Shown piece after piece: positions 1-64,000 of a stretch of DNA of 64,000 bases (positions are counted from its first letter, which is position 1; each line of letters begins with the position of its first letter). The translations under genes were made by a program, and so were the position numbers. Source of the stretch: an uncultured Alphaproteobacteria bacterium (GTDB lineage Bacteria > Pseudomonadota > Alphaproteobacteria > HIMB59); contig CACKEA010000002.1 in the NCBI GenBank assembly GCA_902599045.1, forward strand, positions 62,001 to 126,000. Reading direction: 5' to 3'. The notes under the pieces were generated by a model. That model made no database searches. It worked only from the letters and a program-made list of their open reading frames with translations, and was not told where the DNA came from.

Positions 1-661
1 TATCGGAATATTTGGTGCATATATCATCAAATATATTTTTTAATCTTTCAATCTCACCAAAGCCTTTCCATAGTGGTGTTACTTGAACATCCCAATCATT
101 AGCTATAGCAAATTCATGGCTATTAGGGTCTCTGGCTGCTATCCATATTGGGGGTCCATTGTCTTGTAAAGGTTTGGGAATAGAAGTTGTGCTTGGAAAT
201 TGAAAATATTTTCCATCGTGAGCATAATCACCCTTCCACAACTTTTGAAGTGTAGGAACTATTTCTCTCATGCGCAAACCAGCATCCATAGCATCCATTC
301 CAGGGATAATTCTGTTGTATTCATACAAGTAAGCCCCTCTAGCAAGGCCTAATTCTAATCTGCCGTTAGACAAGACGTCAGTCATAGCCGCTTCGCCAGC
401 TAATTTAATTGGATGCCAAAAAGGAACGATTAGTGTTCCTGTTCCCAGTTTTATCTTTTTTGTATATCGGCAGAGATCAGCAATAGTAATAAAGGGATTT
501 GGAGCAATCGCATAGTTCATCGCATGATGCTCACCAGTCCAGATTGCTCTCATGTCACTTTGATCCGCCATTTGGCATAGACTAATGAAATCCTCATATA
601 ATTGAGTGTATGATTGATTAGCATTATCTCTGATCATATGAACGAATAAGGAAAATTTCAT
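1..661 (-). CDS. LLM-class flavin-dependent oxidoreductase (partial)
   Basis: The 3' end of the gene lies beyond the left edge; about 220 N-terminal residues are present, starting at ATG 661. The translation opens MKFSLFVHMI and shows hallmarks of the luciferase-like monooxygenase TIM barrel: a TGEHH motif near residue 43, GTGTLIVPFWHPIKLA near 73, and NGRLELGLARG near 99, followed by PPIWIAARDP. The family uses FMNH2 or F420 to oxidise small substrates; the substrate is not predictable here. It is followed upstream on the same strand by an alpha/beta hydrolase and an AA_synth protein. Flavin monooxygenase, hydrolase and AA_synth genes often co-occur, so a small catabolic operon is an inference. 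Confidence 0.88.
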   Translation of the reverse strand, partial: MKFSLFVHMIRDNANQSYTQLYEDFISLCQMADQSDMRAIWTGEHHAMNYAIAPNPFITIADLCRYTKKIKLGTGTLIVPFWHPIKLAGEAAMTDVLSNGRLELGLARGAYLYEYNRIIPGMDAMDAGLRMREIVPTLQKLWKGDYAHDGKYFQFPSTTSIPKPLQDNGPPIWIAARDPNSHEFAIANDWDVQVTPLWKGFGEIERLKNIFDDICTKYSD

Positions 662-676
662 AATTTGATTTAACCG

Positions 677-1501
677 TTAATACTCTAAACCCTTAATAAA
701 TTGATTTAAATGAAAATTAAATTGATTGAAATGAGTTAAAAATAAAGCATGCCTTGCATTTTTTATAATCAATACTTTACTATTATGAAATCTAGCTAAT
801 TTTTTTGACATCAAAGGGGAGGAATTTTGATCTTTTTCACCTGTAATGAACATCATTGGACATTTAATTTTCTTAATCACCTCATTGGTGTTTCCTTTAA
901 TTTCTGAAAAAGTTTTATAACCAATCGAGTACCCTCTATAATTAAATGAATTCTTATTATTTTTTATTAATCTTTTAACAAATTTATAATTATCAATTGC
1001 AATTTTAGTTTTTGATGAACCAAACCATCTTTTAAGAGGCTCCTCGGCAATATTTTTTTTATCAGTATTCAATTCTAACTCTCTAGCTCTAACTTGAACT
1101 TTTTTTAATGCTAATTTTGATCTATTAAAAACTGGTGATACAGCAATACCTGATTTTAATAGTTTTGGATTTAGACCCGCTATTTGAATAGTTATTAAAG
1201 CTCCCAAAGAGTGTCCAATTAAAATTGGCTTAATAACTTTTTTATCTTTAATAAAATTTATTACTTTATTACTGTAGTTTTTTAGTTGAGGTTTTGCTTG
1301 TGATAAAAGATCACTTTTACCATGTCCGGGTAAATCTAAGGCATAAACAGTATAATTTTTTTTTAAAACAGAAATTTGTTTGTACCAACATTCTGCACTC
1401 AGCCCAAGACCATGAATTAAAACAATCGGATTTCCCTTACCCGATTTATGAAAAGCAATACCGTTTTGAGATTTATTTTTTCGCAGGATCATCGATATCA
1501 T
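677..1501 (-). CDS. alpha/beta hydrolase
   Basis: This is an alpha/beta-hydrolase fold protein of about 274 residues. Visible motifs are an oxyanion-region HGLG near residue 30, the nucleophile elbow GHSLGA near 96 (Ser as nucleophile), an acid in GEKDQ near 222 and a C-terminal NARHA His near 251, so the Ser-Asp-His triad looks complete. The reading frame also opens at a TTG six bases upstream (1507) and an ATG at 1492; I chose the ATG at 1501. The start overlaps the end of the upstream AA_synth gene by about 29 bases, implying translational coupling. No signal peptide is visible, so it is probably cytoplasmic. Substrate unknown. Confidence 0.85.
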   Translation of the reverse strand: MISMILRKNKSQNGIAFHKSGKGNPIVLIHGLGLSAECWYKQISVLKKNYTVYALDLPGHGKSDLLSQAKPQLKNYSNKVINFIKDKKVIKPILIGHSLGALITIQIAGLNPKLLKSGIAVSPVFNRSKLALKKVQVRARELELNTDKKNIAEEPLKRWFGSSKTKIAIDNYKFVKRLIKNNKNSFNYRGYSIGYKTFSEIKGNTNEVIKKIKCPMMFITGEKDQNSSPLMSKKLARFHNSKVLIIKNARHALFLTHFNQFNFHLNQFIKGLEY

Positions 1502-2072
1502 TACCAAGTTCTTTTAAATCTTGATATCGATCTCCAATTCTATGATGGGGTCTTCCACCGTCAGCTCCACCCAAAGCAATAACAATTTCGTTCGCAGCTG
1601 GGCTATCTGAAATAGCAAATTGAATTGTGTGATAATGAGATCTTTTGCCAGGATCGTGTTTGTCCATTAAGGGTATCATTATAGGGGCATTAGCTGGCCC
1701 TCTGGTATTTGTAAAAATTAGATAAGTTTTTGCATCAACTGCATTTCGAAAAAAGTTTCCAAATCTAAGTGTATGAGTAAAGGCAGAACCATGCTCCATT
1801 TCCCCCTCAGTTCCCACTACTGCAGCCTTACCGTAGGCTTCAACTTGATCGGGACCTCCAGCAATTTTAAGTATTCTCTCAGATAATTCTTGTCCTAAAA
1901 TTGGTGCAAATGATTGAATTTCTGGTTTTAAATCATCAATATATTTACCAGACCAAGGATTTTTTATTACAGCTGCAACAGCAAATATATGCAGAGGTTT
2001 ATCAGCTTTTTTAAAACCTTCTATATGTACTATTTCAGAGTAGTTTACAAACTTTCTAATTTCTAAACCCAT
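1473..2072 (-). CDS. AA_synth / DUF1185 family protein
   Basis: The 199-residue product matches from memory the 'amino acid synthesis' family (PF06684, DUF1185). It has the characteristic stretch PLHIFAVAAVIKNPW near residue 26, the GxxGEMEHGSAFTHTLRFG segment near 90, and a Gly/Asp-rich C-terminus (ALGGADGGRPHHRIGDRYQD). The biochemical role of the family is not firmly established despite its name. Members are commonly encoded next to flavin-dependent monooxygenases and hydrolases, as here. The gene ends inside the start of the hydrolase gene. Confidence 0.8.
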   Translation of the reverse strand: MGLEIRKFVNYSEIVHIEGFKKADKPLHIFAVAAVIKNPWSGKYIDDLKPEIQSFAPILGQELSERILKIAGGPDQVEAYGKAAVVGTEGEMEHGSAFTHTLRFGNFFRNAVDAKTYLIFTNTRGPANAPIMIPLMDKHDPGKRSHYHTIQFAISDSPAANEIVIALGGADGGRPHHRIGDRYQDLKELGNDIDDPAKK

Positions 2073-2136
2073 AACTACATTTAATACTAATTTATTAGCA
2101 ATTATACAATAAAACTAAAATTGTAGTTAAAGCGGG

Positions 2137-3966
2137 TTAGACTCTATTCGTACTAAGAATTGATTTGAGATTATTGTTAAAATCTTTGAAATTCTCTAAT
2201 CTTTCCACAAGTTCTTTCCAAAAAATTTTTTCATTTTTAAGTTGTGTATTTAATTTTGTTTTACAAAAAATATGAGTTTCCATTAATCTTTTCGATCCAG
2301 ATCTGACATAGTCACCTCCATTAAAACATCCATCAATTAAAAATATAAGCCCAGTTAAAAGATCAGGGTACTTCGATAGAAAAGATGAAGTAAACGGCCA
2401 TAACCAATGTTTTAATTTTTCATAACCTAGTTCATGCTCATCAGCGTATTGACTAAATAACAATATTCTTTCCAAATTTCCAATTTCTTTTCCAAATTTA
2501 GAAATCTCTATACTTTTCATTGCGAAGGCATGTTTGTCATGCCTCATGATTAAATCTTTTCCATGAATATGACTTAAATATTTACCTTCTTGAATAGTAG
2601 AAATACCAAAAGCTTGATCCTCAGCTCTATTTATAAAACTAGGCGTAAAGGGCACCCATTTTTTTAAACTATCTAAAGTTATTCCAGTTGTACCACCAGT
2701 TACATGAATTCTTTGAATATCATCTGAACGGTACATTAGTTCAGTTTCAGTAGAAACTGATTGTGGCCACTCTGGACAAAAAATATTCTTTGAAGTTAGT
2801 TTTGAAAATAAATCATTATTATCAGGTCTTTTAACATCGGGTGTAAATAGGCTTTTAGAGATATCTTTTTTGTTTACTAGAGCACCAGCTAACAGTCCAA
2901 GATCAACTTTTTTTCCATTTTGATCAGTAGCCATACCACCCCAATATTTTTGATTTTTAAAAATCTCAAAAATTGAAAATCCTGTTGTTTTTAAAAGAAC
3001 CTCTTGATCAAAAATTTGATCTAGATCTATTTTAAAGCTATAACTAATGTTTGAGTCTACAAACTTATTCCAAAGTAGTAGTATGTATTTTAAAAACGTA
3101 AAATGTCGTCCATAATTTCCATTTACGCCCATAATGTTATTTGTCTGATCTTTATCTGGGAATACTATTGAAGTAATCTTATTACAGATATCCTCATCAA
3201 ACAAAAACACATCAATATGCTTTAATTTTAAGTTTGTTTTGATGATGGATTTTAAATATTTAAGAGCAATTTTCTCTAAACCTTGATGAGTGACAGAGAC
3301 TGATAAAACAAGTGTGATTTTATCTAATTTATCAATATTATTTCTTTGAACTTCAAAAGCTAAAGCATTATCAAGATTTTCCAATCCATATATAATTTCA
3401 TTTTCATCTTTTGATGCGTCTAATGGAATAGGATGGTCATACCAAAAACTTTGATTAATATTTTTAAATTCTAGTACTTCATATTTAATTTCTTCAGGAA
3501 TATTTGGGGAGGAAAAATCTGAAGGAGTTGTAATTAACACATTACTAGAAAATAAGATTTCCTTTGAAGGATTTGATAAAGTCTTTTTACTTTGATAAAG
3601 ATTACTTAATTTTCTTTTTTTTAATAATCTTTCTTTTAAAGCATTTGGATCTTCAGAAGCTTCTGATGCTTCTGGACAAAATAAATTCCATAAATTTTTC
3701 TCTGATAGAGGATCATATTTATATGAAATATTCTTAATATCCATGCTAAAAAATTTTTCAAATAAATTTAAAGATGGATTATTTTCTTCAGATTTTAAAA
3801 TGTCTAAAGACTTTTTATAATCATGGCTATTTTTAAAAAATTGTATAATAAAAGCTCTAAAAAGTTTTGATAAATCATCATTTGATTTATCCAGAGACAA
3901 ATATGATAATTCTCTTTCAGAAATAAGATTACTTAAAATTTTTTCTATATATTTATATTCACGCAT
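2137..3966 (-). CDS. large hypothetical protein, possible GT-A-like glycosyltransferase
   Basis: This is a 609-residue protein I do not recognise as a named family. The N-terminal third is helical and Lys/Ser rich. The middle (about residues 205-330) resembles a GT-A nucleotide-sugar fold, with a DxD-like KIDLDQ near 315. Further on come GGTTGITLDSLKKW and a RAEDQAFG motif near 445, similar to the acidic motif seen late in many GT-A enzymes. There is no signal peptide and no clear membrane segment. It sits 15 bases downstream of an SDR gene on the same strand. A glycosyltransferase role is inference only. Confidence 0.6.
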   Translation of the reverse strand: MREYKYIEKILSNLISERELSYLSLDKSNDDLSKLFRAFIIQFFKNSHDYKKSLDILKSEENNPSLNLFEKFFSMDIKNISYKYDPLSEKNLWNLFCPEASEASEDPNALKERLLKKRKLSNLYQSKKTLSNPSKEILFSSNVLITTPSDFSSPNIPEEIKYEVLEFKNINQSFWYDHPIPLDASKDENEIIYGLENLDNALAFEVQRNNIDKLDKITLVLSVSVTHQGLEKIALKYLKSIIKTNLKLKHIDVFLFDEDICNKITSIVFPDKDQTNNIMGVNGNYGRHFTFLKYILLLWNKFVDSNISYSFKIDLDQIFDQEVLLKTTGFSIFEIFKNQKYWGGMATDQNGKKVDLGLLAGALVNKKDISKSLFTPDVKRPDNNDLFSKLTSKNIFCPEWPQSVSTETELMYRSDDIQRIHVTGGTTGITLDSLKKWVPFTPSFINRAEDQAFGISTIQEGKYLSHIHGKDLIMRHDKHAFAMKSIEISKFGKEIGNLERILLFSQYADEHELGYEKLKHWLWPFTSSFLSKYPDLLTGLIFLIDGCFNGGDYVRSGSKRLMETHIFCKTKLNTQLKNEKIFWKELVERLENFKDFNNNLKSILSTNRV

Positions 3967-3980
3967 TCAGAAAAGACTTA

Positions 3981-4709
3981 CTAAAGGTTTTGATTTGTTG
4001 GAAGAATAACTAAGTCTCTAATATTAGCTCCTCTACCCCTAGATAATGCAAAATCAAAACAAGATACAACCTCTTTTACATCTAATGCATTTCCCTCTTT
4101 AATCATGTTATTGATATATTTTTTATCCCTTATTGGTTCTAAATCCCATAATTCTGTCATAATCATTCCAGGTGCTATTGAAATAACCCTAATATTATTT
4201 TTAGAAACTTGTGTTCTTAGCCCATGAGCAAATGATTGAATTGCATGTTTTGATGCACTATATATCGGCTCCCAGTGTATAGCTTGGTGACCTGAAATTG
4301 AGCTTGTTATTGCAATATCACCAAATTTATTTTTTTTCATGTGAGGTAAAACTAAATTTATAAGTCTAAAGACACTTGTTACGTTAACACTTATTACACG
4401 ATCCCATCTATCTGGGTCACCAGATATTATTTTATCTGGTTCGTATAACCCCGCATTTGCTATTAAGATATCAATTTTTTTAAATTTCTTAATTGACTCA
4501 TCAACAATTCTTTTTATGTCTTTTGATTTTGTCAAATCAGCACAAATAAATAGTGTATTTTTCTTGTATTTAGTTGATTGTTTTTCTACTTTCTCTCTTC
4601 TGCTGCCAACAAGTATTAATTTGTAATTTTTTTTATAGTAATACTCGGCTAAAGCTTTACCTACACCGGAAGTGGCACCAGTAATAAGCATAACTCTATT
4701 TGTTTTCAT
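3981..4709 (-). CDS. SDR family NAD(P)-dependent oxidoreductase
   Basis: A classical short-chain dehydrogenase/reductase of 242 residues. The Rossmann motif TGATSGVGKA is near residue 10, NAG near 85, the catalytic Ser region TSSISG near 136, and the YSASK Tyr/Lys pair near 150. The post-catalytic PG motif (IAPGMIMTE) is also present. The substrate cannot be deduced. The gene lies between the chromosomal side of the tRNA-Thr repeat and the large putative glycosyltransferase, and probably shares a transcript with the latter. Confidence 0.9.
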   Translation of the reverse strand: MKTNRVMLITGATSGVGKALAEYYYKKNYKLILVGSRREKVEKQSTKYKKNTLFICADLTKSKDIKRIVDESIKKFKKIDILIANAGLYEPDKIISGDPDRWDRVISVNVTSVFRLINLVLPHMKKNKFGDIAITSSISGHQAIHWEPIYSASKHAIQSFAHGLRTQVSKNNIRVISIAPGMIMTELWDLEPIRDKKYINNMIKEGNALDVKEVVSCFDFALSRGRGANIRDLVILPTNQNL

Positions 4710-4747
4710 TTTTCAAAAATTCTTTAATTATATTCAATATATCATTG

Positions 4748-4797
4748 AAATATGGTGCCGCCGAGAAGAATTGAACTTCCGACCCCACCCTTACCAA
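4748..4797 (-). repeat. direct repeat copy of the tRNA-Thr 3' part (att-like, distal copy)
   Basis: Fifty bases identical to 7524-7573. The copy contains the tRNA-Thr(GGT) sequence from the anticodon loop to the encoded CCA end plus five flanking bases, but none of the 5' half. Identity stops exactly at the 5' edge of the anticodon loop. A truncated tRNA 3' end at a distance from an intact tRNA is the usual footprint of integrase-mediated insertion at a tRNA gene. Confidence 0.9.
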
Positions 4798-5025
4798 TAG
4801 TCTACTTTCTTACCATAATGAACAAAAATCGACAAAAACTTGTTCTTTTGGGTAATGCTAAACAAAGGTTTACAGTTAAAAACATAAAAAAGTGTGTAAT
4901 TTCTGCACACCTTCTTTAGTTAGGGTTAATTTTATAAAATTAGCTTAATAATTTATTAAATTCAAAGTTGTTAGCAAAAGATTTGAAAAAAAATATTATT
5001 TTGTTAATTTATAACAAAAATAAAT
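4798..5025. other. non-coding stretch inside the island
   Basis: Together with the flanking repeat this forms a gap of just over 300 bases without a protein gene. I see an imperfect GTGTG/CACAC hairpin near 4893-4911 and, close to 5026, an AT-rich stretch (TTGTTAATTTATAACAAAAA) that recurs almost unchanged upstream of the second lyase-like gene. It probably contains the promoter of the first lyase-like gene. No short ORF with convincing coding character was found. Confidence 0.4.
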
Positions 5026-5958
5026 ATGAATAAGTTTGTTTTTTTATTCTTTTTCATTCCTATCCTGAGTTGGGGACTAACTTTTAGTGATGGTAAACAA
5101 TTAGGTGCCTATAAGGGATATGGTTGGCTAACCATTGAAAAGCATGATTTAGACGCAAGTAAAGAATGGAGTCAAAATGTTGACAATGAATTTTCAAGAT
5201 TTGGTGGTTCTTCACATCGATTTGAATTAAGAGCTTTTGATTGTAGTGGTTTTGACTGTGGAAGGGGAAAATTTAAAGGTTCTTTTGGAAGAACTGAGGC
5301 GTATATAAATACGAAAGAAAGTGGAGAAAATTGGTATGCATGGTCATTTTTTATAGACAATTCTGAGCTTACTTATTCTTCAACTTCTCATAAAGAAATT
5401 GACAACCATTTAATTCAATTTGGGCAAATGAAACTAGCTAATGAAAACAAGGTTTTTCCTCAATGCCGAGATTATGGATCTGAAAATGTATTTATATTGC
5501 AATATAAAAAAAAATATGAGGGTTTAGTTATTTCGCGACAGCATTGTACAAAAGATGGTGTTGTTGAAAATCACGAAAATAGCACAATCATTCCAAAAGA
5601 TATTTTATTTAACCAGTGGCACGATATTATTCTTCATGCTCAGTGGGGCAAAAAAGGGTTTTTCAATATGTATGTAAATGGAGATTTAAAATATTCTGAA
5701 GAAGGGTTTATAACAAATACATATAGTTACAAAGGTAAATCTTATGGACCTTCATTTAGATATGGTATTTACCAAAATAATGCTCCAAAAAGTTTTAACG
5801 GTAAAATAGTTGCTTGGTATGACGGTATTGCTAGAGCAAAGAAATGTACAGCAGAGGGGTTTTCTAATCTATTGAAAGATCTCGGATATAGTTGTGAGTC
5901 ATTGAAAGATTTAGATGGTAAAATTATAACACCATATTTTATAGAGGCCTCATGGTAA
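5026..5958 (+). CDS. secreted polysaccharide-lyase-like protein A
   Basis: The 310-residue product begins with a clear Sec signal peptide (hydrophobic core FVFLFFFIPILSWG, residues 4-17). The mature part resembles the jelly-roll polysaccharide lyase family PF14099: WYAWSFFIDNS near 105, a Gln/His stretch (NHLIQFGQMK) near 127, NQWHDIILHAQWG near 198 with MYVNGD following, then a RYGIYQNN strand and WYDGIARA. Eight Cys residues in the mature chain suggest disulfides. It is the first of two tandem paralogues that share the signal-peptide sequence, the GLTFxDGKQ mature start and a C-terminal LGYSCES/TL. Substrate is unknown; a periplasmic or secreted location is inferred. Confidence 0.7.
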   Translation: MNKFVFLFFFIPILSWGLTFSDGKQLGAYKGYGWLTIEKHDLDASKEWSQNVDNEFSRFGGSSHRFELRAFDCSGFDCGRGKFKGSFGRTEAYINTKESGENWYAWSFFIDNSELTYSSTSHKEIDNHLIQFGQMKLANENKVFPQCRDYGSENVFILQYKKKYEGLVISRQHCTKDGVVENHENSTIIPKDILFNQWHDIILHAQWGKKGFFNMYVNGDLKYSEEGFITNTYSYKGKSYGPSFRYGIYQNNAPKSFNGKIVAWYDGIARAKKCTAEGFSNLLKDLGYSCESLKDLDGKIITPYFIEASW

Positions 5959-6097
5959 AAATTATTGAAAATATTGTATTGTCTAAAAGAATAGAAACAT
6001 CCATCTCTTTCATAAAAGTAAAAATGAAAACTTTTATTTATTTAATCTTTAAAAATTTTGAAAGTTTTTTATTTTGTTATTTTATAACAAATATGTA

Positions 6098-7525
6098 ATG
6101 AACAAGTTAATTGTTTTATTTTTTTTCATACCCACCCTAAGTTGGGGCTTAACATTTAAAGACGGCAAACAGATTGATGGTGACACTCTAAATTCTTTTG
6201 AAAATTCAAATATCCCTCAAATAGATGGACAATATATCTTAGAATGGGAAACATTAGTATTTGCAGATGATAAAAAAACTATCACTGATAGTAATCAAGA
6301 TGCGATTGATGAAGTCAATTTTGTGAATGGAGAGGTAAAAAATATAACTTTCAATGACGGAGTGCGTATTGGAAATAAGTACAGAAAAAGCATAAAAATC
6401 AACCAAAAAAATGATGATATTATTATCATTGGAAATTTAGACATATCCTGCGATTGCCCAGAAAAAGTAAAGATTACTTTAAAAAAGAAAAATCAAGATA
6501 ATGAAGTCATTTTTGAAGGAATGGCTTCTTGGGGCGACCAAGACTCTAACGAATATATTAAAGCTACTCTTAAACAATTATCTTCTGAAAACTTGGCGTT
6601 TACAAATGACTTATATAAAAAAAATCTTGGAATAGAAAATCCTAATGACACAACTTTACAAGGCTGGAATGACTGGAGGGTTACAGGTAGAAAAGAGATG
6701 CAAGCATATGAAAATAAAAAAAATATTAAATTATTTTCTGTTGTAAGTTCACCAACCCGTTTTGGAGAAACATCTTTTTTTATTCAAGCCCCAGGTGACG
6801 AATGTTTTCAAAGAGATGAGGATTGTAAACGCCCAAATGGTGAAAAACAAAAAAGAGTTGAGCCAAGACATGATACTGGATTTGTAGGAAATATTTGGGT
6901 TAGCTTTTCTTTTTACTTACCAGATAAATTTGAAATGCCGACAATGAAAAAAGCACTTTTACAATTTCATAGTGACTGGGACTATTTACCTCCAATGTTT
7001 ATGATTGATATAGTTAAAAGTAGAGGTTTAATTTGGTCACATGAATCAGCTAAAGGTATTAAATTATATCCAGAAGGTAATAATAATTGCTCTCCAGGGG
7101 CAGGCGGTGAAAATAAACATCAATTTTGTAGTGCACAATTCCAAGAATACTCAATTTTAAAAACTGATGAGATAAAAAGAAATAGATGGTATGACTTTGT
7201 CTTTAATATAAATTTCGATAATAAAAATATAGATCAAGCTTTTCATAAAATTTGGATGAACGGTGAACTTGTCATATCAAAAAATAATCAAACATTATGG
7301 GAACAGTTACCTGGTATAGAAAAAGATAGAAACAAGGCAGTTTTTCAATTTGGTATCTATGGATCTTTTTTAGATTATTCTCATCAAGAATATTTTGCGG
7401 ACGAAATACATTTTGCTAGAAATTGTGAAGATTTGGATATAGAAAATCTTGGTTATTCATGTGAAACATTAATCTCTCAGAAAATAAAAGAGTCAGTACC
7501 CTCCAGAGTACAAGCTGGATTATAA
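6098..7525 (+). CDS. secreted polysaccharide-lyase-like protein B
   Basis: Start set at ATG 6098 because the following sequence (MNKLIVLFFFIPTLSWG) aligns with the signal peptide of the upstream paralogue; the frame is open to 6074. The 475-residue product has an extra N-terminal region of about 190 residues, followed by a lyase-like jelly-roll: VSFSFYLPDKFEMPTMKKA, LLQFHSDWD near 295, RNRWYDFVFNINFD near 370, IWMNGE, FQFGIYGS and ADEIHFARNCEDL. It ends in LGYSCETL like protein A. The upstream region also resembles that of protein A, so the pair looks like a tandem duplication with later domain gain or loss. Its stop codon lies inside the att-like repeat, five bases before the tRNA-Thr CCA end. 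Confidence 0.7.
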   Translation: MNKLIVLFFFIPTLSWGLTFKDGKQIDGDTLNSFENSNIPQIDGQYILEWETLVFADDKKTITDSNQDAIDEVNFVNGEVKNITFNDGVRIGNKYRKSIKINQKNDDIIIIGNLDISCDCPEKVKITLKKKNQDNEVIFEGMASWGDQDSNEYIKATLKQLSSENLAFTNDLYKKNLGIENPNDTTLQGWNDWRVTGRKEMQAYENKKNIKLFSVVSSPTRFGETSFFIQAPGDECFQRDEDCKRPNGEKQKRVEPRHDTGFVGNIWVSFSFYLPDKFEMPTMKKALLQFHSDWDYLPPMFMIDIVKSRGLIWSHESAKGIKLYPEGNNNCSPGAGGENKHQFCSAQFQEYSILKTDEIKRNRWYDFVFNINFDNKNIDQAFHKIWMNGELVISKNNQTLWEQLPGIEKDRNKAVFQFGIYGSFLDYSHQEYFADEIHFARNCEDLDIENLGYSCETLISQKIKESVPSRVQAGL

Positions 7526-7573
7526 ATATGGTGCCGCCGAGAAGAATTGAACTTCCGACCCCACCCTTACCAA
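7524..7573 (-). repeat. direct repeat copy within the intact tRNA-Thr gene (att-like)
   Basis: Identical over 50 bases to 4748-4797. This copy is part of the complete tRNA-Thr gene and runs from the anticodon loop through the CCA end into the last codons of lyase-like protein B. The lyase-like gene therefore ends within the repeat, so the cargo was delivered together with the sequence that restores the tRNA 3' end. Confidence 0.9.
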
Positions 7574-7603
7574 GGGTGTGCTCTACCACTGAGCTACGGC
7601 GGC
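7529..7603 (-). tRNA. tRNA-Thr (anticodon GGT)
   Basis: The cloverleaf is visible on the minus strand: acceptor GCCGCCG paired with CGGCGGC, D stem GCTC/GAGC, anticodon stem CACCC/GGGTG with loop TTGGTAA (anticodon GGT, Thr), a T arm with TTCAATT loop, and an encoded ACCA end. It is 75 nt including CCA. The 45 nt from the anticodon loop to the 3' end are duplicated at 4753-4797. Confidence 0.96.
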
Positions 7604-7627
7604 ATATTAAAAGAGTAATATAACTTA

Positions 7628-7813
7628 TTAATACATATTGAAAAACATTAACAAAAGACATCCTGCAGTAAGGTATTTAAAACTTTCATAAACAATTTTC
7701 CATTTAGTATTACTTTGGCTCAAACGCCATGTAACAAATGTAATAGCTAAACAACCAAACGAAACAAACCTCATAAAATTAGGGTTTTTAGTTAATTCAA
7801 TGATAGCTGACAT
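7628..7813 (-). CDS. small hypothetical membrane protein
   Basis: A 61-residue product with two probable membrane segments (MRFVSFGCLAITFVTW near 14-29 and FKYLTAGCLLLMFF near 45-58). It starts 31 bases downstream of the next gene's stop on the same strand and ends just before the tRNA-Thr gene. I do not recognise a family. The length, the hydrophobic pattern and the tight spacing support a real gene, but it could be fortuitous. Confidence 0.5.
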   Translation of the reverse strand: MSAIIELTKNPNFMRFVSFGCLAITFVTWRLSQSNTKWKIVYESFKYLTAGCLLLMFFNMY

Positions 7814-7844
7814 AATTAATTTACAAGATAAAATTTATTAGAAA

Positions 7845-8765
7845 TTAAGAAAAATTTATGAATTTTGAAAATTCTTCATTATTTTTTTCAAATTGATCAG
7901 GTATTTTTTCACCAAATTTGAAATTCTCTAAATCTATGACCTTATAAAAATCTCCTCTTAGCTTGTCCCATTTATAGAAACCGTAATAAACAAGCATCAC
8001 ATTATTCACAAACGAATTAATCCACTTTTCTAAGACCTTATTTGAAAGTTTGATTTTTTCAAATTTCATATGATTAGTTATTTCCTCTTTCAATTTAGCA
8101 TGAGACTCTGCATAACTTGTCTCTGTTTTGCTTTCAGGATTAGGAGTATGCTTAGGAAAATTCTTTCTAATAACAATATTAATAAACCTATTTCTCATAT
8201 AACTTGTTTCAGGAAGAGTAGATTTATTCAATATCATCCATCGATGATATTGAATTTGAAAAGCTAGTGCTTGACCATCAGTTGTATAACGATAATCATC
8301 TTTGAGGTTTTCAATTTTTGAATTATTTTGTTGATTGGAATTTTCAATATTAAAAATTGCTTCATATATAAGTTCAGAAGCCTTATCTAGGACCTTGCTA
8401 TCAATATTTTTTGGTGCTGATTTTTTAAATGCTACAGCTAGTGAAATTAAATAAGCATTTTTGGTTTCAATAGTTTCAAAAATATTATGGGCTAGGCTTA
8501 TTGCTGAGGAAATATCAGATAAAAAATCTTCTTCTTTATCTCTCCATATAAATTCTAAAGGATGACTGTCAAATATTGGATTTAACATCACTTTGTTATA
8601 AATAGAATTATATTCCTCTTGACTAGCAATTTGATTTTGAATGTCAGGATTAGAATAAATTTCTTTTAAAGATAAAGAAAATGTCTCAAGTAGTTTTTCT
8701 TTATCTTTTATTGGGTAGTCATTATTAGACCATTTTTCAATATTTACTGGAGATTTGTTATACAT
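7845..8765 (-). CDS. hypothetical protein, 306 aa
   Basis: A soluble, charged, mostly helical protein without signal peptide, membrane segment or a motif I recognise. Aromatic and polar clusters such as YRYTTDGQALAFQIQYHRWM near 160 and a C-terminal YYGFYKWDKLRGDFYKV look conserved-like but cannot be tied to a family. It lies on the minus strand, divergent from the Cys-rich mini-gene at 8862, with a 96-base gap between them. It belongs to the accessory stretch between tRNA-Thr and the Anbu gene. Function unknown. Confidence 0.75.
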   Translation of the reverse strand: MYNKSPVNIEKWSNNDYPIKDKEKLLETFSLSLKEIYSNPDIQNQIASQEEYNSIYNKVMLNPIFDSHPLEFIWRDKEEDFLSDISSAISLAHNIFETIETKNAYLISLAVAFKKSAPKNIDSKVLDKASELIYEAIFNIENSNQQNNSKIENLKDDYRYTTDGQALAFQIQYHRWMILNKSTLPETSYMRNRFINIVIRKNFPKHTPNPESKTETSYAESHAKLKEEITNHMKFEKIKLSNKVLEKWINSFVNNVMLVYYGFYKWDKLRGDFYKVIDLENFKFGEKIPDQFEKNNEEFSKFINFS

Positions 8766-8826
8766 ATATTCTTTAAGATGCAGAATTTAGCTAATTAATC
8801 CAAATTTATCAACTAATTTCATATAT

Positions 8827-8855
8827 TTGTAATTATTTAAAAATAATGGTATTAA
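8827..8855 (+). promoter_or_regulatory. candidate promoter of the Cys-rich mini-gene
   Basis: TTGTAA and TATTAA hexamers are separated by 17 bases, each matching four of six consensus positions. The expected transcription start would fall at or next to the ATG at 8862, so the message would be leaderless; no Shine-Dalgarno sequence is visible. AT-rich background makes chance matches likely. Confidence 0.3.
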
Positions 8856-8861
8856 AAATTT

Positions 8862-8942
8862 ATGGATACAAATAAACCAAAACCCGATTGTGGATGTTCT
8901 TGCTCATGCTGTTGCACTTGTGGCGACGGTTGTTGTCAGTAA
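8862..8942 (+). CDS. Cys-rich mini-protein (26 aa, 9 Cys), metallothionein-like
   Basis: The short frame encodes a hydrophilic lead (MDTNKPKPD) followed by a 17-residue tail in which Cys occupies positions 10, 12, 14, 16, 17, 18, 20, 24 and 25, giving CxC, CCC and CC spacing. This arrangement is typical of thiolate metal-cluster peptides, and both TGT and TGC codons are used. Local GC content is clearly above the AT-rich surroundings, which argues for selection on the peptide. The 3' end overlaps a convergent 52-residue membrane ORF by seven bases, and the Anbu peptidase gene lies just beyond. It could be a metal-binding or redox peptide, or a substrate of the nearby ATP-grasp ligase/Anbu pair; both are inference. 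It is not related to a named family I can recall with confidence. Confidence 0.6.
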   Translation: MDTNKPKPDCGCSCSCCCTCGDGCCQ

Positions 8943-9094
8943 ATAATTTTTAATAGAACAACAATTGCTAAAATAAAACCAAATACAATATCTACATATT
9001 TACCTTTCATTTTAAACATCAAGAAAAAAGAGAATAAAGCTAAACTAATTACTATTATGCTTGCTAGATTTGCTACAAAAGGAGAGGGTTCCAT
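8936..9094 (-). CDS. small membrane protein (52 aa)
   Basis: The frame begins ATG at 9094, three bases after the Anbu stop codon, and encodes a 52-residue protein with two hydrophobic segments (about residues 7-27 and 34-51) separated by KMKGKY. A hairpin membrane topology is likely. Close spacing to the Anbu gene on the same strand suggests cotranscription. Its last bases overlap the convergent Cys-rich mini-gene. No family recognised. Confidence 0.5.
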   Translation of the reverse strand: MEPSPFVANLASIIVISLALFSFFLMFKMKGKYVDIVFGFILAIVVLLKIIY

Positions 9095-9097
9095 ATT

Positions 9098-9823
9098 TTA
9101 ATCTTCCCATTTAAAGCGATCGAAAGATTTAAAAATCTCAAAAATTCCTTTTTCCCATTGTTTTGAAATATATTGATAATCCTCATCATTGATTTCAAGA
9201 GACTGCCGATAAACTATTTTTGATAAATTATATTTATAAACTACCAAGTCGATAGGTGGGCCGACAGATAAATCTGCTTTCATTGTACTATCCATACTTA
9301 TCAAAGCACATCTGGCTGCATCACCTAAATAGGTATCTGATTTAACTACTCTATCTAATATGGGTTTCCCGTACTTAATTTCCCCAATAACAAGATAGGG
9401 TTTGAACTCACTAGACTTGATAAAATTTCCTTGGGGATAAACCAAATAAAGATCAGACTCTTGATTTTGTATATGCCCACCAACAATAAATGTTGATCCT
9501 AACTCCAGAGTTACTTGATTTATGCCATCCGGAGATGAGTGTTGAACTGTCAGTCTTCCAATATATTTTGCAATTTCATTCAGGTTGTAAAGATTATTTA
9601 AGTTATTACCGTTAGTGGGGTCTTCTAAATCTTTACCAATTGAATTAAAAACAGCTTGAGATGTTGCCAAATTACCAGATGTTAAAATAACAATATTTCT
9701 ATCAATACCATTGTGGACATACATTTTTGTGTAAGAGTTATAGTTATCTAAACCCGCATGTGTCCTTCTATCTGAGGCAAAAACCATTCCTTCATTTACT
9801 TTAATACCCACACAATAGGTCAT
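9098..9823 (-). CDS. Anbu-type proteasome-like peptidase
   Basis: A 241-residue Ntn-hydrolase of the Anbu family (ancestral beta subunit, COG3484). It starts MTYCVGIKVNEGMVFASDRRTHAG, in which Thr2 becomes the N-terminal nucleophile after Met removal and the ASDRRT Asp/Arg region is typical. The STFIVGG segment and the late GPPIDLVVY segment also match the family. Anbu rings are self-assembling; their physiological substrate is poorly known. In many bacteria the gene clusters with a COG2308 ATP-grasp ligase, an alpha-E protein (COG2307) and a transglutaminase-like protein. Here only the ATP-grasp gene is nearby, divergently transcribed. Confidence 0.88.
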   Translation of the reverse strand: MTYCVGIKVNEGMVFASDRRTHAGLDNYNSYTKMYVHNGIDRNIVILTSGNLATSQAVFNSIGKDLEDPTNGNNLNNLYNLNEIAKYIGRLTVQHSSPDGINQVTLELGSTFIVGGHIQNQESDLYLVYPQGNFIKSSEFKPYLVIGEIKYGKPILDRVVKSDTYLGDAARCALISMDSTMKADLSVGPPIDLVVYKYNLSKIVYRQSLEINDEDYQYISKQWEKGIFEIFKSFDRFKWED

Positions 9824-9897
9824 ATTTCAATTAAATAGCTTATTTCAAAAAAATACAAACGAATATTTACATATTAGCAATCTAAACAATGCATAAC

Positions 9898-9916
9898 CAG
9901 TAATTGGCAATTACTG
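9898..9916. promoter_or_regulatory. perfect 19-bp palindrome between Anbu and ATP-grasp genes
   Basis: CAGTAATTG and CAATTACTG arms flank a single central G. It lies in the 105-base divergent intergenic region, 12 bases before the GTG start of the ATP-grasp gene and 74 bases before the Anbu start. The symmetry fits an operator for a dimeric regulator controlling the ATP-grasp gene and perhaps both; it is too short-looped to be a stable RNA hairpin. No regulator gene is adjacent. Confidence 0.45.
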
Positions 9917-9928
9917 TATTTTGTAAAT

Positions 9929-11374
9929 GTGTCTATAAGCTGGAACAATTATAACTCAAAAAATAGTTATGATGAGTATCTTACGCCTGATAGAAAACTC
10001 AGAAAAGAAGCAAAAGTAATTTCAAAAATATTAAATAACTATTCAAGTAAAGATTTAGCTAGTATCGAAAACAATTGTCAAAGTACTATTAGTTCTCGGG
10101 GTATTAATTTCAAAGTTTACTCCGCCGATAAAAAAGCTGCAGAAGAAAAAAAATGGCCTTTAGATATTATTCCAAGAATAATATTAAGATCACAGTGGCT
10201 TAAAGTAAGAAAAGGACTAATTCAAAGATGTAAGGCCTTAAACCTTTTTATAAACGATGTTTATAATGATAAAAAAATATTTAAAGATAAAGTATTACCA
10301 TATGAGCTAGTTTTTGACTCAAAAAATTATTTAAAACAATGTGAGGGATTTAAACCTAAAAGAAAAATTTGGTCTCATATCTCTGGAATAGATTTAATTC
10401 GAAATATTAATGGAGAGTTTCTGGTTTTAGAGGACAACTTAAGAGTTCCTTCGGGGGTGTCTTACATGTTAGAGAACAGAATGGTAATGGGAGAGGTTTT
10501 CCCAGAACTGTTTACACGCTATAGAGTTTCTTCCATCAATCAGTATTGCAATAGATTATACCATTGTATGTTAGACGCTATTCCTTACAAAAAAAATAAT
10601 CCAACCATGGTTGTCTTAACTCCTGGAGTCTACAATTCTGCTTATTTTGAACATTCGTTTCTTGCGCAGCAAATGGGAATTGCATTGGTTGAGGGTAAGG
10701 ATTTATATGTGGAAAATGATAAGGTTTTTGTAAAAACAGTTAAAGGAGGATTGAGGGTAGATTGTATTTATAGAAGAATTGATGATACTTTTTTAGACCC
10801 TAAATCTTTCTACAAAGAGTCACTATTGGGAGTTTCTGGATTATATAAATCTTATAGGAAAGGAAATGTCGGCCTTATCAATGCCCCTGGAAGCGGAGTT
10901 GCTGATGATAAAGTTATTTATTCTTATGTTCCAAAAATAATAAAATACTATTTAGACGAAGATCCTAAGCTAAATCAAGTCGAGACTTACCTTTGTAATG
11001 AGAAAAAACAAAGAGACTATGTCATATCAAATTTATCAAAAATGATTGTTAAACCTGCAGATGGGTCGGGAGGTTATGGAATTTTAGTTGGACCCAAAGC
11101 TACAAAATCAGAACGAGATGCATACGCAAGAAAGATATTACATAGTCCTAGAAACTATATTGCCCAACCTTTGGAAATCTTATCAACCACACCCACACTT
11201 CAAGGAAATTCCATTGAACCAAGACACCAAGATCTAAGACCATTCATATTATCTGGTAAAGAGACTTATGTAACTATGGGGGGTTTAACAAGGGTTGCTT
11301 TAAAAAAAGGAAGCACCATAGTGAATAGTTCTCAAGGTGGAGGTTCTAAAGATACTATGGTCGTTGAAGATTAG
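9929..11374 (+). CDS. COG2308 circularly permuted ATP-grasp protein
   Basis: A 481-residue protein matching the COG2308/DUF404-DUF407 circularly permuted ATP-grasp family. Diagnostic stretches are YDEYLTPDRKLRKEA near 14, RGINFKVYS near 53, LEDNLRVPSGVSYMLENR near 165, VVLTPGVYNSAYFEHSFLA near 224, YRRIDDTFLDP near 280 and KPADGSGGYG near 374. The start is GTG 9929; no good Shine-Dalgarno is visible. Family members are predicted to form amide bonds on peptides or proteins together with alpha-E and Anbu proteins (prediction by Iyer and colleagues for amidoligase systems). The alpha-E partner is not in this window. Confidence 0.88.
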   Translation: MSISWNNYNSKNSYDEYLTPDRKLRKEAKVISKILNNYSSKDLASIENNCQSTISSRGINFKVYSADKKAAEEKKWPLDIIPRIILRSQWLKVRKGLIQRCKALNLFINDVYNDKKIFKDKVLPYELVFDSKNYLKQCEGFKPKRKIWSHISGIDLIRNINGEFLVLEDNLRVPSGVSYMLENRMVMGEVFPELFTRYRVSSINQYCNRLYHCMLDAIPYKKNNPTMVVLTPGVYNSAYFEHSFLAQQMGIALVEGKDLYVENDKVFVKTVKGGLRVDCIYRRIDDTFLDPKSFYKESLLGVSGLYKSYRKGNVGLINAPGSGVADDKVIYSYVPKIIKYYLDEDPKLNQVETYLCNEKKQRDYVISNLSKMIVKPADGSGGYGILVGPKATKSERDAYARKILHSPRNYIAQPLEILSTTPTLQGNSIEPRHQDLRPFILSGKETYVTMGGLTRVALKKGSTIVNSSQGGGSKDTMVVED

Positions 11375-11386
11375 TAATTTTAAATT

Positions 11387-11854
11387 TTATTTAGGAATCA
11401 ACACTCTGTTAGTCAAGTGAATAACACCCTTAGAGAACTTAATATTAGATTCTACAACTTCAGCACCATTCACATATAAAATCCCATTGGTTTTTTTAAT
11501 TTCTAAATCTAAACCATTAATTGATTTGGTGTTGATTGTTTCTTCAACATTATCAGTAGTGAATTCGCCTTCAACAAAATGAAAATTAATTAAACTTTGA
11601 AGTTGATCTTTATTTTTTTCTTTTAGATATCCATAGTAAGTTTTTGCACTTAAAGCAGCAAAGGCATCATCTAAAGGAGCAAATAATGTCAGATTTTCAT
11701 AATCTAATAAATTATTTGAAAGCTCAGAAGCAATAACAAGTTCATTTAATTTTTGTAATCTTTGATTCTCAGATATTGAGTCAACAATATTACTTTCGCT
11801 AGCATGTAAAAATGAGAATATAAATATTAATGATATTGAAAAAATTTTGGTCAT
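11387..11854 (-). CDS. secreted fasciclin (FAS1) domain protein
   Basis: The 155-residue product has a signal peptide (MTKIFSISLIFIFSFLHA) and one FAS1 domain. The two conserved boxes are present: LTLFAPLDDAFAAL near 57 (usually TVFAPTDxAF) and INFHFVEGEF near 90, followed by NGLDLEI, LYVNGAEVVESNI and GVIHLTNRVLIPK. FAS1 proteins act outside the cytoplasm in adhesion or polysaccharide contact. Its start overlaps the stop of the upstream ASPIC/UnbV gene by four bases (ATGA), so the two are coupled. Confidence 0.88.
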   Translation of the reverse strand: MTKIFSISLIFIFSFLHASESNIVDSISENQRLQKLNELVIASELSNNLLDYENLTLFAPLDDAFAALSAKTYYGYLKEKNKDQLQSLINFHFVEGEFTTDNVEETINTKSINGLDLEIKKTNGILYVNGAEVVESNIKFSKGVIHLTNRVLIPK

Positions 11855-13302
11855 AATGGTTGTTTTACGATGATTGTTTCATTTAGATTTTTCACATCAA
11901 ACAAATCCTCATCACCGTTGGTCCATTTAACCTTAAATTTAAATTCAGTTTCATTTTCTCTTATCCCATAGTGAGCCACTGGCTCCATTTGACAAAGATA
12001 ACCAGATCCAGCATCAATTGTTTTAGAGTGCTCTCTTTTATTTGTTATTAGTGTAACTGTTGCTCCTCTTGCAGGTGCACCGTGCATATTTAAAGGTCTT
12101 ATCCTCAAATAAGACGTTTTTTCATCTGAATTAAATTTAAATAATGAGAGCGGTTGTAATCCTGACTCACCATGCGAAATAAGTAGCTCAAGTAAACCGT
12201 CATTATCTATATCAGCAACCGCAGCGCCAGTTCCAAGTCCTTTTGGTTCTAAGGCATTTTTTAGTTTAATTTCCTGAAACACACCATTTTCAACTATTTT
12301 GAATAATTTGTTGGGTTCGCCAATATTATTTAAAAAAACTTCATCGTAACCATCATTATCAAAATCTGCAGATATAACAGTTCTTATTCTTGAAGGTTCA
12401 TCAAAAGAGGGAACAGCTATATCTTTAAATTTGTATTCATCATAAACATACGCTCTGTGATAACCGCCCCAATTACCATTGAGTATATCCAGTCTACCTC
12501 TGTACAAGATATCAGATAATGCTGTGCCTCGACCGTTTTGATAGATATCTCTCACATTCATTTGACCTGCCACATCCAAGAATTTTCCTTCTTTATTAAA
12601 ATATAAAAAATTTGGACCTCTTTCATTGGCTGCAAAAATATCCATTTGATCAGATATTATATGCCCAGCAACTACAGCTCTCCCACCTGTTATTTCATCT
12701 AACTTAAGGCTTTCAGCTAAGTCTACCACTCTATCTTCTATATATTCATAAAAACGAGTAGGACCTCCATAGTTAGCAACATAAATTCCGTAGTTACCTT
12801 TGCCTTCTCTGTCTACACAAACAACTGATCGACCAGCAGTTAAGTTTAATTCATCTTGATTAATGTCTTTTTCAAACAAGTCTTCAATATTTTTATCTAC
12901 AAGTTTTAGTAATCTATCAGAGTACATCTTTTGGCCACTGTAGGTGTCAGTGTTCAAAAAATATATTTCTTCGTGACCGTCTTTATCGATATCACATGCA
13001 GCGACTCCTATAGTGGACCTGTTGAAGTCACTAAAAATATTTTCTTTAATTTTATTTTTAAGACTGTTTCCATCATAACCTAGAGCGAGATTTTCATATC
13101 CAAAACCTGTAACTATAAACTCATCTGACCCATCATTATCAAAATCAGTAACTGCAACACCGTAGCTCAATCTTGGTTTTTGGTCAGGAAGGAGATTGCT
13201 TATATCTTTAAAAAAACTTTTTTCAGCAAATGATGACATAGAATAAAAAACAAAAAGTACGAAGTATGTAAATTTAGCAAGTTTCATACATCTATTACTC
13301 AA
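11851..13302 (-). CDS. secreted FG-GAP/VCBS repeat protein with ASPIC/UnbV-like C-terminus
   Basis: A 483-residue exported protein (signal sequence near residues 7-26). It carries repeated calcium-loop motifs of the DxDxDG type: DFDNDGSDEF near 53, DIDKDGHEEI near 102, DFDNDGYDEV near 316 and DIDNDGLLEL near 365, consistent with an FG-GAP/VCBS beta-propeller. The C-terminus (LRIRPLNMHGAPARGATVTL and DAGSGYLCQMEPVAHYGI) matches the ASPIC/UnbV domain found in CRTAC1-like proteins. It is probably a surface or periplasmic adhesion-type protein. It is coupled to the fasciclin gene and divergent from a Cys-rich secreted protein. Confidence 0.87.
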   Translation of the reverse strand: MSNRCMKLAKFTYFVLFVFYSMSSFAEKSFFKDISNLLPDQKPRLSYGVAVTDFDNDGSDEFIVTGFGYENLALGYDGNSLKNKIKENIFSDFNRSTIGVAACDIDKDGHEEIYFLNTDTYSGQKMYSDRLLKLVDKNIEDLFEKDINQDELNLTAGRSVVCVDREGKGNYGIYVANYGGPTRFYEYIEDRVVDLAESLKLDEITGGRAVVAGHIISDQMDIFAANERGPNFLYFNKEGKFLDVAGQMNVRDIYQNGRGTALSDILYRGRLDILNGNWGGYHRAYVYDEYKFKDIAVPSFDEPSRIRTVISADFDNDGYDEVFLNNIGEPNKLFKIVENGVFQEIKLKNALEPKGLGTGAAVADIDNDGLLELLISHGESGLQPLSLFKFNSDEKTSYLRIRPLNMHGAPARGATVTLITNKREHSKTIDAGSGYLCQMEPVAHYGIRENETEFKFKVKWTNGDEDLFDVKNLNETIIVKQPL

Positions 13303-13345
13303 TATCCTATGATCTAGATTTCAATCACATGTGTAATTATGAAAT

Positions 13346-14083
13346 ATGCAACCTGCTCTTTTTTCTTTTAAATTTAACAAATATCTTGCACTAATTATTA
13401 TTCCATTATTTATCTCAATTATTTCTAGCGCATTAAACGCTAATGAAAATACAATCAAAAATGAAGAATATTACTATGAAACACTAAGAAGTAATTGGGG
13501 AGATATGTTTCCAGACGGTAATAGAAATGCTGCGGGACCAAAGTTTTTTAAGTATCTAATTGATCAAGACCTCGATTTTAATGATTTTGTTGAATTTAAT
13601 AAGCGATATTGCCCAGTATCTGGCTCGCTCATTCGCCCAGGGTCTGCTCCAGATTTTATCAGTATCCTTGATGAGTCAACTAACAATAAAACTTGTGGGT
13701 ATATGTATCGTTGCTGTTGGCCCTGTACTTGTGACTCAATGAAGTATGCTAAGGCCATGAATATCTCACATAAATTTAAAGGTGTGGAAGAGCAATTTAC
13801 TGTTATGACAATTGACAATCCCTGCGGTAAAGAGGAATTTCCTTTAGAAGTAAATCGAGATTATTTTTGCAATGGCGAGGAAATGAATATTGATCAAGTG
13901 TTTGCAGTTGATGGAAAAATGGTTATTGGTTTTTTACATAACCCCACTAGTTGCAGTAGTAGCGATCTTTTAGCTATAAATAACCATCCTGTTGTTGGCG
14001 AACAATGTAAAATTAGAAATACTACCAAAGAAGAAGAATTAATTTCTGGAATGGGTGATATTTTTATAAAGCTATCCAAATAA
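13346..14083 (+). CDS. Cys-rich exported hypothetical protein
   Basis: A 245-residue protein with an N-terminal membrane/signal segment (YLALIIIPLFISIISSALNA, about 13-32). The mature region contains ten Cys, including YCPVSGS near 88, CGYMYRCCWPCTCD near 116, DNPCGK near 158, YFCNGEE near 173 and TSCSSSD near 202. The clustered Cys suggest disulfides or a metal site in the periplasm. It is divergent from the ASPIC/UnbV gene, separated by 43 bases that include CACATGTG. I do not recognise a named family. Confidence 0.75.
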   Translation: MQPALFSFKFNKYLALIIIPLFISIISSALNANENTIKNEEYYYETLRSNWGDMFPDGNRNAAGPKFFKYLIDQDLDFNDFVEFNKRYCPVSGSLIRPGSAPDFISILDESTNNKTCGYMYRCCWPCTCDSMKYAKAMNISHKFKGVEEQFTVMTIDNPCGKEEFPLEVNRDYFCNGEEMNIDQVFAVDGKMVIGFLHNPTSCSSSDLLAINNHPVVGEQCKIRNTTKEEELISGMGDIFIKLSK

Positions 14084-14097
14084 ACGAACCATAATAA

Positions 14098-14283
14098 TTA
14101 ATTTTTTAAAGCATAGTCACCGTAGATAATAGTATTACTGGTTTCTAATCTATATTTTTTTATAACTCTAACTGACTTATACTTTTTTCTTAGTTTCCTC
14201 AATTCAGTAGATGCCTCTTTTCTATATTTTTTATTTTTCCACCAAGATGAATTACCGATCTCTAGGGTAATTATTTTAATCAT
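14098..14283 (-). CDS. small basic hypothetical protein
   Basis: A 61-residue, strongly basic product (KYRKEASTELRKLRKKYKSVRV) with a C-terminal NTIIYGDYALKN. Its ATG overlaps the stop of the upstream DedA-like gene by four bases, the coupling arrangement used by other genes in this genome, which supports it being real. No family recognised; nucleic-acid or phosphate binding would be a guess from charge only. Confidence 0.55.
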   Translation of the reverse strand: MIKIITLEIGNSSWWKNKKYRKEASTELRKLRKKYKSVRVIKKYRLETSNTIIYGDYALKN

Positions 14284-14711
14284 TTAAAAATAATAAAGAT
14301 TAAGAAAATATATCTTGATGTTTTTGAGATACTCACTAGAAGTAAAAAAGTAAAAAAATTTATTTTTAATATCCCTGCTATTACTGTAAGAGGATCTCCA
14401 ATTATTGGGACCCAAGCCAATAATAAAGACCAAATACCATATTTTTTGAAATACATTTCACTTTTTGCAATTTGTTTCTCATTTACTGGAAACCATTTCT
14501 TATCTTTAAATATTAATATTTTTTTTCCCAAATACCAATTTACTGATGAACCAAAAATATTCCCAAAACTTGCAACTACCAAAAGTAAATATTTATCAAA
14601 TGATTCTGTTAATAGCATTGTTGATAATACTAACTCAGAAGAGAGTGGAAGTATTGTAGCTGCTAAAAAACTAATTATTAATAGTTGGAAATATGAAATT
14701 AGTATTATCAC
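14280..14711 (-). CDS. DedA/YqaA-like membrane protein
   Basis: A 143-residue polytopic membrane protein. It carries the SNARE-associated/DedA signature: an N-terminal helix followed by LPLSSELVLSTML, a glycine region GNIFGSSVNWYLGK near 52, and WVPIIGDPLTVIAGIL near 100. The short length and YFKKYGIWSLLLAWVPIIGDP fit the YqaA subgroup. DedA proteins act in membrane homeostasis and lipid-carrier flipping in general; a specific role is not assignable here. Confidence 0.82.
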   Translation of the reverse strand: MIILISYFQLLIISFLAATILPLSSELVLSTMLLTESFDKYLLLVVASFGNIFGSSVNWYLGKKILIFKDKKWFPVNEKQIAKSEMYFKKYGIWSLLLAWVPIIGDPLTVIAGILKINFFTFLLLVSISKTSRYIFLIFIIFK

Positions 14712-14722
14712 ATCATTAATAT

Positions 14723-15136
14723 TTAAATATAAGTTTCAGCCTTTAAAATATCTAATATTAACATAAAGGTAAAATAACCTGCATTTATAAATACTATAAA
14801 ACTAAACATATAAACAATTTCTTTAGATACATTTTCACTTACAAAATTTGGAAAGAAATATTTCCCAAGAAGAAAGCTTATTTCCGAATATATCACTGTT
14901 ATTGCAGCGGCAATAAAAAGAACGTAAGTAAATTTTCCGAAGAAATTTACAACTAACAAACTTGATAAAGTAATTAATAATAAAAAAAGTGAAGAATAGA
15001 TTGATAAATTCGAAATAGTTAATTTTTTCTTGTAAATTTTTCTCGTCAAGAGTAGTAAGAAAAAAATAATTGTTAAAATAGAAGAAACTAGAAAAATCTT
15101 TGCATTATATAAAGAGTCTGAAAAAAAAATGTCCAA
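14723..15136 (-). CDS. hypothetical membrane protein, four TM segments
   Basis: A 137-residue hydrophobic protein with about four membrane helices (residues 13-30, 43-63, 69-90, 108-130). The start is TTG at 15136. It is followed by the DedA-like gene on the same strand. No motif or family recognised. The TTG start lies five bases after the stop of a 30-residue membrane peptide gene, so the two may be coupled. Confidence 0.6.
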   Translation of the reverse strand: MDIFFSDSLYNAKIFLVSSILTIIFFLLLLTRKIYKKKLTISNLSIYSSLFLLLITLSSLLVVNFFGKFTYVLFIAAAITVIYSEISFLLGKYFFPNFVSENVSKEIVYMFSFIVFINAGYFTFMLILDILKAETYI

Positions 15137-15140
15137 AAAA

Positions 15141-15233
15141 TTATTTTTTTCTAATTTTTCTTATGGTCATAACGGAAAGATACAAAACAAAGAAAATTAA
15201 AGCGAAAGCTCCAATTAAAAATATCCACTTCAT
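15141..15233 (-). CDS. single-helix membrane mini-protein (30 aa)
   Basis: The frame from ATG 15233 encodes a hydrophobic helix (residues 2-22) followed by a basic tail (TIRKIRKK). It is located between clpB and the 137-residue membrane protein, on the same strand, with almost no gap to the latter. The pattern is typical of small bitopic membrane proteins, but nothing beyond hydrophobicity and spacing supports it. Confidence 0.35.
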   Translation of the reverse strand: MKWIFLIGAFALIFFVLYLSVMTIRKIRKK

Positions 15234-15268
15234 CTCTCAATTATACTAATTTTATTTTAAGTTGGAAG

Positions 15269-17848
15269 TTATGATCTCAAAACCTTAAGGTTTTTATTTG
15301 CAACCGCTAACCCGTATTTATCTTTAGTAAAAATTAATTTATCTGGAATATTTTCACCAATATCTAATATTACCTCTGACAGAGGGTTTAAAACCTCATC
15401 TTGTAATAATCTTTTTAAAGGTCTTGCTCCGAACAAAGGATCAAATCCCTTTTCTTTGAGATAGTCAAAGGCTTCATCGGTAAAACCGATAGATATTCCT
15501 TTAGAGGAAATTCTTTTTTCAATCAACTGAATTTGATTATTCAAAATCGAACTTATATTTTCTTTTGTTAATTTGTTAAATAGAATTATGTCATCAATTC
15601 TATTTAAAAATTCTAGTCGAAAATGATTTTTAAGTTCTTCGAGGGCTAAATTTTTCTTTGTTGTATAGTCAAAGTTATCATCAACAGGAATTTGTGAACC
15701 AATATTAGATGTCATAATAATAAGTGTATTTTTAAAATTTACTATTTTTCCTTTTGAGTCAGTTAACCTACCATCATCAAGAATTTGTAGTAATATGTTA
15801 AATACATCGGGGTGTGCTTTTTCAATTTCATCAAATAAGATTACTTGATAAGGACGTCTTCTCACAGAGTCTGTAAGTTTTCCACCATCATCATAACCAA
15901 CATAACCTGGAGGAGAACCTATTAACTTACTTACAGAGTGTTTTTCCATATATTCAGACATATCGAGCCTTAACATTTGTTTTTCATTATCAAAAACGTA
16001 TTCAGCTAAAGCTTTAGATAATTCTGTCTTTCCAACACCAGTTGGACCTAAAAAAAGAAAGGAACCAAGGGGTTTATCTGGATCCTGAAGACCTGCTTTT
16101 GAAATCTTAATAGCTTTAGAGACCCTCTCAATTGCATTTTGTTGCCCGATAACCCTTTTTTCTAAAAGTTTTTCTATATTTATTAACTTATCCTTTTCGC
16201 CTCCGATAAGTTTTTCTAAAGGAATACCCGTCCATTTGGAGACCACACTTGCAATATCTTCAGCATTTATCACTTCATTTATAATAGTAGCCTGCTCTTT
16301 TTGATTTAACTCCTCATATTCTTTTTCAAGACTCGGAAGTAAGCCATACATAAGTTCACTTGCTTTTGTCAAATCCCCACTTCTTTGTGCACTCTCAAGG
16401 TCTTCTTTTGCTTGATCAATTCTTTCATTAAGATTTCTTTTTGTATCTAAAATCTTTTTTTCTGATTCCCAAGTACTATTAAGGACATTTAGTTTTTCTT
16501 GTATGTTTGATATTTGATTATCAATTTGCTCATTTTTTTTATCATCTTTATCATTTTCTTTAGAGAGTACGTTTTTTTCCATTTGAAGCTTGATAAGATC
16601 TCGGTCTAATTGATCAATTTCTTCAGGTTTACTATCAATTTCCATCTTAACCTTACTAGCTGCTTCATCCATTAAATCAATTGCTTTATCAGGAAGAAAA
16701 CGGTCAGTGATGTATCGATCAGATAATTGAACTGATGATAAAATAGCCTCATCACTAATTCTAATTCCGTGATGAATTTCATATTTTTCTTTCAAACCTC
16801 TTAAAATAGCAACAGCATCGGTAGAAGAGGGCTCGTTAACAAACACCGGTTGAAAACGCCTTGTCAAAGCTGCATCTTTCTCAAAGTATTTCTTGTATTC
16901 ATCGAGTGTTGTGGCTCCAACACAATGTAATTCACCTCTAGCTAATGCCGGTTTTAACATATTAGAAGCATCCATTGCACCGTCTGTCTTTCCAGCACCA
17001 ACAAGTGTATGAATTTCATCAATAAATAAAATAATTGAACCATTGTGTTTATGAATTTCCTTTAAAACGTTTTGAAGTCTCTCTTCAAATTCTCCACGAT
17101 ATTTTGCTCCAGCTAGCAACAAACCAAGGTCAAGTATACGAATAACTTTATTCTCTAATGAGCGTGGTACGTCTTTGTTGACTATTCTTTGAGCTAAACC
17201 TTCTATCAAGGCAGTTTTACCCACACCTGGGTCACCAATTAGTATTGGATTATTCTTAGTCCGCCTGGATAAAACTTGAATTGTTCTTCGAATTTCTTCA
17301 TCTCTTCCAATAACAGGATCTAATTCTCTATTATGTGCTTTTTGAGTAACGTTAATAGTATACTTCTCTAAAGCATTAAAATTATCATCAGAGTTTTCAT
17401 TGTCAGATTTTCCATCCTTTCTAAATTCTTCTATTTTAGATTTGACAGATGAATGAGTTAGACCATTTTTTTTTAATATACTTTCAATTTGATCATCTGA
17501 TTTAATACAACTTAATAATAAAGTATCAATTGATACAAAAGTATCTTGATTTGTTTTTGCTATTTTTTCAGCACTTTCAAATAATATTAATAATTTAGGA
17601 TCAGCATAAATTTGGCTAGTGGTTGAATTGTTTATTGGCTCTTTTAAAAGTAATTCAGAAATATTTTTTTTAATATTATTAATATTAATTTTCTCAAAAA
17701 TTTTAGTTATAATCTCATGATTAGAATTTAATAATTCATTTATAATATGAATAGGTGCAATCTTTTGATGTTTTTTACCTAATGCCAAATTTTGCGCAGA
17801 ATTAATAATTTTTTTTGAACTATTAGTGTATTTTTCAAAATTCATCAT
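15269..17848 (-). CDS. clpB: ClpB disaggregase
   Basis: An 859-residue Hsp100 ATPase that resolubilises aggregated proteins with DnaK. The order is N-terminal domain ([17 protein letters not shown]), AAA1 with GDPGVGKT and the [13 protein letters not shown] Walker B, a middle coiled-coil domain, and AAA2 with [22 protein letters not shown] and arginine fingers. It ends with the ClpB C-terminal domain ([16 protein letters not shown]). The frame is open 28 codons upstream, but MMNFEKYTN fits the family start and total length matches the usual 860. No sigma-32 promoter was identified by eye. Confidence 0.97.
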
Positions 17849-17870
17849 ATAGTTTATTTGGTTATAATTT

Positions 17871-17978
17871 ATGAAGAAACAAGACCTTAAAAGAAAAAAT
17901 TTTGAACAACAAAAAAAAGACAAATTAGCCAAGAAATTAAGAGAAAATTTAAAAAAAAGAAAAAAATTAAAAAAATAA
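17871..17978 (+). CDS. Lys/Arg-rich mini-protein upstream of murA (35 aa)
   Basis: A 35-residue basic peptide ending in DKLAKKLRENLKKRKKLKK. From memory, alphaproteobacteria often encode a small protein with a similar KLAxxLRxNLxRRKxQ tail near murA, so I regard this as that gene. It ends four bases before the murA ATG and is divergent from clpB. Function unknown; ribosome or RNA association would be a guess from charge. Confidence 0.6.
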   Translation: MKKQDLKRKNFEQQKKDKLAKKLRENLKKRKKLKK

Positions 17979-17982
17979 ATTT

Positions 17983-19239
17983 ATGCAAACTGTAGTTATA
18001 AAAGGTCCATCAACCTTAGAAGGACAGATCAATATCTCTGGCTCCAAGAATGCCTCTTTACCCATTATGATATCGACTTTGTTATCTAATGGTAATTGCT
18101 TAATTAACAATATACCCAATCTTAGAGATACAAGATTTTTAGTTTCAATCCTTAAAGATTTAGGTTGTCGCGTTGATTTTCAAAAAAATACGTTTGTTGT
18201 AAAGAGTTCTGTAATTAAAAAAAAATCTGCTGATTATGAATATGTTCGTCAAATGAGAGCCTCTATTGTTATTTTAGGACCTGCAATTACAAGATATAAA
18301 AAATTTAAAATTGCACTTCCAGGTGGTTGTTCAATTGGCACCAGAGGAATTGACTTGCACTTAGATGCTTTAAAGAAAATGGGCATTAATATTTCAATTA
18401 AAAATGGCTATGTAATGGCAGAGAGAAAAAAAGATAAACTAACCTCAATCAATCACAAATTTCCAAAAATTAGTGTTGGGGCTACTCAAAATATCCTAAT
18501 GGCAGCTACTTTAGCAAATGGTATTAGTAAACTAAAAAATTGTGCCATCGAGCCTGAAGTAATTGATCTAATTAATTTTCTGAACAAATGTGGAGCAAAA
18601 ATAAAATTAAAAAGCAGAACAATTACCATTAAGGGTGTTGAAGAATTGAACCTTGAAGATTATAAAGTCATTCCTGACAGGATTGAGGCAGGATCTTATA
18701 TTTTAGCTACCATGGCAACAAAAGGGAGACTCAGATTAAATAACTTTAATCCTGAGGACTTATCTTTCCCTTTAAAAATTTATCAAGACATGGGGTTAAA
18801 AATAAAAAAGATATCTAAAACCTCTTATGAATTTAATTGCAAAACACTTAAACCTATAAAAAAAATTTCTACTAAAGAATTTCCTGGATACCCTACAGAC
18901 TTACAAGCCCAACTTATAGCTACGCAACTTAAATCTGCACTAAAATCAAAAGTAGTTGAAAATATATTTGAGAATAGATTCATTCATATCCCCGAACTTA
19001 GAAGATTTGGAGCTAATCTATCAATTATTGGAAAAACAGTGACTATACATAAAACACTGAATTTGTTTGGTGCTGAGGTGATGGCAACTGATATAAGAGC
19101 TAGTTTTTCTCTTATAATAGCTGCAATGATGTCCAAAGGCACAACTATAATAAATAGAATTTACCACTTAGACAGAGGATATGAAGATTTTGATTTAAAA
19201 TTAAAAAAATGTGGCGTAAACATATCTAGAAAAAAATGA
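17983..19239 (+). CDS. murA: UDP-N-acetylglucosamine 1-carboxyvinyltransferase
   Basis: MurA transfers enolpyruvate from PEP to UDP-GlcNAc, the first committed step of peptidoglycan synthesis. The 418-residue product has ISGSKNASLP near 18, the catalytic-loop Cys at 116 within LPGGCSIGTRGIDLH, GATQNILMAA near 167, VIPDRIEAGSY near 228 and GYPTDLQAQ near 305. Cys at the loop position implies the fosfomycin-sensitive type. Its stop overlaps the hisG start by four bases, the usual alphaproteobacterial murA-his linkage. Confidence 0.97.
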   Translation: MQTVVIKGPSTLEGQINISGSKNASLPIMISTLLSNGNCLINNIPNLRDTRFLVSILKDLGCRVDFQKNTFVVKSSVIKKKSADYEYVRQMRASIVILGPAITRYKKFKIALPGGCSIGTRGIDLHLDALKKMGINISIKNGYVMAERKKDKLTSINHKFPKISVGATQNILMAATLANGISKLKNCAIEPEVIDLINFLNKCGAKIKLKSRTITIKGVEELNLEDYKVIPDRIEAGSYILATMATKGRLRLNNFNPEDLSFPLKIYQDMGLKIKKISKTSYEFNCKTLKPIKKISTKEFPGYPTDLQAQLIATQLKSALKSKVVENIFENRFIHIPELRRFGANLSIIGKTVTIHKTLNLFGAEVMATDIRASFSLIIAAMMSKGTTIINRIYHLDRGYEDFDLKLKKCGVNISRKK

Positions 19240-19871
19240 ACAATCAAAATTTAACTATTGCTTGTCCCAAGGGAAGACTAGAGGAAAAGGTTGTAAAATA
19301 TCTCTCTGAAAGAGGCGTTATTATAGAACAACCTTTTTTTAACGAGAGTGTAAGGAAATTAACTTTCGATACAAATTTCAAAGAGATAAAAGTCATTAAA
19401 TTAAAACCCTCAGATATTCGATCTTATATTATGTTAGGGGCAGCAGATATTGGATTTGTTGGATACGATGACATTTTAGAAAATAGTTCACAAAATATTG
19501 TTCTATTAAAAAAAACTAATATAGGAAAGTGCAGAATTTCCATAGCATCAGATAAAAAAGAAATTAATTTTTCAGAGAAGAAAATATTTAAAGTTGCAAC
19601 AAAATTTCAAAATATCTCTGAAAACTACTTTGGAGATTTAAATATACAAACTGAAACAATAAAATTAAATGGCTCCATAGAGCTTGCAGTAAAATATGGA
19701 ATTGCTGATTTTATTTTAGATCTTGTACAATCCGGAAAGACTCTGAAAGACAATCAACTTTATGAAAATGTAATCATTAATAATGATATCTCAACTGTCA
19801 TCATAAGCAGTTACTTTGCCTATGATTTAAAGAAAAAATTTATAAAAAAACTACTAACAAAAGGTTTATAA
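19236..19871 (+). CDS. hisG: ATP phosphoribosyltransferase, short form
   Basis: Catalyses the first step of histidine synthesis, joining ATP and PRPP. The 211-residue product is the short form (IACPKGRLEEKV start, GAADIGFVGYDD near 70), which normally works with the regulatory subunit HisZ; hisZ is not in the window. The PRPP loop region (KYGIADFILDLVQSGKTLKDN) is near 150-170. The start overlaps murA by four bases and the stop overlaps hisD by one base. Confidence 0.95.
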   Translation: MNNQNLTIACPKGRLEEKVVKYLSERGVIIEQPFFNESVRKLTFDTNFKEIKVIKLKPSDIRSYIMLGAADIGFVGYDDILENSSQNIVLLKKTNIGKCRISIASDKKEINFSEKKIFKVATKFQNISENYFGDLNIQTETIKLNGSIELAVKYGIADFILDLVQSGKTLKDNQLYENVIINNDISTVIISSYFAYDLKKKFIKKLLTKGL

Positions 19872-21142
19872 TGAGAATTGTTAGTAAAAAATGGATTTTT
19901 GATAATCTCAGCTCATCTTCAAATGTAAATACAACAGTCAGTGATACTGTCAAAAATATCATTAAGGATATAAAAAAAAATAAAGATGAAGCTTTATTAA
20001 AGTATGTCAGAAAGTTTGAAAATAAAAAGGCAACTTTACATAACTTAGAAATAAGCCAAAAAACTCTAAAGGAAGCTTATAATTCTTTATCAAATGATAG
20101 TAAAAAAGCACTCCAATTAGCATATAAAAGAATTCACTATTATCACTCAAAACAAAAAAAATTATCATATTCCTTTAAAGATCAAATCGACTCAAAATTT
20201 TATATTCAATTGAATCCAATTGAAAATATTGGCTTATACATTCCTGGTGGGCTTGCATCTTATCCCTCAACTGTTTTAATGACAGCTATACCTGCGAAAA
20301 TAGCCAAGGTTCCAAACATAATGATTTGTGTTCCCTCTCAAAATGGTGAAACATCAAAACTAACTTTAGCAGCTGCTTATCTATGTGGTGTAAATAAAGT
20401 CTACAATGTTGGTGGAGCTCAGGCGATTGCAGCGTTTGCTTTTGGCACTAAGTTAATAAAAAAAGCTGATAAAGTATTTGGTCCAGGAAACCAATATGTG
20501 GCTGAAGCAAAAAAACAATTATTTGGATTAATTGGAATAGATTTACCAGCAGGACCATCGGAAGTTTTAGTAATAGCAAATAATAAATCAAATCCCTCGT
20601 GGATAGCTTATGATGTTCTTGCGCAAGGTGAACATGACCCTAATGCAAAAACCTATGTTATAGCAAAAAATAAAAACATTTTACTTAAAGTAAAAAATGA
20701 ACTTCAAAGAATAATGAAAGAGACAAAATTAAAAAATGTTGATCAATCTATTAAAAATAACTGTCACTTAATTTTAGCTAAGAGTCAAAAAGAAATATTT
20801 AAAATCTCAAATTTTATTGCCCCAGAGCACCTTCACATTCATGAAAAATTTAATAAAAATATATTAAAAAATATTATAAATGCCGGATCTGTTTTTTTGG
20901 GAGAAAAATCTCCTGTAGCTTTAGGAGATTACACTATGGGTACTAACCATGTATTGCCTACAGATCAAACTGCAAAATTTTCTTCAGGTTTAGGAGTTGA
21001 AGACTATACAAAAAAAACGGTTTTTATTAAGCCTGGAAATAAAACACTCAAGAAAATTGCAAAGCCAACAATCAATCTTGCTAGACAAGAGGGTTTAGAG
21101 GCACACGCTTTATCGGTTGAAATTAGAAAGATCAAAACATAA
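19871..21142 (+). CDS. hisD: histidinol dehydrogenase
   Basis: A zinc- and NAD-dependent enzyme for the last two oxidations of histidine synthesis. The 423-residue product contains [15 protein letters not shown] near 117, [13 protein letters not shown] near 175, [12 protein letters not shown] near 200, [10 protein letters not shown] near 222 and the zinc-ligand regions QGEHDPNA near 250 and APEHLHIH near 318. The late NHVLPT and GLGVEDY segments are intact. It is directly coupled to hisG. Confidence 0.97.
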
Positions 21143-21153
21143 GATATATTAAC

Positions 21154-21375
21154 ATGTCCAAAGAAGATGCAATTGAATTTCAAGGTGTGGTTTCAGAGCT
21201 ACTTCCAAATGCTATGTTTAAAGTAAAGCTAGATAATGACCATGAAGTCATAGCCCATACGTCTGGAAAAATGAGAAAAAATAGGATTAGAGTACTTGCA
21301 GGAGACCGAGTAACAGTTGAAATGACACCATATGATTTAACTAAGGGCAGAATAACATTTAGGTCAAAGAATTAA
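21154..21375 (+). CDS. infA: translation initiation factor IF-1
   Basis: A 73-residue S1-like OB-fold protein that binds the ribosomal A site during initiation. The sequence carries the near-invariant [40 protein letters not shown] and [10 protein letters not shown] stretches. It follows hisD by 11 bases in the same run and precedes rng, as in many alphaproteobacteria. Confidence 0.97.
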
Positions 21376-21403
21376 TGAATAATTTTTCAAAAGGAGTAAT
21401 GCC

Positions 21404-22531
21404 ATGTCTACAAAACTTATTGTTACAAACTACAAAAATTTCAAGTGTGGAGTTAAACTAAATGAAGGGGAATTGGTTAACATTCGCTTTCAACCCAACG
21501 AAGATGTTCAAATCGGGGATATATATAAAGTAAAAATCTCAGAAATTTTACCCAACGATAGTGGAGCTTTTGTCTCTTATGGCAGCGGAGACCAGAGAGG
21601 TTTTTTTAAAAGAATAAATTTTCCCAATGGAGACAAAGCACATGAAGGACAATCATTATTACTTCAAGTTAGAAGTATAGGTTCCAAAGATAAAGTTCAT
21701 CTTTTCACAAACAACGTAATACTAACTGGAAAATTTATTAATTTATTACCTTATGGTGATGAGATTATTTTAAGCAGAAGAACCAGAAAAAACTTAGATA
21801 CAAATCAACAAGATAAGATTATGGATGCTTTAAGTGAGTCTGAAGTGGGACTAATAGCTCGACACAATCTCATTCCAGAAAATATTGAAATAGCTCAATC
21901 AGAGTTGAATGATTTGAATAATCAATGGAAAGAAATTGAGTTAAATGCAAAAGAATTAAGCGAAGAGGGCCTTGTTTTTCAAAATACCTATTTTGATCAA
22001 AACTTTGTTTGTGATTACTCAGACAAAAATACCGACCAAATTATTTTTAGTGATAATGATCGATTTGAGAGAGTCAAAAACTGGGATGAAAAGTTAGATT
22101 CAACTTTTGCGAATTTATGTGAAGAAATGTCAAATGAACAAATTGAAGAAGTTTTTAATTTGGGAGAAAAAATTGATTATTTGATTGGCCAAAACTACGA
22201 TTTACCAAGTGGAGGAAATATCATGATTGGTAAAACAGATGCACTTACTGCAATTGATGTAAATACTGGTTCTGCAAAAAGATTTGATACTAACAGAGAG
22301 GCAATTCAATTAATTTCTAAGCTCATCAAATTAAAAAATATATCTGGAAAAGTTGTAATCGACCCTGTTGCAAGTGACCAAAATACACTAAGAAAACTTG
22401 TGGGCATGTTGAAAAATGAATTTAGAGATGATTTGAGCATAACTAATGTTTATGGCTACACAAGAGGTGGACTGTTAGAATTAAGTAGATCTAGAAACGA
22501 TCGTTCAATAGATGAATTAAACCTTCAATAA
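21404..22531 (+). CDS. rng: ribonuclease E/G family protein, short
   Basis: An endoribonuclease of the RNase E/G family, probably the RNase G type involved in rRNA maturation and mRNA turnover. The 375-residue product has an S1-like RNA-binding part (DIYKVKISEILPNDSGAFVSYG near 38) and the catalytic domain with both metal-ligand Asp positions, TAIDVNTGSAKRF near 284 and KVVIDPVA near 322. It ends soon after GLLELSRSRN. The zinc-link CPxC and small domain present in E. coli RNase G (489 residues) are missing, so dimer/tetramer architecture may differ. A good Shine-Dalgarno (AAGGAG) precedes the ATG. maf and yacG, often adjacent, are absent. Confidence 0.88.
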   Translation: MSTKLIVTNYKNFKCGVKLNEGELVNIRFQPNEDVQIGDIYKVKISEILPNDSGAFVSYGSGDQRGFFKRINFPNGDKAHEGQSLLLQVRSIGSKDKVHLFTNNVILTGKFINLLPYGDEIILSRRTRKNLDTNQQDKIMDALSESEVGLIARHNLIPENIEIAQSELNDLNNQWKEIELNAKELSEEGLVFQNTYFDQNFVCDYSDKNTDQIIFSDNDRFERVKNWDEKLDSTFANLCEEMSNEQIEEVFNLGEKIDYLIGQNYDLPSGGNIMIGKTDALTAIDVNTGSAKRFDTNREAIQLISKLIKLKNISGKVVIDPVASDQNTLRKLVGMLKNEFRDDLSITNVYGYTRGGLLELSRSRNDRSIDELNLQ

Positions 22532-22541
22532 CTCTAAAAAG

Positions 22542-22617
<76 letters not shown>

Positions 22618-22648
22618 ATAGCGAATAATTTTTATTACAAATAATTTC

Positions 22649-22664
22649 TTTTTACTAGTAAAAA
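22649..22664. promoter_or_regulatory. 16-bp perfect palindrome between tRNA-Phe and the NTP-PPase-like gene
   Basis: TTTTTACT followed by its exact reverse complement AGTAAAAA. It lies in the divergent region that must hold the tRNA-Phe promoter and the promoter of the gene at 22694. It may be an operator or part of overlapping promoter elements; the A/T-rich arms lower the significance. Confidence 0.3.
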
Positions 22665-22693
22665 TTAGTTATTATAGGCAAGAGGAGTTCTAA

Positions 22694-23065
22694 ATGACAA
22701 ATTTTGAAAAAGTGAAGTTATTCATGGATACTTATGGTCAAGAAGTAAAAGATAAAGCTGAATTTAGTGATGCAAAGACAAACAAATTAAGAATTGATCT
22801 TATAAAAGAAGAACTAGAGGAATTAACCCAAGCAATGAATGATAAAAACTTACTTGAGGTGGCTGATGCATTAACGGACATACTTTACGTTACTTATGGA
22901 GCTGGCCATGCTTTTGGTATTGATTTAGATAAATGCTTTGATGAAGTTCAAAACTCTAACATGAGCAAGTTAGGTGAGGATGGAAAACCTATTTATAATG
23001 AGTCTGGAAAAGTAATGAAAGGCCCGAATTATTTTAAACCGGACCTTTTAAAATTCATTAATTAA
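22694..23065 (+). CDS. all-alpha NTP pyrophosphohydrolase (MazG/HisE-like)
   Basis: A 123-residue helical protein with the acidic motif set of all-alpha NTP-PPases: KEELEELTQA near 36-45 and EVADALTDILYVTYGAG near 56-72 (ExxxD type). Such enzymes hydrolyse dNTPs or phosphoribosyl-ATP. It is not clearly HisE, although histidine genes are nearby. It has a good Shine-Dalgarno (AGAGGAG), and its stop overlaps the stop of the convergent gene at 23062. Confidence 0.8.
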   Translation: MTNFEKVKLFMDTYGQEVKDKAEFSDAKTNKLRIDLIKEELEELTQAMNDKNLLEVADALTDILYVTYGAGHAFGIDLDKCFDEVQNSNMSKLGEDGKPIYNESGKVMKGPNYFKPDLLKFIN

Positions 23066-23385
23066 GCCTTTGGCATATTCGTGGCACCAGTTTCCAAAGA
23101 GAAAATTTTACCATCTTTAAAAGTGAACACGGCCATTACAGCTTGTTTATTACCATCTGAAAAAGTCACAAAAGAATGTTCAATTCCAATTTCATCATTT
23201 TCATAAATAATTCGAACCTTTTCTCTGTTAATATCATCACTCATTGCCCACTTTATTACATCTTGTTTACCTAAAACATTTCCAGATGCGTGCATTGTAA
23301 ATTTATAATCATCATGAAGCACCTCATTCATTCCAGCTTCATCTTTGTTCATAAAAACTTCGTTGTATTTTTCCAATAAAGACAT
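23062..23385 (-). CDS. NTF2/SnoaL-like protein
   Basis: A 107-residue protein with the small cone-shaped NTF2-like pattern: LLEKYNEVFMNKDEAGMNEVLHDD followed by FTMHASG, VIKWAM, and beta strands ending AVMAVFTFKDGKI. Such proteins range from isomerases to binding proteins, so no activity can be assigned. A strong Shine-Dalgarno (AAGGAG, six bases from ATG) suggests high expression. It belongs to a three-gene minus-strand cluster with a cupin and a 99-residue protein. Confidence 0.75.
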   Translation of the reverse strand: MSLLEKYNEVFMNKDEAGMNEVLHDDYKFTMHASGNVLGKQDVIKWAMSDDINREKVRIIYENDEIGIEHSFVTFSDGNKQAVMAVFTFKDGKIFSLETGATNMPKA

Positions 23386-23413
23386 TTATTTCTCCTTAAA
23401 TTATTAATCTCAG

Positions 23414-23764
23414 TTATTCTCCCCAAGCTCCATGAAACTCTATCATAACAGCGGTTTCATTACCGACGACCCATCCATCATGACCTGGATCAATTGAGTA
23501 AGCTTGACCTGAAGAGTATGTTGCTTCTGTTCCGTCATCCATTCGTACACATACAGAACCGGATTCAATATAACCTAAATGTTTTGTTTGGCAACTTTCA
23601 GTACCAACATGTGGCTTTACATCATTAGACCACTTCCAGCCAGGCTCAGCAGTGATCCTCATCATTCTTTGATCACCAACTTTAACAACATCTACGGTTG
23701 CATTATTAAAGTTATTATTTTGATCATCTGGATTATTAAAATCTTTTATTTCTATTCCCACCAT
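23414..23764 (-). CDS. cupin-like protein
   Basis: A 116-residue single-domain cupin. It contains W-K-W-S-N-D followed by KPHVGTESCQTKHLGYIESGSVCVRM, then GQAYSIDPGHDGWVVGN and VMIEFHGAWGE, matching the two cupin boxes with His and Glu metal-ligand candidates. A very strong Shine-Dalgarno (AAGGAGG) is present. Substrate unknown. Confidence 0.78.
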   Translation of the reverse strand: MVGIEIKDFNNPDDQNNNFNNATVDVVKVGDQRMMRITAEPGWKWSNDVKPHVGTESCQTKHLGYIESGSVCVRMDDGTEATYSSGQAYSIDPGHDGWVVGNETAVMIEFHGAWGE

Positions 23765-23775
23765 ATCCTCCTTTT

Positions 23776-24075
23776 TTATTTAATATCAACTGAGGTTAAT
23801 TCAAATAATTCTATACTCTGCATACATTCATCATAAATTGGCTTCATCACAGGGTTGGTTCCATTTACTAACGCCATCATACCCTCTTCATTATGAACAT
23901 GCACTTTGAACATTATTCCACTTTTATCTGGAAATATACCAGGTACAGTTTTTTCAACATGTGCAACACCTCTTCGCATCTCCATCCCCTCGTCAGACTG
24001 GAAGAAAGTCATAAATTTTTCAAGCATTCCCTCTCCCTCTTTAAACTTTGCAATCGCTAACATCATTTTTTCCAT
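23776..24075 (-). CDS. small hypothetical protein (99 aa), possible alpha/beta-barrel
   Basis: An acidic, Met-rich protein beginning MEKMMLAIAKFKEGEGMLEKF. The alternation of short strands and helices and the HVHNEEGMMALVNGT segment resemble ferredoxin-like dimeric alpha/beta barrels, but I cannot name a family. A strong Shine-Dalgarno (GGAGGAG) precedes the start. It is the first gene of the cluster with the cupin and NTF2-like genes. Confidence 0.65.
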   Translation of the reverse strand: MEKMMLAIAKFKEGEGMLEKFMTFFQSDEGMEMRRGVAHVEKTVPGIFPDKSGIMFKVHVHNEEGMMALVNGTNPVMKPIYDECMQSIELFELTSVDIK

Positions 24076-24208
24076 AAATTACTCCTCCATTTATTATACA
24101 ATAATAACTTATTATTAATTTATAAGTATTAATTTTTCATTAAACCTTTATGCAAATATTTCATATTTTAATTTCATCTAGTATTATTTTTCTATACGTA
24201 TTAAGAAA

Positions 24209-24400
24209 ATGAAAACAATTTTTAAAATAGGTTCTAAAATATACACACTCAAATATCAAAGAAAAATGTCTGAAAGTGAAGTTAAAAAGATGAAATCTTT
24301 CGTTACCGAAAAAGGTGAAAAATTAAATAAGACTAATAAATTTAAAATTACTAATATTGAAGACTCAAAAGACCAGAAAACTTATAAAGTAATTTTGTAA
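24209..24400 (+). CDS. small basic hypothetical protein (63 aa)
   Basis: A 63-residue, Lys-rich product (IYTLKYQRKMSESEVKKMKSF) ending KTYKVIL. No membrane segment or known motif. It lies between the cupin cluster and the ssrA-derived repeat, with gaps of about 130 and 40 bases. It may be real because its composition looks protein-like, but evidence is weak. Confidence 0.45.
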   Translation: MKTIFKIGSKIYTLKYQRKMSESEVKKMKSFVTEKGEKLNKTNKFKITNIEDSKDQKTYKVIL

Positions 24401-24437
24401 TCAATCATTTCTATCTTTATTACTTTTTTATAATAGA

Positions 24438-24465
24438 AAGGGGCGTTCTGTTTCCAGGTGCCCGG
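24438..24465 (-). repeat. partial copy of the ssrA 3' end
   Basis: The 15 bases at 24438-24452 (AAGGGGCGTTCTGTT) are identical to 26040-26054 in ssrA, followed after a 7-base interruption by GCCCGG, which also follows in ssrA. Such a GC-rich match is very unlikely by chance in this AT-rich DNA. On the minus strand the copy is followed by T-rich sequence (CCCCTTTCTATT), resembling the end of a terminator. It looks like a displaced tmRNA 3' end. Confidence 0.7.
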
Positions 24466-24621
24466 ACATTATTTAGTTATAGCTAATTTTTTTTCAAAAT
24501 CATATAAATTTTACGTGTCTAGTCGTCCATATGACATTCAAAAATCGTGTTGTTAGAGGTTAAAGGATTTGCTAATCTTGAGTCATGAAGAACGGCTATT
24601 TCCTTGGTGGGTGTGATCATA

Positions 24622-24650
24622 TTGTGCTCGCTAGTGAGTCTAGGTATAAT
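24622..24650 (+). promoter_or_regulatory. candidate promoter of the TAXI gene, leaderless
   Basis: TTGTGC and a perfect TATAAT are separated by 17 bases. Transcription would start around 24657, directly at the ATG at 24658, so translation would be leaderless. There is no Shine-Dalgarno sequence. Confidence 0.55.
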
Positions 24651-24657
24651 ATCTTAT

Positions 24658-25890
24658 ATGTCTAAAAAATTATCTCTCCTTGGATATTTAATTTTATTTA
24701 CATTTATATTTTTTTTAATTTCAAGTTTCTTTAAGGATCAGTTAATTTATATTGAAGCGGGTCCGAAAGGCGGTTTTTTTGACACTTCAGCCAATGTCCT
24801 AACAAAAAGATTAAAAGATTATAATATTAACGCAGAAGTTATTAATCGTGAAGATACTGTTAAAATAGTAGATGATATTAACGATAATAATAAAGACATA
24901 CATGTAGGTTTTGTAGCTCAGGATTTAAAAAATGCTCAATTCAAAAACGTAGAAGCCCTTGGTTCCTTGATATTAGAACCTCTATTTATTTTTTATCGTA
25001 AAGATTTAGAATTGAATTCTTTAGCAGATTTTAAAGGGTTAAAGGTTGGTATTGGTCCAGAAAACTCTGGAACTAGATTGTTAGCAGAAACAATATTAAA
25101 TCTCTATGGAGTGAATGATGAAAATACTACATTTATTGACCAAACACATTCTATTCACTTTGATATGATGGAAAAAGGTGAATTAGATGTAGGTTTTTTT
25201 TTATTGCCAGCAAACAATCAATTCGTTTTTAAACTAGGTACAAATTCTAATTTAAAGATCTTTTCACTTAAAAATTCAAAAGCAATTTCGAGAAGATTCG
25301 ACTATTTGTATCCAGAAATAGTACAAGCAGGTGGATTTGATTTAAGAAATAATATTCCTAAAGAAGATATACAAGTTGTATCATTACCAGTTGATTTGGT
25401 GGCGAAAAAAAATTTGGATCCGTCAATTGTAGTTGCAATTTCTTTAATATTAAAAGAAGAATTTAAAGAACCTAATATAATTTCTGATGCATCATCGTTT
25501 CCATCAATGGAGTACATAAAAAATCTTGAGGTAAACAAACGAGCAAAAGAAATTATTGAGATGCCTTTTGGATCATTACCTTTTTTGTATAAATATTTAC
25601 CTTTTAAATTTGCAGCTTTTATTGATAAATTTGGAGTCATTTTATCCTACATTTTCACAATTGTAATCATATTAAGATATATAGGATTTCCAACACCATT
25701 TGAATATTATAAAAAGCTATTGGCACATTTTTACTTCAAAAAAATTGAAAATATATATAATAAATCTTTAAAAAGTAAACTATCAGAACAAGACATTAAA
25801 ACTCTGAAAAAAACTGAAAAACGTTTTGAGGAATTTTCCGAAAAGGAACAAGCGTATAAGATAATCAGCGAAATTAAACAGAGAATTTAA
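24658..25890 (+). CDS. TAXI-type solute-binding protein with membrane anchors
   Basis: The product (410 residues from ATG 24658; a GTG 18 codons upstream is in frame) has an N-terminal hydrophobic segment (LLGYLILFTFIFFLISSFF). The TAXI/TRAP-type binding fold follows: IEAGPKGGFFDTSANVLTKRL, DIHVGFVAQDLKNAQF, ADFKGLKVGIGPENSGTRLLAETIL and DVGFFLLPANN. A second membrane segment near 335-355 (FGVILSYIFTIVIILRYIGF) precedes a charged helical cytoplasmic tail. Normal TAXI proteins are soluble or lipid-anchored partners of a TRAP permease; no permease is present, so this may be a sensor-like or orphan receptor. It is the only gene between the ssrA-end repeats. Confidence 0.82.
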   Translation: MSKKLSLLGYLILFTFIFFLISSFFKDQLIYIEAGPKGGFFDTSANVLTKRLKDYNINAEVINREDTVKIVDDINDNNKDIHVGFVAQDLKNAQFKNVEALGSLILEPLFIFYRKDLELNSLADFKGLKVGIGPENSGTRLLAETILNLYGVNDENTTFIDQTHSIHFDMMEKGELDVGFFLLPANNQFVFKLGTNSNLKIFSLKNSKAISRRFDYLYPEIVQAGGFDLRNNIPKEDIQVVSLPVDLVAKKNLDPSIVVAISLILKEEFKEPNIISDASSFPSMEYIKNLEVNKRAKEIIEMPFGSLPFLYKYLPFKFAAFIDKFGVILSYIFTIVIILRYIGFPTPFEYYKKLLAHFYFKKIENIYNKSLKSKLSEQDIKTLKKTEKRFEEFSEKEQAYKIISEIKQRI

Positions 25891-26039
25891 TTTATTTAAC
25901 TTCATTGTGAAGATCTTTTATGCTTTTCCCCTTTTTCAATATTACACAATATTTATTTCTTTTTAGTCGTCTTATAGTCGACCAAACGGACTTGGTTGAT
26001 TAAATAAACGTTGCAATGATTAGAGAATCACGAATAAGG

Positions 26040-26060
26040 AAGGGGCGTTCTGTTGCCCGG
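26040..26060 (-). repeat. ssrA 3'-end copy matching 24438-24465
   Basis: The 15-base AAGGGGCGTTCTGTT plus GCCCGG at the 3' end of the permuted ssrA gene; it is the intact counterpart of the partial copy to the left. Confidence 0.7.
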
Positions 26061-26300
26061 CCGCCCCTAAGCCGCGCTTACCTAATTAGATTAAGCAGCG
26101 AGTGCTAATTGATTGTTTTTAGCAATTACTTTAAGTTTCTATACGAAGAAACGCTTACAACGAGCAAAAACTATATCCTTCAGAGCACGTCAAACCTATA
26201 TCACCCCCATAAAAATTTTTATGGTGGAGGTGTCGGGTACCGCCCCCGAGTCCGATACACCTATTACATACAGCGTTTATTGCCATAGTTGATAAACAAC
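26042..26300 (-). ncRNA. ssrA: tmRNA, circularly permuted two-piece alphaproteobacterial type
   Basis: On the minus strand the acceptor half comes first: a T-arm-like TCGGG/CCCGA stem, then CACCTCC and ACCA. After a short AT-rich linker come GGGGGTG and a GGTTTGACG segment typical of the tmRNA 5' end. GGGGGTG pairs with CACCTCC to make the acceptor stem. The coding half contains the tag ending AKNNQLALAA followed by TAA (complement at 26091-26093), then a strong GGGGCG/CGCCCC hairpin at 26042-26067. The order acceptor-then-coding shows circular permutation with removal of the linker. A -10-like TATATT lies at 26307-26312, giving a start near 26300. The stretch 25891-26340 holds this gene and no protein gene. 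Confidence 0.92.
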
Positions 26301-26340
26301 GCAGATAATATAGTCTAATAAATGAATCCTTTAAACATCT

Positions 26341-27267
26341 ATGAAGAAAAAAATCACTAAAGTGCCAAAATTTAAAGATTTTAAAACTACTAGAGCTACG
26401 TCGTCTGCTCTAGAAAAAATACTATATAAGCAAATACCTATATTAGACCATGGCTTTATAAGAGTTATTGACTATATGGGAACTGATCAGTCTATAGTTC
26501 AAGCGGCAAGAGTCTCTTATGGTGAGGGAACAAAAAAATTACGAGAAGACAGGGGCCTTATTAGATATTTGTTAAGTCATTGGCATACAACTCCGTTTGA
26601 GATGTGTGAAATTAAGTTTCATATTAAACTACCTATTTTTGTTGCTAGACAATGGATTAGACATAGAACTGCAAATGTAAATGAATACTCTGCAAGATAC
26701 TCAGTACTAGATAAAGAATTTTACGTTCCAGAAATGGATCAATTAGGATCTCAATCGACTACTAATAAACAAGGAAGATCAAATACTTTAGATAAAAAGT
26801 TTGCGAAGCAGGCTCAAGATTTAATTCAAAAGAATTCGGAGCAACTTTATGACGACTACCAAAATTTATTGAATGGTAAACTTTTGAATAACGATGAATA
26901 CGTTGAAGGGGAAGGATTAGCGAGAGAATTAGCTCGAACAACTCTTCCATTAAATTATTACACTCAATGGTATTGGAAGGTAGACCTTCATAATCTCATG
27001 CATTTTTTGAGATTAAGAGCAGATAGTCATGCTCAGTATGAAATACAAATTTATGCTGAAAAAATGGTTGAAATATTGAAAAAGTGGGTACCTTTAACAT
27101 ACGAAGCTTTCGAAGATTACCGTTCAGACTCATTCCAACTCTCTAAGGAGGCTTTAAAAATTGTTAAAGATAAATTAGCAAATAAAAAAATTAAGAAGTC
27201 TAATTACAAGCTATCCCCAAGAGAGCTTAGAGAGTTAGAAGTAAAGTTTAATATTAAATTATCTTAA
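26341..27267 (+). CDS. thyX: FAD-dependent thymidylate synthase
   Basis: ThyX makes dTMP from dUMP using FAD and methylenetetrahydrofolate. The 308-residue product has the family signature RHRTANVNEYSARYS at 107-121 (RHRxxxxNExSxRY). It also shows WHTTPFEMCEIKFHIKLP near 81 and the late LNYYTQWYWKVDLHNLMHFLRLR substrate-binding segment near 202-224. It starts divergently from ssrA and converges on mrp, overlapping its end by four bases. Confidence 0.97.
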   Translation: MKKKITKVPKFKDFKTTRATSSALEKILYKQIPILDHGFIRVIDYMGTDQSIVQAARVSYGEGTKKLREDRGLIRYLLSHWHTTPFEMCEIKFHIKLPIFVARQWIRHRTANVNEYSARYSVLDKEFYVPEMDQLGSQSTTNKQGRSNTLDKKFAKQAQDLIQKNSEQLYDDYQNLLNGKLLNNDEYVEGEGLARELARTTLPLNYYTQWYWKVDLHNLMHFLRLRADSHAQYEIQIYAEKMVEILKKWVPLTYEAFEDYRSDSFQLSKEALKIVKDKLANKKIKKSNYKLSPRELRELEVKFNIKLS

Positions 27268-28010
27268 CTTTGAAATTTTTTTGTGATTGCGTTTGTAATA
27301 TTTTCAAACTTTCGAGAATAGTCGTCATTGTAATCAAAACAATAGGGCTTTCCGTCATCACAACTTTTAGGGACATTTAAATTAAAAGGAAGCTCTTCAA
27401 TTAAATTTATATTTTCTTTTAGTAATAAAGATTTAGTTTTGGACTCACCAAAAATATATTTTTTTTCATTTTGTTCTTCTAAATAAGACATGTTTTCTAC
27501 TACACCAAGTATTGGAACATCCACCTTGATAAACATATTAATACCTCTAATGACATCTTTTAGTGATAACAGTTGGGGAGTTGTAATAATAAGCGTTCCA
27601 TCCAGTTTTAGTTTTTGAGACATGGATATTTGCACATCTCCAGTTCCAGGTGGAAAATCAACAATTAAATAGTCTAAATCACCCCATATTGTCTTATTTA
27701 TGAGACCATCAAGCCCTTTTGCTAACATTGGTCCTCTCCAAACAATTGCTTGTTCTTCATTGACTAGAAAGCCAATCGACATCGCCTTTATCCCAAATAC
27801 TTCAAAGGGCAAAAACTTCCCATCTTCAACTTTGGGTTCCTTATCTCCGATGCCAAGTAATGTTGGGACACTAGGTCCATATATGTCTGCGTCTAAAAGG
27901 CCAACTTTGTATCCTTGGTTCGCTAAAGTTATAGCGATATTACAAGCTACAGTGGATTTACCAACGCCACCTTTACAGCTTGAAATTCCAAAACAGGTCT
28001 TGATATTCAT
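27264..28010 (-). CDS. Mrp/NBP35-family ATPase lacking the CxxC motif
   Basis: A P-loop ATPase of the Mrp/ApbC iron-sulfur carrier family. The 248-residue product has the deviant Walker A KGGVGKST at 13-20, LLDADIYGPSVPTLLG near 38, DYLIVDFPPGTGDVQIS near 113 and TTPQLLSLKDVIRGINMF near 138. In typical Mrp proteins ENMSY is followed by a CPxC motif that bridges the Fe-S cluster; here ENMSY runs into LEEQNEKKYIFG with no cysteines. The N-terminal DUF59 domain is also absent. ATPase function looks intact, but cluster binding by the usual ligands is doubtful. Confidence 0.9.
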   Translation of the reverse strand: MNIKTCFGISSCKGGVGKSTVACNIAITLANQGYKVGLLDADIYGPSVPTLLGIGDKEPKVEDGKFLPFEVFGIKAMSIGFLVNEEQAIVWRGPMLAKGLDGLINKTIWGDLDYLIVDFPPGTGDVQISMSQKLKLDGTLIITTPQLLSLKDVIRGINMFIKVDVPILGVVENMSYLEEQNEKKYIFGESKTKSLLLKENINLIEELPFNLNVPKSCDDGKPYCFDYNDDYSRKFENITNAITKKFQS

Positions 28011-28036
28011 CTATTAAACACTACATATATTGTATC

Positions 28037-29137
28037 GTGAACAAAAACAAATTTAAAATTTTCGCACTTGATGGCCCCTGGGGTTCCTCTTCAGGAAATA
28101 ATAATAGAGGATCTGGCGGAGGTTTTTCTGGCGGTAATAACGATTCAATTGATGATCTTCTTAAAGATCTTAAAAATAAATATAAGTTTAAAATGCCTTT
28201 TAAAGGTGGTTTTAAGGGTGTTTCATTTTTAATTTTAATAGCTTTAGTGATTTGGTTGGCAACTGGTTTTTACAGAGTTGAACCTGATGAACAAGGAGTT
28301 GAATTATTATTTGGTAAGTGGAACGAAAGTACAACTGACCCCGGACTTCATTATTTCTTTCCTACACCTATTGGAAAAGTTCTAACACCAAAAGTAGAGG
28401 CAATTAGAAAAATTAATGTTGGCTTCAGATCGAGCGGTAACTCTACAAGAGATGTTCTTGAAGAAAGCATGATGCTTACATCTGATCAAAATATTTCAGA
28501 TTTAGACTATACCGTTCTTTATAGAATTAAAGATGCTGGCCAGTTTTTATTTAATTTAAGGGATCCTGAGGAAACCGTAAAAGTAATTTCTGAAAGTGTT
28601 CTTAGGGAAGTTGTTGGGCAAACAAACCTTGAAGGCCTTCTTACTGTATCTAGACAGTCTGTTGAAAGAGACTCACGGTCTTTACTCCAGGAACTCCTAG
28701 ATGAGTATGAAGTTGGAATATTAATCCAGTCTATTCAATTACAAGATGTTAATCCCCCAAGAGAAGTTATTGATGCTTTTGATGATGTCCAAAAAGCTAG
28801 GCAGGATAAAGAGAGAACTGTCAATCAGGCAGAAGCCTACAGTAATAGAATTGTTCCAGAAGCTAGAGGTGAAGCTGAAAAAATTCTTCAAGAAGCAGAG
28901 GGTTATAGAAACAAACTAATTAAACAAGCTGAGGGTGAATCAAGTAGATTTCTTCAAGTGCTAGATACCTACGAGCAGTCAAAAGAAACAACTAAAAAAA
29001 GAATATACCTAGAAACGCTAAGAGATGTTCTTTCAGGATCTAGTAAGATAATGATCGATCAAAACTCTGGAAATGGTGTTGTTCCTTATCTGCCATTAAA
29101 CGAATTAAATAAAAATAAACAAGGGGATAGCCAATGA
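28037..29137 (+). CDS. hflK: HflK membrane protease regulator
   Basis: One of the two SPFH-domain subunits of the HflKC complex that encloses and modulates FtsH. The 366-residue product has a Gly/Asn-rich cytoplasmic N-terminus (SSSGNNNRGSGGGFSGG), a membrane segment near 61-78, then the band-7 domain (RVEPDEQGVELLFGKW) and a long coiled coil (QAEAYSNRIVPEARGEAEKI). It begins a long plus-strand run and overlaps hflC by four bases. Confidence 0.95.
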   Translation: MNKNKFKIFALDGPWGSSSGNNNRGSGGGFSGGNNDSIDDLLKDLKNKYKFKMPFKGGFKGVSFLILIALVIWLATGFYRVEPDEQGVELLFGKWNESTTDPGLHYFFPTPIGKVLTPKVEAIRKINVGFRSSGNSTRDVLEESMMLTSDQNISDLDYTVLYRIKDAGQFLFNLRDPEETVKVISESVLREVVGQTNLEGLLTVSRQSVERDSRSLLQELLDEYEVGILIQSIQLQDVNPPREVIDAFDDVQKARQDKERTVNQAEAYSNRIVPEARGEAEKILQEAEGYRNKLIKQAEGESSRFLQVLDTYEQSKETTKKRIYLETLRDVLSGSSKIMIDQNSGNGVVPYLPLNELNKNKQGDSQ

Positions 29138-30003
29138 AAATGAGAAATTATGTAATCGTCGGACTTTCTTTCTTCTTTATTTTATTTGCATCAGGTTTTT
29201 TCTTTGTTGTAGATCAAACAAAACAAGTAATAGTTTTACAATTTGGTGAACCTCGTGCAGTACATCAAACACCTGGTTTAAAGTTTAAATTACCTTTTAT
29301 TCAAAACGTTGTTTACTACGATAGCAGGGTTTTAAACTTAGATCCGGCTCAAGAAGAAGTAATCCTTCGAGATCAAAAACGTATCGTGGTCGACTCAATT
29401 GTAAGATACATGATCAAAGATCCATTGAAGTTTTTTCAAACAACAAGAACAGAATTAGCATTAAATGATCGTTTGGGTAGAATTATAAACTCTTCAGTTA
29501 GAGGTGTGATTGCCCAGTATCAATTAAACGATTTGTTATCTAATGATCGTGATAAAATTATGGCCGAGATTTTTGAAAATGTTCGTGAAGATCAAGATAA
29601 CTTTGGTATTGAAATTGTTGATTTAAGACTAAAAAGAACTGAATTAACTCCTGAGGTTCAATCAAACGTTTTTGACAGAATGAGAACTGAGAGAGAAAGA
29701 GAAGCAAATCTTTTAAGAGCAGAGGGCCAAGAGATATCACAAAAAATTAAAGCGACTGCAGATAGACAAAAAATTGAGATTATTGCAGAAGCTGAAAAAC
29801 AATCTAATATTTTAAAAGGTGAGGGTGAAGCTGCAAGAAATAAAATATTGAATGATGCATTTGCAAGGGATCCTGAATTTTTTGAATTTATAAGATCTAT
29901 GGAAGCTTACTCAGATACTTTTAAAGACGGAACAACTACCATGGTTATATCGCCTGATAGTGATTTCTTTGAATACTTTGAAAACTCTGAGGGCTCAAAC
30001 TAA
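29134..30003 (+). CDS. hflC: HflC membrane protease regulator
   Basis: Partner of HflK. The 289-residue SPFH protein has an N-terminal membrane segment (YVIVGLSFFFILFASGFFFV), then VVDQTKQVIVLQFGEPR and LDPAQEEVILRDQKRIVVD. The coiled-coil region (RMRTEREREANLLRAEGQE) leads to the C-terminal FEFIRSMEAY. Standard operon order hflK-hflC followed by a Deg protease, as in many alphaproteobacteria. Confidence 0.95.
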   Translation: MKMRNYVIVGLSFFFILFASGFFFVVDQTKQVIVLQFGEPRAVHQTPGLKFKLPFIQNVVYYDSRVLNLDPAQEEVILRDQKRIVVDSIVRYMIKDPLKFFQTTRTELALNDRLGRIINSSVRGVIAQYQLNDLLSNDRDKIMAEIFENVREDQDNFGIEIVDLRLKRTELTPEVQSNVFDRMRTEREREANLLRAEGQEISQKIKATADRQKIEIIAEAEKQSNILKGEGEAARNKILNDAFARDPEFFEFIRSMEAYSDTFKDGTTTMVISPDSDFFEYFENSEGSN

Positions 30004-30018
30004 AATTAAAATATATCA

Positions 30019-31407
30019 ATGAAAAGTCTCATCTTTTTATTTTTTTTCAATTTATTTTTTCTTATAAATTCAAGTTTCGCACAATTTGAAAGAGGATACG
30101 CCGACTTAGTTGACGAGCTATTACCTTCAGTTGTCAGTATAGCTACTAGTCAGACAGTAGAGAGGCAGACAAGTCAATTACCTGAACTACCAGAAGGACA
30201 TCCATTTAATGATATGTTCGATGATTTTTTTGGAAATCAAATGCCCAAACGTGAAAATTTAACTGGTTTGGGATCTGGATTTATTATTAATGATGAGGGT
30301 TATGTGGTTACAAACAATCATGTAATTAGTGGTGCAGATCAAATCACAGTAATTTTTAATAATGGAATTGATGAAGTCTCCGCAGAACTTGTCGGGACCG
30401 ATCCTAAGACTGACATCGCTGTGTTAAAAATCGATCCTTCATCTATCAATATTCAAAGTGTAAATTGGGGCGATTCAGACATCTCTAGAGTTGGTGATAT
30501 TGTCTTAGCAATTGGAAACCCTCTTGGTTTAGGCGGAACCGTTACATCTGGAATTATTTCTTCTATAAACAGAGATATCGGTGGAGGCCCTTACGTTGAC
30601 TTTATACAAACCGATGCACCAATTAATAGAGGAAACTCTGGAGGACCTTTGTTTAATTTAGACGGAGAAGTTATAGGAATTAATTCTATGATAATTTCTC
30701 AAACAGGGGGTAGTGTTGGTTTAGGTTTTGCAATTCCATCTAAAACGGCAAAATTAATTGTTGAACAAATAATTTCTTTTGGTCAAGCAAAGAGAGGAAG
30801 GCTTGGTGTTCAAATTCAAGATTTAACTCAAGAATTCTCTGATAGCTTAGGTTATGACTCTACAGAGGGAGCTTTTGTAGCCTCAGTCGAACCAAATAGC
30901 CCCGCAGCACTCTCAAATATTCAGGCAGGGGACATTATTATTGAGTTTAATGATCAAAAAATTTCATCATTTAAAGATTTACCAAAAGTTGTTGCAGAAA
31001 CTCCTATCGGAAGCAAAGTTGTAGTTAAAGTTTGGAGAAATGGAGAGATAATAAATATTGATGTTAAAGTAGGTGAATTAGAAGAAGGCCGTAAAGTTGC
31101 TAAAAATGAGGGAGTGTATCTTGAAGAACTAGATATTACTGTCGAAGAATTATCTAGTGAAGCTATAAATAGTTTGGGCTTAGACTCAAAAACCTCAGGA
31201 ATTTTGGTTAAAGAAGTAGGTGATAAAAACGAAAATCTATTAAGTAATGATGTGATTATTCAAGTCTCAAGCGAAAAAATTAAAGATATTAACTCCTTTC
31301 AATCAATCATTGCAAATAGCATCAAATTAAATCGAGATAAATTATTATTAAGAGTTATCAGAGATGGTAATGAATTTTGGTTAATTAACCCATTCGTTAT
31401 TGAATAA
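30019..31407 (+). CDS. DegP/Do-like periplasmic serine protease
   Basis: A 462-residue exported HtrA-family protease for quality control of envelope proteins. A signal peptide ends at SSFAQ near 22. The catalytic triad is His101 (TNNHVISGA), Asp132 (TDIAVLKI) and Ser207 (NRGNSGGP), followed by two PDZ domains (about 265-350 and 370-455). It is cotranscribed with hflKC; the stop overlaps the miaA start. DegP, DegQ and MucD cannot be separated by sequence alone. Confidence 0.93.
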   Translation: MKSLIFLFFFNLFFLINSSFAQFERGYADLVDELLPSVVSIATSQTVERQTSQLPELPEGHPFNDMFDDFFGNQMPKRENLTGLGSGFIINDEGYVVTNNHVISGADQITVIFNNGIDEVSAELVGTDPKTDIAVLKIDPSSINIQSVNWGDSDISRVGDIVLAIGNPLGLGGTVTSGIISSINRDIGGGPYVDFIQTDAPINRGNSGGPLFNLDGEVIGINSMIISQTGGSVGLGFAIPSKTAKLIVEQIISFGQAKRGRLGVQIQDLTQEFSDSLGYDSTEGAFVASVEPNSPAALSNIQAGDIIIEFNDQKISSFKDLPKVVAETPIGSKVVVKVWRNGEIINIDVKVGELEEGRKVAKNEGVYLEELDITVEELSSEAINSLGLDSKTSGILVKEVGDKNENLLSNDVIIQVSSEKIKDINSFQSIIANSIKLNRDKLLLRVIRDGNEFWLINPFVIE

Positions 31408-32311
31408 GTTCCTTTTTGTTGTAGGCCCTACATGCTCAGGTAAAAATGATTATGCTTATGAATTATCAAAGTTAATAGATATAGAAATTATTAACGCTGA
31501 CAGTATTCAGGTATATAAACAATTAAAAATCCTATCTAACAGACCCACCGAGAAAGAATTAAAGATAGTACCTCATCATCTCTACGGACACATCAATAAC
31601 AAAGAATACTCAGTCAATCACTGGATTGATGATGTTAAACAAGTAATTAAAAATATTCAAAGTAGAAATAAGACACCTGTTTTTGTTGGAGGTACAGGAT
31701 TTTACATTCAATCTCTAATAGAGGGATTATCACAGATGCCATCAATCAGTCAAAAATTTAAAAAAGATGCAGAGGATTTATTTTTAAGTAAAGGCCCAGA
31801 CTATTGTTTAAACATTTTAGAAAAATATTATAAAGAAAAAATCTTCCCAAAAGACAAACAAAGGTTATTGAGTCGTTTAGCTTTTTGCTTGGAACACAAC
31901 GATACGATGGAAAATAATTATGGCAATAAAGTTGCTATCACTCCTAATCCCCTCGTAATACAAGTCACAAAACCTAAAAAAGATCTATATGAAAAAGCAG
32001 AGTTAAGATTTCAACAAATGATCAATAATGGTGCTTTAGAGGAGGTGAAATCCCTCTATGAAAATAAAAAAATATCTAAAACTCTATATAAGGCCCATGG
32101 TCTGCCTGAATTAATATCATGTATTAGAAACAAAAAGAGTTTAGACGAGGCTATCTACCTAGGTATAAAAAATACCAAAAGGTATATCAAAAGACAGTTT
32201 ACATGGTGGAATAACCAAAAATTTAGCCAACTTAATCTGAGAATAAACTATAAAAAAAGCTTCCCTAAAGATTCAATTGAAAATATAAGTATATACCTAA
32301 ATGGACAATGA
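31400..32311 (+). CDS. miaA: tRNA dimethylallyltransferase
   Basis: MiaA adds a dimethylallyl group to A37 of tRNAs reading UNN codons. The 303-residue product has a P-loop GPTCSGKN near 9-16, INADSIQVYKQL near 32, FVGGTGFYIQSLIEGL near 94 and the late GLPEL and TKRYIKRQFTWW segments. The P-loop has Asn where Thr or Ser normally coordinates Mg2+, although all other motifs are conserved. The start is TTG 31400, overlapping the degP-like stop; the stop overlaps ilvB. Confidence 0.93.
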   Translation: MNKFLFVVGPTCSGKNDYAYELSKLIDIEIINADSIQVYKQLKILSNRPTEKELKIVPHHLYGHINNKEYSVNHWIDDVKQVIKNIQSRNKTPVFVGGTGFYIQSLIEGLSQMPSISQKFKKDAEDLFLSKGPDYCLNILEKYYKEKIFPKDKQRLLSRLAFCLEHNDTMENNYGNKVAITPNPLVIQVTKPKKDLYEKAELRFQQMINNGALEEVKSLYENKKISKTLYKAHGLPELISCIRNKKSLDEAIYLGIKNTKRYIKRQFTWWNNQKFSQLNLRINYKKSFPKDSIENISIYLNGQ

Positions 32312-34073
32312 AAACGAATTTACGGGAGCAGATATTCTACTTAAGGCCCTCAAAGACCAAGAGGTAGATACAATATTTGGCTATCCAGGTGGAGCTGTTC
32401 TTCCTATTTATGATGCAATTTTTGGCCAAAATTTTTTAAAACATGTTTTGGTAAGACAAGAAGCTGGTGCAGTTCATGCTGCAGAGGGATATGCAAGATC
32501 AAGTGGGAAAGTAGGAGTCTTGTTAGTGACTTCAGGCCCAGGGGTTACCAATGTGGTAACAGGCTTAACTGACGCACTAATGGATAGCATTCCTATAGTT
32601 TGTATTAGTGGGCAAGTCCCTTCACATTTAATAGGCACAGATGCGTTTCAAGAATGTGATACTACTGGAATTACAAGACCTTGCACTAAACATAACTATT
32701 TAGTGAAAGATGTTAGCAAGCTTTCCGAAACAATTCATGAAGCATTTAAGATAGCTAGCTCAGGAAGACCAGGTCCTGTGTTAATTGATATTCCAAAAGA
32801 CGTACAATTTGCAAAGTCAAAATACATACCAAAAAAAGATATTAGTTTTAGAGAGCACAGAATTAAAGCTGGCTCTAAAAATGTTGATAAAAATTTTGTT
32901 CAAGAGCTTGTAAATCATATTAAAAAATCTGAAAGACCTATTTTTTATGTTGGTGGTGGTTGTTTAAACTCTGGGCCTCAAGCTAGCCAAGAAATAATTA
33001 AGCTCGTAAATAAAACCAATATCCCAATTACAACAACACTTCATGGTTTAGGGTGTTTTCCAGGCGAAGATAAAAGTTCACTAGGGATGTTGGGAATGCA
33101 TGGAAATTATGAAGCAAACTTGGCCATGAATAAATGTGATTTAATGATCAATGTTGGTGCAAGGTTTGATGATAGAGTAACAGGAAGATTAGATGCATTT
33201 TCTCCAGACTCTGTAAAATTTCACATAGATATTGACCAAAGCTCAATTAATAAAAATGTAAAGGTTGATTTTCATACAAATACTGACATCACTCTGACAC
33301 TAAAAGAAATAAACTCTTTTATAGAGTCAAATAATATTGAACTTGAAAAAAAAGATTACACTAATTGGTGGAGTCAAATTAATGATTGGAGAAAAAAAGA
33401 ATGCCTTCACTATGAACAAGGTGAAGAGACTATCAAACCTCAACATGCCATTTCCAGGTTGTATGATTTAACCAGTCAAAAAGACACTTTTATTACCACT
33501 GAAGTTGGACAACATCAAATGTGGGCAGCGCAGTATTATAAATTTTCAAAACCCAATAGGTGGATTACTTCTGGAGGTCTTGGCACAATGGGTTTTGGCA
33601 TGCCAGCAGCAGTTGGAGCACAAATGGCAAATCCTGACTCGCTTGTTATAGATATAGCTGGAGAAGCATCTTTTCTTATGAACGTTCAAGAAATAGCTAC
33701 AGCAGTTCAATACAAATTACCAATTAAGATCTTCATTTTAAATAATGAGTACATGGGAATGGTTAGACAATGGCAGGAATTATTACATGGAAGTAGATAT
33801 TCCGAAAGTTATGTGGATGCTCTTCCTGATTTTAAAAAACTTGCTGAAAGTTTTAATGCAGTTGGAGTGAGAGCAAAAAATATTTCAGAGTTAGACGATG
33901 CAATTAATGAAATGGTTTCCATAGATAGACCTGTTATTGCTGATATTTGGGTTGATAAAAAAGAAAATTGCTTTCCAATGATACCATCTGGGGCTGCACA
34001 CCACGAAATGCTTTTATCAAAATATGACAAAGAGAAACCTGAAAATCAAGAAAAAGGAAAAGTACTAGTTTAA
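32301..34073 (+). CDS. ilvB: acetolactate synthase large subunit
   Basis: The TPP-dependent enzyme for the first step of valine, leucine and isoleucine synthesis. The 590-residue product shows DTIFGYPGGAVLPIYDA near 18, RQEAGAVHAAEGYAR near 46, the central FAD-binding region, GLGTMGFGMPAAVGAQ near 424 and the TPP motif region DIAGEASFLMNVQE near 449. The glycine of the usual GDG has become GE, and NNEYMGMVRQWQ follows. It lies between miaA and ilvN in the ilv block. Confidence 0.96.
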   Translation: MDNENEFTGADILLKALKDQEVDTIFGYPGGAVLPIYDAIFGQNFLKHVLVRQEAGAVHAAEGYARSSGKVGVLLVTSGPGVTNVVTGLTDALMDSIPIVCISGQVPSHLIGTDAFQECDTTGITRPCTKHNYLVKDVSKLSETIHEAFKIASSGRPGPVLIDIPKDVQFAKSKYIPKKDISFREHRIKAGSKNVDKNFVQELVNHIKKSERPIFYVGGGCLNSGPQASQEIIKLVNKTNIPITTTLHGLGCFPGEDKSSLGMLGMHGNYEANLAMNKCDLMINVGARFDDRVTGRLDAFSPDSVKFHIDIDQSSINKNVKVDFHTNTDITLTLKEINSFIESNNIELEKKDYTNWWSQINDWRKKECLHYEQGEETIKPQHAISRLYDLTSQKDTFITTEVGQHQMWAAQYYKFSKPNRWITSGGLGTMGFGMPAAVGAQMANPDSLVIDIAGEASFLMNVQEIATAVQYKLPIKIFILNNEYMGMVRQWQELLHGSRYSESYVDALPDFKKLAESFNAVGVRAKNISELDDAINEMVSIDRPVIADIWVDKKENCFPMIPSGAAHHEMLLSKYDKEKPENQEKGKVLV

Positions 34074-34087
34074 TAAATTTTTTAACC

Positions 34088-35657
<1,570 letters not shown>

Positions 35658-35659
35658 TA

Positions 35660-37228
35660 TTGCCAGATAAAGTATTAATTTTTGATACGACTCTAAGAGA
35701 TGGAGAGCAATCTCCTGGTGCTTCTATGAATCAAGAGGAAAAACTCTCTATTGCCAGATTATTAGAAGAGTTAAAAGTTGATATAATTGAAGCTGGTTTT
35801 CCCATAGCTTCAAAGGGTGATTTTAACTCTGTTCAAGCTATTGCCTATGAAATCAAGGATTGTCAGATAGCAGGATTAGCGAGAGCAAAGCATGAAGATA
35901 TTGAAGCAGCTTGGAATGCTGTAAAAAAAGCAAAAAATCCAAGAATACATACTTTTATAGCCACTAGCTCTATACACATGGAATTCAAATTAAAACTATC
36001 CGAAGACCAAGTGCTAGACAAAATTAAAGATAGTGTTTCTTTTGCAAGAAACCTTTGCCCAAATATTGAATGGAGCTGTGAGGATGGTGGAAGATCCTCG
36101 ATTGATTTTCTCTATAGGTGCATAGAATTAGCAATCAAAAGTGGTGCAACAACAATAAATATCCCTGATACTGTAGGATATACTCTACCATTTGAATTCG
36201 GGGAGATTATAAAAAAAGTTAAAAATAATGTACCAAATATTGATAAAGCAATAATTTCTGTTCATTGTCACAATGATTTAGGTTTGGCGGTCGCAAATTC
36301 TTTAAATGCAGTAGAAAATGGTGCAAGACAAATTGAATGCACTATAAATGGATTGGGTGAAAGAGCAGGCAACGCAGCTTTAGAAGAAGTTGTAATGGCC
36401 ATGAAAGTTAGATCAGATCTTTTAAAAGTTCAGTCTAATATTAACACAAGTGCAATTTCAAAAACATCAAAACTTGTATCTTCAATTACAGGTTTTCCTG
36501 TTCAACCAAATAAAGCAATTGTAGGTGCTAACGCTTTTGCTCATGAGTCAGGGATACATCAAGACGGTGTTCTAAAAAATGTTCAAACTTATGAGATTAT
36601 GTCTCCAGAGACAATTGGTTTAAAAAAATCTAGTTTAGTACTTGGCAAACACTCAGGTAAACATGCATTTAAAGAAAAACTTAAAATTCTAGGATATGAA
36701 GTAGGCGATAATTACATCAATGAAATTTTTGAAAAATTTAAGCTTTTAGCAGATAAGAAAAAAGATGTTTATGATGAGGATTTAATTGCTCTTGTAGATG
36801 ACACACATTTTAACAAATCTAATACTTTAAAACTTAAAAACTTAAGTATCATGTCTGGCACTATCTCTAAACATGTAGCCTCTTTAGAGCTAGATTTTAA
36901 AGAGCAGCTAAAAGAGGTCAGTGGATCTGGCAATGGTCCTGTTGATGCTGTATTCAGTTGTATTTCAAAAGTAGTAGGTTTTTCTCCAAAATTGGTGCTT
37001 TATCACATTAATGCCATTACACCAGACTCTGATGCACAGGGAGAAGTTACTGTTAAACTTGAATATTTGAATAAAGAATTCATTGGTAAGGCTTCTGATA
37101 TAGATATTATAGTTGCTTCTGCAAAATCTTATATCAATGCATGTAATAAAATATTAAACTTTGAAAATAACTCTAACATGCAAGAAGGAGTTTCTGAGAT
37201 TAGCATCTCAAATATTAAAGGAATATAA
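35660..37228 (+). CDS. leuA: 2-isopropylmalate synthase
   Basis: Condenses acetyl-CoA with 2-ketoisovalerate, the committed step to leucine. The 522-residue product has FDTTLRDGEQSPGASM near 8, SVHCHNDLGLAVANS near 200 (HxH metal ligands), INGLGERAGNAALEEVV near 229, HESGIHQDGVLK near 294, and a C-terminal allosteric domain (VSGSGNGPVDAVF near 421). Two bases separate the ilvC stop from its TTG start. Placing leuA directly after ilvC makes a complete first half of the branched-chain pathway. Confidence 0.96.
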   Translation: MPDKVLIFDTTLRDGEQSPGASMNQEEKLSIARLLEELKVDIIEAGFPIASKGDFNSVQAIAYEIKDCQIAGLARAKHEDIEAAWNAVKKAKNPRIHTFIATSSIHMEFKLKLSEDQVLDKIKDSVSFARNLCPNIEWSCEDGGRSSIDFLYRCIELAIKSGATTINIPDTVGYTLPFEFGEIIKKVKNNVPNIDKAIISVHCHNDLGLAVANSLNAVENGARQIECTINGLGERAGNAALEEVVMAMKVRSDLLKVQSNINTSAISKTSKLVSSITGFPVQPNKAIVGANAFAHESGIHQDGVLKNVQTYEIMSPETIGLKKSSLVLGKHSGKHAFKEKLKILGYEVGDNYINEIFEKFKLLADKKKDVYDEDLIALVDDTHFNKSNTLKLKNLSIMSGTISKHVASLELDFKEQLKEVSGSGNGPVDAVFSCISKVVGFSPKLVLYHINAITPDSDAQGEVTVKLEYLNKEFIGKASDIDIIVASAKSYINACNKILNFENNSNMQEGVSEISISNIKGI

Positions 37229-39015
<1,787 letters not shown>

Positions 39016-39023
<8 letters not shown>

Positions 39024-39444
39024 ACTTTTTTTTGTAATAATTTTATTTTTAATCTATGGAAACTTTAATTTTGTTATAAATGATATTATTGTATTTTCAT
39101 TGATAAACATAGCTTTTTTTACAGTTCTTAAGGAAAAAAATATTAAAATAATTGATATCATCATATTTATTTTATCAACTTTTGCTGTAGAGGTTTTTGT
39201 AGGTTTGCCGATATTAATTGGTATTGTGGTTTTGTTTATACCTCTCCTTCTGTTAAATTATTTTATAAATAATTTTAATTTCTCTACATTTATAAAGTCA
39301 TTAATTGTTTTTTCTCTTAGTTTTATTACTTTCTGTCTTTTTGACCAAACTATTGTATTTAGATTACTAAATTTGCAATATTTTTTATGTATATTCATTT
39401 TAACTTTTATTTTTTTAGGACTATCAAATTATGGAAAAGAATAA
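39016..39444 (+). CDS. mreD: MreD-like membrane protein
   Basis: A 142-residue very hydrophobic protein with about five membrane segments. Sequence similarity to MreD is not obvious by eye, because the family is poorly conserved, but the position between mreC and mrdA, the size and the topology identify it. Overlaps mreC and mrdA. Confidence 0.78.
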
Positions 39445-41203
39445 GACTAGTGAAGATAGTATAAAAATATTAAACAGAAGATCATTTATCATAATTATAT
39501 TTGGTGCTATTTTATCATTCATAGTTTCTTTGAGATTATTTTCATTACAGGTTATCAACTTTAACTTTTACAAAAAAAAATCAGTCGAAAATAAACTTTC
39601 TATAAAATTAACACCCCCCTTAAGGGGAGATATTTATGATTCTAAAAAAAACTTAATAGCTGGAAGTTCTTCATTATATGAATTTGCAGTGTTTAAAAAT
39701 TTAAGTAAAGATCATTTTCAGGAAATTAAAAAACTCGATAGTCTTATAAACCTAAATTTAAATTTTGAAGAAATTTCAAAACGATTAAAAAAATATAATG
39801 AATACTCTGGTTTTAGTTTAAGTAGAGCTTCATGGGAGCAGATAGTAAAATTTGAAAAAAATAAATTTCTATTTAATTCTATAAAGATTATAGAGTCCAA
39901 AAAAAGATTTTATCCATATCAAAATTTTTCACAGATAATTGGCTATATGGGACAACCTACTCAATCTTCTGAACTTTACTCTAAAGGTGTATTTCATTTA
40001 GAAAAAAGTTATGAAAAACATTTAAAGGGTACACCAGGTAAAATATTTAGCGAGGTAAACGCTAAAGGCAAAACTATAAGAGAAATATCTATTGAAAAAT
40101 CTATTAAAGGTAACGATTTAGACTTAACATTAGATTTAAGCCTTCAAAATTATGCACAATCACTACTTCCAAGAAATAAAAAAGGATCTATTGTTGTTAT
40201 CAGTGTTTCAGATGGATCAATCTTGTCGATGAATTCCAATCCTACTTTTGATGCACAAATCTTTGAGGATAGAGAAAATAATAAAATTCAAGATTTGCTA
40301 AACGATGAACAAAAACCACTTTTTAATCGTGCTTTCTCTGGTTTTTATCCTCCAGGTTCGGTGTTTAAACCTATTTCAGCTTTAGTTGGTCTTCAACGTA
40401 ATCTTATAGACCCTCAAAAAGAGGTCTTTTGCAAAGGGCACTCCTCACTTGGTGATAGGAATTATTACTGTTGGAAAAAAAAAGGCCATGGAAAAGTTAA
40501 TCTTAAAAAAGCAATAAAAGAGTCTTGTGATGTATATTTTTATGAATTAGCTAAAAAAACAAATATTGATGATATAGCAAGTCTATCTAGTAATTTAGGT
40601 TTAAACAAAGAGTACGATATTGGTTTATCAAATATAGGTAAAGGACTTGTCCCGAGTAAGAAATGGAAAAAAACGTATTTAGAAGAGAGTTGGTATCAAG
40701 GTGAAACATTAATTACGTGTATTGGACAAGGATACAACCAAACATCTCCCTTACAGCTTGCAACACTTTATTCTGCTATATTAAATGGAGGAAAATATCC
40801 AATACCTAAACTTGATAAAAATACTCCCACAAAATTTACAGGTAAATTATTAGATAATGAGCATCAAAAAATTATTGTCAATTCCCTTAATGCTGTTGTG
40901 CAAGAGCCAAGAGGAACAGCACATAAATTGAGTATTTCTAATCCAGAATTTGTAAAAATAGGAGGTAAAACGGGTACTTCTCAAGTAGTAAGAATTAAAG
41001 AGAGTGAAAGAGAGGACGATCAGTATAAATCAAAGGAAATAGAAGAAAGATTTAAAGACCATTCAGTATTTGTAGGATATGCCCCTTATGATAAACCAAA
41101 ATATATAGCTTCAGTTATTATAGAAAATGGTGGATCTGGATCAGCGGTAGCTGCTCCCATTGCCCATAAAATCCTTGATTTTGCTTTTAAAAATAATGTT
41201 TAA
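39431..41203 (+). CDS. mrdA: penicillin-binding protein 2 (elongation transpeptidase)
   Basis: A 590-residue peptidoglycan transpeptidase of the elongasome. It has an N-terminal membrane anchor (IIFGAILSFIVSLRLFSL), the pedestal segment LRGDIYDSKKNLIAGS near 58, and transpeptidase motifs: SVFK in PPGSVFKPISA near 294, SCD in KESCDVYFYEL near 358, and KTG in GGKTGTSQVV near 515. It overlaps mreD upstream and rodA downstream. Confidence 0.95.
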   Translation: MEKNKTSEDSIKILNRRSFIIIIFGAILSFIVSLRLFSLQVINFNFYKKKSVENKLSIKLTPPLRGDIYDSKKNLIAGSSSLYEFAVFKNLSKDHFQEIKKLDSLINLNLNFEEISKRLKKYNEYSGFSLSRASWEQIVKFEKNKFLFNSIKIIESKKRFYPYQNFSQIIGYMGQPTQSSELYSKGVFHLEKSYEKHLKGTPGKIFSEVNAKGKTIREISIEKSIKGNDLDLTLDLSLQNYAQSLLPRNKKGSIVVISVSDGSILSMNSNPTFDAQIFEDRENNKIQDLLNDEQKPLFNRAFSGFYPPGSVFKPISALVGLQRNLIDPQKEVFCKGHSSLGDRNYYCWKKKGHGKVNLKKAIKESCDVYFYELAKKTNIDDIASLSSNLGLNKEYDIGLSNIGKGLVPSKKWKKTYLEESWYQGETLITCIGQGYNQTSPLQLATLYSAILNGGKYPIPKLDKNTPTKFTGKLLDNEHQKIIVNSLNAVVQEPRGTAHKLSISNPEFVKIGGKTGTSQVVRIKESEREDDQYKSKEIEERFKDHSVFVGYAPYDKPKYIASVIIENGGSGSAVAAPIAHKILDFAFKNNV

Positions 41204-42299
41204 AGAATTTAAAAGCATATTTAATTTAAATTGGATTTATATTTTTATCCTTTTGATAATTTTTTGGATTGGAGAGATCAATCTTTATTCAGCTGCTGGC
41301 GGTTCTCTTGATCCATGGGCATCAAACCAATTAATAAGATTTTTATTTTTTCTCCCTTTGTTTTTTCTAGTTATCATGTTGGAGCCAAAGTTTATTTTTA
41401 ATTTTGCAGAGATTTTTTTAATTTTAGTTTTGATTGGGTTAATAACGACATTAATTTTCGGGTATACAGGAATGGGAGCTACGAGATGGATAAGAATTGC
41501 TGGTTTCAATTTACAAGTATCAGAATTTACTAAAATAGCTTTAGTTATATTTATGGCTAAATATTTTCATAAACTAAATGCAGAGAAAACTATAGGTCTT
41601 TTTAAATCAATATTACCTCTTATTGTATCGGTAATTTTTTTTGTTTTGGTTGCTATTCAACCTGATTTAGGCACTGCTGTAATTATTTTAGCATTGGGCC
41701 TAGTAGTTATTTTTTATGCAGGAATTAAATTAATTTATCCCTTAATATCAATAGGTATCATTTTATCGATAAGCCCAATTTTATGGACTTTTTTAAAGCC
41801 CTACCAACAAAATAGAATACAAACTTTTCTAAACCCTGATTTGGATCCACTTGGAAGGGGGTATCATATTATTCAGTCTAAGATTGCAATAGGTTCAGGT
41901 GGGTTAAAAGGAAATGGTTTTCTTGAGGGTTCACAAAGTAGTTTAGATTTTCTTCCTGAAAAAGAGACAGATTTTGTTTTCGCAATTTTTTCTGAACAGT
42001 TTGGTTTTACAGGATCAATTTTGTTGATTTCATTATTTTTTATCATGTTTTTAATACCCGTTTTAAAGACATTCAAACTGACCCAAGCATTTAATAAAAT
42101 AATCTTGTTTGTTTTATCCTTTAAAATTTTTTTCGAATTTCTAATAAATATATCCATGACAATAGGGATCTTGCCAGTGGTCGGAGTAGCTTTACCATTT
42201 ATGTCTTATGGAGGAAGTTCTTTGTTGAGTAATATAATTATTTGTGCACTATTGTTAAACTTTATGTCTATCAACGAAAAAAAGAGAATGTTCTCATGA
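41196..42299 (+). CDS. rodA: RodA peptidoglycan glycosyltransferase
   Basis: A SEDS-family polytopic membrane protein (367 residues from ATG 41196; the frame is open 12 codons earlier). Conserved segments include GATRWIRIAGFNLQVSEFTKIALV near 90, AIQPDLGTAVII near 160, IGSGGLKGNGFLEGSQSSLDFLPEKETDFVF near 230-260 and GVALPFMSYGGSS near 330. It polymerises glycan strands with MrdA. It overlaps mrdA by eight bases and the next gene by four. Confidence 0.95.
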   Translation: MFKEFKSIFNLNWIYIFILLIIFWIGEINLYSAAGGSLDPWASNQLIRFLFFLPLFFLVIMLEPKFIFNFAEIFLILVLIGLITTLIFGYTGMGATRWIRIAGFNLQVSEFTKIALVIFMAKYFHKLNAEKTIGLFKSILPLIVSVIFFVLVAIQPDLGTAVIILALGLVVIFYAGIKLIYPLISIGIILSISPILWTFLKPYQQNRIQTFLNPDLDPLGRGYHIIQSKIAIGSGGLKGNGFLEGSQSSLDFLPEKETDFVFAIFSEQFGFTGSILLISLFFIMFLIPVLKTFKLTQAFNKIILFVLSFKIFFEFLINISMTIGILPVVGVALPFMSYGGSSLLSNIIICALLLNFMSINEKKRMFS

Positions 42300-42646
42300 C
42301 AAAATCTATAAAAAAACCTTGGGGATCATACGTTGTCCTAAGTAAATCAAAAGATTATTTAATAAAGAAAATTATAGTTAAACCAGAGGGCGTTTTATCC
42401 TACCAATCTCATAATTTTAGATCGGAACATTGGATTATTATCGAGGGTAAAGCAACTGTTATTATCAATAACCGCACATTTTATAAGTCAGAAAATGAAA
42501 ATATATTTATACCAAAAAAATCAAAACATAGAGTATTAAATGAGAGTTCTAAAAAGAAATTAGTTTTAATTGAGGTTCAAACAGGAAGTAAATTTTTAGA
42601 AACAGACATTAAAAGATATTCAGATATTTATGGTAGAAAAAATTGA
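42296..42646 (+). CDS. standalone cupin, mannose-6-phosphate isomerase type II-like
   Basis: A 116-residue single cupin domain matching the C-terminal part of bifunctional ManC enzymes: KKPWGSYVVL, then IIVKPEGVLSYQSHNFRSEHWIIIEGKATVI and FIPKKSKHRVLN. ATG 42296 overlaps the rodA stop (ATGA). It might isomerise sugar phosphates or just bind a sugar nucleotide; the nucleotidyltransferase half is absent. Confidence 0.78.
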   Translation: MTKSIKKPWGSYVVLSKSKDYLIKKIIVKPEGVLSYQSHNFRSEHWIIIEGKATVIINNRTFYKSENENIFIPKKSKHRVLNESSKKKLVLIEVQTGSKFLETDIKRYSDIYGRKN

Positions 42647-43032
42647 AAATATTAGCTGAAATTTCTGTTGGAGAACTGTTTGATAAAATTACTATATTAA
42701 ATATTAAACTAAAAAAAATTAACGATCCTGAAAAATTGAAAAATATTAAAATAGAATTAGAGGTTTTAATAGAACAAAGTAATAAAATTATCTTAGACAA
42801 TAAAGAGGCTCTAAATAAAAATGTTCAAAAATTACAGGAAATAAATGAAAAGCTATGGGACATAGAAAATATTAAAAGAGAGTGTGAAGCCAATAAAGAC
42901 TTTGGTGAGAGTTTTATTAAAATTTCAAGAGATGTTCACTTTAAAAATGATATTAGAGCTTCTATAAAAAAAGAGATTAATCTTTTATCTGACTCAAAGA
43001 TAACTGAAGAAAAAGAGTATTCTAAGTATTAA
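42643..43032 (+). CDS. DUF6165 family protein
   Basis: A 129-residue helical protein with the conserved start ISVGELFDKITILNIKLKKI and a Lys/Glu-rich coiled coil with ELWDIE-like segment (EKLWDIENIKRECEANKDFGESFIKISRDVHFKNDIRASIK region, residues about 70-115). I match it from memory to DUF6165. TTG start overlapping the cupin stop. Such genes are often near lipopolysaccharide or glycan genes; function unknown. Confidence 0.72.
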   Translation: MKILAEISVGELFDKITILNIKLKKINDPEKLKNIKIELEVLIEQSNKIILDNKEALNKNVQKLQEINEKLWDIENIKRECEANKDFGESFIKISRDVHFKNDIRASIKKEINLLSDSKITEEKEYSKY

Positions 43033-43540
43033 CTCTATTTAAGCTGATTAATTTTGGCTTAATTTTAGACCTTCCGTTAAGAAAGCTTAATTCTAGTAAA
43101 ACAACTATTCCTTTGATTTTAGCTTTTGTTTTATTAATTAATTTCATTGAAGCTCGGATAGTTCCACTTGTAGCAAAAATATCATCAATAATTACAACTT
43201 TGTCAGAACTTTTTATCATATCGCTTTGTATTTCTAACTGATTAGAACCATATTCAAGTTTGTAGCTTGTAGCATATGTTTTTCCTGGAAGTTTCCCTTT
43301 CTTTCTTACCATGACTAATTTTTTTTTTAATTTGTAAGCTACAGCTGAGGCAAATATAAACCCTCTTGAGTCTATTCCAACTACAGTACTTGCATTTAAT
43401 TTAACTACCTCCTTGGACATTAAGTCTATTACATTATTAAATACTTTAGGGTTTGATAAGATTGTTGAGATATCATAAAAAGCGATACCTTTTTTTGGAA
43501 AGTCTTTTATAATTCGAATACTTTTTAAACTACCTGTCAT
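43022..43540 (-). CDS. apt: adenine phosphoribosyltransferase
   Basis: Salvages adenine to AMP with PRPP. The 172-residue product from ATG 43540 has IKDFPKKGIAFYDISTIL near 10, VGIDSRGFIFASAVAYKL near 55, VRKKGKLPG near 80, and the PRPP loop VVIIDDIFATSGTI near 117. The frame is open 13 codons further upstream, but the shorter start gives the usual length. The start codon overlaps the panB start codon on the other strand by two bases (CATG); the 3' end overlaps the convergent DUF6165 gene. Confidence 0.92.
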   Translation of the reverse strand: MTGSLKSIRIIKDFPKKGIAFYDISTILSNPKVFNNVIDLMSKEVVKLNASTVVGIDSRGFIFASAVAYKLKKKLVMVRKKGKLPGKTYATSYKLEYGSNQLEIQSDMIKSSDKVVIIDDIFATSGTIRASMKLINKTKAKIKGIVVLLELSFLNGRSKIKPKLISLNRVNT

Positions 43541-44327
43541 GAAAAGAACAATTAAATCAGTATTTAATAAAAAAAACAAAAAAAAAATTATTTGTTTAAC
43601 ATCATATAGCTACAACTTTACAAAAATTATTGATGATTTAGTTGACGTGGTACTGGTTGGCGACTCTATGGGTAATGTTCTTTACGGTATGGATACTACT
43701 AGATCTGTAGATGATCAAATAATGGTTAATCATGCAACCGCTGTAAAAAAAGGTGCAGATAAATCCTTAGTATTTTTTGATCTCCCATATAATAGAGATT
43801 TTAGTGAGTCCACAACAGTCAAACGGGTTTTAAGCATTATGAAAAAGACATCTTGTGATGGTGTAAAAATCGAGGGAAATACTGAATTAAAAGATGTTAT
43901 AAAGTATTTAAGTAAAAAAAAAGTTCCAGTAATGGCACATTTAGGTTTACAGCCACAGAAATTTAGCTCTTCTAAAAAATTTAAAATTTATGGAAAAGAT
44001 AAGAGGGACTTAGATAATATAATTTCTGACTCATTGTGTTTAGAAAAGTCGGGAGCTGTATCTATATTGTTGGAGGGAATGCTAACGAATATCGCAAAAG
44101 AGGTTACCAAGACATTATCCATACCCACAATAGGAATTGGTGCCTCTGAGTATTGTGATGGTCAAATACTTGTATCTGAAGATATGTTAGGAATATTTAG
44201 AGATAATCATCCTAAATTTGTAAAAAAATATGCTGATTTATCCAAAAATATCAGGGTTGCTGTAAATAAATATTCCAATGAAGTGAACAATAACAAATTC
44301 CCAAATAAAAAGTTTAGGTATGATTAA
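43539..44327 (+). CDS. panB: 3-methyl-2-oxobutanoate hydroxymethyltransferase
   Basis: First committed step of pantothenate synthesis. The 262-residue product shows CLTSYSYNFTKIIDD near 19, VVLVGDSMGNVLYGMDTTRSV near 37, VFFDLPYN near 78, GVKIEGN near 108, PVMAHLGLQPQ near 130 and IGIGASEYCDGQILV near 197. All metal and substrate segments look intact. Divergent from apt with overlapping start codons; convergent with ispB, overlapping by four bases. Confidence 0.95.
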   Translation: MKRTIKSVFNKKNKKKIICLTSYSYNFTKIIDDLVDVVLVGDSMGNVLYGMDTTRSVDDQIMVNHATAVKKGADKSLVFFDLPYNRDFSESTTVKRVLSIMKKTSCDGVKIEGNTELKDVIKYLSKKKVPVMAHLGLQPQKFSSSKKFKIYGKDKRDLDNIISDSLCLEKSGAVSILLEGMLTNIAKEVTKTLSIPTIGIGASEYCDGQILVSEDMLGIFRDNHPKFVKKYADLSKNIRVAVNKYSNEVNNNKFPNKKFRYD

Positions 44328-45322
44328 TGGGTTCTATTGATAGAACTACTTAACAAATCTACAAAGAGCTCTTTTTGATAGCCTTTAAAAGAAGTTAATA
44401 TTTTCAATGATTGACTATTATATTTTTGAGAGAATTTTTTGACATCATCTTTAATTTTATATTTTTGCATTAATTTCATTAGTTCAATATATTCACTCTT
44501 AGACCTTTTACTTTTATTAAAAATTTTTTTTGTAAAGCGAGTTTCATTTATTGAAGCCTTTTTTAAAAGTAATATGATTGGCAAAGTGATTTTTCCCTCA
44601 TAAAAATCTTTACCATTCTCCTTCCCAGTTAACTTTTCGCCAAAATAATCAAGGTAATCATCCATGATTTGAAAGATAATTCCAAAATACAAACCTAACT
44701 TATTTAAATTTGAAATTATTTTTGAATTTTTACCTGATATAATAGCGGGTATCTTCATTGCAGCAGCAAATAATTCAGCAGTTTTTAGAGATATGATTTC
44801 AATATATTCCTTTTCAGATATTTGAGTATTATTTTCATATGTGAGTTGCATAAACTCACCCTCAGAAATTTTACTACTTACTTGTGAAAGAGAAGCCATC
44901 GCTTCCAAAGATTTCGCCTTCGTCATTAATTGAAATGATTTTGAAAATAAAAAATCCCCAAATAAAACACTAAACTTATTATTCCATATTGAATTAATAC
45001 TCTTTTGCCCACGTCTTATTTTACCCTCATCTATCACATCGTCATGTAGTAGGGTTGCCCCATGAATAAATTCAATTGCAGTAGACATATAAATATCACT
45101 TGATATTTTTGAATAATTTTTATTAATCATTTTACTTGATAATAAACATAATACTGGGCGTAATTGTTTACCTCTTTTTTTAAAGAAATAATTTCCTAAT
45201 TTTGGAATAATTGTGACATTACTTAATAAAAATTTATCAAGTTCATTGTTGGTTTTAACTAACTTTACATTAATTTCTTTATGAATTAATTTGATAGTTT
45301 GTTCAAAATTATTTTTTTTCAT
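44324..45322 (-). CDS. ispB: polyprenyl diphosphate synthase
   Basis: A 332-residue trans-prenyltransferase that makes the long side chain of ubiquinone. Visible motifs are GKQLRPVLCLLSS near 50, the first Asp-rich motif LLHDDVIDEGKIRRG near 92 and the second QIMDDYLDYFG near 216, with TLPIILLLKKA after it. Chain length cannot be read reliably. The start is five bases from the divergent methyltransferase gene. Confidence 0.92.
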   Translation of the reverse strand: MKKNNFEQTIKLIHKEINVKLVKTNNELDKFLLSNVTIIPKLGNYFFKKRGKQLRPVLCLLSSKMINKNYSKISSDIYMSTAIEFIHGATLLHDDVIDEGKIRRGQKSINSIWNNKFSVLFGDFLFSKSFQLMTKAKSLEAMASLSQVSSKISEGEFMQLTYENNTQISEKEYIEIISLKTAELFAAAMKIPAIISGKNSKIISNLNKLGLYFGIIFQIMDDYLDYFGEKLTGKENGKDFYEGKITLPIILLLKKASINETRFTKKIFNKSKRSKSEYIELMKLMQKYKIKDDVKKFSQKYNSQSLKILTSFKGYQKELFVDLLSSSINRTH

Positions 45323-45327
45323 ATGCT

Positions 45328-46035
45328 ATGAATTTATACTCTACAGATTATCTACTAGATGGTAAAATTGTATATCATCAATTAAAAAAAGGTTATAGGA
45401 GTGGCATTGAGCCAATTATTTTAGCTGCCCAATGCAAAAAAAAATATAATAAAATATTAGACATGGGATCGGGATGTGGTTCAATATCATTAATAGTTGC
45501 TTATAGAAATCCTGAGTTAGAGGTTATTGGCTTTGAGAAAAATAAAATTCACCATCAAGTTGCAATTTTAAATCATAAAGAAAATAATTTTGAAAATTTA
45601 AAATTCAAGATACAAGATAATTGTATCTTTGATCCTTATTATGAAAACTACTTTGACTTAATTTTATCTAATCCACCATTTTATTTTGTAAATAAAGTTA
45701 TTCAGTCACAAGATCCTTCAATAAACTCATCAAAGTACATATCTGAGTCAGATTTAGAAAAATGGTTGAATAATTTAATCTTATATTTAAAAACAGATGG
45801 AACTGCATTTATAATAAATAGATATGAAAATACTGATTTTATGTTAGATAAGTTTAAAAATTTTAATTTAGAAGTGGCAACAACCCCTTTATTATCTTTT
45901 AAAGACTCAAAACCTAAAAATGTTCTCTTAAAAATCACTAAAAGTAATTATTTTATAGAGAAAACATTAAATGCAATTATAATCCACGATGATTTGTCAA
46001 ATTATTCTAAAGATATAGAAAATTGGTTTAAATAA
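45328..46035 (+). CDS. tRNA1(Val) A37 N6-methyltransferase-like protein
   Basis: A 235-residue SAM-dependent methyltransferase. It has an SAM loop ILDMGSGCGSISLIVAYRNPELEVIGFE near 43-70, and the N6-adenine signature LILSNPPFYF near 110. The N-terminus (YLLDGKIVYHQLKKGYRSGIEPIILAA) matches the TrmN6/YfiC group. Overlaps the peptidase gene by one base. Confidence 0.85.
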   Translation: MNLYSTDYLLDGKIVYHQLKKGYRSGIEPIILAAQCKKKYNKILDMGSGCGSISLIVAYRNPELEVIGFEKNKIHHQVAILNHKENNFENLKFKIQDNCIFDPYYENYFDLILSNPPFYFVNKVIQSQDPSINSSKYISESDLEKWLNNLILYLKTDGTAFIINRYENTDFMLDKFKNFNLEVATTPLLSFKDSKPKNVLLKITKSNYFIEKTLNAIIIHDDLSNYSKDIENWFK

Positions 46036-46829
46036 TGTTTAGTTCACAAAAAACAATAGTTTCAATTGACCTAAAGGGAATGATTGCATCTGGAAGTAGG
46101 GCCCCACTGAATATGGATAATTTAAACGGTCTATTTTCAAAATTAATGAAAATAAAATTTAATGCACTTTCGATTGTTATTAATTCTCCTGGAGGTTCGC
46201 CTGTACAATCATCTTTGATTGCTCAAAAAATAAGAGAAATTTCAGCTAAGAAAAAAGTTAAATGCTACTGTTTTGTTGAAGATGTTGCTGCGTCTGGAGG
46301 GTATTGGCTTGCATGTGCTGCCGATGAAATTTATGCAGATGTTAATTCAATAGTTGGTTCAATAGGAGTTATTTCTGGTGGGTTTGGATTTACTGATTTA
46401 ATAAAAAAAATAGGAGTAGAGAGAAGAATATTTACTGCAGGGGAAAATAAAAGTTTTTTAGATCCATTTCAAAAAGTTAATAAAAAAGATGAAGATAAAT
46501 TAATTAAACTTCAAAAATTAATACATCAAAACTTTATTGATTGGGTTTCTTCAAGAAGAAAGAAGAAACTTAATGATAAAAATAAAAAAATAATATTTTC
46601 AGGATCTTTTTGGTTAGCTAATGAAGCAAAAGATTTAGGTTTAATCGATGGAATTACATCTGAGTCAGCTTTTTTCAAAAGTAAATTTGGTGAAAAGACA
46701 AAAATAAAGAAAATTAAACAACCAAAGTCCTTAAAACAAAAGTTAGGACTTGGTATTAATTCTTTTAATAGTGAAGATTTAATTACTAAAGCAAAAGAAG
46801 AACTTCTTTTTAATAAATTTGGTATCTGA
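46035..46829 (+). CDS. S49 family signal peptide peptidase (SppA/SohB-like)
   Basis: A 264-residue S49 serine protease. The catalytic Ser is in EDVAASGGYWLACAADEIYA near 87, the Lys in AGENKSFLDPFQKV near 135, and NSPGGSPVQSSLIA near 50. There is no obvious N-terminal membrane anchor, so cytoplasmic or peripheral location is possible. It is followed at three bases by glyS. Confidence 0.9.
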   Translation: MFSSQKTIVSIDLKGMIASGSRAPLNMDNLNGLFSKLMKIKFNALSIVINSPGGSPVQSSLIAQKIREISAKKKVKCYCFVEDVAASGGYWLACAADEIYADVNSIVGSIGVISGGFGFTDLIKKIGVERRIFTAGENKSFLDPFQKVNKKDEDKLIKLQKLIHQNFIDWVSSRRKKKLNDKNKKIIFSGSFWLANEAKDLGLIDGITSESAFFKSKFGEKTKIKKIKQPKSLKQKLGLGINSFNSEDLITKAKEELLFNKFGI

Positions 46830-46832
46830 TAA

Positions 46833-48197
46833 ATGACAGCAGATAATATGGAAGACCTAGTATCCTTATGTAAAAGAAGGGGCTTTATTTTCCCATCTAA
46901 TGACATTTATGGAGGCATGAAAGGACTATATGACTTTGGGCCTATGGGTGTAGAGCTTAAACTAAATTTAAAATCAGCATGGTGGAAATCAATGGTCTAT
47001 GAAAGAGACGATGTTGAAGGACTGGACTCCACTATTTTAACTTCACCCACTGTTTTGAAATATTCCGGTCATGAGGATACATTCTCTGATCCATTAGTTG
47101 ATTGCAAGGTCTGCAAAGCAAGATTTAGAGCAGACCAATTAGAAAATAGTGAGTGCCCTAGAGGAGGGTCCTTAACTAATTGTAAATCCAAGGATTTAAC
47201 TGAAGCAAGGCCATTTAATTTAATGTTCAAAACTGCAATAGGACCAGTTGATGATGGTAGCTCATTTGCATATTTAAGACCTGAGACAGCTCAACAGATT
47301 TTTGTAAACTTCAAAAATGTTGTTGACTCTACTAGTAGAGTGCCCCCTTTTGGTATAGCTCAAATTGGAAAAGCATTTAGAAATGAAATTACACCAAGAA
47401 ACTTTATTTTTAGGGTTAGAGAGTTTGAACAAATGGAGCTTGAGTATTTTGTCAAACCTGGTTCTGATGAAGATTGGCATAAATATTGGTTAGATAAACG
47501 TTTAAATTGGTGGGCTGAACAAGGAGTCAAATCAGAAAAATTAAAATTACTTGAAGTCGAGAAAAAAGATTTATCTCACTATTCAAAAGCTACATTCGAC
47601 ATTATGTACGACTTCCCCCATGGTCTTGAAGAACTTGAGGGTATTGCTAATAGAACTGATTTTGACTTAGGATCTCACTCTAAAAATCAAAAAGATTTTA
47701 ATATTAAAGCTAATATTCAAGAAAATAAAAACTCTACAACAAAATTAGCTATTCAAGATTTGGAAAACAAAGAATGGTTTATACCTTTTGTTATAGAACC
47801 TTCTGCAGGAGTAGAGAGAGGTGTTTTGGCTGTTTTGAATGAGGCTTATACTATTGAGGAAGCTAAAAGAACTTTGCTTAAGCTTAAACCTCATTTATCG
47901 CCAATCAAAGCAGCTGTAATCCCACTAAAAAGAAATAACTCTGATTTGGTTAACATTGCTAATAATGTTAAATCAGAACTTCAATCACTTGGTTTAGGAA
48001 GAGTTATGGTTGAAAATACTGGAAATATTGGCAAAAATTATCGTAGACATGATGAAATAGGAACGCCTTTATGTATCACAATTGATTTTGAAACTCTTGA
48101 AAATCAGACAGTTACAATTCGTGACAGAGATACAATGAAACAAGAAAAAGTATCTTTATCTGAAGTTGCAAACTATTACTCTAAATATTTTAAGTAA
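46833..48197 (+). CDS. glyS: glycyl-tRNA synthetase, dimeric (alpha2) type
   Basis: A single-chain class II glycyl-tRNA synthetase of 454 residues. Motif 2 ([25 protein letters not shown]) lies near 178-202, and [24 protein letters not shown] near 20. Motif 3 is [21 protein letters not shown] near 320, followed by the anticodon-binding domain. Most Alphaproteobacteria use the GlyQ/GlyS two-gene enzyme instead, so this type is unusual and may be horizontally acquired. Zinc-type Cys ([13 protein letters not shown]) are partly present in the insertion. Confidence 0.95.
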
Positions 48198-48198
48198 T

Positions 48199-48780
48199 TT
48201 ATTTTTTAAGAACCACGGGTTCTCTTAAAATAAAATAATTATTTAATTGAAATAATATTTCAAAATTATTAGGGAGATTTTGTGGTTTTTGCTCAAATAA
48301 TTTGACTGTAACTTTTTTTTTATTTAGTTGTCGATGCTTTATTCTTGAAACCACCTCTTGTCCTACAAAGCATCCCTTTGAATAATCCACTAATTCATCA
48401 TTGATTTCTGATGGGAGCAAAGAGGAATGTTTAAGGAGGTTAGCATCAATATTACCAGATGATAGTTGATTTAATATATATTTTTCGTCGTATTCAGTAG
48501 CATCAATATTTTCAATATGAAGATTTACATCAGATAATGATGCATATTTTTTTAAATAAGTGGCTAAATCATTTTGATCATTAGTACAAACTAAATCATA
48601 AGATTCCTTTGAAGTAGTAATTTTTATTTCATATAGAATCTTTCCTTGAGGGGTAAGTATATAACTGAACAACTCTTCCTCTAATTTATTCAAGTCGTTG
48701 GTAATAATATTTTGTAAAAAATCAAATCTTTCTGATCCAGATACTTTAATTTTTATTGGATTAAGTGTTTCAATTTGCAT
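48199..48780 (-). CDS. YgfZ/GcvT-like folate-binding protein, short
   Basis: A 193-residue protein with the signature KGCFVGQEVVSRIKHR near 138 that defines YgfZ proteins, involved in maintenance of Fe-S enzymes via folate. The N-terminal strand SGSERFDFLQNIITNDLNKL and YDLVC, typical of the GcvT-like fold, are present. E. coli YgfZ is 326 residues; alphaproteobacterial forms are shorter, but this one is especially short. Convergent with glyS. Confidence 0.85.
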   Translation of the reverse strand: MQIETLNPIKIKVSGSERFDFLQNIITNDLNKLEEELFSYILTPQGKILYEIKITTSKESYDLVCTNDQNDLATYLKKYASLSDVNLHIENIDATEYDEKYILNQLSSGNIDANLLKHSSLLPSEINDELVDYSKGCFVGQEVVSRIKHRQLNKKKVTVKLFEQKPQNLPNNFEILFQLNNYFILREPVVLKK

Positions 48781-48806
48781 GTAATATATTATCTATATGT
48801 ATATAT

Positions 48807-49727
48807 ATGCATTTATTATTTATTTCTTCAAATAGAATAGGTGACTCACTAATTAACCTCCAAGTCCTAAATAAGTATATACGAAAAAATAAGAAAAATA
48901 TTGAAGTAACATTAGTTTCTGGTTCTCTACCAATGCCAATCTATGATGATTATAATATGATTTCTAAAAGGGTAATATTAACCAAGAAAAAATATAATTT
49001 ACATTGGTTTAAACTGTATAAAGAGCTCTCTGCATTCAGATATGATGAAATAGTGGATTTTAGATCTTCTCTTATTGGTTATTTCTTAAGGGTAAAAAAA
49101 AGAAATATATTTAGGATGAAAAAATCTAAAAATATATATGAACAGATACATCATAAATTTGATACAGATTTAAAAAAAGACTTTAAAATATTAACTGATC
49201 GAGTACGAAATATTTTCCCAAATTCAAATTATGCATGTTTAGCCCCTTTTACAAATTGGGCTCCTAAAGAGTGGCCTACGGAACAATATGTAAACATTGC
49301 TAAGTATTTAATAGATATAGGAATAGATAAAATATTTATTTTAGGATCAGAAGAGGAGAGTTCGAAATTTCATCATTTTGAGTCAGTACTGGGTAATAAG
49401 GTAATTAATAGATGCGGTAAGCAACATATTCTCAATGATTATGGTTTATTACAAAAATCTAGACTTTTTATTGGCAATGACTCTTCCATGATGCATATGG
49501 CCGCTTTAAGTAAAACTCCAACTTTAGGACTTTTCGGTCCAACTAATGATAATATCTATTTCCCAGAAATCTTTGATCATTGTCACTTAGTTAGGTCAAC
49601 ACAGTCCTTTGAAAATCTTGTGAGTAAAACTCAAAACTATACTTTAAATAATTGTTTAATGAATGATGTGTCTTATAATCAGGTGATTGATAAAGTAAAT
49701 TATATATTAAATGCTCAAAATTTTTAG
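48807..49727 (+). CDS. glycosyltransferase family 9 (heptosyltransferase-like)
   Basis: Start set at ATG 48807 (MHLLFISSNRIGDSL); the frame is open 14 codons earlier. The 306-residue product has the GT9 N-terminal RIGDSLINLQVL and the C-terminal nucleotide-sugar segment: APFTNWAPKEWPTEQY near 155, FILGSEEES near 185, CGKQHILNDYGLLQKSRLFIGNDSSMMHMAALSKTPTLGLFGPTN near 210-255. It probably adds a heptose or similar sugar to lipopolysaccharide. Confidence 0.88.
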   Translation: MHLLFISSNRIGDSLINLQVLNKYIRKNKKNIEVTLVSGSLPMPIYDDYNMISKRVILTKKKYNLHWFKLYKELSAFRYDEIVDFRSSLIGYFLRVKKRNIFRMKKSKNIYEQIHHKFDTDLKKDFKILTDRVRNIFPNSNYACLAPFTNWAPKEWPTEQYVNIAKYLIDIGIDKIFILGSEEESSKFHHFESVLGNKVINRCGKQHILNDYGLLQKSRLFIGNDSSMMHMAALSKTPTLGLFGPTNDNIYFPEIFDHCHLVRSTQSFENLVSKTQNYTLNNCLMNDVSYNQVIDKVNYILNAQNF

Positions 49728-50724
49728 GCCTTGTGATTTTCATGTTCACTTAAGAGAAGGACAAGTTTTAAAACATGTTTTAAAAGAAAATAATAAAAAT
49801 TTTCAAAAAATTTTAGTTATGCCAAATTTAGCAAAACCAATAACTAATGAAAAAATTTTATCTAAATACAGAGCATTAGTCTTAAAAAATAATCGAAACA
49901 CTGAAATACTTTTTACTATCTATTTAAATCAAGATTGTAAGATTTCAGATTTAAAAAATATGATAAAAAATAATCTGTTTTTTGCAGCCAAATTATATCC
50001 CCTTCATGCAACTACTAATTCCTCCTCAGGAGTAAAAGATATCAAAAAAATGTCAAAATACTTTGATTTTCTGGAAAAAAATAAAATTCCATTATGTTTA
50101 CATGGAGAACATATCCACAAAGATGACGATCCTTATGAACGTGAAAAGAGATTTCTTGAGTATGAGTTATCTTGGCTTGTAAAAAATTTTAAAAGTCTAA
50201 AAATAACTTTAGAACACATAACCACTAAAGATTCTGTAGATTTTGTAAAATCAAATAATAACATAGCTGCTTCTATAACAACCCATCATTTATTAGAAAA
50301 TACAAATACTTTTCTTGGAGACTATTTAAAACCAGAATTATTTTGCAAACCAATCATAAAAAGTAAAAAACACCAAAAATCACTACTTAGTGCTGCTCTA
50401 TCTGGTAATTCGAAGTTTTTCTTTGGCTCCGACTCAGCTCCTCATCTTAAAAATTATAAATTTACTGAAAGTTGTTGTGCGGGGGTTTATTCAACTAAAT
50501 ATTCAGTATCAAATATATTGGAACTTTTTTATTCCTCAAAAAAAACTAATAATTTGAATAAATTTCTAACAATCAATGGATGCAAGCATTACAATCTTAA
50601 ATTCGATAAAAAACTAATTTCATATGTGAGACAAAAAGATTTTAAATTTCAAAAATATTCAAAATTTAAAAATGATAGTCTAATTAACTATAACCACTTT
50701 AAAAATCACTGGATTAAAAATTAA
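49711..50724 (+). CDS. pyrC: dihydroorotase
   Basis: Class II dihydroorotase of pyrimidine synthesis, 337 residues. The metal motif DFHVHLRE is near 9, the carboxylated Lys is in FAAKLYPLHATTNSSSG near 94, HGEH near 127, LEHITT near 165 and GSDSAPH near 235. All metal ligands look present. It overlaps the GT9 gene by 17 bases. Confidence 0.95.
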   Translation: MLKIFRPCDFHVHLREGQVLKHVLKENNKNFQKILVMPNLAKPITNEKILSKYRALVLKNNRNTEILFTIYLNQDCKISDLKNMIKNNLFFAAKLYPLHATTNSSSGVKDIKKMSKYFDFLEKNKIPLCLHGEHIHKDDDPYEREKRFLEYELSWLVKNFKSLKITLEHITTKDSVDFVKSNNNIAASITTHHLLENTNTFLGDYLKPELFCKPIIKSKKHQKSLLSAALSGNSKFFFGSDSAPHLKNYKFTESCCAGVYSTKYSVSNILELFYSSKKTNNLNKFLTINGCKHYNLKFDKKLISYVRQKDFKFQKYSKFKNDSLINYNHFKNHWIKN

Positions 50725-51752
50725 GCCAATATTTTGGTAAAATGACCCATTTTCCTGCCAATTTTTGACTCTTTTTTATAATAATCATGAAAATATTCAT
50801 CTTTTTTGAATTCTTTATCACGATAATTATAAATATCCTCTCCAAGAATATTTGTCATTTCAGATTTATATCTTAGTAACGGCTTTATTTTTTCAAGATC
50901 GCATACAGATCTGAGGTGGGATTCAAACTGACTTACATTATATGACTCAATAGTTAAATGCCCTGAGTTGTGCACTCTAGGAGCTATCTCATTTAATAAT
51001 AATTCATTTTTATCTGTAATAAAAAACTCTAAACAGAAAGTACCAACATAACTTATTTTCTTGGCAAAATTAACAGCATGGTTTTTTGCCTCCTCAATAA
51101 TTGATTGATTTGAATTTGCTGGTGAATATGATTTGAAAAGAATTTGATCTTTATGAACATTTTCTATCGGCTGATAGGTAAAAATTGTTCCATCTTGATA
51201 CCTCACAGCAATAATAGAAATTTCTTGTTGTAAATTTATTTTCTTTTCTAAGATATAATCATTTTCAGATATTCCAGGTATTTCTTTTGAACTATTAATT
51301 ATATACTGTCCTTTACCATCATATCCAAGCTTGCGAGTCTTTAATATTGCGGGAAAGAAATCCGCATTAACAGATTTTAAATCTTCCATATCTTTAATTT
51401 CAATATATGGAACTGTGGGAATATTTATTTCATTTACATAATTTTTTTCAGTTAAACGGTCCTGAATAATTTTATTAATTTGGGAGCTAGGAGATACCGC
51501 TATTTTATTTTCTATATACGACAAAGTCTTAAATGGAATATTCTCAAACTCATAAGTAATAAAATCACATCCTTCAATGAAAGTGTCTATTTCATCAAAA
51601 TCATCATATTGTTTGATAGCATAATTATTTGCATATTTAATTGCTGGGGAATCAGTAGTGTCGGTGTAAATAAACGTTTGGATATTCAATTTTTTAGCTA
51701 CTTGACATAACATCATACCAAGTTGACCTCCACCTAGTATACCAATTATCAT
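50721..51752 (-). CDS. purK: N5-carboxyaminoimidazole ribonucleotide synthetase
   Basis: ATP-grasp enzyme of purine synthesis that carboxylates AIR. The 343-residue product starts IGILGGGQLGMMLCQVAKKL and has VSPSSQINKIIQDRLTEKNY near 85, LKTRKLGYDGKGQYII near 141 and LLNEIAPRVHNSGHLTIES near 262. The stop overlaps pyrC by four bases and the start shares a base with the purE stop. Confidence 0.95.
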   Translation of the reverse strand: MIIGILGGGQLGMMLCQVAKKLNIQTFIYTDTTDSPAIKYANNYAIKQYDDFDEIDTFIEGCDFITYEFENIPFKTLSYIENKIAVSPSSQINKIIQDRLTEKNYVNEINIPTVPYIEIKDMEDLKSVNADFFPAILKTRKLGYDGKGQYIINSSKEIPGISENDYILEKKINLQQEISIIAVRYQDGTIFTYQPIENVHKDQILFKSYSPANSNQSIIEEAKNHAVNFAKKISYVGTFCLEFFITDKNELLLNEIAPRVHNSGHLTIESYNVSQFESHLRSVCDLEKIKPLLRYKSEMTNILGEDIYNYRDKEFKKDEYFHDYYKKESKIGRKMGHFTKILA

Positions 51753-52240
51753 TACTTAGGTGTCTTTTTGACTTTTTTTGTTTGAGCCAGTCTCCATTTA
51801 ATCAATTGATTTTCAACTTTAGAGTCGAAATTACTAATAATTGAAGCTGCATATAAAGCAGCATTTTTTGCTCCATTTTCACCAATTGCAACAGTTCCAA
51901 CAGGAACACCAAAAGGCATTTGTGCTATAGAAAGTAAACTATCCAATCCTTTTAATGTTTTTGACTCAATGGGAATACCAATTACTGGGATGTGAGTTAT
52001 AGCTGCGATCATACCAGGTAAATGAGCCGCGCCGCCAGCACCTGCAATTATTATCTTGATACCTTTGTCGTAAGCTTGTTCTGCATATTCATATAACCTT
52101 TTTGGGGTTCGGTGCGCAGAAACTATTTTTTTTTCGTGACTAATCTTTAATTCTTTTAATACAGTGCTTGTATGTTTAAGAGTTGACCAGTCACTTTGGC
52201 TACCCATTACGATTGAAATTTTAGGATTAGATAGTTTCAT
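51752..52240 (-). CDS. purE: N5-CAIR mutase
   Basis: 162-residue class I PurE converting N5-CAIR to CAIR. It shows VMGSQSDWSTLK near 11, VSAHRTPKRLYEYAEQA near 40 (catalytic His), GAGGAAHLPGMIAA near 67 and IGIPIESKTLKGLDSLLSIAQMP near 87. It overlaps the upstream SDR gene by four bases and is followed by purK. Confidence 0.95.
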   Translation of the reverse strand: MKLSNPKISIVMGSQSDWSTLKHTSTVLKELKISHEKKIVSAHRTPKRLYEYAEQAYDKGIKIIIAGAGGAAHLPGMIAAITHIPVIGIPIESKTLKGLDSLLSIAQMPFGVPVGTVAIGENGAKNAALYAASIISNFDSKVENQLIKWRLAQTKKVKKTPK

Positions 52241-53007
52241 TTTTTTGAAAATTTTTTCTCAGTAATTTTAAAATAAAAATTATATGGTAATAGCTTACCA
52301 AATTTCATTATAGAATTAAAAGGAAAAGGAAATGTAATCTCGAAGCCTTTTTTATATATTTTATTAAAAATTATCTCAGCTGCCTTATTAGGGGACATTA
52401 AATAGGGCATTTTGAATGTATTTACTTTTGTGGCAGGAGTTTCTACAAATCCTGGGCATATTAATTTTACATTTAATCCATTATAAATTTCAGATTTCAT
52501 AGACTCAGCCAAATTTATTAATGCTGCCTTTGAGGGTCCATATAAAATAGACTTTGGAAGACCTTTATATCCTGCAGTTGATGACATTAATGCTATAGTA
52601 TTTTTTGAGTTGAGTTTGAAATTCTTTCTTATCAATTCTAAAGATAAATAAATACTAAGAACATTAGTATTAAATGTTAGTTTGGCATTTTCAAAATTAA
52701 AATCATTAAAACTATCAGGTATATAAATTCCTGCATTTAAGATAAATGTGTTTATGTTTCTATTTTTCTTAAATACTTCTTCTATTATTGATTTACTCGA
52801 GTCAAAATCTGCTAAATCTGTTTTTATAAACTCAAATTTAGTATTATTTAATGTTGTGGGAGGTATCTTTGTATTGTCCCTAGCTAAGCCTATAACACTC
52901 CAGCCCTGTTTAAGATATTCCTCGCAAAGCGCATGGCCAATCCCACTGCTTGCGCCTGTTATAAAAACTTTGCTATCTTGTGTATTCGCTGATGAATTTT
53001 TTTGCAT
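52237..53007 (-). CDS. SDR family oxidoreductase
   Basis: A 256-residue short-chain dehydrogenase: ITGASSGIGHA near 16, ILNAGIY near 90, MSSTAGYKGLPKSILYGPSKAALINLAESM near 141-170 with the YxxxK pair, and CPGFVETPATK near 187. It begins inside the 3' end of the photolyase-like gene (35-base overlap), and the start codon choice is therefore uncertain. Substrate unknown. Confidence 0.88.
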   Translation of the reverse strand: MQKNSSANTQDSKVFITGASSGIGHALCEEYLKQGWSVIGLARDNTKIPPTTLNNTKFEFIKTDLADFDSSKSIIEEVFKKNRNINTFILNAGIYIPDSFNDFNFENAKLTFNTNVLSIYLSLELIRKNFKLNSKNTIALMSSTAGYKGLPKSILYGPSKAALINLAESMKSEIYNGLNVKLICPGFVETPATKVNTFKMPYLMSPNKAAEIIFNKIYKKGFEITFPFPFNSIMKFGKLLPYNFYFKITEKKFSKK

Positions 53008-54460
53008 TAGAAATATGAGTACTAATTTTAGATTTGTCCATTTTATTTACAGTATAGTACATCATAGAGAGCCTCTGGTTAGTCTTAAAATAATTTTTAT
53101 TTTTATATATAAAATTCCAGTATAAACCATCCAATGTTTGAGTCCAATCACCTCGACTATAATTACTCATTTTCAACAAGTAATTCGATCCACATAAATA
53201 AGGTTTTGTTGCAAATATTCCTCCATCACTAAACATTCCCATTCCATAAACATTTGGTGTCATCACCCAATCTGAGGAGTCGATAAATGTCTCCATAAAC
53301 CATTTATAGACCTCTGAAGGTTTAAGACCTGATAAGTTCATTATATTACTAATTACCATTAGTCTTGGAATATGATGAACGTAACCACATTTATTTAAAT
53401 TAGATATCATGTCATTTAAAATTGGAATATTAGTTGTTCCTTCATACCAATGTTTTGTTAATTTTCTAGAATTTCCAAAAAAATTACCTTTATTAAAATC
53501 TTTATAATAATGGATATTTAAGTACCTCATAAATTCTCTCCACCCAAAGATTTGTCTAATAAAGCCTTCATAATTGTTGACACCAACTTTAGTATATGAA
53601 ATTAAATTTAATCGATTTAATACGTCCTTTGGAGTTAATAAACCCATGTTTAATGGAGCACTAATTAAACTATGGTTTATATATGGATCATTAATTCTTA
53701 TAAAATCTTCGTAATGGCCAAAATTTTCTAGTTTTTCATTAATGAAATTATCAAGAACTTTAAATGAGTCTTTAAAATTCATAGGAAAAATTATTTTTTT
53801 TTCTAAAATTCCAAAATGGTTTGCAAAAAACTTATTAATTAATTTCTTAATATCTTCGTAATGTTTTGACTCAAACATATAAGATTGAGGACTCTCATAT
53901 TCTTTTGGGACTCTTTTTCTATTATCTTCATCAAAACTCCATTTATCTCCAATAGGCTTGTTATCTTTGACAAATATTTCAAAAGTTTTTCTAACATTAC
54001 TGTAAAAATTAGCTAACTGAGGTTTTTTGGTCGTAACCATGCCCTGATAGTCAGACCTACTTACAAGAAACATAGGTGATTTATGAAAGGTTAATTCAAT
54101 TTTGTTAACTTTACAAAATTGTTCAAATTTTATTCTAAATTCTAAGTCCTCTATCTCAAAAATATTAATTTTAAAAATATTTTTAGATACCAAGAAGCTT
54201 TTTAAGCCTTCAAAATAGTCCTTAAAATTAGAAATATTTTTATCAAGGGTAATATAATTTACTTTGAAATTATTTTTTTTTAAATAGTCCCCATATTCTC
54301 TCATAGAGGCTAGAAAATAATATATTTTTTGTTTGTGATGTTTAAAATAGCTACAAAGACCAAGATCCTCTTGAATAAAAAATTCACATGAATTTTTAAA
54401 ATCTTTTAAATTCTTCTTTTCAAATAACTGATTTCCAAGAACTACAAAGCACTCTTTCAT
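52973..54460 (-). CDS. cryptochrome/photolyase family protein (FeS-BCP-like)
   Basis: A 495-residue flavoprotein of the prokaryotic (6-4) photolyase / FeS-BCP group. Matching segments are VLGNQLF near 7, ASMREYGDYLKK near 51, FIRQIFGWREFMRYLNIHYY near 300, CGYVHHIPRLMVISNIMNLSG near 350, WFMETFIDSSDWVMTPNVYGMGMFSDGG near 380 and KPYLCGSNYLLKMSNY near 413. PhrB-type proteins carry a [4Fe-4S] cluster whose last three Cys follow MSxY; here the segment continues SRGDWTQTLDGLYW with those Cys absent and a deletion. It lies between two SDR genes on the same strand. DNA repair or blue-light sensing is possible. Confidence 0.88.
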   Translation of the reverse strand: MKECFVVLGNQLFEKKNLKDFKNSCEFFIQEDLGLCSYFKHHKQKIYYFLASMREYGDYLKKNNFKVNYITLDKNISNFKDYFEGLKSFLVSKNIFKINIFEIEDLEFRIKFEQFCKVNKIELTFHKSPMFLVSRSDYQGMVTTKKPQLANFYSNVRKTFEIFVKDNKPIGDKWSFDEDNRKRVPKEYESPQSYMFESKHYEDIKKLINKFFANHFGILEKKIIFPMNFKDSFKVLDNFINEKLENFGHYEDFIRINDPYINHSLISAPLNMGLLTPKDVLNRLNLISYTKVGVNNYEGFIRQIFGWREFMRYLNIHYYKDFNKGNFFGNSRKLTKHWYEGTTNIPILNDMISNLNKCGYVHHIPRLMVISNIMNLSGLKPSEVYKWFMETFIDSSDWVMTPNVYGMGMFSDGGIFATKPYLCGSNYLLKMSNYSRGDWTQTLDGLYWNFIYKNKNYFKTNQRLSMMYYTVNKMDKSKISTHISNAKKFISEYTR

Positions 54461-54470
54461 TAAGGATTAA

Positions 54471-55172
54471 TTATCTTGTAATTAAGGTAGATCTACCACC
54501 GTCAACTTGAAAATTTTGACCTGTAATCCATGATGATTTTTCAGATATTAAAAAGGAAGCTAAGTTTCCTATGTCATCTCCTGTACCAAGTCTTGACATT
54601 GGATGAAGTTTGCCTATTCCCTCAGCAACTTTTTCATTTGATACCATAAAATTTGACATTTTAGACACAGATAGACTCGGAGATATCGTATTAAATCTTA
54701 TCTTGGGTGCATAATCAGCAGCTAAAGAATTTGACAAACCTATTAAGGCACTTTTAGCTGAGGCTATTGCAGTATGATTTTTAAATCCCCTTACAGCAGC
54801 AATTGAAGAAAAAAACACGACAGAGGATGACTCAGACATTTTACTAATACTGTGGTTTAAAAAATGTACGATATTATAAAAGTTTTCATCCATAATTTTT
54901 TTAAAATCATCTAAGCTTGTACTAGAAAAAGGTTTAAGATTTATGGAACCAATTGCAAAAACAATGCCAGAGATTTGGTAATCAATATTTTTAATAAAAT
55001 TTTCTGTCTCAGAAAAATCGTTTATATCCAATAAATTTTTTTCAAAACTACCTTCAACTTCACCATCGAAAGCGCTTCTTGATAGAAGGACTAATTCATT
55101 ATCATCTTTTAAATTTGCAATACATGATTTACCTACAGAACCGTTAGCTCCTATTATCAGAATTTTACTCAT
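54471..55172 (-). CDS. SDR-like protein lacking the catalytic Tyr
   Basis: A 233-residue Rossmann protein starting KILIIGANGSVGKS. The Ser region VVFFSSIAAVRG near 116 is followed by HTAIASAKSALIGLSNSLAADYAP; the Lys of YxxxK is present but the Tyr position is Ile. Late motifs NTISPSLSVSKM, HPMSRLGTGDDIGNLASFLIS and ITGQNFQVDGG match enoyl-reductase-like SDRs. A known subgroup with the same Tyr loss exists, so binding or a different mechanism is likely. Upstream of the photolyase-like gene. Confidence 0.83.
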   Translation of the reverse strand: MSKILIIGANGSVGKSCIANLKDDNELVLLSRSAFDGEVEGSFEKNLLDINDFSETENFIKNIDYQISGIVFAIGSINLKPFSSTSLDDFKKIMDENFYNIVHFLNHSISKMSESSSVVFFSSIAAVRGFKNHTAIASAKSALIGLSNSLAADYAPKIRFNTISPSLSVSKMSNFMVSNEKVAEGIGKLHPMSRLGTGDDIGNLASFLISEKSSWITGQNFQVDGGRSTLITR

Positions 55173-55205
55173 AAACTATTATACCAAATCAGGCTCTAAT
55201 TAGAT

Positions 55206-56225
55206 TTAATTCTTAATGATTTTTAAACTATAACATGTCGTAAAAACAAATAGTAAAGTCCCAATTATTTGGTGAATAGAGCCTAAAGAAACTTGAACAT
55301 TACTTAAAACAACAAAAACTCCTATAAACAGCTGAATGAAAACTAAAGAAATTATTAATAGAAGATGTAATTTTTGATATTTATTATTAATTCCTTTAAG
55401 GTGCTTCAAACCCAAATAAAGTATTGTAATGAAGGAAATGTAAGCTAAAGCTCTATGAAAAAAATGTATAAAAACACTATTGTCAAAAAAACCAAATAAT
55501 CGATCATCCAAGAAAAGCAAATTTTCAGGTATATAACTATCTCCCATTTTAGGCCAGGTGTTAAATGATTTACCTGCATCTAGACCTGCCATAAATGCCC
55601 CATAAATTACTGTGAAAAAAATTATTAAATTAAAAAAAATAAAAATTGATTTATGGGAACTAAACTTACTTTCGTAATTACCAATGCTGAGTCTTTGTAT
55701 AAACAAAAAAGCAATATAGGACAGAATTATTTGGGCGATGATCAAATGAACTGCCAGTCTAATATGACTTACATAGGGGTTGGTATCTAAACCACTTTTT
55801 ACCATCCACCAACCTATTAAACCTTGAGAACCTCCAAGAAAAAGAAGAAACAAATATGATAACAACTCATCTTTAGAAAAGTATTTTTTTAAAGCGAAGA
55901 CAACAAAAGGAACTATAAAAATAATACCTATAATTCTTCCAAGAACTCTATGTCCATATTCCCACCAAAAGATATATTTAAATTCTGACAGTGTCATATT
56001 TACGTTTTTAATTTGATATTCTGGATATTGTTTGTAGTCGTCAAAAACTTTTAACCAGTCTCCATCAGACAGCGGAGGTATTGTTCCCACAAATAATTTC
56101 CAATCGACCATGGACAATCCTGATTCTGTAAGTCTTGTAAGCCCTCCCACAATAATCATTAATATGATTATTGTCATAAGGCTTACCAACCATATCTTGA
56201 TTTGAAAGCTCTCAGTTTTATACAT
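55206..56225 (-). CDS. ctaA: heme A synthase (COX15 type)
   Basis: Converts heme O to heme A for aa3-type cytochrome oxidase. The 339-residue protein has about eight membrane helices. It shows VGGLTRLTESGLSMVDWKLFVGTIPPL near 26-52, WEYGHRVLGRIIGI near 88, SGLDTNPYVSHIRLAVHLI near 142, MAGLDAGKSFNTWPKMGDSYIP near 207 and HFFHRALAYI near 249, which supply the conserved His ligands. It is the COX15 form of many alphaproteobacteria. Confidence 0.95.
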   Translation of the reverse strand: MYKTESFQIKIWLVSLMTIIILMIIVGGLTRLTESGLSMVDWKLFVGTIPPLSDGDWLKVFDDYKQYPEYQIKNVNMTLSEFKYIFWWEYGHRVLGRIIGIIFIVPFVVFALKKYFSKDELLSYLFLLFLGGSQGLIGWWMVKSGLDTNPYVSHIRLAVHLIIAQIILSYIAFLFIQRLSIGNYESKFSSHKSIFIFFNLIIFFTVIYGAFMAGLDAGKSFNTWPKMGDSYIPENLLFLDDRLFGFFDNSVFIHFFHRALAYISFITILYLGLKHLKGINNKYQKLHLLLIISLVFIQLFIGVFVVLSNVQVSLGSIHQIIGTLLFVFTTCYSLKIIKN

Positions 56226-56286
56226 CTAATCTAAACTTATAATTTTTTAGAATATATTTAGTATATTAATTTTAGTCGCATTCAGC

Positions 56287-56314
56287 CTATCGAACTGATA
56301 GACCTAATAGTCTA
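56287..56314. promoter_or_regulatory. paired inverted repeats upstream of the ferredoxin gene
   Basis: CTATC-gaact-GATAG (56287-56301) is followed by TAGAC-ctaata-GTCTA (56299-56314), sharing three bases. Both lie within 50 bases of the ferredoxin start. Short dyads of this kind can be Rrf2-family (IscR/RirA) operators, but no consensus match is claimed. Confidence 0.25.
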
Positions 56315-56332
56315 GAATACAGTAAATTTCAA

Positions 56333-56650
56333 ATGTCATACCATATCAACGTTATAGATCATGATGGTTCCCCTCATAAAATTGAGGCAACAATTGGATT
56401 TTCAATTATGGAAATTATCAGAGATGCTGGTTTAGATATCGAAGCAATTTGTGGTGGTTGTTGTGCTTGTGCCACTTGTCATTGTTATGTTGAAGATAAA
56501 TGGTTAGAGAAGATATCAAAGGCTGATGATGACGAAGAATCTATGCTTGACCAGGCAATGGATATAAAAAAAAATTCGAGACTTTCATGTCAAATCCCAT
56601 TTACAGAAGAGCTCAATGGTATTACTTTAACTTTAGCACCTAAATTTTGA
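56333..56650 (+). CDS. adrenodoxin-type [2Fe-2S] ferredoxin
   Basis: A 105-residue ferredoxin. The cluster ligands fit C-x5-C-x2-C (Cys40, Cys46, Cys49) with the fourth in SRLSCQIPF near 87. The adrenodoxin-type core (MEIIRDAGLDIEAICGGCCACATCHCYV) is clear. These ferredoxins supply electrons for Fe-S cluster assembly or cytochrome P450s. The stop overlaps the lysK start. Confidence 0.93.
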   Translation: MSYHINVIDHDGSPHKIEATIGFSIMEIIRDAGLDIEAICGGCCACATCHCYVEDKWLEKISKADDDEESMLDQAMDIKKNSRLSCQIPFTEELNGITLTLAPKF

Positions 56651-58194
56651 CTGATTATAACTCATATAAATCTTGGCCTTTTAATGAAGCTAAAAAAATT
56701 GTTAAAAGATTTGGGGAAAATAATACCAAAGAGAAAATTATTTTTGAAACTGGCTATGGTCCGTCAGGTTTACCACACATAGGCACCTTTGGTGAAGTTT
56801 TGAGAACTAATATGGTTCGGTTTTGCTATGAAAAACTAACTGGTAAAAAAACTGATCTTATTGCTTTTTCTGATGATATGGACGGTTTTAGAAAAGTTCC
56901 TGATAATATTCCAAATAAAGAGAAATTATCTAAATATCTAGATTATCCTTTAACCTCTGTGCCAGATCCTTTTGATGAGTTTAAGAGTTTTGGTGAACAC
57001 AATAATTCCAAGCTTAAAGAATTTCTTAATAGATTTAATTTACCCTTTACATTTCAAAGCTCAACCGATGCATACAAATCAGGTTTATTTAATGACACAA
57101 TAAAAAAAATTATAAAAAATTATGATGAAATAAAAAATGTTGTTCTCCCAACTCTTGGTGAAGAAAGAAGAAAATCTTATAGCCCATTTTTTCCTATCAA
57201 TGAAAAAACTGGAAAAATTTTGCAAGTTCCTATTGAAGAAGTAAACTATGATGACTTTAGTGTTTCCTACTACGAGGATGGTGAATTAAAATCTAAATCA
57301 GTTCTTGATGGAAATTGCAAACTTCAGTGGAAAGTTGATTGGGCCATGAGATGGGCTGCTTTTGGTGTAGACTATGAAATGTGCGGAAAAGATTTAACAG
57401 ATAGCTATAGCTTATCTTCAAAGATATGCAGGATTATCGGTTCAAAACCTCCAGAAAATTTAATTTACGAGTTATTTCTTGATGAAAATGCTGAAAAAAT
57501 TAGTAAATCAAAAGGCAATGGAATAAGTATCGACGACTGGCTAAAATACTCCATCGAAGAGAGCCTATCTATGTTTATGTATCAAAGGCCCACTACAGCT
57601 AAGAAACTTTTCTTTGATGTTATTCCTAAAAATACTGACGAATATTTATCCCATCTTAACAAGTTTAACAGTGATGATCAAAATGCAGATAATCCTGCAT
57701 GGCATATTCATAAATCAGTCAATCCCCTTTATAGTTCAAAAATAAATTACAGTTTAATTTTAAATGTCATATCTGTTTGTAAATCTGAAGATCCTAGTGT
57801 GATATTTGGTTTAATTAAAAATTATCAAAAAAATTTTAGCAAAGTTGAAGAGGATCTTATTAATAGAATGATTGATTGTGGTATAAATTATTTTAAAGAT
57901 TTTATTCAGCCAAATTTAAAGTTTAAAATTCCAAATTCAGAAGAATTAATTATACTGAAAGAAGTTGTGAAAAAATTAAAAGAGGTAGAACCATCTGCAG
58001 ATGCAGATGAATTTCAAACGGTAATTTTTAGTGTAGGTAAAAATTCTATTTATAAAGAAAATATAAGAGAATTTTTTAAACTAATTTATCTAGTTGTTTT
58101 TGGTCAAGAAAATGGTCCTAGATTAGGTTCATTTACAAAAATATATACAAAAGACAAAACTCTAGAGTTATTTAACTCTAAGCTTAATGTATAG
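56647..58194 (+). CDS. lysK: class I lysyl-tRNA synthetase
   Basis: A 515-residue class I enzyme, not the class II LysRS of E. coli. It has a HIGH-like PSGLPHIGTFGEVLRTNMVRF near 38, and KISKSKGNGISIDDW near 280 (KMSKS-like). WKVDWAMRWAAFGVDYEMCGKDL near 225 is diagnostic. Class I LysRS is usual in many alphaproteobacteria and archaea. TTG start overlapping the ferredoxin stop; the stop overlaps pyrD by eight bases. Confidence 0.95.
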   Translation: MTDYNSYKSWPFNEAKKIVKRFGENNTKEKIIFETGYGPSGLPHIGTFGEVLRTNMVRFCYEKLTGKKTDLIAFSDDMDGFRKVPDNIPNKEKLSKYLDYPLTSVPDPFDEFKSFGEHNNSKLKEFLNRFNLPFTFQSSTDAYKSGLFNDTIKKIIKNYDEIKNVVLPTLGEERRKSYSPFFPINEKTGKILQVPIEEVNYDDFSVSYYEDGELKSKSVLDGNCKLQWKVDWAMRWAAFGVDYEMCGKDLTDSYSLSSKICRIIGSKPPENLIYELFLDENAEKISKSKGNGISIDDWLKYSIEESLSMFMYQRPTTAKKLFFDVIPKNTDEYLSHLNKFNSDDQNADNPAWHIHKSVNPLYSSKINYSLILNVISVCKSEDPSVIFGLIKNYQKNFSKVEEDLINRMIDCGINYFKDFIQPNLKFKIPNSEELIILKEVVKKLKEVEPSADADEFQTVIFSVGKNSIYKENIREFFKLIYLVVFGQENGPRLGSFTKIYTKDKTLELFNSKLNV

Positions 58195-59230
58195 TTTAGC
58201 GCACCGTATCTTAAAAAAACTCGATCCTGAATTATCTCATAACCTATCTATTAAAGCTCTAAAGTTGGGTATTTACCCAAAGATAACCTATAAAAATACT
58301 GAAATACTTGAACAAACTATATGGGGGAGAACTTTTAAAACCCCAATTGGCCTATCTGCAGGTTTTGATAAAAATGCAGAAGTAATCAATCCTATATTAA
58401 ATCTAGGATTTAGTTTTACAGAGTTGGGCACGGTGACACCTTTACCTCAAAAGGGAAACACAAAACCAAGAATTCATAGATTCCCAGCACAAAAAGCACT
58501 CATAAACTCTCTGGGTTTTAACAATAAAGGCATGGATGTTTTTGAAAGAAATATTAACAACTCTAATTTAAAAGAAAATTTTCAAGATAAAATTATTGGA
58601 ATTAATATTGGTAATAATAAAGATACTATCGAAATATTAGATGATCTTAAAAAACTTTTCGACAGACTATATAGACTAGGAGATTACATTGTAGTAAACC
58701 TGTCTTCTCCTAATACACCTGGTCTAAGGGATAATCTTAAATCTCAAAATTTTGAGAAGATAGTTACAACTATTCATAAATTTAGAGATCAAAATAATTC
58801 AAAAATCCCAATTTTATTCAAAATTTCTCCAGATATTTCTGATCAGGATAAAAAAGATATCTCATTAATTTCTCTAGCAAATGATGTTGATGGGTTGATA
58901 TTAACAAATACAACAATTAATAAATCCATGGTTAATGAAAAACTAGAAGGAGGGGTCAGTGGTAGACCACTATTTCTTAAATCAAATGAATTAATTAGAG
59001 ATTTCTACACTCTTACTTCTGGAAAAATAAAAATCATAGGCGTAGGAGGCATTTTTGATGCTAATGATATTTTAACAAAAATGAAATTAGGTGCCTCATT
59101 AATTCAAATTTATAGCAGTTTTACCTATGAGGGGCCTTATCACGTAAAAAAAATGACTTTAGATTTAATTAATTTAATACAACAACAAGGATTTAGAAGT
59201 ATCTCCGAAGTTATTGGGCAATATTCTTGA
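58187..59230 (+). CDS. pyrD: dihydroorotate dehydrogenase (class 2)
   Basis: A 347-residue quinone-dependent membrane-associated enzyme oxidising dihydroorotate. It has FKTPIGLSAGFDKNAEVINPILNLGFSFTELGTVTPLPQKGN near 50-90, VVNLSSPNTPGLRD near 166, FKISPDISDQD near 207 and VSGRPLF near 253. The N-terminal helix (MYSLAHRILKKLDPELSHNLSIKALK) fits class 2. Its stop overlaps the next TTG start. Confidence 0.95.
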   Translation: MYSLAHRILKKLDPELSHNLSIKALKLGIYPKITYKNTEILEQTIWGRTFKTPIGLSAGFDKNAEVINPILNLGFSFTELGTVTPLPQKGNTKPRIHRFPAQKALINSLGFNNKGMDVFERNINNSNLKENFQDKIIGINIGNNKDTIEILDDLKKLFDRLYRLGDYIVVNLSSPNTPGLRDNLKSQNFEKIVTTIHKFRDQNNSKIPILFKISPDISDQDKKDISLISLANDVDGLILTNTTINKSMVNEKLEGGVSGRPLFLKSNELIRDFYTLTSGKIKIIGVGGIFDANDILTKMKLGASLIQIYSSFTYEGPYHVKKMTLDLINLIQQQGFRSISEVIGQYS

Positions 59231-60048
59231 GATCAATCTCCTCCTTTAAAGAAATAGTTAGTAATTATGATTACTTCCTTTTTGATCAATGGGGTGTTTT
59301 ACACAATGGTAGTTTTAAATTTCCTTTTGCAGAGAAGTGTTTGAAATATTTAAAAAAAGAAAATAAAAAAATAGTCCTAGTATCTAATTCTTCAAGACCA
59401 ACAGACCTATCAATAGAAAACTTAGAGAATTTAGGCATAAACAATAAATTATATGACTACTGTATTACCAGTGGGCAAATTGCATTAAATTTTTTGGAAA
59501 AAGATATTTATTGTAAATACGGAAAAAAATGTTTGCCTCTTAAATTACCAAAAGAAAAAAAAAAGTTTTTTAATCTAGATTGTACAACTAATTTTAAAAA
59601 AGCAAACTTTGCAATGATAGCAGATTTAAAAAGTGGTTTAACAGTTTTAGATTTTGCTGAAGATCTTGACAATATGCTTAAACACAAACTACCCCTATTA
59701 TGTGCTAATCCAGATTATTTGGTTCATAATAATGATAATCTATCTATGTGTGGAGGAACTATTGCAAATTTATACTCTGACCTAGGAGGTAAAGTATTTA
59801 GATATGGAAAACCTTATAAACCAATTTATGAGGACATTATAAAAAAAATGAAAATCAGAGATCGAAAAAAAGTTTTAGCAGTAGGAGACTCTCTATGGCA
59901 TGATATAGATGGTGGTAACAAAATGAACTTTGACACACTTTGGATCAAAAATGGCATTCACAAGTCACAACTAGATAAAAAGCATGAAATCAAACCGTTA
60001 TTAAATGAGTTCAATCCAAAATACGCTATTAATGAGCTAAAACTTTAA
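59227..60048 (+). CDS. HAD-superfamily hydrolase, IIA type (TIGR01459-like)
   Basis: A 273-residue phosphatase-fold protein. Motif I is YFLFDQWGVLHNGS near 13-26 (DxxGV; Asp nucleophile), motif II VLVSNSSRPTD near 49, and the C-terminal GDSLWHDIDGGNKMNFDTLWI near 213-233. The capping insertion is type IIA. The substrate is unknown. TTG start. Confidence 0.88.
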   Translation: MRSISSFKEIVSNYDYFLFDQWGVLHNGSFKFPFAEKCLKYLKKENKKIVLVSNSSRPTDLSIENLENLGINNKLYDYCITSGQIALNFLEKDIYCKYGKKCLPLKLPKEKKKFFNLDCTTNFKKANFAMIADLKSGLTVLDFAEDLDNMLKHKLPLLCANPDYLVHNNDNLSMCGGTIANLYSDLGGKVFRYGKPYKPIYEDIIKKMKIRDRKKVLAVGDSLWHDIDGGNKMNFDTLWIKNGIHKSQLDKKHEIKPLLNEFNPKYAINELKL

Positions 60049-60058
60049 GAAACTATTA

Positions 60059-60087
60059 TTGTAAAAAAGTTACTTTTGTATTATAAA
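60059..60087 (+). promoter_or_regulatory. candidate rpmB promoter
   Basis: TTGTAA and TATAAA are separated by 17 bases. The expected start point, about 60094, is only one or two bases before the rpmB ATG, so a leaderless or nearly leaderless mRNA is implied. Confidence 0.45.
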
Positions 60088-60095
60088 CTCAATTC

Positions 60096-60389
60096 ATGTC
60101 TAGATCTTGCGATATTACTGGAAAAAAACACCAAACTGGCCATAACGTAAGCCATTCTAATATCAAATCAAAAAGGCGATTTATGGTTAACTTGAATAGT
60201 GTTACTCTATTCAGCGAGTCTCTAAAAAGAAAATTTAGAATGAGAATAGCCTCATCAACTCTTAGAACAATTGATAAACATGGTGGTTTAGATCAATATC
60301 TAAATAAAACAAGTTCACGATCTTTAACTGACAAAGCTTTAAAAATTAAAAAACAAATTGAAAAAAATGTTAGCCAAAAAGCTAGCTAA
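60096..60389 (+). CDS. rpmB: 50S ribosomal protein L28
   Basis: A 97-residue basic ribosomal protein. Conserved elements are CDITGKKHQTGHNVSHSNIKSKRRFMVNL near 5-32 and LRTIDKHGGLDQYL near 66. Alphaproteobacterial L28 has the long C-terminal extension seen here. The following transporter gene starts directly after its stop. Confidence 0.96.
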   Translation: MSRSCDITGKKHQTGHNVSHSNIKSKRRFMVNLNSVTLFSESLKRKFRMRIASSTLRTIDKHGGLDQYLNKTSSRSLTDKALKIKKQIEKNVSQKAS

Positions 60390-61157
60390 ATGTTCCAAGA
60401 ATTATTTTTAAACTTATCCAATAATTTAAATAACACATCAGTTGTAATGATTTGGCTGTTCCAAATTATGTTTTGTTATTTTTCAATTTTATTTTCACTT
60501 AAATTTTTTGGAAAAACAGGTATTTATGTTTACGTAGCAATAGCAATAATATTAGCAAATATTCAAGTTCTAAAAGTTGTAGATTTTCCTTTCTTCCCTG
60601 AGCCTATGGCATTAGGAACGGTACTGTTTATTTCAATTTTCCTTTGTACTGACATTCTAAATGAATATTTTGATAAAAAATCTGCAACTAAGTGTATTTA
60701 TCTTGGTATTGCAGCTTATTTATTTTCAACAGTGCTGATGTTTCTAACAATATCTATGACACCTATTAATCCAGATGCATATCCTGCATGGTCTTGGAGC
60801 TATGATATGCATGAATCAATTAAGACAATTTTTCTTCCACAATTTCCTATAATAGTCGGAAGTATTTGTGCATTTTTTATCAGTCAGAAAATTGATATTT
60901 TTATATTTTCCTATTTAAAAAGTAAAAATACCAATCTTTGGTTTAGAAATAATGCATCCACAATAGTTTCTCAATTTATTGATAATATTATATTCAGTGT
61001 TCTTGCATTTAATATTTTAACTTCAAATCCTGTGCCTTTGTTTGACCTAATCATTTCTTATGGCTTAGGTATTTATTTTCTGAGAATTTTATTAAGTCTG
61101 TTTGATACAATTTTTATATATTTAGCGAAGAATTTCCTACCTTCTAAACTTGACTAA
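60390..61157 (+). CDS. queuosine precursor transporter (YhhQ/VUT family)
   Basis: A 255-residue membrane protein with six or so helices that matches the YhhQ family (COG1738): FPEPMALGTVLFISIFLCTDILNEYFDKKSATK near 70-101 is diagnostic. These proteins import preQ0, preQ1 or queuine for tRNA modification. Its stop overlaps the tgt start by eight bases, so transport and use are genetically linked here. Confidence 0.9.
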   Translation: MFQELFLNLSNNLNNTSVVMIWLFQIMFCYFSILFSLKFFGKTGIYVYVAIAIILANIQVLKVVDFPFFPEPMALGTVLFISIFLCTDILNEYFDKKSATKCIYLGIAAYLFSTVLMFLTISMTPINPDAYPAWSWSYDMHESIKTIFLPQFPIIVGSICAFFISQKIDIFIFSYLKSKNTNLWFRNNASTIVSQFIDNIIFSVLAFNILTSNPVPLFDLIISYGLGIYFLRILLSLFDTIFIYLAKNFLPSKLD

Positions 61158-62349
61158 TTTTTTTCAAGTAAAAAAAAAGTCTAAATTATCTAATGCTCGA
61201 CTTGGATTAATTACCACTGCACATGGTAAAATAAATACTCCAGCTTTTATTTTCTGTGGTACTAAAGCCACTGTTAAATCTGTATTACCCTCTCAATTAA
61301 AATTAGCGAACACGCAAATTATCCTCTCAAATACATACCATTTAATGCTTCAACCGGGTTCAGAGATAATTTCAAAAGAAGGTGGTCTGCAGAATTTTAC
61401 TCATTGGAATGGTCCCATGATGACTGATAGTGGTGGGTATCAAATTTTTTCACTAGGATATGGCTCAGTTTCAGAGGAAATAAAAGGAAAAAATAATAAT
61501 ACAAAAAGGAAGTCTCTTATAAAAATAACTGAAGAGGGAGCTTCTTTTAGAAATTATATTAATGGTGATAAAGTATTCCTCTCACCTGAAAGGTCTATTG
61601 AATTACAACGTGACTTTGGTGCTGATTTAATATTTGTTTTAGATGAATGCACACCTTTTAACGTTTCAAAGAAATATACAGAAAAGTCTATGTATATGAG
61701 CCATCGTTGGGCTATAAGATGCAAAAATTCTTTTGACTCGAAATTTAAAAATTATAAACCAACTTTTGGCTCTGCTGGGAAACAGTCTCTGTATGGAATA
61801 ATACAAGGGGGTGTCTATGAAGATTTAAGAAAGATTGCATGTGAAGAGACTTGCTCAAAAGATTTTGATGGACTTGCAATAGGGGGTTCCTTGGGTAGTA
61901 CAAAAAACCAAATGTACGATATTTTTTCTTTATGTGAAAACTATTTGGATAAATCCAAACCAATACATATTTTAGGAATTGGAGGATTAGATGATATTTT
62001 ACACGGTGTAAGTTCAGGATACGATACGTTTGATTGTGTGTCACCAACTAGAATTGCAAGACATGGTATCATGATGTCAAAACTAAGTAGTAATGGAATT
62101 AATTTAAATAATTCAAAATACAGAGATGATCATTCCAGTTTAGATGAAGATTGTGAAATACAGGAAATTAATAAATTCTCAAAATCGTATTTACACCATT
62201 TATTTAAGTCATATGAAATGTTAGGGATGATTATTTTATCAATCTATAATATTTGGTTTATGAATAAATTTTTTGAGGAAATAAGAAAGTCAATAAATGA
62301 GAATAAGTTTGAAGAGTATAAGAGTAGTATTTTATCTAATTTTAGTTAA
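61150..62349 (+). CDS. tgt: queuine/preQ1 tRNA-ribosyltransferase, zinc site altered
   Basis: A 399-residue TGT that exchanges G34 of GUN-anticodon tRNAs for a deazaguanine. Conserved parts include [13 protein letters not shown] near 95 (catalytic Asp), FVLDECTPF near 160, [12 protein letters not shown] near 217 and the nucleophile [13 protein letters not shown] near 295. The usual zinc motif CxCxxC...H is changed: DCEIQEI precedes FSKSYLHHL, so two of three Cys are absent, and the His position reads SIYN. GGSLGS replaces the normal GGLAVGE. TTG start, coupled to the YhhQ-family transporter, which suggests salvage. Confidence 0.92.
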
Positions 62350-64000
62350 ATAATGATTCTATTTTCTCAAACATAATACCGCCTAACTCTTCTACATCAT
62401 GAATGGTAATAGCCTTACTGTAATACTGACCAACATTATGCCCTATACCAATTGCTAATAATTCAATATTTGATTTCTGCTCTATTGCAACAATAGTGCT
62501 TTTCAGATGTTTTTCTAAATAATTACTGTTATTCACAGATAATGTAGAGTCATCTACTGGAGCCCCATCAGATATTACAATTAAAATTTTTCTACTTTCA
62601 GGTCTCTTTGAAATCCTCGAGCTAGCCCAAAGAAGTGCTTCACCATCAATATTTTCTTTTAAAAGGCCTTCTTTTAACATTAGGCCTAAATTAATCTTTG
62701 ATTTTTTTGAGTTTTGGTCTGCTGATTTATAAATGATATGCCTAAGATCATTTAGCCTTCCTGGATTTTTTTGCTTCCCATTTTTGAGCCAATGCTCTCG
62801 AGTTTTCCCACCTTTCCAAGCCTTTGTTGTAAAACCAAGTATTTCAACTTTGATCTTACATTTTTCCAAAGTGGCTGCGATCATATCTGTAGTTAAAGCA
62901 GCAATCATAATTGGTTTTCCTCTCATAGATCCAGAGTTATCAATTAATAAAGTTACGGTTGTATCTTCGAATTTCATTTCCTTCTCTTTTTTGAAAGATA
63001 GTGAATTGTTTGAATTAGTTATAACTCGTGTGAGTTTAGATGTATCTAATACACCATCATCTAAATCAAAATTCCATGATCTATTTTGCTTAGATTGAAG
63101 CTTACGGTATAGTTTATTAGCAAGTCTTGATATCTGTTTTTGATATAAGTCACATTTTTCATCGAGCTGTTTTCTCAGAGCAACTAGTTCTTCATGGTCA
63201 CATAGTTTAAAAGCTTCAATTATCTCATCGTATTGATTTGTTGCAGTTTTATAGTTTCGACTTAAGTTTCTGTAACTATCAATTGACTTAATTGTATCAT
63301 CAATTTGTTGGTCTGAAATTTCAATATCGACCTCCTCTCCTTGAACACTTGATTGATCATTATCTGTGTCACTTTCAGGAGTATGCATACTATCTTCTAA
63401 TTTGCTTTCTTCAGGTTTCTGAGCTTGATTTTCTTCTTGATTTTCTTGCTGATTAAAATCTTCTTCGTCTTTTCCTTCATCAAGGTTTTTATCATCTGGC
63501 TTGTTTTCTTTTTCAAGGGACGGAAAGATAATTCTAAGAAGATCTACAGATAAAGATAAGTACTCTTTTTGTTCTTTTATATTTTGAGATAATTCTTGAA
63601 GTGTATTAAAAAATTCAGATACATTGTCCTTAGACGTTATATTCTTAAGATATTTATTATTTAGTTTCCACTTTTTACCATTAACAAAATCAATAAAAAA
63701 AAGTGTTAAAGTAAAGTAAAATAAATCTTTAGAGTCCTTTTGTTTTTTTAGATTTAAAATCTCTAATCTTTTTAGCCACTTATTCACAATATTTTTAACT
63801 ATGCCTTTAAAAGGTCTCGAGCCATAGGTTTCATATCGCAAACGTTCTAAAAAGATAATTTCTTCTTTAATATCAACATTTTGAGAGGTTATTTGGTTTA
63901 ATTGTTTTTCATTATGGTATTTTTTCTTTAGGGCAAAGGAGTCTGATGCACTTCGCATATCTTCATAATTGAAAATATTTGAAATAGATGGAAGATTTAA
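62342..64000 (-). CDS. cobT: cobaltochelatase subunit CobT (5' end beyond window)
   Basis: The CobT subunit works with the AAA+ CobS in the aerobic cobalt chelatase. The sequence keeps an acidic linker ([19 protein letters not shown] region) and a von Willebrand A domain with MIDAS motif [19 protein letters not shown]. An in-frame ATG exists at 63958, but the upstream codons ([14 protein letters not shown]) match the family's N-terminal part, so translation must start beyond 64000 and the true start is not seen. In streamlined alphaproteobacteria CobST often remains without the full B12 pathway, so its role may differ. Confidence 0.9.

Follow-up and report, generated by a model that had tools for sequence, protein, structure and literature searches.

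The DNA analysed here, a stretch of 64 kb that we refer to as the window, contains an open reading frame for a 26-residue peptide with nine cysteines, located close to genes for a proteasome-type Anbu protein and an ATP-grasp protein. This poses the question whether such a short frame encodes a protein at all and, if so, whether its product serves the neighbouring genes or has a function of its own. An earlier note on this DNA had offered a metal-storage peptide, a redox peptide or the substrate of a predicted tagging and ligation system.

A nine-cysteine frame in the window

The window is part of a 1.37 Mb genome in 16 contigs. The features around the peptide are as follows.

8766..8861, + strand: intergenic region, presumed promoter of the peptide, with TTGTAA, 17 nt and TATTAA ending 6 nt before the ATG (read by eye, weak)
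8862..8942, + strand: nine-Cys peptide, from the open reading frame list, ATG start and TAA stop (stop codon included in the coordinates)
8936..9094, - strand: 52-aa predicted membrane ORF, from the same list, convergent with the peptide, whose stop it overlaps
9098-9823, - strand: Anbu (proteasome-type Pfam match), following the 52-aa ORF
9929-11374, + strand: circularly permuted ATP-grasp gene, beyond Anbu

The frame reads MDTNKPKPDCGCSCSCCCTCGDGCCQ, with 9 Cys in 26 aa (35%) in CxC, CCC and CC spacing and neither aromatic residues nor His, and thus bears out the description in the earlier note. The GC content, likewise pointed out there, is 0.43 in the peptide ORF versus 0.30 for the whole window. 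No other open frame in the 64-kb window reaches nine Cys per 26 residues, and order-2 Markov simulations of the window (n=60) gave at most 7 Cys per 26-residue open frame. The nine-Cys frame is therefore beyond chance for the composition of the window. Neither a signal peptide nor a membrane segment is evident, and the product is predicted to be cytosolic. The TTGTAA-17 nt-TATTAA arrangement upstream is partly retained in relatives; a consensus promoter scan of this region returned no promoter-like site above chance. For the genus, the gene's start looks to be near-leaderless.

Distribution and conservation of the peptide gene

The window derives from the marine alphaproteobacterial HIMB59 order, also named AEGEAN-169 (PMC10308909), a clade of abundant ocean bacteria. 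A profile search with the peptide found it in 110 of the 162 genomes of this order, with one copy each: 36 of the 52 genomes of the window's genus and 74 of the 110 of a sister family, where all 74 carriers belong to one genus. Single-cell genomes of uncultured Alphaproteobacteria are among the carriers, such as AG-891-G06 (L110), which has been used as a HIMB59 genome (PMC10734472). One contig scan returned 29 loci, all with the genus-type peptide, and under-reports the distribution, since the sister family carries the peptide too.

Outside the order, we found no homologue in class, phylum, virus, phage and plasmid searches. Across the class, a profile search covering 385 genomes returned matches at E 0.008-0.1, which on reading proved to be parts of longer frames that are unrelated. 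The phylum-wide DNA pattern CxCxCxCCCxC hit mainly low-complexity TGC/TGT repeats, with no evident relative, a minority of the sites having been inspected singly. Viral contigs, phages and plasmids contained no homologue. Nine peptide variants had no Pfam match at E<=10, no NCBIfam family matches the peptide, and no PDB chain does so at E 10.

The peptides of the genus follow the pattern M[DE][TNS]NKP[KN]PDCGCSC[SP]CCCTCG[DE]GCC[QSN], those of the sister family MKN[QE]NP[NE]PPKCGCSCSCCC[TA]CEG[GE][GD]CC. The core CGCSC[S/P]CCC[T/A]C is kept, and in the alignment of variants no change occurs at any of the nine Cys or at the G of CGC, whereas tail and linker vary. Synonymous diversity (pS 0.48 in the genus, 0.39 in the sister family) far exceeds pN (0.030 and 0.026), giving pN/pS values of 0.064 and 0.066. 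By codon position 1/2/3, variable sites number 2/2/22 in the genus and 3/2/15 in the sister family, so that third positions account for 22/26 and 15/20, respectively. This dominance of third positions in two separate groups indicates purifying selection at the protein level, and both the alignment and pN/pS place the Cys positions under selection. A synonymous excess with retained Cys spacing is what the earlier note had named as support for a gene, and stops, frameshifts or a lost Cys pattern in relatives as what would speak against it. There are no internal stops within the matched stretch in any of the 110 matches, and the pattern is kept. A damaged or shortened C-terminus was seen in two copies only. 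In G099 (L057, about 3990, - strand) a G run has lost one base, so that an unrelated tail stands in place of the last CC, through either sequencing error or decay, and the G482 match reaches profile position 19 only.

We are thus nearly certain that the ORF is genuine and codes for a protein. Its shortness and lack of a database family might have suggested a fortuitous open frame, but its conservation in 110 genomes from two families, at a pN/pS of 0.06, refutes this, and the chance that it holds is practically nil. A regulatory RNA in which coding is incidental, or a leader peptide acting as a cysteine attenuator, might be expected from so short an ORF with a Cys-rich run in an AT-rich intergenic position. 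Third-position changes, however, speak for conservation of protein and not of RNA; together with the absence of an Rfam match at the peptide, this codon-position pattern argues against an RNA element. A leader peptide would require a co-directional gene directly downstream, yet in both locus types, that of the genus and that of the sister family, the downstream gene lies on the opposite strand and is convergent. We therefore regard either form of this explanation as highly improbable.

The gene is also dispensable. The peptide is absent from G051 and G484, which retain znuA and murJ, and from G067, which retains Anbu and the 52-aa ORF; no remnant of it was found at the same spot in any of the three.

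Relation to Anbu and ATP-grasp

The adjacency to Anbu and ATP-grasp described in the earlier note is right for the window, where the 52-aa ORF separates the peptide from Anbu. This ORF lies beside the peptide in the genus (67-100% identity), was not found in the sister-family loci and has no family in Pfam or NCBIfam. It is probably not part of the peptide's function.

If the peptide were a substrate or partner of Anbu and ATP-grasp, the ligase would extend or tag it and Anbu would degrade it. Within the genus, adjacency and co-occurrence agree with such a system, as Anbu is found in 35 of 36 peptide-positive and in 2 of 16 peptide-negative genomes. In the sister family, however, 74 genomes carry the peptide and none of the 110 has Anbu, and ATP-grasp was not found in the four peptide carriers examined (G042, G084, G075 and G046). 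Genes are uncoupled at single loci of the genus as well. G003 (L084, L094) keeps the peptide, the 52-aa ORF and a fasciclin gene where the Anbu/ATP-grasp pair is cleanly absent, and no ATP-grasp was found elsewhere in this incomplete genome. In G007 the Anbu frame has an internal stop and ATP-grasp was not found, with the peptide intact. Conversely, G067 has Anbu, ATP-grasp and the 52-aa ORF and lacks the peptide. Physical linkage and common descent thus account for the co-occurrence within the genus. The peptide is independent of Anbu and ATP-grasp, and its co-occurrence pattern does not place it in an Anbu/ATP-grasp/Alpha-E ligation system. Distribution and locus structure largely refute the tagging substrate proposed earlier, and we consider it very unlikely.

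The Anbu/ATP-grasp pair (9098-11374) itself behaves as an accessory module, with Anbu in 37 of the 52 genomes of the genus, the clean gap in G003 and the internal stop in G007. Alpha-E is a usual operon partner of Anbu (PMC5666114). No Alpha-E was detected in the window's genome, where Anbu thus works without one of its usual partners.

A zinc-uptake neighbourhood in the sister family

In the sister family, the peptide has a different and stable neighbour. For 69 of the 74 peptide carriers, znuA was found among the matches listed, and in 69/69 of these genomes it shares a contig with the peptide, which always lies at the znuA 3' side. The distance is 45-47 bp in 22 genomes and 2.36-2.86 kb in 47; in the long-spacing loci that were read, a CobW (COG0523) gene, a WD40 protein and an 84-aa ORF lie between the two. 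At all 20 sister-family loci inspected (20/20), the peptide adjoins znuA and/or the CobW (COG0523)-WD40 genes that follow it. Peptide and znuA are convergent and do not form one operon. The other flank of the peptide is occupied by pirin in most loci and by murJ in four (L056, L059, L061, L062), so that peptide and znuA have remained linked through a rearrangement.

The genes znuC, znuB and a Zur-type Fur gene are divergent from znuA, and znuC/znuB/zur are present wherever an inspected locus extends far enough. Pfam assigns ZnuA (4e-60), ABC-3 (7e-68) and cobW (8e-59) within the cluster; the Fur-family protein has Zur as its nearest NCBIfam model at 1e-19, below the equivalog cut-off. A Zur-box-like palindrome, TGTTATAATATAACA, is located between znuA and znuC, and boxes also occur elsewhere in the genomes. 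In other bacteria too, COG0523 genes of the zinc-linked subfamily 5 are found grouped with WD40 genes and znuABC (PMC2770081). The sister-family neighbourhood is of the same type as these Zur-regulated COG0523/WD40/znuABC clusters, in which, however, a Cys-rich micropeptide is not reported in the literature searched.

The link to znuA is not obligatory, as G051 and G484 show, where znuA adjoins murJ without an intervening peptide. The gene znuA is present in 117 of the 162 genomes of the order, and zinc uptake occurs in peptide-free genomes too (e.g. G029). Within the window's genus, znu lies away from the peptide; in the window's genome the znu/zur cluster is found on another contig (L141, G000:C1 about 277-280 kb).

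Further features of these clusters deserve mention in their own right. The sister-family ZnuA proteins (L059:4130-5206, L058:4146-5285, L056:728-1951) contain very long, length-variable HDD repeats. These runs, metal loops rich in histidine and aspartate, grow and shrink from one genome to another. The 84-aa ORF (L072:4101-4355, - strand) behind CobW-WD40 carries the motif SCHEPDCPPIET, has no Pfam or NCBIfam family and is probably another zinc-related protein. At two loci of the window's genus (L151 and L161, in G017 and G004), a CobW-WD40 cassette stands on its own, away from the peptide, and a Zur-box-like site, TGTAATAATATAACA, precedes it by ~80 bp.

Regulation of the peptide gene

A search for Zur boxes in the 130 bp preceding the gene, in genus and sister family alike, gave no site that stood clearly above shuffled sequence. 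Control of the peptide through a Zur box of its own was dropped on this ground, and the peptide is not placed in the Zur regulon by its promoter. As an absence of evidence, the missing box would fit a constitutive or a metal-excess-responsive gene. A terminator consensus scan remained at chance level, and in one sister-family locus no terminator-like hairpin was seen between the peptide and the znu unit. In combination with a convergent arrangement at 46 bp, this lack of a hairpin in the scanned locus allows the speculation that read-through from the znu unit, derepressed in low zinc, silences the peptide gene.

A probable metallothionein-like peptide

We propose a metal-thiolate peptide whose main metal is zinc and which acts in the cytosol as a buffer or store similar to a miniature metallothionein, and consider this reading probable. 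In line with this, it has the low mass, the very high Cys content, the CxC and CC motifs and the lack of aromatic residues by which metallothioneins are broadly defined. The nine-Cys domain of animal metallothionein forms a three-metal, M3S9-type cluster. The ribosomally made peptide begins with a short, polar tail (MDxNKPKPD / MKNQNPNPPK), after which come the Cys cluster CGCSCSCCCTC, a short linker and a final CC. Its nine thiolates may wrap a small metal-thiolate cluster, M3S9-type for Zn(II) or else a Cu(I) cluster, and in the given spacing could hold about three divalent ions. The peptide would then buffer or store imported zinc. Metal binding, the identity of the metal as zinc and the storage or buffering role are what we infer from the conserved cysteines and the neighbourhood. 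A zinc buffer appears the most likely role because the sister-family peptide sits permanently at the end of a znuA unit with a Zur-box-like promoter.

Other metals and other uses of the thiols have to be weighed against this. Copper(I) is the main alternative metal, since all ligands are Cys and none is His, a make-up that would fit Cu(I), Cd, As(III) or redox roles equally well. In length and Cys density the peptide appears to resemble the short fungal copper metallothioneins, and the window's genus has no zinc neighbour at the peptide. A role in copper binding or in Cd/As detoxification instead of zinc is nonetheless rather unlikely in our view, as zinc-uptake genes form the one functional neighbourhood that is conserved (69/69 genomes, among the matches listed) and no copper gene was noted among the sister-family loci read. 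We rate lower still the possibility that the peptide is unrelated to metals and acts as a thiol redox or persulfide buffer, or as a reserve of cysteine or sulfur. Vicinal and CxC cysteines would be redox active and nothing in the peptide sequence demands a metal, but selection has kept the exact Cys spacing, and in the loci read the peptide is linked with zinc uptake instead of thioredoxin, glutathione or sulfur genes. The zinc-binding reading is the one we retain. Of the earlier interpretation, the metal-peptide half is favoured and the tagging-system half rejected.

Comparison with known metallothioneins

Short fungal copper metallothioneins of the Neurospora crassa type have about 25 aa, are CxC-rich and His-free and contain seven Cys. 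The peptide shares their size class and make-up but has nine Cys and a CCC run that they lack, and they are eukaryotic. MymT of Mycobacterium tuberculosis (PF10667), a bacterial metallothionein of about 53 aa, is likewise small and Cys-rich but shows no sequence match to the peptide. Its role is copper detoxification (PMC7387436).

The SmtA/BmtA proteins of cyanobacteria and Pseudomonas (PF02069) are small and Cys-rich, with CxC motifs, nine Cys and a role in zinc homeostasis, the role we propose for the peptide. The Pseudomonas protein forms Zn3Cys9His and Cd4Cys9His clusters (PMC7387436), and the M3S9-type cluster suggested here would, by analogy, be close to Zn3Cys9His. In contrast to the peptide, SmtA/BmtA proteins have about twice its length, use His as a ligand and adopt a zinc-finger-like fold; next to cyanobacterial smtA lies the divergent gene of the repressor SmtB (in part PMC7387436). 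The peptide has a CCC run, lacks His in every variant and matches no Pfam or NCBIfam model, PF02069 included, and thus lies outside the SmtA family. The earlier suggestion of a miniature metallothionein or metal store, with metal binding as its inferred part, is the best-supported reading by virtue of Cys conservation and the invariant znuA linkage in the sister family. Most likely the peptide works like a metallothionein although it stands outside that family.

Implications

We tentatively suggest, as an idea with a modest chance of being right in full, that the peptides form a new His-free, ~26-residue family of bacterial metallothioneins that serves as the zinc buffer of a low-zinc open-ocean clade and that, in the sister family, is switched against uptake by convergent, Zur-controlled znu transcription. 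If this is true, uptake on would mean storage off in the sister family. Few genetically encoded metallothionein-like proteins of bacteria would then be shorter than these peptides. Independently of function, annotation length cut-offs can conceal a gene family that is under strong selection and occurs in about two thirds of an order's genomes.

Why SAR11-type bacteria retain znuA has been left open (PMC4771312). The carriers of the peptide are abundant open-ocean heterotrophs with streamlined genomes and few accessory genes, for which zinc is scarce. If correct, our proposal would explain, in a form open to testing, how zinc is kept in such cells once high-affinity uptake has brought it in.
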